From Rhizophagus irregularis (lineage: Eukaryota; Glomeromycota; Glomeromycetes; Glomerales; Glomeraceae), in contig NC_089460.1 of the NCBI RefSeq assembly GCF_026210795.1, forward strand, positions 186,001-250,000: a stretch of 64,000 nt of DNA, in the 5' to 3' direction. Positions within the stretch are counted from its first letter, which is position 1, and each line of letters starts with the position of its first letter. This document shows, one piece after another, positions 1 to 64,000 of the stretch. The notes under the pieces were generated by a model. That model was given only the letters and a program-made list of their open reading frames with translations. It made no database searches and was not told the DNA's origin. Both the position numbers and the translations under genes were made by a program.

Positions 1-490
1 GCACCGATAGATAGCTTGCTAATTCCAATTATTTATAAATAATTTAGCGTGGGTTAACATGTGATCTATCAATGCTAGAGACATGATCTTACCACCATTC
101 GACGCGTCTCGTCGAGGAGAATCCAATGATATATGGCTCGACTTTGCACGATCACTAGATTGCCGGCTATTCGATTTTTCGCATTTTTATAAAAATTGGA
201 TTAGGGAGCTTACACATATTATGTAATTATTATAGGGGGGGAGGGGGGTAGTTAAAATTTTACGTTACACTTATTTAAATCATATGATTTATAAATATTA
301 TAATTTGATTGGTTATGAAATCTAACAGGGGGGGGGGGGGTAAGGTTTATAAGAAAATGAATATTACGTGATATGTGTAACTCCCCTTAAACTGAACCAA
401 ACCGCTGGTTTTTCGGTTCGGTTCTTACAGATTTCGGCTCTAATCCGAACTGTCTATAATCCGGACCAAACTGACCCATTCGGAGCTTTA
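1..490. mobile_element. Right arm of a truncated foldback hAT-like element (copy D)
   Basis: Positions 1-180 match the right arm of the neighbouring element at about 2197-2345 nearly base for base. The match runs through GATCACTAG and the GGCTATTCGATTTTTCGC module. After an inserted MITE (204-386) it continues as a GGTTCGGTTC-type subterminal repeat and ends at 490 in TTCGGAGCTTTA. Read inward this is TAAAGCTCCGAA, the same end as the element starting at 550. The left half lies outside the window, so no target duplication can be checked. No coding capacity is seen. Confidence 0.7.
204..386. mobile_element. PIF/Harbinger-like MITE, 183 bp, with TTA target duplication
   Basis: Terminal inverted repeats start GGGAGCTTACACAT on the left and GGGGAGTTACACAT on the complementary right end. 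TTA is present at 201-203 and again at 387-389. The host sequence is uninterrupted in the sister element (GATTAAACCGAACC), which fixes the insertion point. A 3-bp TWA duplication and G-rich ends are typical of PIF/Harbinger. The interior holds two long G-runs (235-248 and 328-340). Confidence 0.75.
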
Positions 491-691
491 CAGATTTGTA
501 TGCCATTTTACTAACAGATGAAAGAATCCTATAATAGGATTATAAGAGGTAAAGTTCTGAACAGGTCAGTTTGGTCCAGATTATAGACGGTTCAGATTAA
601 AGCCAAAATTTGTAAGAACTGAACTGAAAAACTGGCGGTTCAGTTCAGTTTAATCTGATTTTTATAAAAATGCGAAAAATTGAATAGCCAT

Positions 692-1282
692 TGTAATAAC
701 TGAAAATATAATAGATAAATGACGCAGTAAATCCTGTGGCGCAGTAAGTCACATGATATGGTTACACAAGAAGAAATAGTTGGGAATACAAAGTCACGTG
801 ACAAGTCACATGGCGGAGTAAGTGATGGATAAATAATTAGCCAATAAAATTATATTTATAGTTTAGTTTAGTGTAACGAGATAGTCATATGATAATAGAT
901 CTTCAAATTTTATTAGAAATACTAGAAATATTAGAAATATTTTTCTTAAAAATGTATAAATACAAGTGGATTTCGATAGGAAATTCCGCAGTTCAATTTT
1001 TGGAAAATAAAAATTTTATTTCGTCTTTAATAATAAACAAACACATTCTTTTAGCCTTTTTCTTATGAGTAAAAAGTGCCACATTAATTATTTCATTTTA
1101 ATTAATGGTTTAATGAAAATATAGAGAAACTATTGTAATTTAAAATTTCGGTAAGAAATAATGTTTTGTAATTTTTGTAACTAATTTTTATTTTAAAACC
1201 AAGCATAAATATTATACGAACTCAACACGTCGGTGGCAACATACGATATTTTATTTTAATATCCTATGGGCGGTGTGTCACA
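692..1282 (+). repeat. Solo LTR, family L1, copy 1
   Basis: This 591-bp stretch begins TGTAATAAC and ends GTGTCACA. It interrupts the left arm of the foldback element and is flanked by CCAT and CCGT, a possible 4-bp duplication with one change. It carries a TATA box (TATAAATA near 955-962) and an AATAAA about 70 bp downstream. The same sequence around the TATA box and CCGCAGT recurs inverted at 35874-36566 and 44780-47511. No internal retroelement sequence is present, so it is a solo LTR. Confidence 0.6.
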
Positions 1283-1885
1283 CCGTCCATCTAGTGATCA
1301 TACAAAGTCGAGCCATATATCATTGGATTCGTCTCGATGAGACACGTCGAATGGTGGTAAGATTATGTCTCTACCATTGATAGATCACAAGTTTAACTCA
1401 CGCTAAATGATTTATCAATAATTGGAATTAGCAAGCCATCTATCGGTGCTAGAGACATGTCTTAGCACCATTCGATGCGTCTCAGTGAGACAAATCCAAT
1501 GAATATAAATTCGTCCATATATGACCACTGGATGGCGAATAATGTCAAGTTTCGCATTTTTTTAAAATTTTCAAGCGTTAAAAATTAAAAATTCTGACAT
1601 ATGAATTTATTCACCGTTCAATGGTTATACAAATATGAATTAGGACTCATTAGATTCGTCTCGATGAGACAAGTCGAATGGTAGTGAGATCATGTCTCTA
1701 GCATTAATAGATCATAAGTTAATTCACGCTAAATGATTTATAAAAAATTGGCATTATCACGTGTTCTTACCACCATTCGACTTGTCTCATCGAGACGAAT
1801 CCAATGAGTCCTAATTCATATTTGTATGACCATTGGACGGCGAATAAATTCATGTATCGGAATTTTTAATTTTTAACGCTCAAAA

Positions 1886-2062
1886 TATACATGCCACCCA
1901 AATTATTTTGGACTGCCGTAATTATAAGTAAAATCCCAAATTCAATTATGGCATCCCAAATTATTTTGGCACTTTACATAGTAAATTATATATAAACCGA
2001 ATGAATTATGGCATCCCAAATTATAATTATGGCATCCCAAAATAATTTGGGCAGCATGTATA
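1886..2062. mobile_element. 177-bp MITE (MITE-177), copy 1
   Basis: Inverted ends TATACATGCCACCC and TATACATGCTGCCC. The interior repeats CCAAATTATTTTGG and GGCATCCCAAATTAT. A perfect 8-bp target duplication GCTCAAAA flanks it (1878-1885, 2063-2070), and the empty site is visible in the left arm of the same foldback element (near 1570) and at 20420. A second copy of identical length, in the opposite orientation, lies at 40940-41116. No ORF. Confidence 0.85.
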
Positions 2063-2506
2063 GCTCAAAAATTTTAAAAAAATGCGAAACTTGACATTAT
2101 TCGCCATCCAGTGGTCGTATACGGACGAATTTATATTCATTGGATTCGTCTCACTTAGACGCGTCGAATGACGCTAAGATCATGTCTCTAGCATCGATAG
2201 ATAGCTTGATAATTCCAATTATTGATAAATCATTTAGCGCGGGTTAACGTGTGATCTATCGATGCTAGAGACATGATCTTACCACCATTCGACGCGTCTT
2301 GTCGAGACGAATCCAATGATATATGACTCGACTTTGTACGATCACTAGATGGACGGCTATTCAATTTTTCGCATTTTTATAAAAAATCAGATTAAACCGA
2401 ACCGAACCGCCGGTTTTTCGGTTCTAATACCCGAACCGAACTGAACCGAATTTTGAGCCAGTTTCGGATCGGTTCCCCAGTTTAGCCTGAACCATTAGGA
2501 GCTTTA

Positions 2507-3172
2507 ATGAGAGGTTTGATCCTTTACATTACTTTGTATTTTTGATGTTTATATTTATAATAATATGGTTTATAGAAGGGTAGTTTTGTAGTTTGTCAAG
2601 TATAGACTACAAGGTCTAAAAGGGTTAAAATAAAGCTTATTTCATATAAGCTGTATCTGTATATCTTTATAACTGCCCAACTGTATATATGAGAGATTCC
2701 TTAAATGGAATAATTTCAGGTAGATAGTTTAGTTTGTATCTTTTTTTACTTATTCATTAATAAATGCATAGCAGAATTTTTTTTAAAAAAAAATTTAATA
2801 TACTAAATAAAAATACTGTAAATGGATTAAAAATATAATTACAAAATTAAACTTTTCATCCATTCTTAGATTATTTAATTATCTATTGAATATTTTTTTT
2901 TACAAAAATTATTTACAGCTTACAAGTAAAAAACTAAAATTCTTTCTATTAATATTAACTAGTTGGTATCCTTTTATCATAAAAAGTAATTTTTTTTAAA
3001 TTATTGCAATAAAATTTTTTTATACAAAAATAATTTATTTTTTCTTTTTTTAATTTGTATGATCTTAAATATAATTAAGTAATATAAAGAAAAAAAAATA
3101 TAAATTTAGTTTATTGAAAGAATTATTAAATTGTTTCATAAATTTTGAATAAATTTACCTAAGAAAGAATGA
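2507..3172. other. AT-rich intergenic stretch after the foldback element
   Basis: No ORF with coding character and no recognisable element. The last part is probably the 3' untranslated and terminator region of the minus-strand Argonaute gene, whose stop codon is at 3173-3175. Confidence 0.5.
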
Positions 3173-6100
3173 TTAAATAAAATACATCGTATTATCTGAA
3201 AATAAATAAAGGCATTAGTCAAATAATAATATATAATTAAAATGTAACTTATTATTATTACCTTTAGCTAAACTTTCTTTAACTTCTTTCAATACAAATT
3301 CTGTTTCTCCACGTGGCTGTTGTTCAAGATGTAATCTATAAATAACTATTATATTATTATGATATTTAATTACGAATTAATGGTAATGAAATTAACTTAC
3401 CGTGCACGTTTAGCCGCCAAATGTGCATAATCTACAAAAAAAAAATAATACAAATAAATTAGTTAATTGAATTATTTGAATTTATATTATTGGTACTTAC
3501 AAGCTGCCGGTGCAATAGAAACAGAACGGGTAGCACTGAAATATGATATAAATCCACAATCAATAGTTATTATAAATTATAAGACCAACCAATTAACATT
3601 AATGATCATACCGTTGATAATTATAGCAAAGTTTATGTGTCAAGTTTTGCAGTATATCAGATGTAAATTTATTTTCATCAAAAAGAACATGATCTTAAAA
3701 TATAAGAAATCAGAGTTAGAAGACAATAATTTTTTACAAAGGAATAATTACAAAAAACATACAATGAGCTGGACGAGAGGTCCCATGTAAACTTGTGTGT
3801 GATTGTAAAACTAAAAAACATAAAATGTAAGTCACAGGGATAAATTATTAAAACTAATGATAAATAAAGAAATACTCACAAAAATCAAATAAATATGGAT
3901 GTGTTATTTTACGGTCTACAACAGTACCAGCTACACAATTTCCTTTACTGTATGAAATATAAGAAATGTTACATTTTCATTTTATTGATTTCGTATTAAA
4001 TTCAATTACCTATCAGTATCGTTTTTTTGTTGTGGATAAAATCTTGTGTGATGTCTTTTGCCTACAATCACAAAAGTAATAGGAGGATTATATGTTTCGT
4101 CAATTTCTTTGCAAGCATCTAATATTATATTATATTAAAAAAATTATATAAGAATTTATTGTCAAAAAAAAGAACTTATATTAATATGTACCTTTGATTT
4201 TTTCAAGTTCATGTGTTAAAACCATTTCAAATTGACTCTCAGATACACCATCACGATACATGATAATTCGCAGAGGTAAAATATTGTTTTTTGAACGATA
4301 ATCTATTAAAATTTCCTTAACCATACCACCCATATTTTCAATCTTTTCTTGCCTTGTTCTTTGACTTTCAAGTTTAGAGATAAACCTTCCGCCTTGACGA
4401 TCAAGGGAACCAACAACTGCACAGATTGAAGGCATATCTGTAAAATAGAAATAATTTTAAGAATAATCGATAAAATTTTAATAAATGAGTAATATAAAAG
4501 GAATTGGAATTGTGTACTTGAAGGCCCAGCACGTCCACCAGTAGGGTGAGTAACATCTGCACCAAGCAGCATAACTGGTTCTTTTGTTAACTGAGGAATT
4601 TCTGTTTCCTCGAGAGACTGATTGGTTCCACCAAGCTTCAAATTTATTTTAAGCGCTACATTGGCACAATATTGTTTACTTGTTTTATACACCTTATCAA
4701 GTTGTACACACTGTGAAGGAACACCAATAATAGTGTCAGTGGTATATTTTATGGCCCGATAACGCTTTTCATCATCATCCGGGAGAACAAAAAGCATAAG
4801 TTGTAAATCATTCAAAAGATGATTTCTCGCATTATTATACTCTGCCTCAATCATGCGTTGATATGTTTGTGCATCACCATGTGGCTTGACACAATTGATT
4901 CTAGGATTAGTCTCTGCAATATCCTTATTTGTTAAAAAAAGGTTAAATTGACAATAATTATAATATAATATAAATTTTAATAATTATTACCATTCCCTGT
5001 TGTCGGCTAGTATTGACAAGCTCTTTTACAAATTGCTTCGCCTGGTTGAATTTTCGCTGATCAATAAATGCAACTACAACCCAATAGCGAAGAGTATTTC
5101 CACTTCGTACAAATTTACGATCTCTCAGATTCCATCCACCTTCTTTAGGTCTTACAGTTCCACCCGCCTTGGAAGTGGAATGATATGAAATTTGTGGTGG
5201 CTTCAAAACACGAGCTTTATAAAAGAGTAACAAAAATTGAATATGACAATTTACTATTAATTATGTTAACAAATACAAACAAATCACTTACCAGGAATAA
5301 TCGCCATTTGCTCATCAACTTCCATCCCAAAGCTGCTTAATTTAAAGTCTTTTTCAAATTGTAAAACATCTTGTACACCCTCATTAATTCGATGTACATT
5401 TTCTTGAGGTCGTAAAGCGGTATGTTTTATCATTGCTCCTCTCTGAGCACTGGTTAATTTTGCAACAGGAAATCGTTGTCCCTAAACGTATAAAATACAA
5501 ATGTTAGAATTGTCATAAAAATGGGTATATTTTTTATATGTAAAAAGAATGACCTCAATAACATTGCAAAGTTCTATTGGAACTTTATCATTTCTGCGAC
5601 CTTCAAGTTCAACAAGATGTACATGACGTAAAGTGATATTATAACGATGTTGGAAGTATGTGTAAATATCAACTTTTTCACCAGAATCTGGCATATCAAT
5701 TTTAATATCATAGGCATTATTCGGGCAAAGCCTTTTGATTTTTAATCTTGTATTCACTTGAGGACGATGAACAGGTCTAAATTGTAAACCACGTATAAGT
5801 TCAGTCACTCTATCATGCTGATTTTGACTAAAACGTTCTGGGATGCTGGAATTAAGGTATTTCGGAATCAAATTTGAAAGAATACCAGGTTCGTAAAATA
5901 CAGTATAAGTTGTATTGACATTAACAAAATAGCTATCTAGTAAAAGATAATCAAGTAAGCATATAAATTTACAGTAATATTAAGATATTATAAATGAGAA
6001 TACCTTGTCCAGGTCTCACACTTTCAAACCATCCCATCCATAGCTCAACACCACCTCCTAATGATTTGCGAGTTGAAGGCAAATATGTGGATTCGCCAAA

Positions 6101-7078
6101 TTGTGTATATTTCATTGATGGAATATGATGTATGAGAGCATTTAATCCTCTTATTCCAACTATAAAAATTATATTGAAAGAAAAAAAATTAAAAATAACA
6201 AATAAATTGATAAATTTACATATAAAATTAAAATAAATAAATAAAATAATAATAAAATCACCTAGATCAAAATATTCCCATTTCATTTCTTTACCCTCAA
6301 GACATTTCTTTAATTCGCCTAAGTCAACTCTGTCAAGTTTCTGAACTTCAACTTTATATTCCATTGGGTTCCCCCTTGAATCTTGATCATCTTTTAAACT
6401 AACCTAAGATGCATTAATGTTTAACATCAGCCAACAAAATATAAATAAAAGATTAATAAATATGTGTTACACCTCACCGATGTATTTCCGGAATCTGGAC
6501 TATTTAATCTCAATAAATCGGTAGAGTAAAGAGTTGTATTTCCTATTTTTTTTTATAATCAAAATATTAGTAATTAACTTTCAGCGGTGAATGATATAAT
6601 AAATACGTACCATCAAATACTACACCAATTCCTTTGAACCAACCATTACGTTCTTGTTTTTCTAGTTGTTGGAATACCATGCGCTGTACATGCACAGGAA
6701 GCTGCTTTTGTTGCTTTGGTTGCTTTGGGGCGCGTCTTCTTTGATTACCTTCTCCCTCGGGTCTTTGTTGAATTATAAGCTTCATAGATATATCATATTT
6801 TTCAAGGTATGGCTTATTTGCTATCTAATGAAATCAAAATTATTAAATTCAATACTGATTATAATTTAGGCAAGCGAAATAAATACCAATACCTTTTTAA
6901 CTTCAAAATAATTCGTAAGAACGTGAGTGTGGCGACCGGTTTTTCCATAGTCTGGCCGTTTAGCCATATTTTTTATGGCCTTTTCTCTTAATGCTTCTTG
7001 CTGTTCGTCTCGTATTTGCGGCTCTTTCTTTTCTTCACCCTTACGCTGTTCCACCTCCTTACGACCGTTTTTAGCCAT
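3173..7078 (-). CDS. Argonaute protein with complete DEDH catalytic tetrad (18 exons)
   Basis: Guide-RNA-directed silencing nuclease. Exons (high to low): 7078-6893, 6824-6611, 6542-6478, 6403-6262, 6159-6004, 5936-5554, 5481-5292, 5214-4991, 4923-4518, 4437-4192, 4118-4010, 3947-3880, 3810-3763, 3693-3612, 3535-3501, 3431-3401, 3335-3262, 3195-3173. All junctions are GT/AG and all phases close, giving 893 aa. A charged tail (1-45) is followed by the N domain (VLTNYFEVKK), linker, PAZ (about 260-385, ending IELCNVIEGQRF), MID and PIWI. Catalytic residues by alignment to animal Argonautes: D643 (DVTHP), E686 (RQEKI), D718 (YRDGVSE), H855 (YYAHLAA), so slicer activity is expected. The C-terminus TMYFI matches the family. 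An in-frame ATG at 7117 would add 13 residues. Glomeromycotina are known for expanded Argonaute families. Confidence 0.95.
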
Positions 7079-8142
7079 TATAACTGAAAAGCTAATTTGT
7101 TCGGGAATAAAAGTCATAAATAAAGTGAATATAACTAAAGAATTTTATAAAATATTAAATAATTAACATGTGAGTATTTTGTGAAATAATAGACCTGAAT
7201 AAGCTCTAACAGTATATAAAAATTACACTTTAATTATTTAATTCACAAAGACCTAAATTTCTAAAGGTAATAATACGTTAACTTTAACCGATAAAACCGA
7301 ATTCGCTCCGAGAAACGGTAGTGGGCATTAAAGTATATATATACATCTATATAGACACGTTTTTTCCGAGAAAACAACCGGAAAAACTTGTAATTTGATC
7401 GCCCAAGCCGTTAACAATTGTGTAGTGGCGTGGCATTGATAACACGTGAATTTATTCATTATTCGATAAAGACAGTTGGTTTCAAAGGGCATGTGATTAA
7501 TCATATATAGAATAGCCGGATGTTGGATGATTTTCGAACATTCCAGAATAAGGCACAACATTTCGGATTGGAAGCCTCATGTTGACTAATTGACCAGTTT
7601 ATATCAGAATGTTAAAATTTCGGACTTATATGGTGCCTGTATAGTTCTTTTATATCAAATTAAATAGAAGTTTACTAAAGTTTATCTTTTATAAAATTTC
7701 ATTTGCATTTTTTTTTATATAATTTTTAGTTTAAGAAAGTTGTTATTTAGATAGTTTTTGAAAAATATGCAATGTTTTGATTTTTGTATTTAAATTTCAG
7801 GCAGTTCTTAAGCATAAAAATTTGATTTTTATGGGTAAATTACATTTTTTACTTTAAAAAAAATTTTTAACATGTTTTTAACTCCGGCCGAAAATATAAT
7901 TTTGGCCAGAATTAAGTGGTGTCAATCAACCAGTGGTGCACAGTGTGGTGCACCTGGTGACTTTATTGAGATAGATGGTTTTTTTGTAGATTATGCAAAA
8001 TAAGTATACTTTACTAACCGATGATTTCCGAAATCAGTATCACAGATTTTCTTATGATACATAGATCAGTCGCCGCAGTAAAAATAGATATTTAAATGTG
8101 TAGCATAGCTGTTCACTTTTGAAATGTCCACAATACTCAGCC
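7079..8142. promoter_or_regulatory. Shared divergent promoter region of the Argonaute and BI-1 genes
   Basis: About 1.06 kb between two start codons facing away from each other, with no convincing exon. A 77-codon minus-strand ORF at 7328-7561 lacks coding character. A small imperfect hairpin (CCGGCCGAAAA...TTTTGGCC, about 7882-7913) and a partial palindrome around GGTGCACAG (about 7930-7960) are visible, but I cannot assign a function. Confidence 0.4.
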
Positions 8143-9238
8143 ATGTCTTATCAAACATTCCACCCGGATACAGGAACAACTGTTGTTCCTATCGGTAGAC
8201 ATAGCGAAAGCGACCGAACTTCTGAAGAAATTACAGATAATGAGAACAGGTTATATCCTTTCGGAAAACCAGTATTCTTAAGTGGTTTATCGGTTCAAAT
8301 GGGTATTAAGAACGTGTTCGATTGTGTTTGTACACTTGAACTGTCATAGAAGCTTCAAAAGATAAAATTTTCCATTTTTTTTGTAGCATTCGTTCGCAAA
8401 GTTTGGGCAATTTTTACTAGCGAACTTCTAGTGGTTACCATCACGACGGCCCTACTCCTTTATAACGAACTAAAATATTATAAGTAAGATATACTTTTTC
8501 AAATTTATTTAAATCAATTAACTACGATGTTAATTAGCTTAATTTAGTGAATGGATTCTGGGGGCTTCAGTCGTCGTGTCGTTGCTCTTATTGATCACTT
8601 TAACATACAAATCAAACGATGATTTTCAACCACCTTGGTATTTCGTTATATTATACACATGTTTAAATGCTTATATTATCGGTATACTTGGTGAGTATTT
8701 ATTAATTTAATTTTATGATTCAAAGAATTAATTACTAAATTATTTTCATTTATATACCTGATATTAGTTTCTGTTTTTCAATTTACTTTTATACTTGATA
8801 CATTAATTTTGATGTTGGCGGCAGGTCTTTCAGTACTTGCGTTTACAAATCAAAAAACTTATAAATTCAGAGCGAAAGAACCTTTGTAATTAAAAATAAT
8901 TATCTTTAATATATTTTTATTATTATCTTTATTTTTTATTATACATATATAAATAATCTTTATTAAATTTCTGTAGAATTCTCATTTCGGTGGTAATTAT
9001 TATCATCTCTTCAATACTTCATCCTTGGGTGTTTAATTTTTCCGACTTGATCCCTGCATTTATCCTTGCATTGTTATTGAGTCTATACTTTATTTTGGAT
9101 ACTTGGTATTTAATGAGACAAATGAGCAAAGACGAGTATTGGGGTGCAAGCATGCAATTATATTTGGATTTGATTATTCCATTTAGAATAATCCATCATA
9201 TGTGCGAACTTACGGCAGAATACGGGGATGACGATTGA
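8143..9238 (+). CDS. Bax inhibitor-1 / TMBIM (LFG) family membrane protein
   Basis: Exons 8143-8323, 8387-8483, 8548-8690, 8768-8885 and 8977-9238 give a closed 266-aa frame, the normal size for the family. A cytosolic N-terminus of about 55 residues precedes FVRKVWAIFTSELLVV (TM1), then several hydrophobic helices and a C-terminal half ending in YFILDTWYLMRQ...YWGASMQLYLDLIIPF. This corresponds to the conserved last helices of BI-1/LFG proteins (the usual D-x-x-x...ALxLYLDIINLF region). The family forms ER/Golgi/vacuolar Ca2+-leak channels and suppresses stress-induced death. The first donor is uncertain: GTGTTT after 8323 keeps the frame but is weak, while the better-placed GT after AAGAAC (8313) would shift it. 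The ATG at 8143 was chosen because an upstream ATG (8124) runs quickly to a stop. Confidence 0.85.
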
Positions 9239-11112
9239 AGATTTCAATGGGTTTACCAACTTATTAGCATCTGTAAAGGTATTTAATATTTATTAAATTC
9301 TGGAAAAAATTACATGTTAAATGTGTGTTTTTATATTCTGGAATCTGATTTGTTTAGTATAGAAATTAAATATTCGATAGTTTCTTATATTTTTCTTGAT
9401 ATTTTTTTGGAAATAATTAATAGGAATTTCTGCGAATCATAATTGGGATACATTACATACATTAATAGGGCCAAAATTTGTAAGTTTACTTCAAACTTGC
9501 TAATATTGCAAATAGTAATTTGCATAATTCAGACAATTAAAATTATCTGCTTAATTGGGCAAGTAGAATCCATCTGAAATTGAATAGATTATAAATAATT
9601 TATTATTAAATTTATTACATATAAACTATATTTATATAAATATTAATATAGCAATCTTTAATAAATATAACTTATACATTAATATAATAATCTTTTCAGA
9701 TCAAATATTGTTTTATTTTAAATACAATTATAAATAAAATTTTACATTACATATCTTAAAAGAACTTTTTCAAAAACAATAAACTGCATTTTCTTGCCAT
9801 TTAGTAATTATAGAAAAATAGTTAAAAAATCATTCATTATAATATCATTATAATATTAAATAAGATATTCTTTATAATTTATATTGTTTATTGATTGTAG
9901 AAAAATAAGCAAAAACTCATTAAATTTATTATTATATAATGTAATATTTTAATATTTCTAAGCTTTAATAAATAAAAAATTATTAGTATTTTTTAATTTA
10001 AAGACTTTTAATTATAGCTTATTATCTTTTAATGACAGAAATACAAAGATATAATCAATAAATATATTTTTTATAATGAACTTTTAATTATCTTTCTATA
10101 ACCATATATTAAATAGTAAGAAAATATAATTTAACATTTAAAATATGGGTATTGCAAAATATCACCAGTGGTGATTATCACTATTGATATATAAAAATAT
10201 TTTTAAAATTTTAAAATTTTTGACTGAGATATTATTTTAATAATAATAATATAAATATTATTAATATATGTAAATTTATGAGTAGAACAAGTTTTCCTTA
10301 GATTATAAAAGCTGTTATTTAAATAGTTTTTTTAAAAAAAACAGGAAAGTTTGATTTTATAAGTAAAATACAATTTTTTGTTTTAAAAAGGATTTTTTTT
10401 AGTCAAATTTTTAAAATTTTAGTTTTATTATTTAAAGAAAAAAAATTTATATATTTTTTAACTAAAATAAATTGGTATACTATTGCTATATATTTGTATT
10501 TTTACAAGTATAAACCATTAAAATAAAATACAGTAATTTGTATTTAATAATAAAAAAGTAAAGAATCTATACTTATATACCTATTATATATATACAGTAA
10601 AATTTGATTCATCTATATCATTAGTAAAATTTATCAAAAATCCATTATATTAGTTATATTAGTTAAGAATTATGAATTTCTGATATATTAAGAATAAATT
10701 AATTATATATTATAATAATCCATAAATGAAAGAATAGCTATATTGATTATAGAACTAAAAAATAAATTTTTACCAATTAATAAAGGTTTTATAACTGATA
10801 TAGCTTTATATTCAATATAATAATATATTTGGGTTTATATTTATTAATTTTATTTTTATGCTTTTAATTTACTTTATAAGTTTTATTTAAATTTTTCCTT
10901 TATTACTTTATTATATTAATTATACATTATCATTATATTTAATCTGTACATCACTTCTTGTATAATAATAAAACCTAAAATTTCTTTTTTCTGATTTTCA
11001 TTTAAATTCTAATTCTATAATTTATTTAAAATTTGAATTTCTTAATGAAATGTTGATTTAATGTTGATCCTATAATTCCGGGAATGACGAGTTCTACTGA
11101 TTAGTATATGGT
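9239..11112. other. AT-rich intergenic stretch, no gene seen
   Basis: About 1.9 kb of A/T-rich sequence with homopolymer runs between the BI-1 and Tof1 genes. Only short meaningless frames are present. One transposon-end relic lies at 10148-10184. Confidence 0.5.
10148..10184. repeat. Isolated relic of a GGTATTGC...CACCGGTGGTGAT terminus
   Basis: GGTATTGCAAAATATCACC followed by AGTGGTGATTATCAC closely resembles the 37-bp inverted ends of the 2.2-kb element at 44922-47100. No partner end was found nearby, so it is a solitary or truncated terminus. Confidence 0.45.
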
Positions 11113-11138
11113 ACGCGTCTTGCAAAAAAAAAACGCGT
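11113..11138 (+). promoter_or_regulatory. Two MluI cell-cycle boxes (ACGCGT) upstream of the Tof1 gene
   Basis: ACGCGT occurs at 11113-11118 and 11133-11138, 27-52 bp before the start codon of the Tof1-like gene. In yeasts ACGCGT is the MCB bound by MBF (Mbp1/Swi6), which drives G1/S transcription of replication genes. Two sites 20 bp apart in this AT-rich flank are unlikely by chance and match the predicted S-phase role. Binding by an MBF homologue here is inference. Confidence 0.6.
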
Positions 11139-11164
11139 TTTAGTTTTTCAGCTTACGAAAACTA

Positions 11165-14100
11165 ATGAAAATGGACAAAGCAACTTATAACGATTCCTTA
11201 AGGGATGTTATTTTCAATATTTGTAATGCTTTGGGAGGTTTTGAAGCAGTACAGAAGAAGGACGGTAGTAGAAGACAAATGTATCAACCTGGAGATGAAT
11301 GTTTGGCTTGTCTTAAAGACTTAAAAGAATACCTTCGCCTAGAAGGACAAGTTAAAATTGATGTTCTACATCTACTTTACAATTTTGAGACGTTCAATTC
11401 AGATTTAATACCTATTTTATTAAATTGTACAAATCTTCACGATAAACGTCAAAATCGGCTTGCTTTAGCTTGTGTTGAGTTGATGGTTATCATGACCTGG
11501 CCTGAAGATCCGAACGAACAGTCACGAGAAATATTGGAAAGAGAAAATGATGAAAGTGGTATTGATATCGACTATAATGAAAATAATGAAGAACACAATA
11601 ATAAAAAGAGAAAAGAGCCAACTCTTTCTAAAATAAGCGAACTTTTGACTGCCCGATCCAATTATAAATTTTATATTCTCAAAAAATCGACAGTCATACA
11701 ACAAATTTACCTTTTATTGGATAAATATCTTGGTATAGTAACAAAAGAAAGGACAGAACGGGATCAAAACATCATTCGACTTTTGCTCAATTTTTGTCGG
11801 AATTTATTAGCGATTGTTGACCCACCAAATTCTGAAAGTCTCTCAAAAAATAAAAGAAGTCGAGTTCATTATGACTTGATTTTAGAATATAAAAATGCAA
11901 GACTTATTGACCTTTTCCTTAACCTTTTAACGAATAAAAATGATGTCATTGATTGGGATGTTATACTTATTGATATTTTCTATCATATATTTCTCGGGGT
12001 CAATCCTAATTGCTTATTTATAGATATTAAAAGAGAAACGATATGGAAAGCCCAAAAATTATTAAACGAAGAGATGGCCAAAAAGGGAAAGCTTAATAAC
12101 GTAAATCCACATTATAAAGGTTCAGTTTGGATTATAAACCCCGACGGTCCTGATCTAGTAGTTCACAAACAAAAAGCATTAAAAGGCGATGGTTTACAAG
12201 CATTAGATGATATAAAGAGGAAGAAGTATGAGAGAACAAAGCCATTAGATGAATTCGATAAGTTAAGAAAACATCAAATTCTCAATCCTAATGTGCAAGA
12301 TTGTTTGAAATCGACTGCATTGTCCTTTCTTGAAAATGGATTTAAATTTTTGCTAAGATCCCTCAAGAAAGACTTGATAAATGGAGAATATGATGAAATC
12401 CCGCAAACTATGGTGCACTACTCATACATAGTTCGCTATTTTCTCGAATTACGATTATTGTTGAAACAAGGAAATACAATTGATCCGGATTGTATGTTGT
12501 CATCATCGTCGTCAATTGACGATCGACGAAAGGAATCCAATTCAAAAAATCTTTATGACTTCGAGATTATTTCAAAGATAATGGATGGAGAAGGAATTTT
12601 ACTAGCATATAGAATGATAAGGCTTTTGAGAGAAAAAAAATTATGGTCTGAACTTCATTTTGCGGTTGAATATTTAAGACAAAATTTTTTGACCATAAAA
12701 GTATTGGCATCATCAGATGACATAGATGAAATATGGATCGCTAATGAATTGCAATCAGAGATTTGTCAGGAATCGTTAAACTTAGAAATAATTCCAGAAC
12801 TTGTTAGAGAATACAAATCTCATTCTCACTCAATTGGATATTTACGGAGTGTAATCGCCACAGCTCACGTGTTTTTACATTTGCTTGAGAACTGCGTAAA
12901 ATCAAATAAGTATGTTGAAACATGCAAGAAGTCACGGCCTCGTAAAAAAAAGAATCGTACAACTAAAGAAACTTTTGATTCAGATTATTATGAGAAAAGT
13001 GAGAACGAAGAACATAATATTAATTATAAAGCCACTTTTGAAAAGATTGAAAATAAATTTGCGAATGAAATTACGGTTAAAAATTATATAATATTGTTGG
13101 AAGAATATCAAGAAATCGATTCTGAAAGCATCAAACACGTTACAATGATGTTCTTCCGAATTGCCAAACACTGTCAATTAGAGGCTATGTTCTTCAAGGT
13201 ATTTAAAATAATGTTTGATCACATTTCCAATAGTTCTAATTTAGCTAATGATTAATTTAAATTATTTAGCTTTCTATTATGGAGGTATTTAATCGTATAC
13301 TAAAGGATTATTCAAGCACTAAACAAAGATTGAGCCATTCACAGGAGAATTTGAAAATTTTCATTGAATGGATAGTCAATAAACTTACTGCTCAATTAGA
13401 AAAAAATCCATTAATTTATATTGAACTCTTGTTTCCTAAAAACGTTACTGATGTGAAGTTATTGCAAAATGGATATATATACGAAATCGAAAATAAAAAA
13501 CGGTTGAGGCCACACAAAGTTGATAGCGCTGATGCAAAAGAAGCTGAAATGCCTCATGAATTACAAAAACAATCTAAAAATTATGATAAAATATTAAAAA
13601 CTAGAAATCCACGTAAATTCCGAAAGAAACATCTAAATACTGTTGAATTTGAGTGCAAGTCTTTTCTTGATTGGCCTTCAAAAATTGGAGTGGTTGTCGC
13701 CATACTTGTTAATGAGGGAAAATTGCCAATATTACAATGGCTTCAAACAACTATGCATATGGTTGTCCGAAAACGAAGTAAAGCTGCAGATGGTCAAGAA
13801 CCATTGGATTATATAATTAAGTATGAAAACGAAGAACAAAGGAAAGCACTTAATAGCGATCCCATAATCAGATTACTTCTCGAGTTAATTTCGTATGTAC
13901 CAAAATCGGAAGAAAAAGATGGTAGAATCGAACAATATTGGATTATTCCAGGTTATGTTCCAGAACAAGACCTTTTAGCTTCAGTTAATTGGATACAAAA
14001 TTACGTGGAAGAACCTTATAAACCATCTGAGGGAACCGTGTTTGACTTTATTCAAGAAAAAAAAATCGAACCACAAAAACGAAAACCACGTAATAAACGG

Positions 14101-14295
14101 AAAAAGAAGGAGGTTGAAATTGAATTGCAACAGAACGAAAAAATGGATGATACGGGAAAGTCCGAGAAGTATAGTAGTAAAAGGACAAAATGTGACACAA
14201 ACGATATTGATGAGCTGGATAAAGTACAAGACAAATCAGGCTTTACCGAGAAAGAAATTGAAACCTCTTCCGGAAAAAAGATCACACCGGACTGA
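11165..14295 (+). CDS. Timeless/Tof1/Swi1 replication fork protection protein
   Basis: Two exons, 11165-13198 and 13270-14295, joined across a 71-bp intron, encode 1019 aa. The N-terminal TIMELESS domain is clear (ALGGFEAVQ at about 20-30, LKDLKEYLR, LLYNFETFNSDLIPILL, LALACVELMVIMTWP). The junction gives AMFFKLSIMEVFNRIL. The C-terminal half has the conserved FLDWPSKIGVVVAILV and WIIPGYVP stretches, followed by a basic, lysine-rich tail typical of the family. With Csm3/Swi3 (Tipin) it forms the fork protection complex that pauses and stabilises replication forks and passes on checkpoint signals in the nucleus. Yeast homologues are about 970-1240 aa, so this looks complete. A second in-frame ATG lies at 11171. 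The TAA at 13253-13255 lies inside the intron and is not a real stop. Confidence 0.93.
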
Positions 14296-15376
14296 CGACA
14301 ATATCCTGCAGAATTGGAATACATCATAGTCCTAAATAAATGTATATTTTTTTTAATTACTTTATGACAATATACTGAATAAAAAATATTTTTTCTGTTT
14401 ATTAAGTGCCTTTAGTGCCTTTATTAATTTATTACAGATTTTACAATTCAATAGATCTTTATCATTTTGAAGGAACATTTTTATCGTATCATTAAGTACT
14501 TAAATTTTCTATTACCACAACTATAAACACACATGCCCTCTTTAATTTTATAAAGTTTTACCAATATATCACAATTTCTATCTTATTGAAAACGATAATA
14601 ATTTACCTTAGACAAGCACGAATAAAATTCTAAGTGAAATAATATAATAATGAAATTTAACATGTTAATAAATATAAGATATTTCATAATCAAAATTTGA
14701 ATATTTCCTCTTAAAAGGAAGAGGAATAAAAATGCGTAATGTAGGTTAAATTATTAGTTCCGAATTAAAATTTTTATATGAAAAAATAATACTAGAAGAA
14801 TTTTGTATTTCTAATATATAAACTAATAAAAAGCTTAGTATATAATTATAATATATTGAAGACACATTTTTTTAATGCTTAATTTGTTATTTAAAGTTAG
14901 ATTAAAGTTTTAAATCATTTAAAATACATCACTATTTCTATATATTACATGTTTAAACTTTTTATTGTGTTAAATTTTACCCATTTATTTCACATAAATA
15001 AATCATTATTGGGTTAAATGAGTTCAAATACAATATTAATTTAAAATAAAAGGAATACATAGAAATTAACAATTTTTGATAATAATAGCTTAAATTAATA
15101 ACTAAAATAAGGTTAAAATAAAAAAATATTTTATTAAAATGAGTAAATTATAGGAATGTCAAATGCTGCGCCGCACTTCTCGTGATTTACTAAAATAAAT
15201 TGCGAAGCTGATAAATTTTTGATCAACTAATAATTTCGATCTTTCGACTTACAATTAATCTCTTTTCTTATAAAATACCCTTTTTTTGCACAATTTTTTA
15301 ATTATAAATATTATAGAGCTTTATATGTAGTTAGTTTATATTACTTTTGTATACAACTTTATCGGTATTTTCTACA
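14296..15376. other. AT-rich intergenic stretch, no gene seen
   Basis: 3' flank of the Tof1 gene (AATAAA-like signals near 14330 and 14378) and 5' flank of the next plus-strand gene. No coding frame or repeat boundary is recognised. Confidence 0.5.
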
Positions 15377-17063
15377 ATGTCTACAACGTCTGAAACTAAC
15401 ACAACTATGGAAAACGAACTGAAAGTTCGTTCGATGAAAGAAACTTGCTATATCGTCGCTTTCTGTGATAAATTTAAGTCTGTTTTGAAAGGAATTGAAT
15501 TCTGGCCAGAGGTAATGTCAGCGATCTTTAATTTGTGACTATAAAAATTTTAATGTTTTGCTTGTCTAGGAGTTAGAACGATCTATTGCAGCTGAGTATG
15601 AGAATGACCTGATCGAGAATTTACATTGCACTTTTCTTAATAACTGTTGTCTTAATCGCAAGAAGCTAATTGAGTAAGTATAATATTCTGTTTACATTTT
15701 TCTTCTTCGTAAGTTATTGATACAAATCTTTCTTTATATTTACAAAGACGATCGCGATGGCAAAAATTGCTTTCAGATACGATCGATCAGAAAATTAAAA
15801 AAGGATATCATTTCTATAAAGATTTTAATCCACTCCGTAGAGTCAAAAGCTATTATGAACTCAGCGTCGAGGACAAGGTATATATTATTGTATGATGTAA
15901 ATGATAAATCCAATTGAATTTAATTTTCTCTTTTCTTTTTTTTAGGTGCTGATATTGAATAAACTTATTACATGGCAACTCCAAGATAATCCTACAATCC
16001 ATAAAATGGTTGAATTTGAATACAGAAACGGAAAAAAGAATGAGGAGAATGCCTTTGAAGTAAAACCATATGGCATCGATCGAAGAGGAAGAAAATATTA
16101 TTATTTTGGCTGTAAGTAATACTTTGTTAAATTGATTTTTTAATCAAAGTTATGTAGAAAGAGATAAAAATTAGCGTTGCCGATTGATTGATTGATGTTA
16201 TAAAATTTTCCAATAACAATATGTAGATGGTGCAAGGCTTTACCGAGAAACAATTCTAAAAGGTAAGGGTAAAAGTAAGCAAGCTAAAGTAATCTGGGAG
16301 GCAATAACGACGACAGTTGAAGACGTGGAAAACTATATCAACAATCCGAAAGAGATCAAGCCATCCGCAAAACTCGACAAAGATCTTTATAAAAGATTGG
16401 TCGAAGAATTGATACCTGAAGTCAAAAAAACAATTCAGGTAAACATCGTTAATAATTAATAATTTTGTTAATTACTATTAACATAAATATAAACTTTCAT
16501 ATCTTCATTAGCTCAAAGAAAAGCGCGATGCTCGAAAAGCACGTCAAGAAAAATTAGCACAACGAGTTGCTTTACTGCACGCAAACTCTGAAATAGTTGC
16601 TAGCCGCACAAGAAGTGGTACGCGCCGGGCCACTCGAATTAATTATGCCGAATCTTCGGCATCCTCCGGCGCCAGCGTATCAAGACGAGGTTCATTGAGC
16701 CTCCAAGATGATGCTACACCCACAACCAGCCATTACGCAACGCGGTCACGGACCGTTCGCGAAGTTGAAAAAAGGAAATACGAGGAAGTCGCACAGGATC
16801 ATGATTCTGACAACGGAACGAGGTCGTCTAGCTCGACTAAGTCGAGCAAAAAGAGTAAGGTTTCAACAGACCTTAGCTCTGTCTCAAATGGGGCTCGAAT
16901 GAGCAGAACGACGTCTGTCGTTTCTGTTGGTTCGGCTGCAACCGCCAACTCTATCTTTTTTCGGGCAGACTATGAATCGCCTGAATTTAGAGAAGTTTTC
17001 GGTTCTGAAGCCGGAACTGACTTATCAGATCCTGGCAGCGATGCTATGGATGAGGACCTCTAA
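15377..17063 (+). CDS. DDT/WHIM-domain nuclear protein (chromatin-remodelling accessory-like)
   Basis: Exons 15377-15511, 15570-15673, 15748-15877, 15946-16111, 16227-16438 and 16512-17063 close into 432 aa. Residues about 28-80 (FWPEELERSIAAEYENDLIE...LHCTFLNN) resemble a DDT helical domain. Residues about 100-195 hold WHIM-type motifs: YYELSVEDKVLILNKLITW and then GIDRRGRKYYYFG with GARLYRE. The C-terminal third is low-complexity, Ser/Thr/Arg-rich and acidic at the end, with RTRSGTRR and basic clusters that look like nuclear signals. DDT-WHIM proteins (Itc1/Acf1, CECR2/RSF1 types) bind ISWI ATPases and linker DNA. There is no PHD finger or bromodomain here, so it is a short member or fungus-specific relative. 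Function is assigned by domain resemblance only. Confidence 0.75.
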
Positions 17064-18427
17064 ATTCACTCCCGGTCCTCTTTAAAATTTTTTTTTTTTA
17101 CCTGTAGTATTTTTTTAAAAAAAATTAACATTGTTTTTTTTCTTGCATATTCTCAAATCTTTTTTTTTTGCATATATAACTTCATTGCGTGTTCCTTCAT
17201 GTGATTTTTTTTTTAAAAAAAAAATCAATTAAAAACAATATATTTAGTGGGAATCAAAAAAAAAACTTAATAATCCGATCATTCATTATTCACTTTATCG
17301 ATTTTGATCGATAAGCACGTGTCTTCCTTTTCTCTCATTTTTTTATGATTTCTTTTTGGCATCTGTTTAAGAATTTAAATAACGCATACATTCAATTCAT
17401 TTTATTCACATACAGAGGATAAGATTTATTTCAATAATTACCTTATTTATAATTCTTATAAACCACTTTTTCGAAATAAATTAATAAAGAGAAAATAAAT
17501 CATGGATAGATAATTCTTATTTCAAATCTAAAAAGACTAATTTTATTCTGAATTCGTAAATGCAACATAAGTGATATGAAATAATGTGACAAATAATAAA
17601 TAATATGCAAAAGTAGTATAAATTGTCATCAAATATTTATTTGCGCAGAAGTTACAAAATGTTTATTATTAGTCTGATTTTACAAGAATAATACATACTG
17701 GGAGAATATACCTGAAGCATTTTTGGCAAGAAGCCATGGTAATACTTATTAATTTATGGATCAATACAATAGCATCAACAACAATATTACAACAATTTAG
17801 GGATTAATTTAATCAATATACAGTTCCCAGAAATTATATGTTATTTTGCCTGTTTATGCCCAGTCTTTGGTGTTTTGGGATGTTCATGAATATATCTAGA
17901 TCCAGAATATAGGATCAGAACTTTTTTATTTAGATAATACTAAATTAGCCTTTAGAACATTAACTTTTAAAAATAAAATAAAAAATGGCTTTTTTTTTGC
18001 TTGGTTTACTTTCTAAATATTAAAAACTAAAATTTATAGAAATAAGAAATAAGTAAATTTCTGTAAATTTTTTAAATTCTCAACATTCTATTTAATAATT
18101 TGCACCAAATAATTTTAAAAAGAAGCTTTTACCTTTTACTTACCATTTTTTATCTTAAATATGAAATATATAATTATAAATAAACTTTATAGATAAAGTA
18201 TTTTTTTTTAACTGCAATGTATTTGATAATTTATTAAATAAAAGTTAAAGCATATTACCAAGTAAATTAAAATTCTAAACTACAATCTAATATAATTAAC
18301 TTCATCATGCTGAAAAGCATCCTATATGTATACTGTTAGGTAGTATATTTGCTCAGAAGTAAGGTACATTTGAAACAGCCTATTTTAGCATAAATGCCCC
18401 TCTTTCTTTACAAGGCAATCACAGAAC
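17064..18427. other. Intergenic stretch with poly-A/T runs, no gene seen
   Basis: 3' untranslated region and downstream flank of the DDT/WHIM gene, with several runs of 8-11 A or T to about 17270. The rest is AT-rich without coding frames. It ends at the target duplication of the MITE starting at 18428. Confidence 0.5.
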
Positions 18428-18652
18428 AGGACCCCGCCTACTACTAAGATATGTTACCAGTAGAAATTTCATTTTCATATGAAACCTTACCTTAAGATTT
18501 GCTTAAATTCTATTGGTTAATTGATTAAAAAGGAAAAAAATCATAACAATGTAACATAAAATTTCCTTTTATAGTAGAATTTTTAAAGAGTTTTATATGT
18601 AAACCTTACCTTAGGTCACAGGTTGACCTATCTTAATAGTAGGCAGGATTCT
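18428..18652. mobile_element. 225-bp MITE (MITE-225) with 8-bp target duplication
   Basis: Inverted ends AGGACCCCGCCTACTACTAA and, from the other side, AGAATCCTGCCTACTATTAA, both continuing GATA. A subterminal AAACCTTACCTTA recurs on both sides. A perfect 8-bp duplication CACAGAAC flanks it (18420-18427 and 18653-18660). The length and duplication fit a hAT-type non-autonomous element. A damaged relative lies at about 47925-47985. Confidence 0.8.
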
Positions 18653-19459
18653 CACAGAACTCACTACATAAAAGTTAGAAAAAAAAGAAAAAAGAAAAAA
18701 AATTATCTTATAAACCAATTGAAATGCAACCAGATCATTCTCTATAAATATCCAGCTAGAATCAGAATTACATGAATTTTGTTAAGATTACATCAAGTTA
18801 TATTCATATAATAAGTATATCAATCACAAAAATGAAGTTCTTTGGGCTGAAATTAATAATCTCAAATTACAAATATTAAGCTAAGATAATGCTAATGTCA
18901 AATTGTTAGAAAGTGAAAGTAATAATAATGATAATAAACCTAGCAAAAAAAGAAAAGTTGGGAGATTTCAAATTTATTAATTAAATAATGAATCTGAAAT
19001 TGTCCAAAAAAACCTTAACCAGTTAAAACTCGGTTAATAATCAGTTAATATTAAAAATATTTTAAAAACTTTTTTTACTGCAAATTGTACCAATTTTTGA
19101 TTTTACTTGCATATTTAATTATAGGAAGACTATATATCACTAAAATTATTATAAATAAATAGAAAAAAATTTGGCATTAAAACTTCAAGTTTAGGAACAC
19201 GTAGCTATAATTTACATGTCTCTGGGCCGCATTATAATAAATCTGACTAGAATTATAATAAATATAGTTTTAACTGGTTAACCAATTTTCAAAATCCTTT
19301 AACCAGTTAACACTAACCAGTTTCAATCCCTGAAACTAACAAAAAAAATACTAGAATTCGTTAAATATCAACAGATTTTATATTTTATATAATTTGAATA
19401 TTCTTTTTACGAATCTTTTATAAATAATTATAGACTGAAATGAAGGTATTATTAAAGAC
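18653..19459. other. Intergenic stretch with a possible coiled-coil gene relic
   Basis: Plus-strand positions about 18820-18980 translate into a short coding-like stretch (NEVLWAEINNLKLQI, a stop, then KLLESES and SKKRKVGRFQIY). It includes a basic nuclear-signal-like run and is broken by a stop. It may be a decayed exon. The remainder is AT-rich with nothing recognised. Confidence 0.3.
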
Positions 19460-20728
19460 TAAAGCTCCAAACGGGTCAGTTTGGTCCAGATTATAAACGG
19501 TTCGGATTAGAGCTAAAATCTGTAAGAACCAAATCAAAAAACTGGCAGTTCAATTCGGTTTAATCCAATTTTTATAAAAATGTGAAAAATCGAATAGCTG
19601 TTGTTAACCGATTCGATACGTTGAATAGATTAACTATGATTTGCAGTCAGGGAGATTAAGTACGTTTAACTATAACTGAAATCCAATCAAACAAGACACG
19701 CTTAAAATAAGGAGTTTGTTTATAGTGTAAAAGGTTATACTTTATTATAGAACTTTATAATTACAAGAATAAGAACTAATAGGAACTAAAGGTAAACTAA
19801 TTCGAACTGAAGGAACTCAACTTATAACGAGGGAAAATACCAACGTTATTTATATAAAAGTTACTACATATAAAGATATAATAAATATAATAGATATAAC
19901 TAATATAATAAATATAACTAATATAATAAATATAATAAATAAATTAAATATAATAAATAAAATAATTATATCGATTATATTAAATATAATTAATATAATA
20001 AATATAATAGAAATAATAGGCTAAGTAGGCTGCGGCTAGGTCGGCTTGGCACAGTTGGGCACAGTAGATCCTAATTTTCCACATGATCTTCTGGCGCAGT
20101 AAGTTGTAACTCTACACATGACTAGGGGTAACACCATCCATCTAGTAATTGTACAAAGTTGAGCCATATATCATTGGATTCATCTCGACGAGACGCGTCG
20201 AATAATAGTAAGATCATGTCTCTAGCATCAATAGATCACATGTTAACCTACGCTAAATGATTTATAAATAATTGGAATTAGCAAGCTATCTATTGGTGCT
20301 AGAGACATGATCTTAGCACCATTCGACGAGTCTCAGTGAGACGAATCCAATGAATACAAATTTGTTCATATACGACCACTGGATGACGAATAATATCAAG
20401 TTTCGCATTTTTTTTAAAATTTTAGAGCGTTAAAAATTAGAAATTCTGATACATGAATTTATTTGTCGTCCAATGGTCATACAAATATGAATTAGGACTC
20501 ATTGGATTCGTCTCGATGAGCCGAGTCAAATGGTGGTAAGATCATGTCTCTAGCATAAATAGATCGTAGTTAATTCACACTAAATGATTTATAAAAAATT
20601 GGCATTAGCAAGCTATCTATTGGTGCTAGACACATGATCTTAGCACCATTTGACACGTCTCATCGAGACGAATCCAATGAGTCCTAATTCATATTTGTAT
20701 GACCATTGGACGACGAATAAATTCATGT
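19460..20728. mobile_element. Truncated foldback hAT-like element (copy E)
   Basis: Starts TAAAGCTCCAAACGGG and follows copy C through the subterminal repeat and the TTTTTATAAAAATG module. An LTR interrupts it at 19602-20133. The CCATCTAGT...GTCTC palindromic region follows (20134-20728), passing the centre of symmetry near 20600. The right arm stops at 20728, where unrelated sequence (20729-21437) begins, so the right end is lost. Confidence 0.65.
19602..20133 (-). repeat. Solo LTR, second family, minus orientation
   Basis: On the minus strand it begins TGTTACCCCTAGTCATGTG and ends ATCGGTTAACA. It has a TATATAAATA box and AATAAAGTATAAC in LTR-like order, plus a (AATATAATA)n tract of about 140 bp at 19880-20015. 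It sits at exactly the same joint of the foldback element (between GAATAGC and CCATCTAG) as the unrelated LTR in copy C. The flanks CTGT and CCAT are compatible with a decayed 4-bp duplication of CCGT. Confidence 0.5.
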
Positions 20729-21437
20729 ATATATCATTTTTATTATTAGCTTTGGATTGGAGAAAGGCTAAGGCTATTATAGCTTCAAGAGATATTAGTT
20801 ACGCTTTTACTAGTACTATAACTTCTAGGTATTATGCTTTAAAAAGTTATTCTCATTTTTGTTTCTTTTATCGAATAAAAAGACAAATAAAAAATAATTA
20901 TTTTATATCAGAGTTTGTATTACCATCTTTAAACGCAAATATATCAAGATTCACTGATCCGTTTTCTATAATTTTAGGCTCGTTGGAAAGCCCTTGTTCT
21001 GGGCTTTATAGGCGAAAAAAGAGCTTGCCGATTGAATCATTAGATCCGGAGATATTTACGTTTAAAGTTGAGGTACGAACTTTTTAACATGCTTAAATGC
21101 AAATATCTTGGGATCCACTGATCCATTTTTTATAAATTTAGACTCTTTGGAAAGCCTTTGATCTGGTCTATATGAACGAAAAAAGAGCTTGCCAATTGGA
21201 TCACTGGATCTGAAGATATTTACGTTTTAAGTTGAGATACAAATTTTTAACATATATAGTAAGTGCTAAGAATTATATTTATTTAAAAGAAATATTTACC
21301 AAATTATAGTATAATAACATTAAATAAAAATTTTTTAATACTCATTTCCAATTTACTGTATATTATATAGTATTTTGTATAATAAAAATGTAATAAAATT
21401 AATATTTTAATTAAAGGTAGACAAATCAGCCCATATG
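20729..21437. mobile_element. Truncated member of the CATATGGGCTGAT-ended family
   Basis: From about 20912 to 21437 the sequence is nearly identical to 38275-38802 and ends in the same terminus, GTAGACAAATCAGCCCATATG (last bases). It contains an internal duplication of about 165 bp (CACTGATCC...GGAAAGCC...AAAAGAGCTTGCC twice). The left end is missing. The first part (about 20735-20910) translates as LDWRKAKAIIASRDISYAF and following residues, which looks coding-like but matches no family I know. It may be a fragment of a gene or transposon ORF. Confidence 0.55.
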
Positions 21438-21677
21438 TAATTTATTAATATTTATTATTAGCACTTATAAAATATAAGGTATGTTGGTAAAATGCATTTG
21501 AGTATTTACTTAAAATACTAATAAAATGCTTAATAAATTAAATGGTTAATAAATATTAAAATTTAGTACTTATTTAATATATTAAGCATTTATCACTTAA
21601 TAAATATAAAATTTTAATGCTTATTAAATATTGCTATTTAGTAAATATAAGGTTTCAGTTGCTCTAACATCGTGATA

Positions 21678-21826
21678 TTTCTTTTTTCTCTCCTCGCCCT
21701 TTTCCTTCCTTTATTCCCCTTTCCCTTTATTCTAGTTTCTCTTTTTCCTTTTTCCCTCCCTTCATTCTCCTTTCTTTTCCTTCCTTTTTCCCTTTCTTAC
21801 CTTTCCCCTTTCCTTTTGTCACTTAT
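21678..21826. repeat. Polypyrimidine tract, about 150 bp
   Basis: Almost pure C/T on the plus strand (runs such as CCCTTTTCC and TTCCTTCC), in sharp contrast to the A/T-rich surroundings. It could form triplex or other non-B DNA. There is no coding meaning: the frame across it is a hydrophobic Phe/Leu/Ser artefact. Confidence 0.7.
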
Positions 21827-21899
21827 CTCTTTCAAAGGTATACATATACTTTACAGAAACCTTGAATTTTTAAACAATACCGAATTGATATAATAATAA

Positions 21900-22640
21900 T
21901 GTTAAATAAATATCGTGGCGATATCGATTTGCAAATGATATCATTATGATATCGCAATGATATCATTTCAATATTAATTCAATATATCGAAATGATATCG
22001 TAAAGATATTTGTTTGAAAAAATATCAGATCGATATCATTTCAATGTTGTTATAACAACAATGAATTTTTTGAAAAATGGGAAGTAAATACGATATTAAT
22101 ATGATATCATTCTAACATTAATTCAATATCAATATGATATCGTAAAGATATCACTTTATAATTATCTAATCAACATCATAACGATATTGACGAAACATCA
22201 AATTGATATCATTTCGATATTGTTAATTGTTATAACAATAATGAAAAATAGAAAGTAAATACGATATTAATATGATATCGTTCTAACATTAATTCAATAT
22301 CAATATAATATCGTAAAGATATCACTTTATAATTATCTAATCGACATCATAACGATATTGACGAAACATCAAATTGATATCATTTTGATATTGTTATAAC
22401 AATAATGAAAAATAGAAAGTAAATACGATATTAATATGATATCATTTTGATATTATGTCAATGTCAATATAATATCATAAAGATATCACTTTATAATTAT
22501 CTAATCGATATTGACAAATAACGAAACGATATCATTTTGATATTGTTATAACAATAATGATTTTTTTTTAATAAATGCAATATCGATATAATATTAATTC
22601 AGTATCAAAATAATAATATCAAAATGATATTATCTATAAA
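21900..22640. repeat. GATATC-rich degenerate tandem array 1 (unit about 168 bp)
   Basis: A repeated block ACGATATTAATATGATATC recurs near 22090, 22261 and 22427, about 168 bp apart, each followed by AACATTAATTCAATATC, ATCACTTTATAATTATC and GTTATAACAATAATGA. Flanking sequence is built from the same GATATCATT words. It resembles array 2 at 34.9-35.7 kb in vocabulary but has a different period. Confidence 0.7.
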
Positions 22641-24340
22641 TATTGAATTTACCTTTAAAAATATCAAATCAATCAAATATCGTTTTATAATATTTTAATA
22701 ATTTGTAATCTAATTTAAAAGTTAATTTCAATAGATTTAAGTTACCGGTTATTTATTACAATAACAATTTTAATTACAGATAAAGTATATATTAGTTTAA
22801 ATATTATATAACAGATAAAAAAAATATCAATAAATCTATAATAAACTAATTCAATAAATTAGAATTATGAGTTAAATTGGTGATGTAAGTCAAAACATTA
22901 TGCCTTAATACTCCAGAATCATAACTCATCAACCCAAAGTTCGGAGGATTAACCGGGTACCTTGCTTTAGATTCAGCGACACTGCCCAAGTTGGATGGGG
23001 TGTCGCAGGTACGCTTTAAGAAGACTCGCTATGACTCTATTGCAAAAAGGATAAGTATATTCGAAAACACCAGACATAAATTCACCTCAGAAGTTTGGCG
23101 GAAAACCCCTATAAACAACTGCAGTTTCATCATTACCAAAATCATTGAATTTAGGGATACAATGAAAAAGTTCATGAGAATGACGGCTTTAAAAAAAAAT
23201 ACAAATATATTCTCAACTTTGACAATTCACCCTTATTCTTTGGCCTGGAATTCTCATATGACTGCATTATTGTTGTTTGTAATTTGATCCATTGAATCCA
23301 CCATAAATTGCCTGGCAAAGCGAACTTTTATTAGACAACTATAGCTTCATCAACAAACGTTGCAATGTGTTTGGATGAATGACATCCTGTTTAATAAATT
23401 CTAAATGGGCAAACGTGGACCTAAAACCCATTATAAGGTAGGCTGCAAGAAGTGCAAAGCAACTTACCTAACCCACGAGTGGGTCTAATAAGGGTTAGGG
23501 AATTAATTACACGTCAAACACACACAAGTTGGTATGGAGTTAAAAGTCTTACAAACTAAAAATTATTTTTGCCACTTAATTCTCCAATAATCAATGTTAT
23601 AAAAAAGTTACTTACGACTTAAGCCTACTTAATTATATATAAAACGACACTTCAAACAGACAGAGCTCATGATATATGAGAATATCCCATCATGCCTATT
23701 TTAACCTTTGATTAAAGGATTTTCGTTGCGTTAATTATATAAGCTTTACGCCTATATAACATAAGCTTACACCTATATAATTCAAGTCCGCCTTTTCCTA
23801 TAACACACTATGCACGACGGCAAACGGTATAGGAGGAAGACTCTACTTTCAGAAAGAAAGTTTTTTTTTTCAAAAAAAAAAACGTACAAATAAATAGCGG
23901 TTAAATAAAATAGTGGTTAAATTGACTTTTTAGGAATTAATAGGCCTTATAGCCTTATAATATACGCGATCATTTAATATACGCGATCATTTAATCAGAC
24001 AATTTATTAAATTTGGTATTACACGAACTTGATCAACCTGATAATTGTTTAGTCTCTTTATAGGTGGATATTTCTTAAATTATCACCTGAACTTTTCAAT
24101 TTTTTGCAGAATCGAAGATGGAAACCGGAAAAGTATTCTAATTCAGAATTTTTTTTTAAGAAATGTGTTTGTTATTTTGTAAATTACCAGTCAGAATTGG
24201 CTTAAACTTTAAAGTTCTTACTTTACGCAAATGTTACGCAAATGTATTCTTTTTGATCTGTATAAGAACGTCAAATATATAGAGATATTTAGGCCGTATA
24301 TACTAAAGAAGAAACGTCATATAATAACCATTCCATTTTT
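22641..24340. other. Unassigned stretch with small coding-like islands
   Basis: Slightly more GC-rich islands lie at about 22920-23300 and 23395-23490. The second begins ATGGGCAAACGTGGACCT and reads MGKRGPKTHYKVGCKKCK before a stop, vaguely like the start of a zinc-cluster or zinc-ribbon protein. No continuation was found. These may be decayed exons. Nothing firm can be called. Confidence 0.3.
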
Positions 24341-24345
24341 AACAA

Positions 24346-25822
24346 CATATGGGCTGATCCTTGGAATCTAATTTTTTTACACAAAAATAATTTTATTAAA
24401 GCAAATATAAATTATCATTTATATAAGAATAATAAATTTATACCAGATAATGCAAAAAAAACTAATTAATTATATAATTTTTAATTTTTTTTTAATATAA
24501 GATATCATTAAAATTTAAAAGATCAAATATAACTCTCATGACAAAATCATTGATAATTCTTCGTAGAAATAAGCTATACAAATAAATTTACATTCATTTG
24601 AAAGAGAAAATCGAGATCTATCTAATGAATCTAAAATCAAGTGAATTGAATCACTAGTTGTTCAGTAATCACGTTCAGTATATTATTGAATTTTATCTAA
24701 ATTTGATCATTAATTACTTCACATATAGTGATTCAATTTGAATGATCTTTGCTCCCTAAGGTGATGCCAACTTTTATCTTTAAAATAAATTTAAAATAAT
24801 TCGTTTAATATATGTAGATGTTTAGGAATCATCAATTATATTATTAATATAAAATTTTGTAAGTTTGATAAAATCTGATATAAAAAAATTTATTAAATAC
24901 CTGTAGATGCAAGCTACACGAATGAAATTATATTCATTTGAAAGAGAAAATTGAGGTCTATCTAATAAGCCTAAAATCGAATGAATTGAATCACTGGATT
25001 GTGAATAATTACGTCTAATATATTTATTTTTAATTTTTAAATTTGATTTGACTTTGATCGTTAATTACGCCTCATCCAGTGATCCAATTTTCCTGATCTT
25101 TGATTCTTACGATAGAGCAAATTCTCAGCTTTCAAATGAATGTAAAATGATGACGTTAGCATATCTCCAGGAATAATAATGCACGATTTTGTCACCTGCA
25201 TAAAGTCCGATCTGAAAATTTTATTTCTTACCAAAAAATGCTTTCATAAGAGAATCCCAAATTCTTTTACTTTATTTAAAAGATTTTATTTGCCATTTAA
25301 GGATTTTAGTAGAATAAATCTAATGAAATAATTTTAAAAGATAAAAAACAAATATATAATTAGTTATTTTTAAAAAAAAGAATATCTTATTATTCATTTT
25401 ACAACTATTTTACATCATAATTATTTTTTATTTGCATGTATTTTTTACAAAGAAAAAACAATAAATTAAAGCTAAAAATTATGAAAAAATATGTCTTATC
25501 TATGTATATAAAATATTAAGTTTTTTCTTTTACTTACCACTTAAAAATAACTGCTATATTTGCTTATAAACTTTTTTGTCATATTTAATAAAAGTGAATA
25601 GAAAAATGATGGAAAAGTGATGGGAGTGATGGGGAAAAAGAAGTGGTTATTACCGTTATTTTTGAATATTGATTAAAAAAATTTTTTTATTTTTTATTAA
25701 ATCTGAGTTACGTAAATATGTAACACATATTTAATTTAGATTTGTGTAATGTTAATCTTACTAAAATATTAAATTTTTATAAAAATCTTAATTTAGACTA
25801 ATTCCAAAAATCAGCACATATG
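24346..25822. mobile_element. 1.48-kb element with CATATG-GGCTGAT ends and AACAA duplication
   Basis: The left end is CATATGGGCTGATCCTTGGA and the right end read inward is CATATGTGCTGATTTTTGGA. AACAA precedes (24341-24345) and follows (25823-25827) the element. Inside are two diverged direct repeats about 330 bp apart (TTCATTTGAAAGAGAAAAT...GAATTGAATCACT). No ORF. The same terminus bounds 37876-38802 and 21437. Confidence 0.65.
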
Positions 25823-25827
25823 AACAA

Positions 25828-26179
25828 CAATTACTTTTTAAACTTGAAAATGTTATATCTTAGACAAACATTTTATAGTTTTATACATCCATTTTATTTT
25901 ATATTATTATCACTTGACATTATGGTATAATGTTTAGAATAATGATGTTTCATATTATCATTTGCTTGTAAAATTTACTAAATTTATTCAATGTAATATC
26001 GTTATAAAATGCATAATTTTATAAAAAAATTAGAGCGTTTGCTAAGATTTATAACTATGTATAATTTAATATTATTATTAATAACTATGATTAAAGGATA
26101 TGAAGTATCAGTACAGTATAAATAAAATAACTTACCGATAAAGAATCAACGATCTTATTTCCGCTCCTAGAAGGGATCG
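25828..26179. other. AT-rich intergenic stretch
   Basis: Nothing recognised between the preceding element and the 3' end of the minus-strand pseudogene. Confidence 0.5.
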
Positions 26180-27287
26180 TTAATTTTTTGTCATATTATC
26201 TAATTCTTTAACGGCGGACAAATTTTTTCCGTTCCACGAAACTTTAAAGGTTTCTCTTACGAAATCAACCAAGGTATTGAATCCTCCATTTCTTGTTAAT
26301 TCTGAAATATTAACAGCTACAAGCTGTCAGCTTAAAATCTTTTGGACAAATTCTTCATCACCGTAATCTATAAGTTCCTTTTGAGATAAACTTCCAGTAG
26401 ATGCTCTATAATTAAATTAATAATTAATACAAACAGCACTATTTGGTTAGCTACGAAACAATTAAATAAATACCTGTTTTTTCTTATTTCTTTAAATTCT
26501 TCTACAGAAGTTAAAATAATTTGGTTAAACTTATTTCTGAAATCGATAAAAAATTTTCAGGTTTTTTCGAGGTAGCTTTTAGCTTCGTTCGAATGTATTT
26601 TTATTTTGAAAATTTTTGTTATCAACTCATCAAAAACTTTACCACGCGGACTTCTTGCACGTAAAAAAAGACACTTGACACTTTCGTCCCATAGACGAAT
26701 TTTATCCTAAAATATTAAAAATACATTATTTAAAAGATTTAGACATAATAAAATCATGTTAATTTAATACTTACGTCCGTAATTTTACTGGATGATGAGA
26801 TAGCAACATCTGTATTGTTCATTTCTAGTGCCAATCTTAAAATTTCTGGATGGTCGACGAGCTAAGCAACTATTTCTAAATTTGACTTTGATTGAAATAC
26901 TTCGGGTTTTTTATGATCTTCCGTCTTACTCTCATCATCATCATCATTATCATCATCATCATCATCATCATCATTACTTCTTTTTTCATTTACTATTATA
27001 ACTTCTTTATCAGCAGATTCGGCAGCTTCTTTATTACTATTTTTACTTTTTTTCATCAACTGATTGGCTTTCTCAATGTCAATATCTCTTCTTTTTTTCG
27101 TAATTTGTTTTCTTTTCGATCCTATTATACATATTTTTGGTATTTATTAATTATTCTTCTTACATATAACTATATAAGCAAAACTTACTATAAATTTACA
27201 AAAGAGTTATATCTACATACCTCCTTCAACTTCCATTTCTTGATTATCATCAGACGATTTATTAGGTAATTTACGTTTAGTCGTCAT
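26180..27287 (-). pseudogene. Broken gene of unknown family with acidic N-terminus
   Basis: Starts MTTKRKLPNK at 27287 and continues after a small intron (donor near 27222, acceptor near 27121). The N-terminus is Lys/Asp-rich with a run of about 15 Asp/Asn (around 26940-26975). Downstream, coding-like sequence persists in one frame with plausible introns (LWDESVKCLFLRARSPRGKV, NEAKSYLEKT, KELIDYGDEEFVQKIL, NISELTRNGGFNTLVDF) and ends NMTKN-stop. It is interrupted by in-frame stops at 26862-26864 (TAG), 26557-26559 (TGA) and 26327-26329 (TGA). I do not recognise the family. Three stops in good coding context indicate a recent pseudogene. Confidence 0.6.
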
Positions 27288-28481
27288 AATATAAAAAAAA
27301 TATGAGCGAAAAAAAAAGTGGAACAACCTTTTTGTTTAAAAGTAGGTGATATTTATCGAGAAAATATGAATGAATAAAAAATGTAGAGCAACTTTCTTGC
27401 TCAAAAAAGTAGATGATAAATATTGAATGAACAAAAAAAGGGGCGAGGTTATCATGATATAATTTTGAGATTTTAGCTATTGTAATTATGATTGTAGTAT
27501 TTAATTGGAAAATATACGTGATCTTAATATCATTGTGTATCGTGTAGAATGCAGGATCAGTTAAAAATATCAGGAGATGGGAAAACTAAAAATTATGATT
27601 TCTAGAAGATCGAAAATTAAATTTAATTAATATAAATAAATTATTACAATATCGAATTTCATTCAGTGAAATTTTTTTTTTACATGGAAGATTACCTCAA
27701 ATCGATTTTACGGTTTCAAATTTATTATATTTTTCAGGCTATACGTGGAATGAGAAGAAAAATAATGGAAAGGTGAGAAGAAAAATGATCGGTAGAAGAA
27801 AAGGAGTGAGAAGAAATTAATGGAATATTACGTTTTGAATTTCCATTTTTATGTGTGATACGATGACATGCAAGAAAAAAAATTTATAAGATCCTGGTAC
27901 TCTTGACGGAAAAATAACTGAGCCAATGAACCATGTGATGATCCTATCTAACTAAGCCATATCTATTAAGTGTAAGCCTCTGGATTGATTACATAAAAAA
28001 TAGATGGGATCTACAGTAGTCGACTTACAACGATATTTGAAAAATACCGATATATTAATTGAAATTGTGAAATTACTGATAGGAAAGAGTTTTAATACAT
28101 ATTGGTGTAATCAAATATCGGTATATAAAGTATCAACTATTCAAATAATACAAGTCATGTGCAACTAATCATTTGTTTAATTGTTCGATAATATTCCTAA
28201 AACGGAGTAAATTAAGATCGAATTAAGTTCCTTACGGTGTAAATTAAGGTTAGCTTAAAATTCAGTATAATTGTAATATATCATCGCAGTGTAATATGAA
28301 ATATAATCAAGGACATGCGTGATTTAAAATATTATATTTTATAATTATAAAGTATAAAGATAACATTTTAACTCATTTTTTATTAATAGAATTTGTTTAT
28401 TTATTTTTATTTATATATATTAATTAATGCAGTATTACTATAATTAGATTTTTAAAATAAATTGATAAATCAAAAAATTGA
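27288..28481. other. Intergenic stretch, no gene seen
   Basis: AT-rich. A degenerate direct repeat of about 65-70 bp (GTAGGTGATATTTATCGA / GTAGATGATAAATATTGA) occurs at about 27330-27435. No coding frames stand out. Confidence 0.45.
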
Positions 28482-28880
28482 GTGTATTCAATGTTAAATA
28501 AATTAATTAAAGATGATTGCATTAGAACTAAAAAATTTAGGCAAGATCGTAAAAATAAACTCAAAGAAATCAAAAAAAAATATGTGTGTATTCAATGTTA
28601 AATAAATTAATTAAAGATGATTGCATTAGAACTAGACAAGATCGTAAAAATAAACTCAAAGAAATCAAAAAAAAATTATGTGTGTATTCATTGTTAAATA
28701 AATTAATTAAGGATGATTGCATTAGAACTAAAAAATTTAGACAAGATCGTAAAAATAAACTCAAAGAAATCAAAAAAAAATTATGTGTGTATTCAATGTT
28801 AAATAAATTAATTAAGGATGATTGCATTAGAACTAAAAAATTTAGACAAGATCGTAAAAATAAACTCAAAGAAATCATAA
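28482..28880. repeat. Four tandem copies of a 96-105 bp unit upstream of the SANT-like gene
   Basis: Unit starts (GTGTATTCA...TTGTTAAAT type) at 28482, 28586, 28682 and 28787. Copies are nearly identical except that copy 2 lacks about 9-12 bp (AAAAAATTTAG) and copy 3 reads ATTCATTG. Both strands are open across the array, an effect of the repeat rather than evidence of a protein. High identity implies recent expansion. It ends 66 bp before the next ATG. Confidence 0.85.
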
Positions 28881-28945
28881 TAAATTTATTATAAATATAG
28901 AGCCTTTTCTTGACATTTTCCCCATCAAACTAATAATATTTAATA

Positions 28946-29317
28946 ATGGCAGCATTAAACTTAAACGCAAATCTTCCAGTATACATTCAATGGCCCGATG
29001 ACGCTGCTTTGACCTTAATTCAGCGTCGTTGGGCCTATCAGCCCTTATTCACCACAACGAGGTTACATGACCAAAACCAATTATGGCGTGGAATTGCTCG
29101 TGATATACGAAACAACCACATATTCAGGCCAACTAGAAAACAATGTAGAGAGAAATGGAATGCGCTAAAGTCAAGGTACGAGAATTTAGAGAGATTAATA
29201 AACAGAAATCCTGAAGGATATCCCACTTGTACCCTGACTTTGCATAACGAGAGATTCCACCAGGAACTCTCTGACGAGTTTTGGAGAGTGGAGCATAAGT
29301 ATTTGTTATTTAACTGA
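28946..29317 (+). CDS. Small Myb/SANT-like (trihelix-type) DNA-binding protein
   Basis: A 123-codon frame from a good ATG. Residues about 15-95 follow the SANT/Myb-like plan: IQWPDDAALTLIQRRWAY (helix 1 with W), LWRGIARDIRNN (helix 2), TRKQCREKWNALKSRYENL (recognition helix with the conserved KW..L...Y), then EGYPTCTL and FHQELSDEFWRVE. Such proteins are frequent in transposons and expanded gene families of these fungi. A spliced form is possible: GT at about 29297 and AG near 29369 would replace the last codons by a short tail. The downstream frame VRAARRNRMDRNTYEYRERR looks coding-like but cannot be joined in phase with a visible donor. It lies next to a broken transposase (30.0-33.6 kb) and could be its accessory ORF. 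Function unknown. Confidence 0.65.
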   Translation: MAALNLNANLPVYIQWPDDAALTLIQRRWAYQPLFTTTRLHDQNQLWRGIARDIRNNHIFRPTRKQCREKWNALKSRYENLERLINRNPEGYPTCTLTLHNERFHQELSDEFWRVEHKYLLFN

Positions 29318-29420
29318 TTTTTTCATTAATTCATTGCATTTATATTAATACTTGCTTTGTTTTAAGCATTAGTCCGGGCCGCCCGGAGAAATAGGATGGA
29401 TCGTAATACATACGAGTATA

Positions 29421-29480
29421 GAGAGCGCAGGCGCTCTCGCTCCCGATCCCCCTACTACCACCACGAGAGCGCAGGCGCTC
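29421..29480. repeat. Paired GC-rich palindromes GAGAGCGC-AG-GCGCTC(TC)
   Basis: A perfect 18-bp palindrome at 29421-29438 and a 16-bp near-copy at 29465-29480 lie in a short GC-rich island just after the SANT-like gene. Either could fold into a stable hairpin or serve as a dimeric binding site. Confidence 0.7.
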
Positions 29481-29492
29481 CCACCGACGTCA

Positions 29493-29715
29493 TTGATTTT
29501 TTATTTTTTATTTTATTATTTTAATATATTTTATTTTATTTTATTATTATGTTTTATTTTATTTTAATATTATGTTTTATTTTATTTTATTATTATATGT
29601 TTTATTTTATTATATGTTTTATTTTATTTAATTATTATTATGTTTATATTATTATATGTTTTATTTTATTTTATTATTATGTTTTATATTATTATATATT
29701 TTATTTTATTTTCAT
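29493..29715. repeat. TTTTA-type microsatellite-like tract
   Basis: About 220 bp made almost only of TTTTA, TTTTATT and ATTATTATG words. Simple sequence with no coding content. Confidence 0.85.
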
Positions 29716-30019
29716 TCAATAAATGACTATTTTCGATAATATTATTTGTCATACCAATTGTCATTAACCATATACAGCCGGTATAATTGACCCTAAATTT
29801 TGTGTAGCCAAATCGGCAGTAATTTAACCGAATTGATTACTTAATTGCATTTTTTTTTTTTGCCGACACACTAATAGTATTTAATAAATTTAGTTCTAAT
29901 TGAATTTATAAAATTCTAATTAAATTTGAATTATTTTAAATTGTTATAAAGATGAGAAGACGATATAGTCACAACAAGCCAATAGAGCCAATTTGAATTC
30001 AAAATCAGTTTTCTTACAG

Positions 30020-33000
30020 CAAACCTAATGAGACAACAGATTCTGACGAGAGAGTGGCAATTTGTTCGCCTGTACGTTCACCTGATAATGATAACGATGA
30101 CATAGACTTTCAGTATGATCATAAAGATGATTTAAGTTTTCAAGACATTAATGATGACGATAATGCATATGGATCAATTAATCCTCAAAACTACAATGAT
30201 GAGATGATATTTTCGCAAGATAATGTCAATTCATCTGATACTGAAGAGGAAGAAGAAAGTGATAACGAATACAATTATGAAGAGGAGGAAGAGGAGGAAG
30301 ATAATAATGAAAACAATGACGAAGAGGAGGAGGATGAAGGTAATAATGATGATAATAATAATCAAGTGGAAGAGGAACGTAATAACGATGAAGAGGAACG
30401 TAATTACGATGAAGAGGAACGTAATAACGAAGAGAAAGAAATACATCAAATCGTTGAAGCGTTAGATGAAGACAAGATACCGTTCTGCAATGGTCAATTT
30501 GCACCGTACTTTGATAATTATACAACTACGGCATTATTTTGCTGGCTTCAGAAACATAATGTTTCTACGAAAGCATATAAAGATCTTGTCGATATCATTC
30601 ACAATTCTCAATTTGAACCTACCCATGTAGTAAAAAATATCCGAAGATTCCAATCATGGAGAAAACGTCTTCCTCTCCTACCAATAATAACAAAGTCTAT
30701 TAAAATTTCACCAAAAAAAACTCCATCAACCTCACGAGGATCAAAACTTTCGTATCAACTCTCAATTAGTGAAATTATATGGCGTGTTCTTAATAATCCG
30801 ATGCTAATGAAGCATATGTATTTTGGACCCGACATTAATTCTGAAGAAAAATCAGAATTTTGGCATGGAAATTTATGGGGGGAATCCCCACTTTTTGGAC
30901 AACACGAAATATTAATATCAGAAGGTTATAAATTAATACACTTTGATACAATTATAATTTATTATCATTGATAATATTTATTAAAGTTATTTATTTTTAA
31001 TAAATAGTATTGTACCGATCTGGTGATTTTGTTTACTATCATGATGATAATGGTCAAAAAAACTTGGAAGATTAAGATCAATTTTAAAAAATCATGATGG
31101 ATATTATCAGTTACGAATTCAAAAAATTTTGGAATATAGTGATTTACCCGGAAATTTAAAAGGGTTACCAAGACAACGTCGTTCTATTACCGGTGAAGTA
31201 TGGTTACAAGACGAACGATTTTTAATTATAATGACTTCTCAAATTTTAGAAAAAGTAACTATATTGATTTACGCTTCAACATCAAAATATTCCTGATGGT
31301 TCATTGCGGATTAGTGAAATAATTTATAAATGTAATGACCGTTGGCACGTTCGTAATGTAAAGCTTTCATACCTACATCCATCTGATTACATTTCTATTA
31401 GAAATCCACCATCATCATCTATGCCAATCTATAAGCTGTTTTTAGATCTTTATTATGATGATTTTGGTACATTTAGAAATGTATACCATTCTCTAGGTGG
31501 TGTTTATGTACAGTTTGGAAATATGCCAGCACATCAAAGAAAGCTAATAAAGAACCATTTTGTTATTGGGTTTATCCCATTTGGAGGAAAATTTGACGAA
31601 TTTATGATACCATTCATTTCAGAAATGAAGGAATTAGAGAAAGGAAAGGTGATGACTGTCCAAGGACAAGATGCATGGATAATTGCTGGTTTAGGCGTTG
31701 TTACGGCAGATTTACCTCAAGGTAACGATATGACAGGAGTACTTAAGGTATTTTTTCAACTTAGTTAATAATATAATAATATAATTTTATGACAACTATT
31801 AAAATTTTTTAAAAAATAAATTTAGACATAATGCAAATAAGGGTTGTCGTACTTGTAAAACTACTAAAGAATCATTGAATGCTCACAATCAGGATATCGT
31901 AACAACATTACGTTATCATCATATTACAGACGAAGAAATCTTAAAAATTTCTCATGAGACTATAATGTCGAAGAGATCAACTTTGTACGGAATATGGTTT
32001 ACGATCATTACCTAGTATTTTAGATAAATTAAAAAGGGAAAGACATTTACAGACGCCGCAGGATATTTATCATGCGACTGCAGGAAAAGATTGGGCGGCT
32101 ACTAAAATTAACTTGTGAATTATTTTCACGAGAAGGAGAAGATAATTTTATCGAAATTTGGAAAAATTTTGAAATCCCAAAAAGATGGTCTCGCTTACCA
32201 AATCCGATTACTCACTACAATAGTTTTATGATGTCGGATTTACTTAGATTAGCTATGATTATGCCATTTTTGTTAAACCAGTTTTTAAAAGAATCAAGTA
32301 TCAAACGTAATGAAACAGCCATGATTCAACAAAGAATTAATGCATTTTGAGTTAGTTCAGTTCCAAAAATTATTATATCTTGTTGGATACATGTTGCAAA
32401 AACTATGAAAGCGGTTTTTAACAAGAAATTTACATCAGATAGCTATGAGGAATTGCAACAATGTCTTGAAGAAGAGTTTTCAATCCTTCCAAAGGTATAG
32501 TTACAAATTTGATATTGAAATGTGGAATAATTTCAAATAATTAACAATATTTTACTTTTTATAGGTTTTTGTAAATTTTGTTAATTTACCAAACATACAC
32601 GTTAATATGCATCTTTTGATGCATGCTAAAACCTTTGGAACACTTATTAATACCCAAGTTGGTATAAAAGAAATGGTCCATCGTATTTTTAAGGGGATGG
32701 TACCAAAAACTAATTGCAAAAACATAGATTTAGATTTATTAAAGCGTTACAATACTTTATTTGCAATTCGACATTTAGCAGATGGTGGTATTGATCCAAG
32801 ATTTAATAGATCTTGTACTGGATTTACAAATTCAAATTTTGGACAATTATTTTTAAATTGGTATGTTACAGAAGATAAATATTCAACTGAAGCAACTGAA
32901 CAAGTTCAAGACGATGATGATGATACAAAAAGTAAGTATTTTATTGCATATAATAGTACATGTTTGATATTTATATTTACTAATCTTTTAATTTAGTTAT

Positions 33001-33568
33001 ATCTCCAGTAAACTTTATTTCCAATATTTCATTAAAAAAAAGAATGCCAAAGCAGGAACGTGATAAACTTCTTTTAACTTTACATAATTTTAAAACTGAA
33101 TTGTTTTTATCTTATGTGGATATGAAGTTTGAGGCGGCACTTATAAACTCTTCAATTAGTTGGTACAAATTTGCATCATATATGATTGAAGAAGAAAATG
33201 GTATCCTTTCAAAAGTTCACCTACATCTCGATGATTTTATCACAATTTATGAAGAAGATCATGAAGAATCTTATGCAATAATCAAAGGTATCTTTCAACA
33301 TAAGGGTAACAACAACAAATATTATGCATTTATTGTTGTAGATTGGTTTGAAGATACTATGGTTGAACATTCAGTATTAAAATGTCCACTTTACCGTCTC
33401 CAAGCAACAGGAGATAAATGGAGACGTATTTTTCCAATTACTGTAATAGATAATGTTCAAAAAGTACATTTTATTCATAATTGTAATTCAGAAAGGTGCC
33501 AACTACCAAATCATGATACTACAAATAGAATTTGGATAAAAAATAATTTTTATTTTACAGCCATATAA
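30020..33568 (+). pseudogene. Broken CACTA/Tnp2-like DDE transposase
   Basis: A long transposase-like gene split over all three plus frames. The N-terminus is acidic (Glu/Asn tracts at about 30235-30440) and then reads FCNGQFAPYFDNYTTTALFCW. Core pieces SEFWHGNLWGESPLFGQ, DFVYYHDDNGQ, GVYVQFGNMPAHQRKLIK, DAWIIAGLGVVTADLPQGND, NKGCRTC and NVNMHLLMHAKTFG correspond to the central and C-terminal parts of Tnp2/CACTA (including fungal Plavaka-like) transposases. A C-terminal SYAIIKGIFQHKG...YYAFIVVDWF region follows. Lesions: frameshifts at an A-run (31056-31062), near 31275, near 31985 and near 32085, plus an in-frame TGA at 32348-32350. Introns are likely around 30946-31008, 31749-31825, 32500-32563 and 32933-32998. 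CACTA-type ends were not found. Superfamily placement is by motif resemblance. Confidence 0.75.
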
Positions 33569-34844
33569 TTATATTAATTATATAAATATAATAAAATAAT
33601 TATTTTAATTTGTATCGTATAAAATTTTAACCAATAAAATCATATGCATGATGTAATAATAAATTAAAATTAACCAATTAAAATCACTTTAATTACATGC
33701 ATGTGATATCTAAAAATAGCTAAAATTCGCGTTTATTAATGAGATTTTTTTTGTTTATTTTCAAAAATACGCTTTTCTCTTGTCTTTTATATTAATACTT
33801 TACGGTATTTTAGTTCGTCTTTTCTTTTTTCTTTTTAAAGTATACTTTAATTATCTTTTTACAATATTAACAATACTTTGGGACACTTTAGTTTATATAT
33901 TCAACATAGTAAGACACCCACATACGAAAAGCAAGAATAAAAGCAAGAATAAAGAAAAGAAAATGTACCCGCCACTCACATACGAAAGAAAAGAATAAAA
34001 GAAAGGAAAAATGTACCCACCTACCCACATACAAAAGAGAAAAAAGCCGTTTTTTAAATAAATAGTGGAGCTGTTAAGCAAGGTATGAAAATAGGATATA
34101 CGTGTATTTTTCATATTTTTTACAATATGTTGTGGTTTGAGTATTTTTTTGTTAGACTGTGGTATAAATGTGAATATATTTTTCAACGGCCGTGTATCTA
34201 TTGCTTGTTAAATATATTTGCAATTTCTTTGTTAGACTGTGGTATTACAATATGAAGTGTGAATATATTTTTCAACGGCCATGTATCTATTGCTTGTTAA
34301 ATATATTTGCAATTTCTTTTGTAATATTTGCTTTAGCCTGAAAGAAAATGTTGTAAAATAGGGCTGGATATTTATGGCATTTTCCGCCTTCCAATTACTT
34401 TGTCTGAGGGTAGCCTGACAATTTGTCGTTGTCCGTCAGTCGTAGCAACCAGCATTTTTTTACAATATTATGATTTTAAGAAACAAAACACTTTCAAAAA
34501 AATTTAAAGAAAGAACTAACTTAAAAATATTATCATTTTTATTATTCTTTACAAAATCCCGGAATTACCTGCTCTAACTATTATCCCAAGGTTATGTATT
34601 AAATTTTAAATATATTTTACAAAGAGTACATTTTATTAATCATGATTATTTTTTTTATTTTTTTTATATATATATATATATATATTAAAATTGAAAATGA
34701 CGTATCCATCCACTCACATACGAGAAGAAAAGAATAAAAAAGAGAAGAAAAGAATAAAAAAAAAGGAAGAAAAGAAACGTACTCCACTCACCCATAATAA
34801 TCCACTAATAAAAAATTATTATTATTAATGTATAATAAATAATA
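33569..34844. other. Intergenic stretch with an 80-bp direct duplication and a TA microsatellite
   Basis: Two tandem copies of an 80-bp unit (AGACTGTGGTATTA... / ...TTTTTCAACGGCC) start at 34154 and 34234. A purine-rich repeat ACCCACATACGAAAAG / AAGAATAAAAG recurs at 33910-34040 and 34700-34790. (TA)n lies at about 34665-34686. No gene. Confidence 0.55.
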
Positions 34845-35680
34845 AACATATATTACAATAAAAATATTTTTGTGATATTAATTCAGTGTTAATATAATAT
34901 CATTACGATGTAGTTACGATATTAAATAAATGTAAAACATTTTTTGTAATATTAATTCGATATTAATATGATATTATTATGATGTAGTTACGATATCAAA
35001 TAAAATTGTAATATTAATTCAATGTTAATACGACATCACTACGATGTGGCTACGATATCAAATAGATGTAAAATATTTTTAATATTTTTGCAATATTAAT
35101 TCGATATTAATATGATATCACTACGATATGGCTACGATGTGGTTACGATATCAAATAAAATGTCAAATATTTTGCAATATTAATTCGATGTTAATATGAT
35201 ATCACTACGATGTGGTTACGATATCAAATAAAATGTCAAATATTTTGTAATATTAATTCAATGTTAATACGACATCACTACGATGTGGTTACGATATCAA
35301 ATAAAATGTCAAATATTTTTGCAATATTAATTCGATGTTAATATGATATCACTACGATGTGGTTACGATATCAAATAAAATGTCAAATATTTTGTCAATG
35401 TTAATACAATATCACTACGACATGGTTACGATATTAAATAAATGTCAAATATTTTTGTAATATTAATTCAATGTTAATACGACATCACTACGATGTGGTT
35501 ACGTGATAATATTTACATCGCATAATGATCGCAGCGATATCGCAGAGATATCGAACTAATCAATGTCGATTAAATACAGTTACGACTAACTTAACGATGT
35601 CGAATCTATTTTTTATCAAAATATCGTAATGATATCGTAATGATATCATTGCGATATCTAATCAATATCAATTGTAAACT
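34845..35680. repeat. GATATC-rich tandem array 2 (unit about 76-80 bp)
   Basis: About eight copies of TATTAATTCGATGTTAATA + TGATATCACTACGATGTGG + TTACGATATCAAATAAAATG + TCAAATATTTTG. The last 150 bp degenerate into GATATC words. It shares vocabulary with array 1 (21.9-22.6 kb). It borders the intron-like module array directly. Confidence 0.8.
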
Positions 35681-35699
35681 CCAAGTTTCAGCAAAGTAC

Positions 35700-37875
35700 C
35701 TTCGAATTTTTACTTTTTTTAACGAAATATTTTACTAATGTTTTCATTTTTTCTTTTTTAGATTCAAGACGCCCATTTAAAAGGCTCGGGTGGACTTCTG
35801 AAGTACAGAAACTCCAAAGATTCGTAAGTACAAATTCTTTGGAGTTTTTTTTTTATATTTTTAATATGAATGGTGTCACCCACGTCTGCCACCCGTGAGT
35901 AAACACAATCTCTTATTTCACTTTATTTCTCATTATTTCGCTTGGTTTAGATTTCTATTATTCTCTTGATTTCTACTATTCTCTTAACTTCTCGCTTTCT
36001 TTCTCATGTATTCGTAATATTTATTCTTTCAAATACTACCACTCATTCATAATATTCCCAAAATATTATTCTGTATGTAATATTTATTCTTTCAAATATT
36101 ACCACTTTATTTCTTATAAATTGCGAGAGTTCTCCTAACTTCTTACATATTTCATACAATGAAACGAGAATAACTTCCTTTACTTTACTTTTCTGGACTT
36201 AATAATATAATATTAATTAATTCTCAAGCGTATAATGAGCATATTCAAGATAACTTTTAATAATTAATATTTATTTTATTAAATTTGAGTCAAAAACTGA
36301 CTGCGGAATTCCTAACGAATCCCACCTATATTTATACATTTTTAAGAAAATTATTTCTACTATTTCTAACTTTTCTACTAATAAAAATTTAAGAATAATA
36401 AGAAAATAAAGATGTATTATCGTATGACTATCTCGTGACTAAACTAAACTAAACTATAAATATTATTTTATCGGTTAATTATTTATCCGTTGGTTAATTA
36501 TTTATCCTTGTTCCATTCGGTCTTTTATTCATCCGCTCACGTGATTATCCTGATTTCTCGGGTTACAACGGTTACTAACTATTTTTTTTTACTTTTTTTT
36601 AGATTCAGCCGTTCAGGTGAACTTCCAAAGTATGGAAAAACCAAGTTTCGTAAATATAAAACTTGGTTTATTTTTTTTTTATTTTTTAATTTAATATGAA
36701 CGGTTACTAACTGTTCTTTTTTTACTTTTTTTTTTAGGTTCAGCCATTTAGGTAGGCATTTGAAGAACGGAAAAGATTCTTTAGTATCAAAAATTTTTTT
36801 TTTTTAACATTATAGCTTGTCCTACAGAGAAATGCGATCAAGACGCTATGGTCTATATTAGTAACTTTTGATGAACATTGTACTGAAACTCTGATTTGGG
36901 AGTTAATGCTTCTGGCAAAGGACTTGTTGGTAATTTTCACTTTTTGCTCATTTTTATTTTGTTATAAGTTCAGCATTACTAATCAGAAAATATATTTTAA
37001 CTTTAAATCAATATTCATTTACCAAAAGATTGCATAATTCAAACACATCAAGATTGAGTTTTGTGAGTTTACGAACGAAGATGATGCAGATTAAAATAAT
37101 AAATCAAATCAAGTTGTATGGGAAGCCTATTCGTGTTAATAAAGTAGGCAGTTTGTTTTTATTATTTGTTGTGTAGCATATTCGAATATCGATTTATTTT
37201 ACTTTAGATTGCATGAGATCCCGATACTGGCAATTAGTAAAAGATATGAATTTATTTCATATATTTTTCAGTTTTTTAACTGAAATTTCTTTTTATTTTT
37301 TATTTTAACTTTTTCAGTTCTTTAAACTGAAACTTTTTTTATTATTTTCTTTTTTTTTCAGTTTTTTTAAACTGAAACCTTTTTTAATTTTCTTTTTTTT
37401 TTATTCTTTTTCAGTTTTTTAACTGAAATTTCTTTTTATTTCTTTTTTTTATATAAATACTTTATTTTTTAGATACACTTTATTTGTAGAATGCTGAATT
37501 CAAACGAACGAGACAGCAGGACAGGTAAATGGGGTGGGTGGTATGTATTAATTAAGGAATGTTTCTAAAATTCTTTCTTCTTTTTGTAGCACTGGACTCT
37601 TGGAATAGATTTAGCTTGATGAGGTAAAGTAGGAGTGATGTTTTTTTTAAATTTATTTTTAAGAAATGTTCTAACGTTTCTTTTCTTTTACTATAGAAAC
37701 GCTGGCTTTTTAGTGTTGAAATGAACGAATTAGACTTTATACTGACAAGGTAAAGGGACTTAGAGGAGGACAGAAAGTGTTTATTTTTAATTTTTCTAAA
37801 TTTTTCTATTTTTAGAATATTTTACGGCATTAAGATTGCGACATTAAGACATTACGGCAGAATTACGATATTACG
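35700..37875 (+). repeat. Intron-like hairpin module array, part 1
   Basis: Repeated modules with a short inverted repeat (GAACGGTTAC...AACTGTTC; TTTCAGTTTTTTAACTGAAA; AGAAATGTTCTAACGTTTCTT), a long poly-T tract and TAG, followed by a short exon-like stretch and a GTAAG-like donor. Acceptor-like AGs lie at 35761, 36602, 36736, 37472, 37590, 37695 and 37816. Three of them are followed by RTTCA(G/A) (35762, 36603, 36737). Donor-like GTAAGTA lies at 35824. An L1 LTR (35874-36566) splits one module, and the array stops at the element beginning at 37876. The short exon-like pieces do not assemble into a recognisable protein. Confidence 0.55.
35874..36566 (-). repeat. Solo LTR, family L1, copy 2 (minus orientation)
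   Basis: Read on the minus strand it starts TGTAACCCGAG and ends GGGTGACA, with AAAAATGTATAAATATAGG (TATA box) and GGAATTCCGCAGTC matching copy 1 at 692-1282. The shared stretch GATAAATAATTAACC...TTTAGTTTAGT is also present. Flanks are ATGG (35870-35873) and ACGG (36567-36570), and the empty site AATATGAACGGTTACTAACTG is visible in the neighbouring module near 36700. Confidence 0.65.
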
Positions 37876-38802
37876 CATATGGGCTGATTTGTCTACTCTG
37901 CATTAGCATTAGAAAGAGTTATTGATTGATTTTTACAATTTTTGTTACTCAAAATTGTTTTGTAATACTAAAAAATCATCTGATTGATGATCACTTGACT
38001 AAATAATAAGTTGAACAAAAATTTACATTTGCGAAACTTAAATTATTAAATGTAAAAGAGCTGTGAAAAAACCCATTTCACTAATAAAAAACCCATTTCT
38101 CATATATATGGAATTTTTAACATATATTATTATAAAGTAAGTATATTTTAATAAAATATAAAGTAAAATAAAAATGTATATAGCCTTAGTAGCTATAAAT
38201 GTTTATAAAAGTATAATAAAAATATCATATAAAAGATGGTATCATAATAAATATTTTTAAACAATAAAATATGTCAGAGTTTGTATTACCATCTTTAAAC
38301 GCAAATATATCAAGATTCACTGATCCATTTTCTATAATTTTAGGCTCATTGGAAAGCTCTTATTCTGGACTTTATAGGCGAAAAAAGAGCTTGCCGATTG
38401 AATTATTAGATCCAGAGATATTTACTTTAAAGTTGAGGTACAAACTTTTTAACATGCTTAAATGCAAATATCTTGGGATTCACTGATCCATTTATTATAA
38501 ATTTAGGCTCTTTGAAAAGCCTTTGATCTGGTCTATATGAACGAAAAAAGAGCTTGCCAATTGGATTACTGGATCTGGAGATATTTACATTTTAAGTTGA
38601 GATACAAATTTTTAACATATATAGTAAGTGCTAAGAATTATATTAATTTAAAAGAAATATTTACCAAATTATAGTATAATAACATTAAATAAAAATTTTT
38701 TATTACTCATTTCCAATTTACTGTATATTATATAGTATTTTGTATAATGAAAATGTAATAAAATTAATATTTTAATTAAAGGTAGACAAATCAGCCCATA
38801 TG
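37876..38802. mobile_element. 927-bp element with perfect CATATGGGCTGATTTGTCTAC ends
   Basis: The two 21-bp ends are exact inverted copies (CATATGGGCTGATTTGTCTA plus C). The right 530 bp is nearly identical to 20912-21437. ATTACG lies left and ATTACA right of it, an imperfect 5-6 bp duplication. No intact ORF: a 71-codon frame at 38271-38486 is repeat-derived. It probably inserted into the intron-like module array. Confidence 0.75.
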
Positions 38803-38998
38803 ATTACAATAGTCCAATATAATGCATTAATATTATCAATTTTTATTTGTTTGTTAACAGATACAACCACATATATTGACTGATATTATAAAAATATTTC
38901 AACAAACATTGATACATAACAATTAAAAAAAACATTTATAATTAATTTAAATGGAAATAATTTAGACTTATAGATCAATTGATAGATAAAACAAGATA

Positions 38999-39960
38999 CA
39001 GTCAACTCCCTCTATAGTCACTCCCGTTATAGTTACATTCTACTATATAGTCACACCAGTTGAATGTTCGAAACACTTTATTATTAAAATCTATCCTATA
39101 TAGTCACAATCTATCTATAATCACTATCACACCTATCCTCAAAAATCTTATATTAAAAAGAACTGTTTATAATCACAGTTATATAAAGAATATATTAAAT
39201 AACTTGGCATCTAATAATCGTACAAAGATGTATCATAGCTTGTTAGAATCGTCTCACTGAGACGAATCGAATGGTGGTAGTTTTATCCTTTTCCGATCAC
39301 TGGCTGACGAGTTATTCAACAAAATGTTAAACATCAGCATTATAATATTTTTTGATTTACGTTTACTGCACCATTTAACATTTTGCTAGATTTCTCGGTA
39401 CCTAGTGATTGTAAAAAAGACGATTTATAGCTCGTTGGAATCGCCTCATCGAGACGAATCGAATGGTGGTAAGCTCATCTCTCTGTGATCAATATTGACG
39501 GAGTTATTACTTAAAAACCATTTAATATTTTTTAATTTCGGAAATTGATCTAGTGATTGGATTTCGATGTATCTTATACCATTAGATTCGTCTCATCAAG
39601 ACGAATCGAATGGTAGTAAGATCGTCTTTCTAGGATCAATATTGGCAGAGTTATTACACAAAAACCATTAATATTTTTTTAATTTCGGAAATTAATCTAG
39701 TGATTGGATTTCGACGTATTTTATACCATTAAAACCGTCTCATCAAGACGAATCGAATGGCAGTAAGATCATCTCTCTACGATTAATATTGGTGAAGTTA
39801 CGATACAATAAAGTTTTAAGTATAATTCTAGCTAAAATTATGTTAATTTTTGGCCGGAATTATGATATACAAATATAAGAAATTTTTTATATAGTCACAT
39901 CTCTTTATAATTACCAAATATGGACTGTCCCAAATGTGTGACTATAAAGAGAGTTGACTT
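38999..39960. mobile_element. Pogo/Tc1-like non-autonomous element, 962 bp
   Basis: Ends CAGTCAACTCCCTCTATAGT and, inward from the right, AAGTCAACTCTCTTTATAGT, both continuing CAC and flanked by TA (38997-38998, 39961-39962). The subterminal TATAGTCAC word is repeated several times. TA duplication and this type of end are typical of the pogo/Fot1 branch of Tc1-mariner. The interior (about 39215-39790) is a degenerate tandem array of the CGTCTC-N4-GAGACG module also found in the foldback elements. No transposase. Confidence 0.7.
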
Positions 39961-40578
39961 TATACTTAAACAAGAATTTACAAATATAAAACATCAGTTA
40001 AAATCATTGAAAAATATTAAATATTATATAGATAGATCATTAATTAATTGAACTATAAATAATAATTACCTTTTACATATAGCAGATAATACTATTATGA
40101 ATTTAGAGATAGAATTCTATATAAATAATGAATTAAGAGAATTTTCAGTATATTTATATTTAAAATCCTTTCTTTAAAATCTTTTTTAGTATTAAGAAAA
40201 CCAAAGCTTTATAAGGAAATGAAATGTATTATGAAATATAATAAAAAGGAAAATTGGAATCACTGGTTGAATAAAGAAGTATCAGTATATTAGACATTAA
40301 GTAAATATCATGTCACATCAGAAAATTGAAACTTGCCTGATATGTTTTATAAATAATAAGGCAAGAATCGATATGCATATTGCATATGATATTACAATAC
40401 ATAGATGCTGATATACATATTATTTGTAATATAAAGAATCGGTTGCAAAAGGCTATCAATCATCCGATAAGTAATGTAAAAGTTTTTGATATATCACATT
40501 AAAAATCATACACCTGATATGTGATAATTTTTTATGTACATAAAAGTTTAACATTTTATATAACGACAATATTTAAAC
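39961..40578. other. AT-rich stretch, nothing recognised
   Basis: No coding frame or repeat boundary is seen. It ends with the ATTTAAAC duplication (40571-40578) of the next element. Confidence 0.5.
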
Positions 40579-41490
40579 TAGAGTTCCGAATGGGTCAGGT
40601 CAGGTCAGGTTAATTGATAAACCTGACCTGAAATTTTTTTTCAGGTCAGGTCAGGTCAGATTATATCAGGTTATCTGTTTGACCTGACCTGACCTGAAAC
40701 CTGAAAAATTTCAGGACTATTTTTATTAAAGTATTGAAAAAAAATGGTACAAAACTTTTTTTTTTAATATAATATTATGAAAAAAAACGTTTTTGCAATG
40801 TTTTTTATTAAAATATTGAAAAAAAATATTGAAAAACGTTCTTTTTAATATAACATTATAAAAAAAATGCTTTCGCAACATTATTATTGAAATATCAAAA
40901 AAAAATGTTACGAACCATTTTTTTTAATATAATATTATGTATACATGCTGCCCAAATTATTTTGGGATGCCATAATTATAATTTGGGATGCCATAATTCA
41001 TTCGGTTTATATATAATTTACTATGTAAAGTGCCAAAATAATTTGGGATGCCATAATTGAATTTGTGATTTTACTTATAATTACGGCAGTCCAAAATAAT
41101 TTGGGTGGCATATATAATATTATGAAAAAAACGTTTTCGCAACATTTTTTCTCAAAATATTGCGATTCAACATTTTTATATTAAAATCATATAAAAAAGT
41201 GAATCGCAATATTTCAACTCACTTTTATTATATAAAATCAATATAAAAAAGTGAATCGCAATATCACAACTCACTTTTTTTATATAGAATCTATATAAAA
41301 AAGTGAATCGCAATACTACAACTCACTTTTATTATATAGTAGAATCAATAGTTTTAGGTCAACAGGTCAATCAGGTCAGGTCAATCTTCATACCTGACCT
41401 GAATTTTTTTCAAAAATCTCATACCTGACCTGAATTTCAGGTCAGGTCAGGTCAGATTACCTGAATTTAGCTGACCTGTTCGGAGTTCTA
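40579..41490. mobile_element. hAT-like element with GGTCAGGTCAGG subterminal repeats (copy A)
   Basis: Ends TAGAGTTCCGAATGGGTCAG and, inward from the right, TAGAACTCCGAACAGGTCAG. A perfect 8-bp duplication ATTTAAAC flanks it (40571-40578, 41491-41498). Each subterminal region is built from (GGTCA)n and its complement. The interior holds about four diverged copies of an 80-bp unit (AATATAATATTATGAAAAAA...) and three 58-bp palindromic units (AAAAAGTGAATCGCAATA...CTCACTTTT). MITE-177 copy 2 is nested inside. No ORF. Confidence 0.8.
40940..41116. mobile_element. 177-bp MITE (MITE-177), copy 2, opposite orientation
   Basis: Same length and sequence as 1886-2062 but inverted. Ends TATACATGCTGCCC and TATATATGCCACCC. 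A perfect 8-bp duplication ATATTATG flanks it (40932-40939, 41117-41124). It is inserted in the interior repeat of copy A. Confidence 0.85.
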
Positions 41491-41829
41491 ATTTAAACCA
41501 TATATTTTAATAAATAAACTACTTGTTTCTTTCGGTCTATTTATTATCTGGTTAAAGTTAAACACGAAATTATATTAGACATGTTTAGACTTCTTTTATC
41601 TCTAGAAGTTTGGATATTTTTACTAACTTACGAGGTACAACTAACTTTGAATAGTAGTTGATTTGCCATAATACAGTATACTAAATCGGAATTTATTTTT
41701 ATTTATTAAACATCCCTTTTTACTGTATTTTCTTTTTCTTGAAAAATTTTTTATACCTTGGACGGACGGAAATCAACAAGACATTTTGAAGGTATATATA
41801 CTTCAAAATATTTTTCTTTTTGTTTTTTT
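41491..41829. other. Short unassigned stretch between copy A and the module array
   Basis: No gene. TTGGACGGACGGAAATC (about 41758-41775) is a small GC-richer patch. The first hairpin of the intron-like array follows. Confidence 0.4.
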
Positions 41830-43620
41830 TTTAACGAAACATTTATTAACGTTTCATTTCTTTTTCTTTTTAGATTCAATTTCTTTTGGGAGGCTCCTTA
41901 GACTGACATATACTTCAAATATACTTTGAAGTATCTTTTTCATTTTTTCAATGAAATGAATGGTAAGTTTCGTGTTGCATAATTTTAAAAAAAAATTTTT
42001 TCTTGAGAAACGTTATTCTGACATTTTTCTCTTTTTTTTGTAGGTTCTATTGAGAAGCTTTAAAATGGCAAACTTCTAATGGTAAGTTTTGCAACGCGTT
42101 ACGAAACTTAATTTTTTTTTAATTTTTTTTTATAAAAAACGTTATATTAATGTTTCTTTTTTTTTGTAGGTTCAAGTGTTTCAGCCTTGTAAAATTTGAA
42201 ATGATGGTGAGTTTCGTGATGTTTTATTTCATTGTGAAACTTAAAAAAAAATTTTTTTCTTTGAGAAACGTTATATTAATGTTTTTCTCTTTTTTTGTAG
42301 ATTTAAGTGTTTCAGCTCGGTACTTCAAAATAAAACGGTAAGTTTTACAACGAAATGTTATGAAACAATATTTTTTTTTATTCTTTTTTTTTGTAAGAAA
42401 CGTTATATAACATTTCTTTTTTTTCTTTGTAGGTACTCTCTGAATATTGGATTTCAGTTAGATCTCAAAGTTTCGTTTTAAAACTTCAATTCTTTTATTT
42501 TTTTTTTTAAAGAAATGTTACTAATGTTTCTTTATTTATTTTTGTAAACTCCCTTCAGCTTTTGATACTGGACTGGGATGCTAAGAGAGGGTAAGTTTTG
42601 TAATGAATTTTTCATTATGAAACTTTTACAATATTTTTTTATTTTTCAAAGAACGTTTCTAACATTCTTTTTATTTTTTTTTTGTAGAATCTGTAGGCTT
42701 GACCGCTCCGGTACTCTAAGGTCAAAATGGTAAGTTTCATAATAATTTTCATTACAAAACTTTATTTTTTTTATTAAGAAATGTTTTAATGTTTCTTTTT
42801 CTTTTTTTTTGTAGGATTTGTTGAACTCAGTATTTAAATTCAGTAAGTTTTTTTGTCAAAACTAAATATTTTTTTTTCAATAAATCAGATTTAAATATAT
42901 GGGGCTGTTAAAGAAACGTATTAACGTTCTTTTTTTCAATTTTTTTAGGTTATTGGACTCCTAAGAACTTGGAAGTCTTGGTATAATATATGGGTGGCGT
43001 ATGACGTTTGATTGTATTAAAGAAACGTACTAACATTTCTTTTTTCATTTTCTTAGATTACCGGACTTGGAAGAATCTGGTAAAGTATATGGGAGGAGTG
43101 TATGGCGTTAATTGTATTAAAGAAACGTATTAACGTTTCTTTTTTTCATTTTTTTAGGTTACTGGACTCCTAGGAATTTGGAAGAATCTGGTAAAATATA
43201 TGGTAGAAATGTATAGCATTGATGTTTAATTATGTTAAAGAAACGTATTAACATTTCTTTTTTTGTTTTTTAGATTACCGAACTCCTAGGAATTTGGAAG
43301 AACCTGGACTTAAGTATATGGGATAATGCGGTGTATGGTATTTAATTGTTTTAAAGAAACGTATTAACGTTTTTTTCTTTTTTAGTAGGAACTCCAGATG
43401 AGATTACGAACTGAACTTTGGATAAAAGGTAAATAGAAGGGTTTTTCTATTTTTTTTTTGTAACATTTTTAACGTTACTTTTTTCATTTTCTTGTAGGTA
43501 ATTCGCTCAAGATGAAATTGATACAAAGTACCAGAACTTATTTTTTTAATATTTTTTCGTTAAGAACGTTTACTAAATGTTCTTTTTTTTATAGAGAATG
43601 AAATAATGTTTCACTCACAA
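41830..43620 (+). repeat. Intron-like hairpin module array, part 2 (about 14 modules)
   Basis: Each 90-150 bp module contains a near-palindrome of the type AAAGAAACGTATTAACGTTT, 15-25 T/C-rich bases and TAG. A short exon-like stretch follows, mostly 25-50 nt, and then GGTAAGTTT or GGTAAARTAT. Acceptor AG positions: 41873, 42043, 42169, 42300, 42432, 42687, 42814, 42948, 43058, 43157, 43273, 43385, 43497, 43594. Donor GT positions include 41963, 42082, 42207, 42338, 42591, 42730 and 42843. Later exon-like pieces are similar to each other (TACTGGACTCCTAGGAATTT) and share one open frame, YWTPRNLEES-like. No known protein results. It could be transcribed and spliced, or be a satellite that evolved splice-like ends. 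Confidence 0.6.
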
Positions 43621-44099
43621 TTTTACCAAGTCAAAATCAACTTAATCCACCACAATCTAATATCCATCTTCTGCTTAATTCATTTGGTATTAGTAGGCAA
43701 TAGTTCGAAAGAGTTGGCATAAAAACTTTAGAAAAAATAGTTGTTTGTTGGAATTGAACCAACTGGAATAATATTCCAAACCATTAACAATATAATGTAG
43801 ATAGATAGAATAGGATAAATTAACAAATATAATTTTTAAAAATATAATAGTAAAATAAATATATATATATGTTATTATGTTAAATAAATAAATAAATAAA
43901 TAATATATAGTATATATAAATGAATAAATAATAAGTTTCAGATTTCAATATAGCAAATATATATCTAATATTATAAATAGTTCAGAGAAATATCAGATTG
44001 CTGAAATTCTCCCAATATTCTTACTGTTATGTTCTAACCTGAAAATCACATGACTTATACCTAATCTGCGCTGAGAACCAGTCACAAATCGGATGGATC

Positions 44100-44315
44100 G
44101 ATTACACACGTCAAATGATCAAAAATAGGCAAAAAAAATGGCGCAAATCGCATAAACTATTCGCAAATTTGTATAAACTATTTACAAATAGTATAGGTTA
44201 ATTCGTAAATTGCCAAAAACAGCCAAGAATAGCCAAGAATAGCCAAGAATAGCCACTGCTTTTCGCGCCATTTTTTTTGCCGATTTTTAGCATTTCGACC
44301 TGTGTTAGCTGCCAT
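44100..44315. repeat. Inverted-repeat hairpin element around GGCGC
   Basis: A left arm ACACACGTCAAATGATC...GGCAAAAAAAATGGCGC and a right arm GCGCCATTTTTTTTGCC...ACCTGTGT are inverted, with a spacer holding three tandem AGCCAAGAAT units (44222-44256). Probably a small foldback MITE. Target duplication not resolved. Confidence 0.5.
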
Positions 44316-44699
44316 TCAGGTTAAAATCGAAAACATATAATAGGGCTATTAGGTATATAAAATTTACTCAGTAGCCCTTCACTTGATAAAAAATATTGGA
44401 AATTCAATAAAAGAATCTATAATTATATATTTGAAACAAAAACAAATTAGATGTTAAGATAAAAATTTTATTAGAAAAGTATTATAAAATATACTAAAAG
44501 TTATTTCAAAAATTTTAACATTTAGTATTAGAAGTAAAAGTTGAAAGTTAAAACTTTTTTAATAAGATTACAAAAAGATTTTAAGATAACTCTTACCAAG
44601 ATACAAATATTTATAACCAATATTTTAATTCAATTCATTTTAGTATTTAAAAAATTAATATAGAAATCAAGATACGAACAAGTTATACAGGTTATAAAA

Positions 44700-44780
44700 T
44701 GAAAAATCAGGTATCAATCAGTCACCAATCGGTCACCAATCAGGTAACTGATTGGTGACTGATTGATGCTTGATTTTTTA
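44700..44780. repeat. Perfect-stem hairpin built from CAATCAGTCACC
   Basis: CAATCAGTCACCAATC, GGTCACCAATCAG, a 4-base loop, then CTGATTGGTGACTGATTG. A stem of about 30 bp within a self-complementary stretch of about 80 bp. No other feature. Confidence 0.6.
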
Positions 44781-45189
44781 CTTTAATAGTTTGCTTTACA
44801 AAATTATTTATCAATTTTATTTTCAGACTTGAATGGTTCTTCATACTTCATTACCTTAATAAATTAAACATTAATTAAATTTCAGATAAACTATAAACAT
44901 ATTCAAAATAACTTTTAATAAAGGAATTGTCAAATTTTTACCGGTGGTGATTTTCACTGGTCATGTGATCATGTGATTACTTATATTACACAACATAACA
45001 TATATTTATCATATTTATGAAATTTGTTTTTGCTTTGCTTGCTTTGCTTTTCTTTTAATATTTTACGTGTTTTTAATACAAAAAATATTACTTTTGTTAC
45101 ACTATTAAACCCATAGGAGTATTTTCAATTTCATAAAGTTAGATATAATATTTATGAAAAAAAAACACATTTAAATATTTGTTTTTCTG

Positions 45190-45745
45190 TTTACCAACTT
45201 CAAAGCGTAATTTCAACACTTTAGTCAAATGAAATCGTCTTTCTTCATTAATTGAAAGTTGTTCAGCGAGGTCGAAACTAGTTGTATATAAAATTTCATG
45301 GATGTAAGTTTAATACTTGTGGAGAAAATCACATTTTACATAACGGTACTAACTTTCGAATTTTTTTTTTTCCGTTTGTGAACTTCAGAGCGTAATTTCA
45401 CCACTTTAGTCAAATGAAATCGTCTTTCTTTATTAAGTGAAAGTTGTTCAGCGTGGTCGAAACTAGTTGTATATAAAATTTCATGGATGTAAGTGTAATA
45501 CATCTAAAGAAAATTGCATTTTTCATAATAATACTAACTTTTGAATTTTTCTTTTTTATTTGTTAATTTTAGAGTGTAATTTCACCACTTTGGTCAAATG
45601 AAATCGTTGTTCAGCAAGATTAAAACTAGTTGTGTATCAAATTTCATGAGTGTAAATGTAATACTTTTGGAAAAAATTGCATTTCTCATAATAGTATTAA
45701 CTTTCAAATTTTTTTTTTCTGTCTATTAAATTTAAAGGGTAAATT
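45190..45745. repeat. Tandem units of about 185 bp inside element H
   Basis: AGCGTAATTTCA(A/C)CACTTT recurs near 45204, 45389 and 45577, each followed by AGTCAAATGAAATCGT, a GTTCAGC word and ACTAGTTGTATATAAAATTTC. A fourth unit begins near 45727 and resumes after 46899, showing that element B inserted into it. Confidence 0.7.
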
Positions 45746-46898
45746 TAGAGCTCTGAATGGGTTGGGTCAGATCGGGTAATTGACTTGACCTGACCCAAGG
45801 CAAGTCATGAATTTGGTGACCCGACCTGAATATTACGGGTCAGTTCGGATACCCAACCCAACCCATTGACCCGATATATTTTGGGTCAAAAAAACGTTTC
45901 TTTTACAATTATTTTATGAAAAAGTACGTTTTGGCACTTTTTATTACGCCAAAATGTATTTTTTTTGTTTCTTCTAATGAAAAACGTCAGGTTTGACGTT
46001 TTTTAATTATAGAAACTTTTTTTTATTTCTTTTAATGAAAAACGTCAAACCCAACATTTTTTAATTGAAGAAATATTTTTTTGTTTCTTTTAATGAAAAA
46101 ACGTTAAACCCGACTTTTTTAATTGAAGAAACATTTTTTTGTTTCATTTAATGAAAAAATGTTAAACCTGATGTTTTTAAATTAAAGAAACATTTTTTTT
46201 GTTTCTTTTAATGAAAAAACATTAAACCTGACGTTTTTTAATTAAAGAAACATTTTTTTTTATTTCTTTTAATGAAAAAACGTCAAATCCAACATTTTTT
46301 AATTAAAAAAACATTTTTTTGTTTCTTTTAATAAAAAACGTCAGGTTCAACGTTTTTAATAAAAGAAACATTTTTTTTTGTTTCTTTTAATGAAAAAACG
46401 GCAAACCTGATGTTTTTTAATTGAAGAAATATTTTTTTTGTTTCTTTTAATAAAAAAACGTCAAACCCGATGTTTTTTAATTAAAGAAACATTTTTTTTG
46501 TTTCTTTTAATGAAAAAATGTCAAACCCGACATTTTTTAATTAAAGAAACATTTTTTTTATTTCTTTTAATAAAAGACGTCAGGTTCGACGTTTTTTAAT
46601 AAAAAAACATTTTTTTTGTTTCTTTAATCGAACCTGACATTTTTAATAAAAAAAGACGTTTTTGTAATTATTTTTAATGAAAAAACGTCAGGTTCAGGTC
46701 AGTTTGGCATTTTATATATATATAAAATGCTGAAACATCTTATTTTTGACCAAAATATGTCATGTCAATGGGTCAGGTCGGGTACCTGACTGTGACTGAT
46801 CTGACCTGAGATTGGGTCATTAAATCTACTATCCGACCTGAATTTTTCGGGTCAACCCGTCGGGTCACCTGATCCGTTGGGTCAAATTCGGAGCTCTA
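45746..46898. mobile_element. hAT-like element with GGGTCGGGTC subterminal repeats (copy B)
   Basis: Ends TAGAGCTCTGAATGGGTTGG and, inward from the right, TAGAGCTCCGAATTTGACCC. Flanks GGGTAAAT and GTGTAATT match at 6 of 8 positions if one extra T is counted as terminal, so the duplication is decayed. Subterminal regions consist of GGGTC/GACCC words. The core is a 12-unit palindromic tandem array (45960-46680). No ORF. Confidence 0.7.
45960..46680. repeat. Twelve tandem copies of a 59-bp double palindrome
   Basis: Each unit has an outer inverted pair GTTTCTTTTAAT...ATTAAAGAAAC and an inner pair AAAACGTCA...TGACGTTTT (variants AAACCTGAC, GGTTCGACG). Unit starts are near 45967, 46026, 46083, 46141, 46201, 46262, 46321, 46380, 46440, 46500, 46560 and 46619. 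The stem is conserved while loop bases vary, so the array would fold into a row of hairpins. Confidence 0.75.
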
Positions 46899-47511
46899 AG
46901 TGTAATTTCCTTACTTTGATCAAATAAATTAAGTTTTTTTATTAAGTAAAACATGTTCAATATTTAAAAAAACTACTTACATTTAATTTTTTTTCTCAGT
47001 AAAAATTTGCAAAAAAATTTTTTATAATTCTGGCTAAATCATAATTTCTGCCAACATTAATAACAGTGAAAATCACCACCGGTGAGATTTAGCAATACCT
47101 TTTAATAAATTAATATTTTATTTTATTGAGCCAAAATTAATTGACTGCAGAATTCCTATCAAATTCCACCTATATTTATAACAATTTATATTTTACTAAA
47201 GATTACAAATAAGAAAAATAAGAAAATATTCTTATTCATCTTTCTTTCTTCTTTCTTTTCTTCTATTATTTTTTATCTTTAAGTAACTAAACTAATTATA
47301 ATTAAGCTATAAATATAACTAATCTAAATATAAATAACTATATATAACTATAAATAGATACATGTAATTATAATTTATTATATTCTTTAGTTATTCTAAT
47401 TAAATATTCTTTCTTTGGCTAAATGTTTATCTGTGTTCTATTCAATATATTATTTATTTTTCAGTTAATTATTCCTTTGATCATGTGATTATCCTGACAT
47501 TTATGACTACA

Positions 47512-48521
47512 ATACATATATAGAACAGAAAAATATTAAAGTTTTTTTAAACCTATCAAAAATGTTGCATGTAAGGAATTATTTGAAGATAAATATCAAG
47601 AATATATATGTGTTTAATAATTCAGCTAAATTTGAAAGATTAATCAAACCTAATAGCCACAAAAAAGTTATTTCTAGAAATTGTTAAAGCAAATCTTAGA
47701 CTAAATCTTTAAAAATATTTGGTTAATTTCTATAATAATTGATAATAAATTCAGGTTATAAAAACCAAAACAGGTTATTTTTATTTTGGGTAACACTTAT
47801 AAGAAAGATTTAAGGTTACTAGTAAACTGGGTAATATTATTAGTAAATTTTCAGCTTAATCTAAATAAAGATCATAGTAAATTTTTAAATTTTGAAACAA
47901 CCTATATATGTAATTTTCAGGGTTCTATATAAACTTTACCTTAGACTTGAGATGACCTATTTTAGAAGTAGATGGAATTCTGTTAGCAAATAGTATACAT
48001 TTTATTTAACAAATAGTAAAGGATATATAATATTATTAAGTTATTACAAAATAAATTTCCAATTATATTGGTTTGACTATACTTTACACTTAAATTATAA
48101 AATAAAATTTACAATTCCAATAATATCTTATAAGTATATGTAAATATTATTAAATTTTACCTTAATATTTAATTCTAATTTTATTTATATATATAATTTA
48201 TTTATGCTTTTTCAAATAAATATTTATTTTAATTGTATAAGAATTTTAGTATATTTAAATTAAAGTCCTTAAAAAAAATGAAATAAATTGATTCTATATA
48301 CATAGTAAATATAGTAATTTAGTTATTTTAGTAAATAATACAAGTAATCTTCATATATAAAATATTTTTCAAATATATATATAATTCCATTCTAACAAAG
48401 TAAAATAATTTATCAAATAAAAAAAAATAAATATTTATATTCAAATAATCATATAAAGTCATTTTTTTTTATCTACCATTTTTCTTAATTAAAACCTTAC
48501 CATATTTTTTTTTTTAAAACC
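47512..48521. other. AT-rich stretch with a damaged MITE-225 end
   Basis: Positions about 47925-47985 (AACTTTACCTTAGACTTGAG...GACCTATTTTAGAAGTAG... GGAATTCT) resemble the right end of MITE-225 (18428-18652). The remainder is AT-rich and includes the 3' flank of the next minus-strand gene. Confidence 0.45.
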
Positions 48522-51500
48522 CTATTTACCACCAAATATTTTATCCAGTATTGTTACAATATTCCATTCATTGGTTTCCATTTCTCTATTAGAAGTGTTT
48601 ATATCATCCCTTATTCTTACAGTATTTTTAGGAGTAGTAGAAGATAAATGCTGTCGTAAACGATTTTCTAAATTGCTATTACTTGTTGATGATCTTGTCT
48701 GTCTTGGTGTTATAATTGTTAATGGTGGTGGTGGAGATATAGGCTGTGGAGTTGTAGGTGATCCATCAGAACCAATATATTGTATAGTTGTTGAAGATGG
48801 AGATCTTATAGGTGATGTTGTTGATATATCTGCCAACAAACTCCTTTCATTACCATTATTACAGCAATTACCAGATACTGATATTAATACATTTTCATTA
48901 CTAGTTAGTCGCTGTTGATGTCGAAAAGGTTCTGTACTAACATTAAGACCAGTCAGTGTCCCAAATTTCTTCTTCCCATTTGCGCCACCCACTAATTTCC
49001 CAACTTTCTCCTCTGCTGCATTCTTCTTCCCTAGAATAGTATTGTTCCCACCACCACCTCTTCCAAAAAAAGACACAACATTTCTTCTTATCATTGAACC
49101 GACTGTCTCAGGATTGTCCCTTCGCTTTGTTGATGCATTAGTATAGGATTCTAAATTTCGATCTGCAAAGTATGAATCCTCTGCAAAGGTATCAATACTG
49201 CCAACAGATACGTCACGGTCATGTGAAAAATCTACAGATAATCTTCGGCTATGATGACGAGCAGAAGTAGGCGGAGACTGGATTTCTTTTACACCACCAA
49301 ATACTCGACTAAAGTAAGCGCCGATTCCACCATCGCTACTTTGACTATACCTTCCTCTTTCTCTTCTCTCCATTATTTCTTCTTCATCTTTTCCGCTTAA
49401 TATACTCTTATCGAATTCTTCTTCAGCCTTTCGCCGACTCGCCTCAACTTTTTGAAAGTATTCAACTTGAACTTCATTAATCATAATACGCAATTTGCAT
49501 ATTTCAGTTAAAAGGTCTTGCATAAAATGGGTCAACGGTAAAAAGTTCTCTGGAGAAAATGCAAATGGGTCTTTTTGACTCAAATTATCATAATTATCAT
49601 TGGATTCATAATTCCTGGAAATATCTTTTTCATCTGTTTTTATTTCATCATTTTTTCGCAAATCTTCAACCCATCGAAACCGCTCCCTAATAATTTCAAC
49701 ATCTGCTAAAATGTTTTCAATTAAATTATTACTTAAACTACTTAATTCTAATATATCAAAAGTTCTCTTCAACCGACGATTTAATGCTAAAAGATCAGTC
49801 CCTTTGAGACGATCCATAATAGAGCAACCAATATTAAAAAGTGATTGATATGGATTTTGTTGTTGAGGAGATTCAGGAGAGTGAAGATTGTTTTTAGAGT
49901 CAAAAGCTTCATTAGGACTTTGAACCGTTATTGAAGGTATATGAAGTGAAGTACGTCGTGTTGTTGTCGAAGCATGACGAGAATGGTTAGATTTTGCTGA
50001 AGTTGTCAAACTATGCTCAACTTCGTTAGCTAAAGCAGCTGCTTCGGCAGCCGAAAAATTAGCCTCATCAACCAATACTTCTTCCACAAATTCTTTAATA
50101 GGTGAATTAGTTGAATCCATTCGACTCTTACCCTTAACAGTTTCAATATTAATATTATTTTTTTCTTTGGCCGAAGTTTCACTCTCTCCATAATTATCAC
50201 CATCTCTATTACTGGCTTGCTCTTTTGCAACACCAGCACGCCACATTTCCATCATTTGTTTGCGCTCCTTAGGACCTAAAGTTGCAAATTTTGGATTTTT
50301 GAAAGCAGGTATTGATGGTTTTGTTGAAATAGCTTTTGATTTTGGATTTATGGCAGGTGATTGTTGTGAAGTTGTTTGTCGATTAACAGCCAATGGTGAA
50401 GGTTGTGAGGGTTTGTGTTGTTTTAAACCGGAACTTCCTTGTTTTGAAGGAAAATTTAAGGGTGCTGGAGCTGAAGCGCGATGTTGAGAATCTTTCCTTT
50501 TAATAGCACTCAAAGGTTTCTTTGGTAGTGATTTTTCACCTTTGATTTCATCTTTAGAATTTTCGACAGCTGATCTCTTGAGACTGGCAGATAATAAGGA
50601 AACATTTTGCTTCTGATTTGAAATGTTTTGATCTGGTGAAGAAAATGCTCGCGCCTTTTTTTTTCCTTGACCTTTGATAAATTTTGATTTGGATTTCTTT
50701 TTCTTCAATTTATCTGAAACTCTATCGTCTCCCTAATTTTCAATAGGTGCCAAAAATAGAACATCTAGATGAGGAATAAATACCAATGGTAAACTTATAT
50801 AAAGCATCTATTTTGGTCAATAGTTGGTTTGAAATAGATGACATTTTTTCCAAAAAGTTCAAATGACCATTAGAAAAAAAAAAATATCAAACCACCAATT
50901 GCCACAAAATATGCTTAGATAATAAAATTCACTCCATTAAGCAGCTAAAATAAATTAAAATTAAACAAACCTCGAGATCTCTTTCTTCGTTACTATCGTC
51001 ACTATATGTTATATCGGAGTCGGAATTTCCATTATCGATTATTTCGCGTTTCTTTTCAATAGTATCTCGTTGTTCTTCATCCTCTTCACCAATTTCAACA
51101 AATACCTTTTTACCCTTTATACTGCTGCGTCCAGACTTCTTATGTTTTGTCTTTTTCATAAGATATTTTTCAAGTTCTCCGAATACACTTCCTCGTACTA
51201 TATCCACATTTTCATTTGTATAGTGATGATAATGATGATAATGGTGATGATGATGTAATGGATTGGAGCTAGACAATGCTGAAGTCGATACAATAGAACC
51301 AGCAGGTGAATGCACCGAAGGATCTACACCCAAGCTGTTGAATGTATTATAAGAAGCAGGACCGAATGGAGATGACATAGGAGACACACGAGGATGAATC
51401 GGTTTAGCAGCAGATCCAGATGGAGTAGTTGAACCTTCACCACATTCTTCAACTTCAACATTAACATTAGGTAAGTTTTCACCAGCCATACCTCCCGTCC

Positions 51501-53046
51501 CCATTTCATCCAACACATGTGGAGGAAAATTTGGTTTAAAAGGAGAAGCGAATGCAACAGAACTTGCATAACTGGCGGGATAAGCATAACCAGTTGTACT
51601 TGCAGTTTCGATATCCTCAACGCGATTTTGTAAGGTGCTAAGTTCATTTCTAGATTCTGAAAGAAGTTCCCGATACTCAGATATCTCGGATTTTAATTTA
51701 TTATTTGCTGACGAGAGTTCTTTAATTAATGCGATAAGATGATTATTTGCTTCATTATTTGAAGAAGACAACTATGCGAAAAAATATGTTAGTAAAAAAA
51801 AATTATCTGAAGATTTGATATAAAAAATAATATTATTACTTTAAAGTTTCTTTCATTAGATTCACGAAGCATAGCCACTGCCTCCAGTTTCTGTTTTGAC
51901 TTTTCTGTTTCAATTTGTTCATTTTTCAATTTTTCATGTGCATTATAAAGTTGATCTACAAATTAAAAAATATTAATATTAAATAAAGATGCAAGAATAA
52001 TAAGATAAGCTTACCAAATTTATCGCTTAACTTTTTTACTCTCATCTCAGCAGCCATTTCCGATTTTCGAGAAACATTCAATTCTTGCTGTAAATCTTCC
52101 AGCTGCCTCCTTAACATTTCTTCTCTTTCTTCACTCTTCTCTCCTTTGATATTATTAGCCATTAATCTTTTAATTTCATTATCACGTGCTTTCAACTCTG
52201 TGTCGAGGTCTCTAAGCATTGAGTCGGCTTTATCAAGTGCGGTTACGAGTGCATCATTTTTCTAAAAAAACAGTTTTTTTTTTTGAACATACATACTCAA
52301 ACGTATTAATTGTAAAGAATTTTTTACCTCTTCTAATAAATTTCTTTGTCTTTGCGCATCATCTCTTTCTCTTATTAGTACTCTTTGTGTATCTTCAAGT
52401 TCGCGTACTAATTCATCTAATTCTTGTACTTTCTGTTCTGAACGCGCACACTGTAATGAGCGAAATCGTGAGACATCAATGTCCATACTTAATATATTTA
52501 TTTACGCTCAAAATCATAATTTAGTACCTGATGTTCAAGTGCTGATCGGAATGTTTCCATTTCTTTTTGATACATCTCATGTTTCTGCAAAAGTGCTTGT
52601 CCAACCTCTGTAAAATATAAAATGTGTATTTTAATTTTAATTCTTAATTTATCAATCATTACAGTGTCAAATATTAAGTTTTCTAGAATTACGATAAAGA
52701 GAATCTCACCAGCAGCCAACCTCAACTCGTCTTCCATTGAACGAGTACTACTAAGAAATGCTAATAGGTTCTGACAATCTTCTCTCCTACAACAACACTG
52801 AATAAGCACAGGAGACCTGGGAGCAGGTGAAAAGGAACCCCAAAAAGGGGTCCCAGGAGAGATATCAAAACGAGTCGCGCTATTTAAGCGAGATCGCGGT
52901 GTTGGAGTAGTAACACCATCGTCACTTGTGGATTCCGCTGCATCTTGTGCTTGTTGTGTTGACAATAACCGACGAGATAAATCGGTAGGATTTGGTACGG
53001 AGCCGCCCAACCTTGCGGTTGGGCTGCCCGTACTATGGTATTCCAT
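48522..53046 (-). CDS. Large coiled-coil protein with a CC1-box (BICD/TRAK/HAP1-like), putative dynein-adaptor type
   Basis: Seven exons: 53046-52710, 52607-52528, 52450-52328, 52261-52015, 51955-51840, 51771-50971, 50732-48522. They close into 1304 aa. The junction of exons 1 and 2 creates LRLAAEVGQALLQKHE: A111-A112-x-x-G115 fits the AAxxG CC1-box that binds dynein light intermediate chain in BICD, TRAK, HAP1 and Spindly. Coiled coil follows to about residue 370. Then come a Pro/Ser/Gly-rich linker with a His/Tyr tract (HHHHHYHHYHHY), a very basic segment (KKKKSKSKFIKGQGKKK), and a long disordered part. A conserved-looking helical region (LKRTFDILELSSLSNNLIEN ... FMQDLLTEICKLRIMINEVQ) lies within the last 450 residues. 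The AAxxG motif is seen; dynein binding is inference. The 238-bp last intron is the longest. The TTG at 50708 inside the last exon is not a start. Confidence 0.75.
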
Positions 53047-54649
53047 ATCAATTATTCACCAGATATGTTAAAGATTGGACAAGAGTAGGTTGGGAATATT
53101 TTTAAAAACAATATATTAAATAATAAAGAGGCAGTTGGGTTTGTGGTAGACAGAAACACTTTAAATAAGGTGAATCTATCACCCAAACGCTTAGATTTCG
53201 GTCTTGTTTCGAATAAAAAAATCAATTTACAACGTTGGTTTATTATTGCCAGATTAGCTCGTGTATTGTGAAACCACCAAACTTTGGCGCAAGCATTATT
53301 ATAGTTAAAAGATCATTCGTACCATTTGCTGTCAAAGATCAAGACTCAAAATGGCCAAAAATTCCGGAAATAAACATTTTACCGAATTTATAAAATTTGT
53401 TTAACATAAACCTTGTATTTTTCGAGAACATTGCAAAAAATATCCACATATATTTTACTAAGATTGTGTGTAAAAAATAGAAGAGAATATGGAAGTAATA
53501 ATTTTATTTAGAAATAAAAGGCAAAAATATAAAACTAGAAAAGTATTATTCAATAACTAAAGTTTTTATTATAAACAAAATTCCTTTTAGCATTATTTAG
53601 TGATGCAAGTGGATCTTTTATTGCAAGCGTAAATATTCAAGAATGGCACTATCATAAATATTTGATGAAGCGAACTTTTTAGAATATGTAATAGTGTTTT
53701 TACAACCAAATTATTTGGTCTTTAATTATGCAAAAAAAACATGAAATAAAGTGAAACTTCTTTTTTACAATAACAAATATTTAATTTTTAGTTTATTCTT
53801 TTCCTTAAATTTTTTTGCATATATGTATGTATAATTTTTTACAAGATATTAAGGTTTATGTATTATATATATGCTAATTCATCCCTGTAAATGCAGTGAT
53901 GTGTCCAATAGTATAAAAATTTGGTTGGTAGTCAAATGGTTTTATTAGAAGATCAGTTATGCTTCCAATCTTCAAAAAGTACATCACTGCTGTAATGTGT
54001 GACAGGGTTACGCCAATGATGTGGCGCAGCAATCAATCAAAGACTGACTGTACCCCTGGCGGCGAACAAATTAGTCGCTAGTTGCATCGTGATCCAACCA
54101 ATGATGTCGCTTTGAGTGATACTTAAAAACGTTAGAAAATCTTGACTAATGCTAACTATGCCGATCTTAGAAATATACGGGTATATTTATTTCCGAAAAA
54201 TTTATTAATGTATTTTCAATTGCCACAGTTTAAAATTATATAAAAAGTTTATAAATATTAAATATTAGCCATTTGAAATTATACCTGAAGTAATATTTTT
54301 TTAATTTATTATAAAAAGTTAAAAAGTTGATAAAAGATTTGTAAAGATAATACTAGAAAGAGATGGTTTTTTCTTGAATTGACCAATAACTTAAGGTATC
54401 TGATAAGATACAAGTTGCAGATAATCAGATATATTAAGATAAAATATGCAATTATTTTACACTGTATTTTTAAATAAAAAACAAGCGATATTTGATTAAA
54501 TCATTGAAACAAGCTCTATAATTTTATTATAATATCACGTTACAATAAACAAATCCTTGTTTTAATACAACTGAAAATCTTTGATACAGAAAAAAAATAA
54601 GAATCATATATACATAAATAAATAATTATATATGAAATTACCACCTCTC
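53047..54649. other. Intergenic region between two minus-strand genes, no gene seen
   Basis: Promoter side of the coiled-coil gene (53047-about 53400) and 3' side of the helicase gene. A GC-richer patch at about 53990-54120 (GGTTACGCCAATGATGTGGC, CCCCTGGCGGCGAAC) has no open frame and may be a repeat remnant. Confidence 0.45.
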
Positions 54650-57600
54650 TTAACGACAAAAAGGACAACCATCTTGTAATTTGTTCCTAATATCATGACA
54701 TAAGCAGAGATCAATATGACCACATCCAGGATATTTGACCTCAGTTTGAGTAAGGCACATCGCTGTACACCAAGGTGAAGAACATTCCTCTCGACACTAA
54801 AATAAATAAATGGCTTAAACAATAATTCTAGACGGTAATAAAACAACTATAAATATTCACAAACCTGATGTCCGCATTTTAATTTTTTAGAGCATCTCTC
54901 CTTACATCTAAAATTATCTACATCAGGACAAAGTACTACTTCAGAATGTCCACATGGAGGGCACATTATAATCGTTTCTACACATTTGCCACATTTTTTA
55001 TTACATTCTTTATTGCATGGATGCCCACAAGGAAGGGTACGTATGCAATTTTCCTATATAATTTAAAAAAAGATTTAATTATATACTAATTAAATTGCTA
55101 TTTAATAACATTAAAATCAAGATGCATAAAAAATATACCGGACAAAAAATTTTATCGTGTGAAGATAAATGGCATATACTTTGACAAATCTTATATATCA
55201 CAACAAAAGAAATTTTTTAGTAATTTAATAACATAAATTCCTAATTTAACGATTGATTACTCACATGACCACAATCCATTTTTTCTTCGCAGTTTCTCGA
55301 ACATCCTCCTTCAAGTGGAAAATCTGCAAAAGTAAAAACTTGTGTTTCCTTTTCTGGGTGTTTTTGACAATATAGATTAATAAATTGATCGCACTTCTTC
55401 GATTTTTCTAATATACTTAAAACCTCTCTCCATAAAGTAGATCGGTATCTTAATTGAGATGCATTGCCAAAAATGTATAATCCATGCTTTGCTCGTGATA
55501 AAGCAACACACACTATTTCAAAGAAGAGTATATAAGTTAAAATCTACTAATTCTTTTTTTTTTAAAAAAAAAAAGATTAAATATTACCTCTGTTGGATAT
55601 ACTCAAGAAACCTATACCCCGATTTGACTCATCACTTCTTACCAAAGACAATATAATTATGTCATTTTCCTCTCCTTGGAAGCCATCCACTGAGCTTACA
55701 CGGATCTGTTTAAGTACTGGTGTTTTACGGGATTCTTCTCTTAAATATTTATAAATTTCTTTTCTTTGCCCAGAGTACATGCTTAAAATGGTGCTATTAA
55801 AAAAGAAAGTACGTTAAACAGAATCCTTTATTAGAGGTCGTTATCTGACTCTCGATTCTTGAAGACTTACATGCGACTTTCTTCCATCCCACCCATCACA
55901 AGATAATTAGCAAGTTTAGCACACATACGTGCCTCAAATGTATTGGTTCTACTCATTGTGTCTCTTTCGAGTTTCTCACTTTCTTGGTGATCAAAAAAAA
56001 AAAGATTATCGGTAAGGCCTGGAACATCAGGATAATGGTTTACTTCTTCATGATCTGAAAGAGCATCGTGATAGATTGGTGTGAGCAATTTCCTGATTTC
56101 AGGTCGCATACGACGTTGTTCTCTAAGTAGAGAAAACGGCAATTCCAAATTTCTCAATCGTTCAAATAATGAAACATTCAATTTCTGTAAATTCGAAATA
56201 TAAAAGTAAAAATATTTAATTTCGAAATTTAATTTTTACTAAAAAAAAAAAGAAAGAAATATTACATTTTTTTCAGCAAGTTCGTGTACAGATATATTCG
56301 GTCGAAGTTGTTCATGATCACTATATTAAATTATTGGTAAGATAAACGCATTAAATATTATAAATTTGAGTCATATTATAAAATTAATTACCCTATAAGT
56401 ATCAAATGTTGAGTCTCAGGTGTAAGAGCAGTCACGATATGCGCTTCCAAAGTCTCAGCAGCTTCTTCGATAATCATGATTTTTGGTCCTAAATTCATTA
56501 ATAACTTATGATATTTGGCCTAAAAGTTTAAATTAAAAATAAATGACTCGAATAATCATATTTCATTGTCTTTTTGTAATATATTATTATAACTACTTAC
56601 TGCGGCTGTAGTGGTCATTCCAATAATGCGAGCCTGCTTAAGAATAAATAAGTCTTCACGAGTTCTTTCAGCTTTTATTTTATCGCACAATTCTGAATAT
56701 CTACGACAGCGCGCTTTAAGCTTATCGCAAGTTTCATTTAATTTTTCACGACGCCAGCGATTATGAAGCGCTGCGCGGACTTCATCAGGTACTTCCCATA
56801 AATCATCCCATTTACTATATTTATCTATTGTATCTTCATCTACATAGGTATCCGACCGTATGCATTTTTCACTCCTTAAATTTACAAATGGTACATCACT
56901 CATAAATTGATTATCATCATTTCCATGAAAATCTGCCTCAGCATCCTTGATATCTTCTTCGTCAACTTCATCCTCATCTTCTATTTGATTCCCGCCATCT
57001 TGTAAGATTAATTGGTTTATTTGAAAGTCAATATCGTTTTGTCTTGAAGTTGCAGCAGTTATAGAGGGTTCTAACCATTCTTGAATATAGTCCCTTTCGC
57101 CATTATCATTGGTACTAGACGAACAAAACCAATCATCTTGCATAAGGTTTGAAATTTGTTCTGTACTGAGGTATCCCTTCTCCTTGATGTATTCCAATTC
57201 AAGAAATGGATTCTCTATCTCTTCACATAATGCAATCATCTCACGCGTGATTTGTTCTTTTTGTTTAAATAAACCATTGATCTCACTATTTTTAAACGGA
57301 CGATCGGATGATTTTATATCCTGTCGTTTATTATATAATGTAAGCATTTTAATTGTGTCAGATTTAGATCTTGAACCCAATCTGACAATTTGATCCTCAA
57401 ATTTTTGGATACCTAAATTATTTAGATAAAGATTCGAAGTTACAATTATTTAGAAATCGATAATTATTAAAAGATAAAATTTTTTTTAATACAATAATCA
57501 CAAACCTTCAAGGAATTGGTCTAAAGCATGGTTTGTCTGGCATGCAACAACAATCTTATACGGCAGATTATCTATTAACATCTTAACTGCTTTAAGACCC

Positions 57601-58945
57601 ACATAAGTTTTCCCTGTACCTGGAGGACCTTGAATTAAAGCTAAACGACATGTCAACATCCTTTTCAATGCATCATATTGAGAAGTATGTAAAGTAGGAA
57701 ATATGTTTTCGACTGCTGGCCATACTCCACTAATATCAAACTATAAATAGCATATCGTAAACGCACATATACATTGCAGTAAAACATAAAATCATATATA
57801 ATTAAAATTACCGTTTTTTCACACACAGTGTCATCAGTTTCAAATTTATAGGTTGGTTGTCGTATTTTTAAGTATTCCGGAATGTCGATTTCTTTATTAA
57901 GTTCAACAATATGCTCCTTAAAAGGTAATGTATCAGGATCCAGTTCCTGAAGAACATTTAAGACATGTTTGTAAGCTACATATAAAATTTGGTTCAATTT
58001 GTAAGCTACAAAGGATATCTCATTAATATAATACAATATCTGAGTATTTTAAATACCTTCAAAATATGACGAAGTTGTCTCAACCTAAATAACAAATAAA
58101 TAGTTTATTTATGAACAAAAAGAGCAAAAAGAGAAAGAAAGAAACCCATTAACGATAAAAAGAATATATTACCATGACATATCCATCTGACCATTCAAAT
58201 TCGATATCCTCAAATCGAAAAAGTACATCAACCTGTAAATCATAATTTCTTTCAAGAAGACTAAGAGAACGATTGTAAACAGTTCCAAATTTCATAGTGT
58301 CAAAATTATCCTTTGAAAAAACGACTAATGTCCCGGGAAGTAGACGTTTACTCGTAGGCCTGATAAATAAAAGTTTTAATGAGATACATCACATATAAAT
58401 GATATCAAATATTATAATTTACAATACCATATGACACGCTCATTATGTTTGACTGTGAAACTGATACGATGCACAACGCCAATGCTTGTAAATGATATGC
58501 GCACAAGATTAACCTTCTCGTAAATTCGTAAAGTACGAATTTCTTCAGCTTTCTTTCGAAAAAGCCGTATTCCTTCGCGAAGAGGCCTTAGGCAATCTTC
58601 TCTTAATAATTCATAATGTGTTTTAAGATATTCATCGAGTGATTCATATGGACCATCAATATTATTGACAGGAATGTCTTCCGGCCGTGGTCCAAGAAGT
58701 TCTTTTTCGGTCGGAATAATTGGTATTGCACGAAAGCCTTTCTTTTCCGTAACATGAAACTCTTGAAGGACTGGTAAAATTGTATCATTTCTTTTATTAT
58801 CATATCTGCTACCACCTCCCCTTCCTTTTCCGCCTCCTCTCGTATTATTATTTCTCTGGTTGTTCCTATTGTTTGTATCGCGGCCATAATCTGACGTTTT
58901 TTGTCCAGTATTCTTTTTTTTACCTTGACCTCGTTTGTAAGTCAT
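54650..58945 (-). CDS. NFX1-type zinc finger RNA helicase, ZNFX1/Hrr1/SAD-3-like
   Basis: Fourteen exons: 58945-58428, 58359-58173, 58084-58057, 57975-57812, 57740-57506, 57412-56601, 56519-56392, 56320-56266, 56184-55871, 55793-55588, 55512-55265, 55189-55139, 55053-54865, 54796-54650. They close into 1093 aa. An RG-rich N-terminus is followed by the SF1 helicase core: Walker A GPPGTGKT (about 337-344), [11 protein letters not shown], a Walker B variant IIEEAAE (about 664-670), [40 protein letters not shown] and [14 protein letters not shown]. An acidic insertion lies between motifs Ia and II. About 950-1093 is a Cys/His-rich NFX1-type zinc region ([18 protein letters not shown]). Homologues act with Argonaute and RNA-dependent RNA polymerase in small-RNA amplification: fission yeast Hrr1, Neurospora SAD-3 and animal ZNFX1. 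Shorter than animal ZNFX1 but typical of fungi. Confidence 0.93.
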
Positions 58946-60024
58946 TTTTTTTTATAACTATTGTAAGTAAAAAAAAAAATTTGAAATTGAAAGGGAAGAA
59001 CAAAAAAGCTGAATATTTTGTGCATGATTCGGAAAAACTTCAGTAATACGTTACCCACATCATCACATGATCATGAGAATATAGGTGACAATTAGTAGTA
59101 ATAATCTCGTTTGTATTTGTTCTTGCTTTTTTTCTAAAATATTATGGAAGGTCTATTATAAGTTCAAATAAATATTTGAATTCTTTTTTCATTTTATCAA
59201 ATTCTAGTATTAATATAATCGAATGGTTGTCAAATACTAAAATCAATCAAATATTAAAAACAACTTAATTGCTAGTCTGAATCAGGAATAATAATAATGA
59301 TTTTTTGTAGCGATAAAAAGTTAAATTTTGTGATAAAATGAAATGGTTCTGAATGAATTCATAATAAATATATTAATAATAGTCAATACTTAAAATTGCT
59401 AAGTAAAATAATTTCTGAAAGATTCCCTAAATATAATTTCACAATTCTGGCAGGTTAATTTTTGACATAATCTTTTTATCGGAAAAAATTTTTGTTTGGC
59501 CCAAATGTCATGTGATCATAGCTTTGATTAATTTGATAGTTTCTTTTTCTACATTGGATATTGTTTTTAGGATTAATGTCATAAATACATTATGATTGTG
59601 ATCGGCATGCACTTAACTTTAAAAATACTATAATACCGGGATAATTTATCTATCACAGATTAATAACTGTAATTATCACCTGGCTACTAATTGGCCGCCA
59701 GTTATAAACTGGCGGACCAATTAGTATATCTAGGATGATAAAAAAATTATTTACTAATCTAGTCTATTCGGATGATAACCCGTTTATATACCAATACATA
59801 TCACCAAAAAAAAAAATTTATCATAAGACTTTTGTCTGGAACAACTTGCCATATACTGTATATTGGGCCTGCTCAAAATGTTGATATAATAATATACCGG
59901 TATACCATCACCGGAATACATAGTAATTTACAATTTATTATTAAAAATACACAATTCTGTCTCTGTCATTGTATATAATTTAATATAAAATGTCCTCATT
60001 GAAATAAATTATTAAACCACTATT
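58946..60024. other. Intergenic region with one strong hairpin
   Basis: Upstream of the helicase gene and downstream of the dehydrogenase gene. Positions 59687-59724 form an inverted repeat (CTAATTGGCCGCCAGTT / AACTGGCGGACCAATTAG, loop ATA). No coding frame. Confidence 0.5.
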
Positions 60025-62091
60025 TTACATTTTTAATTTTGGATCAAGATTTTCTTGCCCCCATCGAGTAGTAACTTTACGTCTCCAAGTGAAAAACTCA
60101 ACACCACCGTCTCCAGTAATATCAACAAAGTTTCCAAATTTAGAACGATTTATTCCTCCAAATGAAAATGGTTCCCTACAAAATTTTTAATTATTAAATG
60201 TACTTTTAAATGAATAAGTTTAATGTCTTCCGGTAAACTCACCTAGGTACAGGTACTCCAATATTAACCCCGCACATTGCAGCATTAAATCGTTTTATAA
60301 ACCATTCGGCTGTGGCACCCGTTGTTGTATAGACACATGCAGCATTACCATATGGATTATTATTCTCGATCTCAATTGCCTCTTCCTTACTAGAACATTG
60401 ATAAATACTTAAAACAGGACCAAAGATTTCATCATGTAAAGCTTTATCTTCTTTATTTTTATGGAATATAACAGTTGGTCCAATCCAAAATCCTTTTGTA
60501 TGGCTTTTAGTCCATGAACGACCATCAACAAGAATATTTGCTCCACCATGTTCAGAAGCTTCAATATAACTAGTAATTTTATCAAGTGAAGCTTTATCGA
60601 TAACAGGTCCAACCTCTCCAGATTTAGATCCTGATTTCAATGCCATAGCTTTGTCAGTAATACGTTCTAGTAATTCGGGTTGTGATCCAATAATTAAGAG
60701 AACTGATGCTGCCATACATCGTTGACCTTTTCATAAAATAATTGATTATATATTTTTAAAAAACTAAAAAACTTGTTTATGAAATATCATGTTTAATAAT
60801 AATTACCAGCACATCCAGAGAACGAATTTACTACATCGGTTGAAGTTGTTTCAACATTACAATCTGGCGAAGCAATCAGGTGATTCTGTAAAAAACTATT
60901 CTGGTCAATATTTTTTTTAATTGAAAAGATTTAAATATTAATATTCGACAAACTTACTTTAGCTCCACCTAATGCAAGAACTCTTTTACCCAATTTGTGA
61001 CATCTCTCCATAACAAGATTAGCCACTTGTGAAGTTCCCACAAAAGTAACTGCCTTGATATCAGGATGATCACAGATTGCATTTACAGCTAATGAAAAAA
61101 AAATGAAAAAACTTAGTAATAAATTAACTTAATTGAAAGTGATCCAATAGAATACTCTTACCATCAACGGTACCATTAACAAGGTTAACTACTCCATCCG
61201 GTACACCTGCTTCTTTCAAGAGCGAAACAATACGATACATAGTTAATGGGACTTTTTCAGATGGTTTTAGGATTAATGTATTTCCCGTAGCGATAGCAAT
61301 TGGTAAAGACCACATGGGAACCTACAATCAAAAACGTATTAATAACAAATTCTTACAAAATAAATATTATTTGATTATAAAATTTACCATGATTGGAAAG
61401 TTAAAGGGCACAATAGATGCAACAACACCTAAAGGCACACGAGTATCATTGCAAGTTACACCTTTTGAGACATCTAATATTTTACCTTGGATCTAAAAGA
61501 AAAAAAGAATTAACGATCCAATAAATTATACAAAAAGTTTAAAATATAATAACGCATTAAACTTACCAACTGAGGAAGCGAAGTAGCGTATTCTACAGTT
61601 TCGGCTCCTTTAGCGATACTCGCGATTGCCTTTAAACCCAATAATCATGTATTAAATCAATTAAAATAATTATGATCTAAAAAATGAGATATATTTATAT
61701 ACTTCAGCTTTGTTTTTTCCATGTTCCAATACAATTAAATCAGCCAATTCGTCAATATGTGTGTGTAACAAGTTATGAAAACGGAATAAAGTTTGAACGC
61801 GATCTTTGACTGTTCGAGCACTATAAAACAAAAACATAAAAATGAGGTAATCAATTCATCTAAAATAATATGATATATATAATAATACCTCCATGATTTA
61901 TAGGCTTCCTTGGCAGCCTCAACAGCTTTTTCAACATCTTCAGCGGTCGAGATTGGACATTGCGCAATTACTTCCCCAGTATGTGGAGTAGTTACAGGAA
62001 TGTACTTGCACGGAGTTTGAATAGAGTCAACATATTCTCCACCAATAAAGTTTTGTAAAATACGTGAAGATTCACCATTCAAACCTGACAT
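60025..62091 (-). CDS. Methylmalonate-semialdehyde dehydrogenase (acylating), ALDH6 family
   Basis: Nine exons: 62091-61889, 61820-61703, 61629-61567, 61492-61388, 61321-61162, 61088-60958, 60885-60807, 60726-60243, 60175-60025. They close into 497 aa. It oxidises methylmalonate and malonate semialdehyde to propionyl-/acetyl-CoA with NAD+ and CoA in valine, thymine and inositol breakdown. Visible are [10 protein letters not shown] at the start, [46 protein letters not shown], the catalytic Cys in [10 protein letters not shown] (C290), [37 protein letters not shown]-type end ([11 protein letters not shown]) and [12 protein letters not shown]. The GQRCMA and VPVPR signatures distinguish it from other aldehyde dehydrogenases. 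Animal enzymes are mitochondrial with a presequence. Here the chain starts right before the mature part, and no upstream exon could be joined in frame, so targeting is unclear. Confidence 0.93.
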
Positions 62092-63376
62092 TTTCGTTCT
62101 TTACACAATAAGGAGTTTAAAATTTTGAAATTATGTAAAGGTACCGTTTTTCTTGATTTAGACAGTAATTAATATATGATCTCACCGACATTGATGATCA
62201 GCACGGGGCCATTCTCCAATCCGTAAACAGTAATCCTTAATTTGGCGATCATTTTTATAATTCTATACACAAGCATTCTACGCAATAGTAGCATTAAACA
62301 TATAGTAGGTTAACTAGTTCTACAATGTATAACATTTTGGTATATAGATGGGATGAAAATTACCATGTACAAGTATTCAGTCTTTATATACATTTGTCTA
62401 ATGAAATTTTGCTCTTTAATACTTTAATGATTATAATAGTGTTGGATATTTAATGGATAATTGATATATAATCAAATCTAATCCTTATATTAAACAGATA
62501 CTGGAAATTAATATAATTGGATATTTAATTGAACAATTATATATTAATTATTAAATGACATACTATTTACTAAGAATATCTTTAGTGACTTTTGAAGTGT
62601 TTCTTTTTTTGTTAAAAAAAAAATGTACTCGCTTTACGAAGTTCGTTATAAGAAAATCTTGGGAAATTTGGTATATTGCAGTAAATTGTATAGGATAACG
62701 CATGTCGCACAAAATATCTGTTATATTAATATAAAAATTCGTTATGAAAAAAATTCGTTATAAGAGTCATTTTTATATATATTTAATGACTTACTTTGTT
62801 AAACGGTATACAGCATTTCATTAGTAATCTTTGGTATAACGAGGTTTTTTTATATGATAAAATTGGTACAACACCGAACTGACCGAAGGTCCGCTATATT
62901 AAGAAGTTTGTTGAATCAAAATCCGTGGCGACAGTGTTGCGACTGTTGCGACTGTTTATTTTTTTTTAAAATATTATTAATTTGTAAAAGAAAAAAAAAT
63001 CAAAATTTCAAGTTATATTTTTAATATCTTTATCAAAATACTACAAAATACTATGTAATAAATACATTGGGGAAAAGATGACGATTACATAATATAAATG
63101 CATATTTTAACGATTATTAATAACTTTATTTTAACTGAATTAATTAATGATCAGCAGTTTGGTAGGACTGTGTTAACTCAAAAGTTAGAGATCATGTGAT
63201 TTGAGTGTTAATTATATACGTAATGTTTTACGCCACGAGATGATTAGATGATTGGTGATCAATTGATTGATAGTGTTCCCCAATTCCCATGTGCACCCAT
63301 ACTATTTACAATTTCCTCTCTTGTTCTTAAAAAAATAAAAAAATTGTAAAGTCCAGATAATAAAGATAAAGGGAAA
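62092..63376. other. Intergenic region with a possible old pogo-like MITE
   Basis: Between about 62620 and 62915 several words of the type TTCGTTATAAGA and GGTATAACGAGG are inverted to each other, reminiscent of pogo-type ends (CGTTATAACGAGG). Boundaries are not resolved. A short coding-like stretch on the minus strand (62245-62175, MIAKLRITVYGLENGPVL) could be a lost or alternative first exon of the dehydrogenase gene but does not join in phase. Confidence 0.35.
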
Positions 63377-64000
63377 ATGTCTCGTTACAACCTTTTCCTT
63401 AAGATATCTAATGTTGTTGCCTATATATTAGTTATCGCTGCTAATACCGTAGTACATGTTGGAGACTCAAAGCCTGACGAACCGGTTACTAATAGCACTC
63501 TTATTTCTGGTAATTGGACAGTTCCAGAAACTTACCTTTTACCCGCGACCTACACTTTTGGAATTTGGGGACTTATTCATGCGTTACTATTTGGTTTCAT
63601 TATTTATCAATGGTTTGAAGCTGCTGAAACTGCAACTGTTGAGGGAGTTAAATTTTATTATGTTACTGCAAGTATTTTAACTGTTGTCTGGTTATTAATT
63701 TGGGTGAGAATCATTTTTTTTTTTTAAGATCATTTTATTACAAAAAAGAAAGAAAAAATATTAATATATTTGTCTTATTAATCGTAGGGTAATAGTAGAA
63801 TTAGAATTCTTATTGATGCTTTTGTTCTCGCAGCGATCTCTATGAATGTATTCAAAGCATTCGATAATATTTCAACACATTATCCTCCAAAAGATTTTAA
63901 GGATCGATTATTTATTCATTATCCTTTTACAATTTATGCAGCATGGACTCTGATAGCAACAATTTTGAATTTTTGGGCAGCAATTCCTTTTCTCAACACC
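63377..64000 (+). CDS. TspO/MBR-related tryptophan-rich sensory family membrane protein (5' part)
   Basis: Exon 1 is 63377-63703 and exon 2 begins at 63788, still open at the window end (180 codons seen). The first helix, VVAYILVIAANTVVHV, is followed by the family signature YTFGIWGLIHALLFGFIIYQ. Further helices follow (FYYVTASILTVVWLLIWG, ILIDAFVLAAISMNVF) and then IHYPFTIYAAWTLIATILNFWA, matching the fourth/fifth helix pattern (PFSLYLGWITVATIAN type) of tryptophan-rich sensory proteins annotated alongside TspO. Membrane protein of unclear ligand. The 3' end is missing. Confidence 0.7.

Follow-up and report, generated by a model that had tools for sequence, protein, structure and literature searches.

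One-way arrays of intron-like modules with branch-point hairpins in an apparently non-autonomous CACTA-type transposon of Rhizophagus irregularis

The question raised by the locus described here is what kind of repeat keeps splice-donor-like and splice-acceptor-like sites in order over a whole array. The window, i.e. the entire stretch of Rhizophagus irregularis DNA analyzed (64,000 nucleotides; contig NC_089460.1, positions 186,001 to 250,000), contains such an array at 41830-43620. A first-pass annotation, made from the letters alone, described tandem intron-like modules in fixed order and considered a spliced non-coding locus, introner-like elements, a satellite derived from one intron, and a decayed repeat protein. 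The explanation that is considered here more probable than not is that a non-autonomous CACTA-type transposon carries a one-way array of U2-type mini-introns and non-coding micro-exons, which are predicted to be spliced.

The array does not stand alone; it belongs to a larger repeat spanning 41757-44386. In a search of the genome (146.7 Mb, 32 contigs), the array DNA (1791 bases) matches at least 17 other places over at least 1,480 bases with 82-86% identity and one further place (C22) in two pieces, among at least 87 matches in total; these counts, like those for four other arrays given below, comprise pieces from the 40 best candidates and are therefore lower bounds. Eight long copies fetched with their flanks (L003-L010) are 97.8-99.7% identical to one another. 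The element to which they belong is 3.5 kb long, dispersed in R. irregularis, and has the ends CACTGG...CCAGTG; a young copy lies, for example, at C15:399931-403464. The eight copies end sharply in CACTGGTCAAATGATG on the 5′ and CATTCGACCAGTG on the 3′ side, beyond which their sequences are unrelated, and all eight harbor CACTR-type terminal inverted repeats, CACTGGTCAAATGATGAAA... and ...CATTCGACCAGTG. A 3-bp target duplication borders five of these eight short copies, three being without, and all of four further elements (L018-L021).

The end motif occurs 82 times in the genome, compared with a single match for the reversed control, and forms 32 inward-facing pairs less than 12 kb apart, of which 14 span 3.0-3.8 kb and another 14 span 6.38-6.50 kb. 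Three members of this long class of 6.44 kb were fetched (L018, L019, and L020, the last with 7.7 kb between its ends through an insert). They show the ends and the 3-bp duplications of the short class, and no internal DNA similarity between the two classes was detected. Pieces of L018 give two weak matches that stay under the curated cut-off, to Transposase_21 at E 2.8e-4 and to Transpos_assoc at E 0.0044. Since ends and duplications are common to both classes and the long class gives these weak transposase matches, the 3.5 kb carrier of the array looks like a non-autonomous CACTA-type transposon. It thereby resembles the CACTA/CMC-EnSpm elements of R. irregularis including Plavaka (CACTG ends, 3-bp duplications, a long class with weak transposase matches) and differs from its own long class by the array cargo, which the long class lacks. 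Elsewhere in the window, open frames of transposon-like look are located at 28946-33568; for three of them, a Pfam search brought no convincing match, and we take these frames to resemble Plavaka. Frames on the minus strand at 4306-6364 presumably resemble an Argonaute gene, as judged by motifs. A recent expansion of CMC elements is described in PMC8647823, and PMC11075540 places Plavaka in CACTA/CMC/EnSpm and reports it to be prevalent in this strain.

According to blastn against the eight long copies and inspection of its ends, the copy in the window (41757-44386, plus strand) is a remnant of this element. It lacks the 5′ end together with roughly the first 1.1 kb, and at the 3′ side it stops near 44386 with the last terminal bases degraded, so that both outer ends are lost. 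Between two homologous blocks (end at 44102, restart at 44307) lies an extra stretch of 204 bp (44103-44306), which none of the eight other copies in the comparison has and which is probably a later insertion within the element. Relative to the majority of the eight long copies, the window copy differs at 208 of 2378 aligned sites; its identity varies with the method, being 82-86%, or 85-87% by blastn, or the value given by these differing sites. Differences affect 82 of 235 CpG sites versus 126 of 2143 sites elsewhere, and 147 of the 208 changes are G>A or C>T, a pattern expected for methylated CpG. Most transposon loci of this fungus show high CG methylation as described in PMC8647823. The window copy is an old, dead member of the element that decayed mainly at CpG, and its substitutions relative to the eight long copies give no sign of selection after insertion.

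The modules of the array are consecutive, ordered, and confined to the plus strand. Within 41757-43620, this strand yields 11 introns with a basic intron caller, whose criteria are a donor, an acceptor behind a pyrimidine tract, and 60-125 nt in length; this is in line with the tandem order described in the first-pass annotation. Modules of the form GTAAGT...TAG lie at 41963-42043, 42082-42169, 42338-42432, and 42591-42687, one of the form GTGAGT...TAG at 42207-42300, and one of the form GTATAT...TAG at 41792-41873. The module at 42730-42814 shows a weakened donor-half hairpin and a branch-point hairpin when folded, that at 42981-43056 has the hairpin AAAGAAACGTACTAACATTTCTTT and the branch-point motif TACTAAC, and that at 43080-43157 forms a perfect 10-bp hairpin upon folding (AAAGAAACGTATTAACGTTTCTTT). 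They are followed by modules at 43191-43273 and at 43429-43497, the latter with the hairpin GTAACATTTTTAACGTTAC, a compensated stem variant. The modules at 41963-42043 through 42591-42687 and these last two were also located by mapping from copy L004: out of 15 L004 introns mapped to the window copy, 14 keep the GT, 14 keep the AG, and 13 keep both. The cargo of L004 comprises 17-18 modules in a single orientation, filling the interior of the element; the fourteen modules first counted are about right for the truncated window copy. Inspection of L004 by eye gives 18 acceptors after a pyrimidine tract, each with a preceding palindrome, some of them imperfect. Among the intron calls over ten arrays described below, two abutting ones in L004 leave an exon length of 0, one donor being misplaced.

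Outside the array, the basic caller finds five introns on each strand of the window. Three of the plus-strand calls (37525-37589, 37624-37696, and 37750-37815) make up a second array of the same module type, short and decayed, on the plus strand at 37525-37815. In the region 37264-37815, the three decayed modules, one with the hairpin AAGAAATGTTCTAACGTTTCTT, come after tandem TTTTTCAGTTTTTTAAACTGAAA hairpins. A separate array of 60-bp hairpins at 45958-46625 contains eleven copies (AAAAAACGTC/GACGTTTTTT) with poly-T present and the donor/acceptor grammar absent, and the basic caller finds no intron in it.

A stricter caller that also requires the branch-point motif gives five introns on the plus strand of the window copy and none on the minus strand (shuffle mean 0.01); in the eight long copies, it gives 11-14 and none, respectively (shuffle means 0.00-0.05). 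Other arrays yield 0-5 such introns (0 or 1 in L022, L023, L024, L025, and L026), mainly owing to pyrimidine tracts that are shorter or interrupted by A. A looser caller, for which any hairpin in front of the acceptor suffices, separates the strands less well, with seven plus-strand versus four minus-strand calls in the window copy and 0-6 minus-strand calls per locus. Over ten arrays chosen from many, 116 introns are called on the plus and one on the minus strand. Among the 115 unique introns kept, 64 begin with GTAAGT and 112 end with TAG, forms that are partly set by the caller, and their median length is 80 nt compared with 84 nt in host introns. As array modules are tandem copies, these counts are not independent. 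High between-array identity at donor and acceptor is moreover circular, since their forms are caller criteria, which does not apply to the strand asymmetry, the branch-point motif, and the hairpins. The fixed register of donor and acceptor sites, which the first-pass annotation had proposed, recurs in many arrays, contrary to the randomly varying positions that it had named as its refutation.

In most modules, the hairpin frames a predicted splicing signal. Its loop and 3′ arm hold TACTAAC, TTCTAAC, TATTAAC, or TTCTGAC, motifs which we take to fit the branch-point consensus. The U2 gene of the host holds GTGTAGTA, which is matched by the hairpin motif, and a U1 gene of the host begins with ATACTTACCTG, complementary to CAGGTAAGT. 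A perfect stem of at least 7 bp is found in the last 62 nt of 85 of the 115 array introns (74%), compared with 8% of 345 shuffles and none of 16 host introns; the latter are inferred introns of TCP1, a single gene family, that a script placed between exon matches by choosing the best frame-keeping GT-AG pair. The branch-point motif extends over loop and 3′ arm in 73 of the 85 stem-bearing introns, a count that has no control, and [CT]T[AG]AC occurs near the 3′ end of 84/115 array introns versus 0/16 host introns. The 16 host introns are without the motif, which weighs against its predicted use by the host as a branch point. A further stem of this kind, in the donor half (first 45 nt), is present in 23% of the array introns, in 5% of the shuffles, and in 0/16 host introns; such stems occur in 27-60% of the introns of L004, L017, L035, L039, and L041 and in none of the other five arrays. 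A hairpin that pairs the donor bases from +3 on could hinder rather than help U1 and slow splicing down. Taken together, the GT donor fits U1, the AG follows a pyrimidine tract, the branch point matches U2, and the length is normal: the modules are complete signatures of U2-type mini-introns, whose splicing is predicted from the sequence.

The first reading of the modules as introns thus holds for their architecture; it missed that they appear to be transposon cargo, that the hairpin frames a branch-point motif, and that the donor half of some modules forms a hairpin as well. The hairpin before the acceptor, also part of that reading, is a property of the modules but has decayed in the window copy, where only 3 of the 11 called introns keep a perfect stem of at least 7 bp. 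One intron compared in both copies has a folding z of -0.83 in the window and -5.61 in L004; two folded window introns show z values of -0.8 and -1.7. By contrast, z ranges from -4.6 to -6.0 in four introns selected from L004 and L039, all of which adopt both expected hairpins.

Stem pairing survives changes in both arms, i.e. the hairpins are compensated. In 34 distinct branch-point-side hairpins, pairing amounts to 0.91 for own and 0.42 for swapped arms, and in 14 distinct donor-side hairpins to 0.97 and 0.44, respectively. As this test aligned the arms to the loop, mixing register and sequence, counts anchored at a core are cleaner. The first pair outside the GAAAC/GTTTC core (n=50) is A-T in 30, C-G in 6, G-C in 5, T-A in 2, and other in 7 cases (3 G-T); the second is A-T in 44/50 and G-C in 2/50, and the third and fourth are mostly unpaired. 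In donor-half hairpins anchored at AAACTT (n=22), which itself fixes the pairs +4 to +8, position +11 is C-G in 10, A-T in 9, and T-A in 2 hairpins, and position +13 is A-T in 11 and G-C in 10. Pairing over longer distances is seen in L039 (G000:C23:56800-61600), where a pyrimidine-rich stretch in front of the array (975-1215) can pair with a purine-rich one within it (2690-2890); the duplex reaches -189 kcal/mol, compared with a mean of -143 and a best value of -157 in 100 shuffles, and several introns could thus be enclosed by one large stem of the transcript.

These pairs bear on the most serious alternative, a fossil satellite: a captured intron-exon piece would have been multiplied in tandem and spread, with its signals inherited and homogenized by gene conversion and nothing spliced now. 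That the arrays arose by tandem duplication is clear from their locally uniform units, and the array at 45958-46625 demonstrates that a hairpin-rich tandem array exists without intron grammar. Nevertheless, stems still pair through two-sided changes, nearly every signal is intact in the young copies, and branch-point motif and hairpins are kept between arrays although exon-like pieces and intron middles are near chance identity. A fossil satellite is hence considered unlikely, albeit deserving of serious attention.

The comparison between arrays also shows that the module is reused. Exon-like ends and mid-introns are identical at 0.28-0.31 of positions between arrays (chance 0.26-0.27), and a 7-nt window at the loop/arm junction at 0.37 (0.29 by composition), this low value being due to shifts of motif and stem register. 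The exon-like pieces measure 39-40 nt in L011 and L012 and mostly 32 nt in L022 and L025, and those of L035, L037, L039, L041, and L042 are different again. Searches with four other arrays gave between at least 65 and at least 265 matching pieces each, so arrays are widespread in the genome. Elements of 1.4-1.6 kb with the ends TAAGGTTGC...GCAACCTTA (L011-L016) carry the same intron modules; inspected by eye, their 8-bp duplications are perfect in three of six, have one mismatch in one, and are lacking in two. We take TAAGG-type ends and 8-bp duplications to be hAT hallmarks. In both features these elements resemble non-autonomous hAT elements, the superfamily being assigned from ends and duplications alone, and they differ from them by the intron-module array. 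One module type is therefore present in at least two kinds of transposons, CACTA-type and hAT-like. L022 and L024 begin with CACCGGTCAAATGATG, and L023 has CACTGGTCGAATGA upstream; the opposite ends of these three elements were not found. Beside the first array of L024, a second one with GAAACGTTAGAATGTTTC-type hairpins lies on the opposite strand (~3669-4340) and is 97% identical to the array of L037. One exact hairpin pattern gave no match in viral contigs, and a tRNA-like stretch seen by eye near the 3′ part of L004 (~5806-5860) gave no ARAGORN match.

Plant CACTA elements have subterminal repeats, and the modules might accordingly be internal transposase-binding sites whose likeness to introns is secondary. 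The end motif and the duplications suit this superfamily, known for such repeats, but the array occupies the interior in one orientation, the module is also found in hAT-like elements with unrelated ends, and one hairpin pattern is absent from all three long-class loci with the same ends (L018-L020) while occurring eight times in L004 and six times in L039. This makes binding sites an extremely improbable explanation.

If the micro-exons encoded a decayed or fast-evolving repeat protein, as had been suggested from a shared frame in the window copy, their lengths should tell. L012 contains only 39-nt pieces with the frame kept in 5/5; in L011, which belongs to the same family, pieces of both 39 and 40 nt occur. 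Against a protein, some arrays have uniform 32-nt pieces, and exon-like lengths are mixed or 2 mod 3 in eight of nine arrays, L012 being the sole exception (L035, whose run is too short, was left out). The nearly identical L004 and L010 even differ by 11 nt in one exon-like piece. After splicing in silico, open stretches exceed the shuffle mean in 8/9 arrays and are thus somewhat long; they pass the 95% mark in three (L025, 116 vs 114; L037, 96 vs 79; L042, 73 vs 69) and stay under it in six, and the shuffles ignore that repeated units are open or closed together. For this last reason the arrays are read as non-coding, a reading that L037 fits least. The protein suggestion is mostly unsupported and is regarded as very unlikely. 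SP7-like tandem-repeat effectors were considered and rejected, as their genes have, according to PMC11333574, a single conserved intron ahead of the first repeat and not micro-exons.

The suggestion of introner-like copies sitting in introns of real genes found no support in two small samples: the hairpin is found in 0/16 inferred TCP1 introns, and the isolated exact hairpin matches that were opened, among the 100 of 189 matches listed, all lie in arrays (4/4; L024, L035, L036, and L038). A further reading is that the hairpins feed a small-RNA pathway, or that the array allows host transcripts to be freed of a transposon that has landed in a gene. The hairpins are stable, but their stems, at 7-14 bp, make short substrates for dicing. 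Open frames longer than 100 aa span five of eight empty sites joined in silico (L004, L005, L006, L009, and L010), a count for which no control was run; the longest frame, however, runs with the element at two of these sites and against it at three, i.e. without orientation bias, and that across L006 looks, in our estimation, like a reverse transcriptase and not a host gene. In this fungus, young transposon loci are a particular source of small RNAs according to PMC8647823, a point in favor of a reading that is nonetheless highly improbable on the whole.

For the preferred explanation, an intron array carried and spliced as transposon cargo, the following course is proposed. The array would be transcribed in the plus direction, and the host spliceosome would remove the mini-introns. 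The hairpins would shorten and fix the distances from donor to branch point and from branch point to acceptor. Arrays may enlarge by tandem duplication and be swapped between elements. The benefit is the weakest step and a doubtful conjecture: heavy splicing might make the transcript mRNA-like or shed structured parts, thereby lowering small-RNA silencing. In Cryptococcus, stalled spliceosomes reportedly feed RNAi. It is for this reason, and because transposons of R. irregularis are under small-RNA and methylation control (PMC8647823), that escape from silencing is the first choice among possible benefits. On a more general level, these elements of an arbuscular mycorrhizal fungus might form a new class of selfish DNA, spanning at least two superfamilies, with swappable arrays of mini-introns that look engineered, the branch point and often the donor in a hairpin, and a dependence on host splicing of a multiply spliced non-coding RNA for expression, silencing escape, or spread; this generalization is tentative and, at present, less probable than not.

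We know of no earlier case of transposons multiplying introns within themselves, and no description of intron-array transposons was found in the open-licence literature. Maize Spm/Ds elements are spliced as introns and thus likewise exploit host splicing, as is predicted here; in maize, the element is spliced out of a host transcript that it disrupts, whereas the elements of R. irregularis harbor a long internal array of complete introns. Introners are similar in being mobile and intron-like, often with DNA-transposon signatures (PMC9860276), but become introns of host genes, whereas the modules described here are in tandem inside transposons and were present in none of the host introns inspected. 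The main text of this survey names neither 'Rhizophagus' nor 'Glomero', and 'intron', 'splic', and 'hairpin' occur 0 times in the main texts of PMC8647823 and PMC11075540. Repeated, sequence-similar fungal introns are also known as stwintrons and symmetrical introns of Hypoxylaceae (PMC8469720); stwintrons are nested introns, unlike the tandem arrays with branch-point hairpins in R. irregularis.

That most modules place a predicted splicing signal within a hairpin may mean that these transposons use the RNA splicing of their host. If spliced, the arrays would amount to naturally occurring collections of near-ideal mini-introns whose hairpins are compensated, in which the effect of structure on branch-point choice could be tested directly. 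New introns could then originate from them, and they might offer genomic parasites a way of facing RNA-based silencing.
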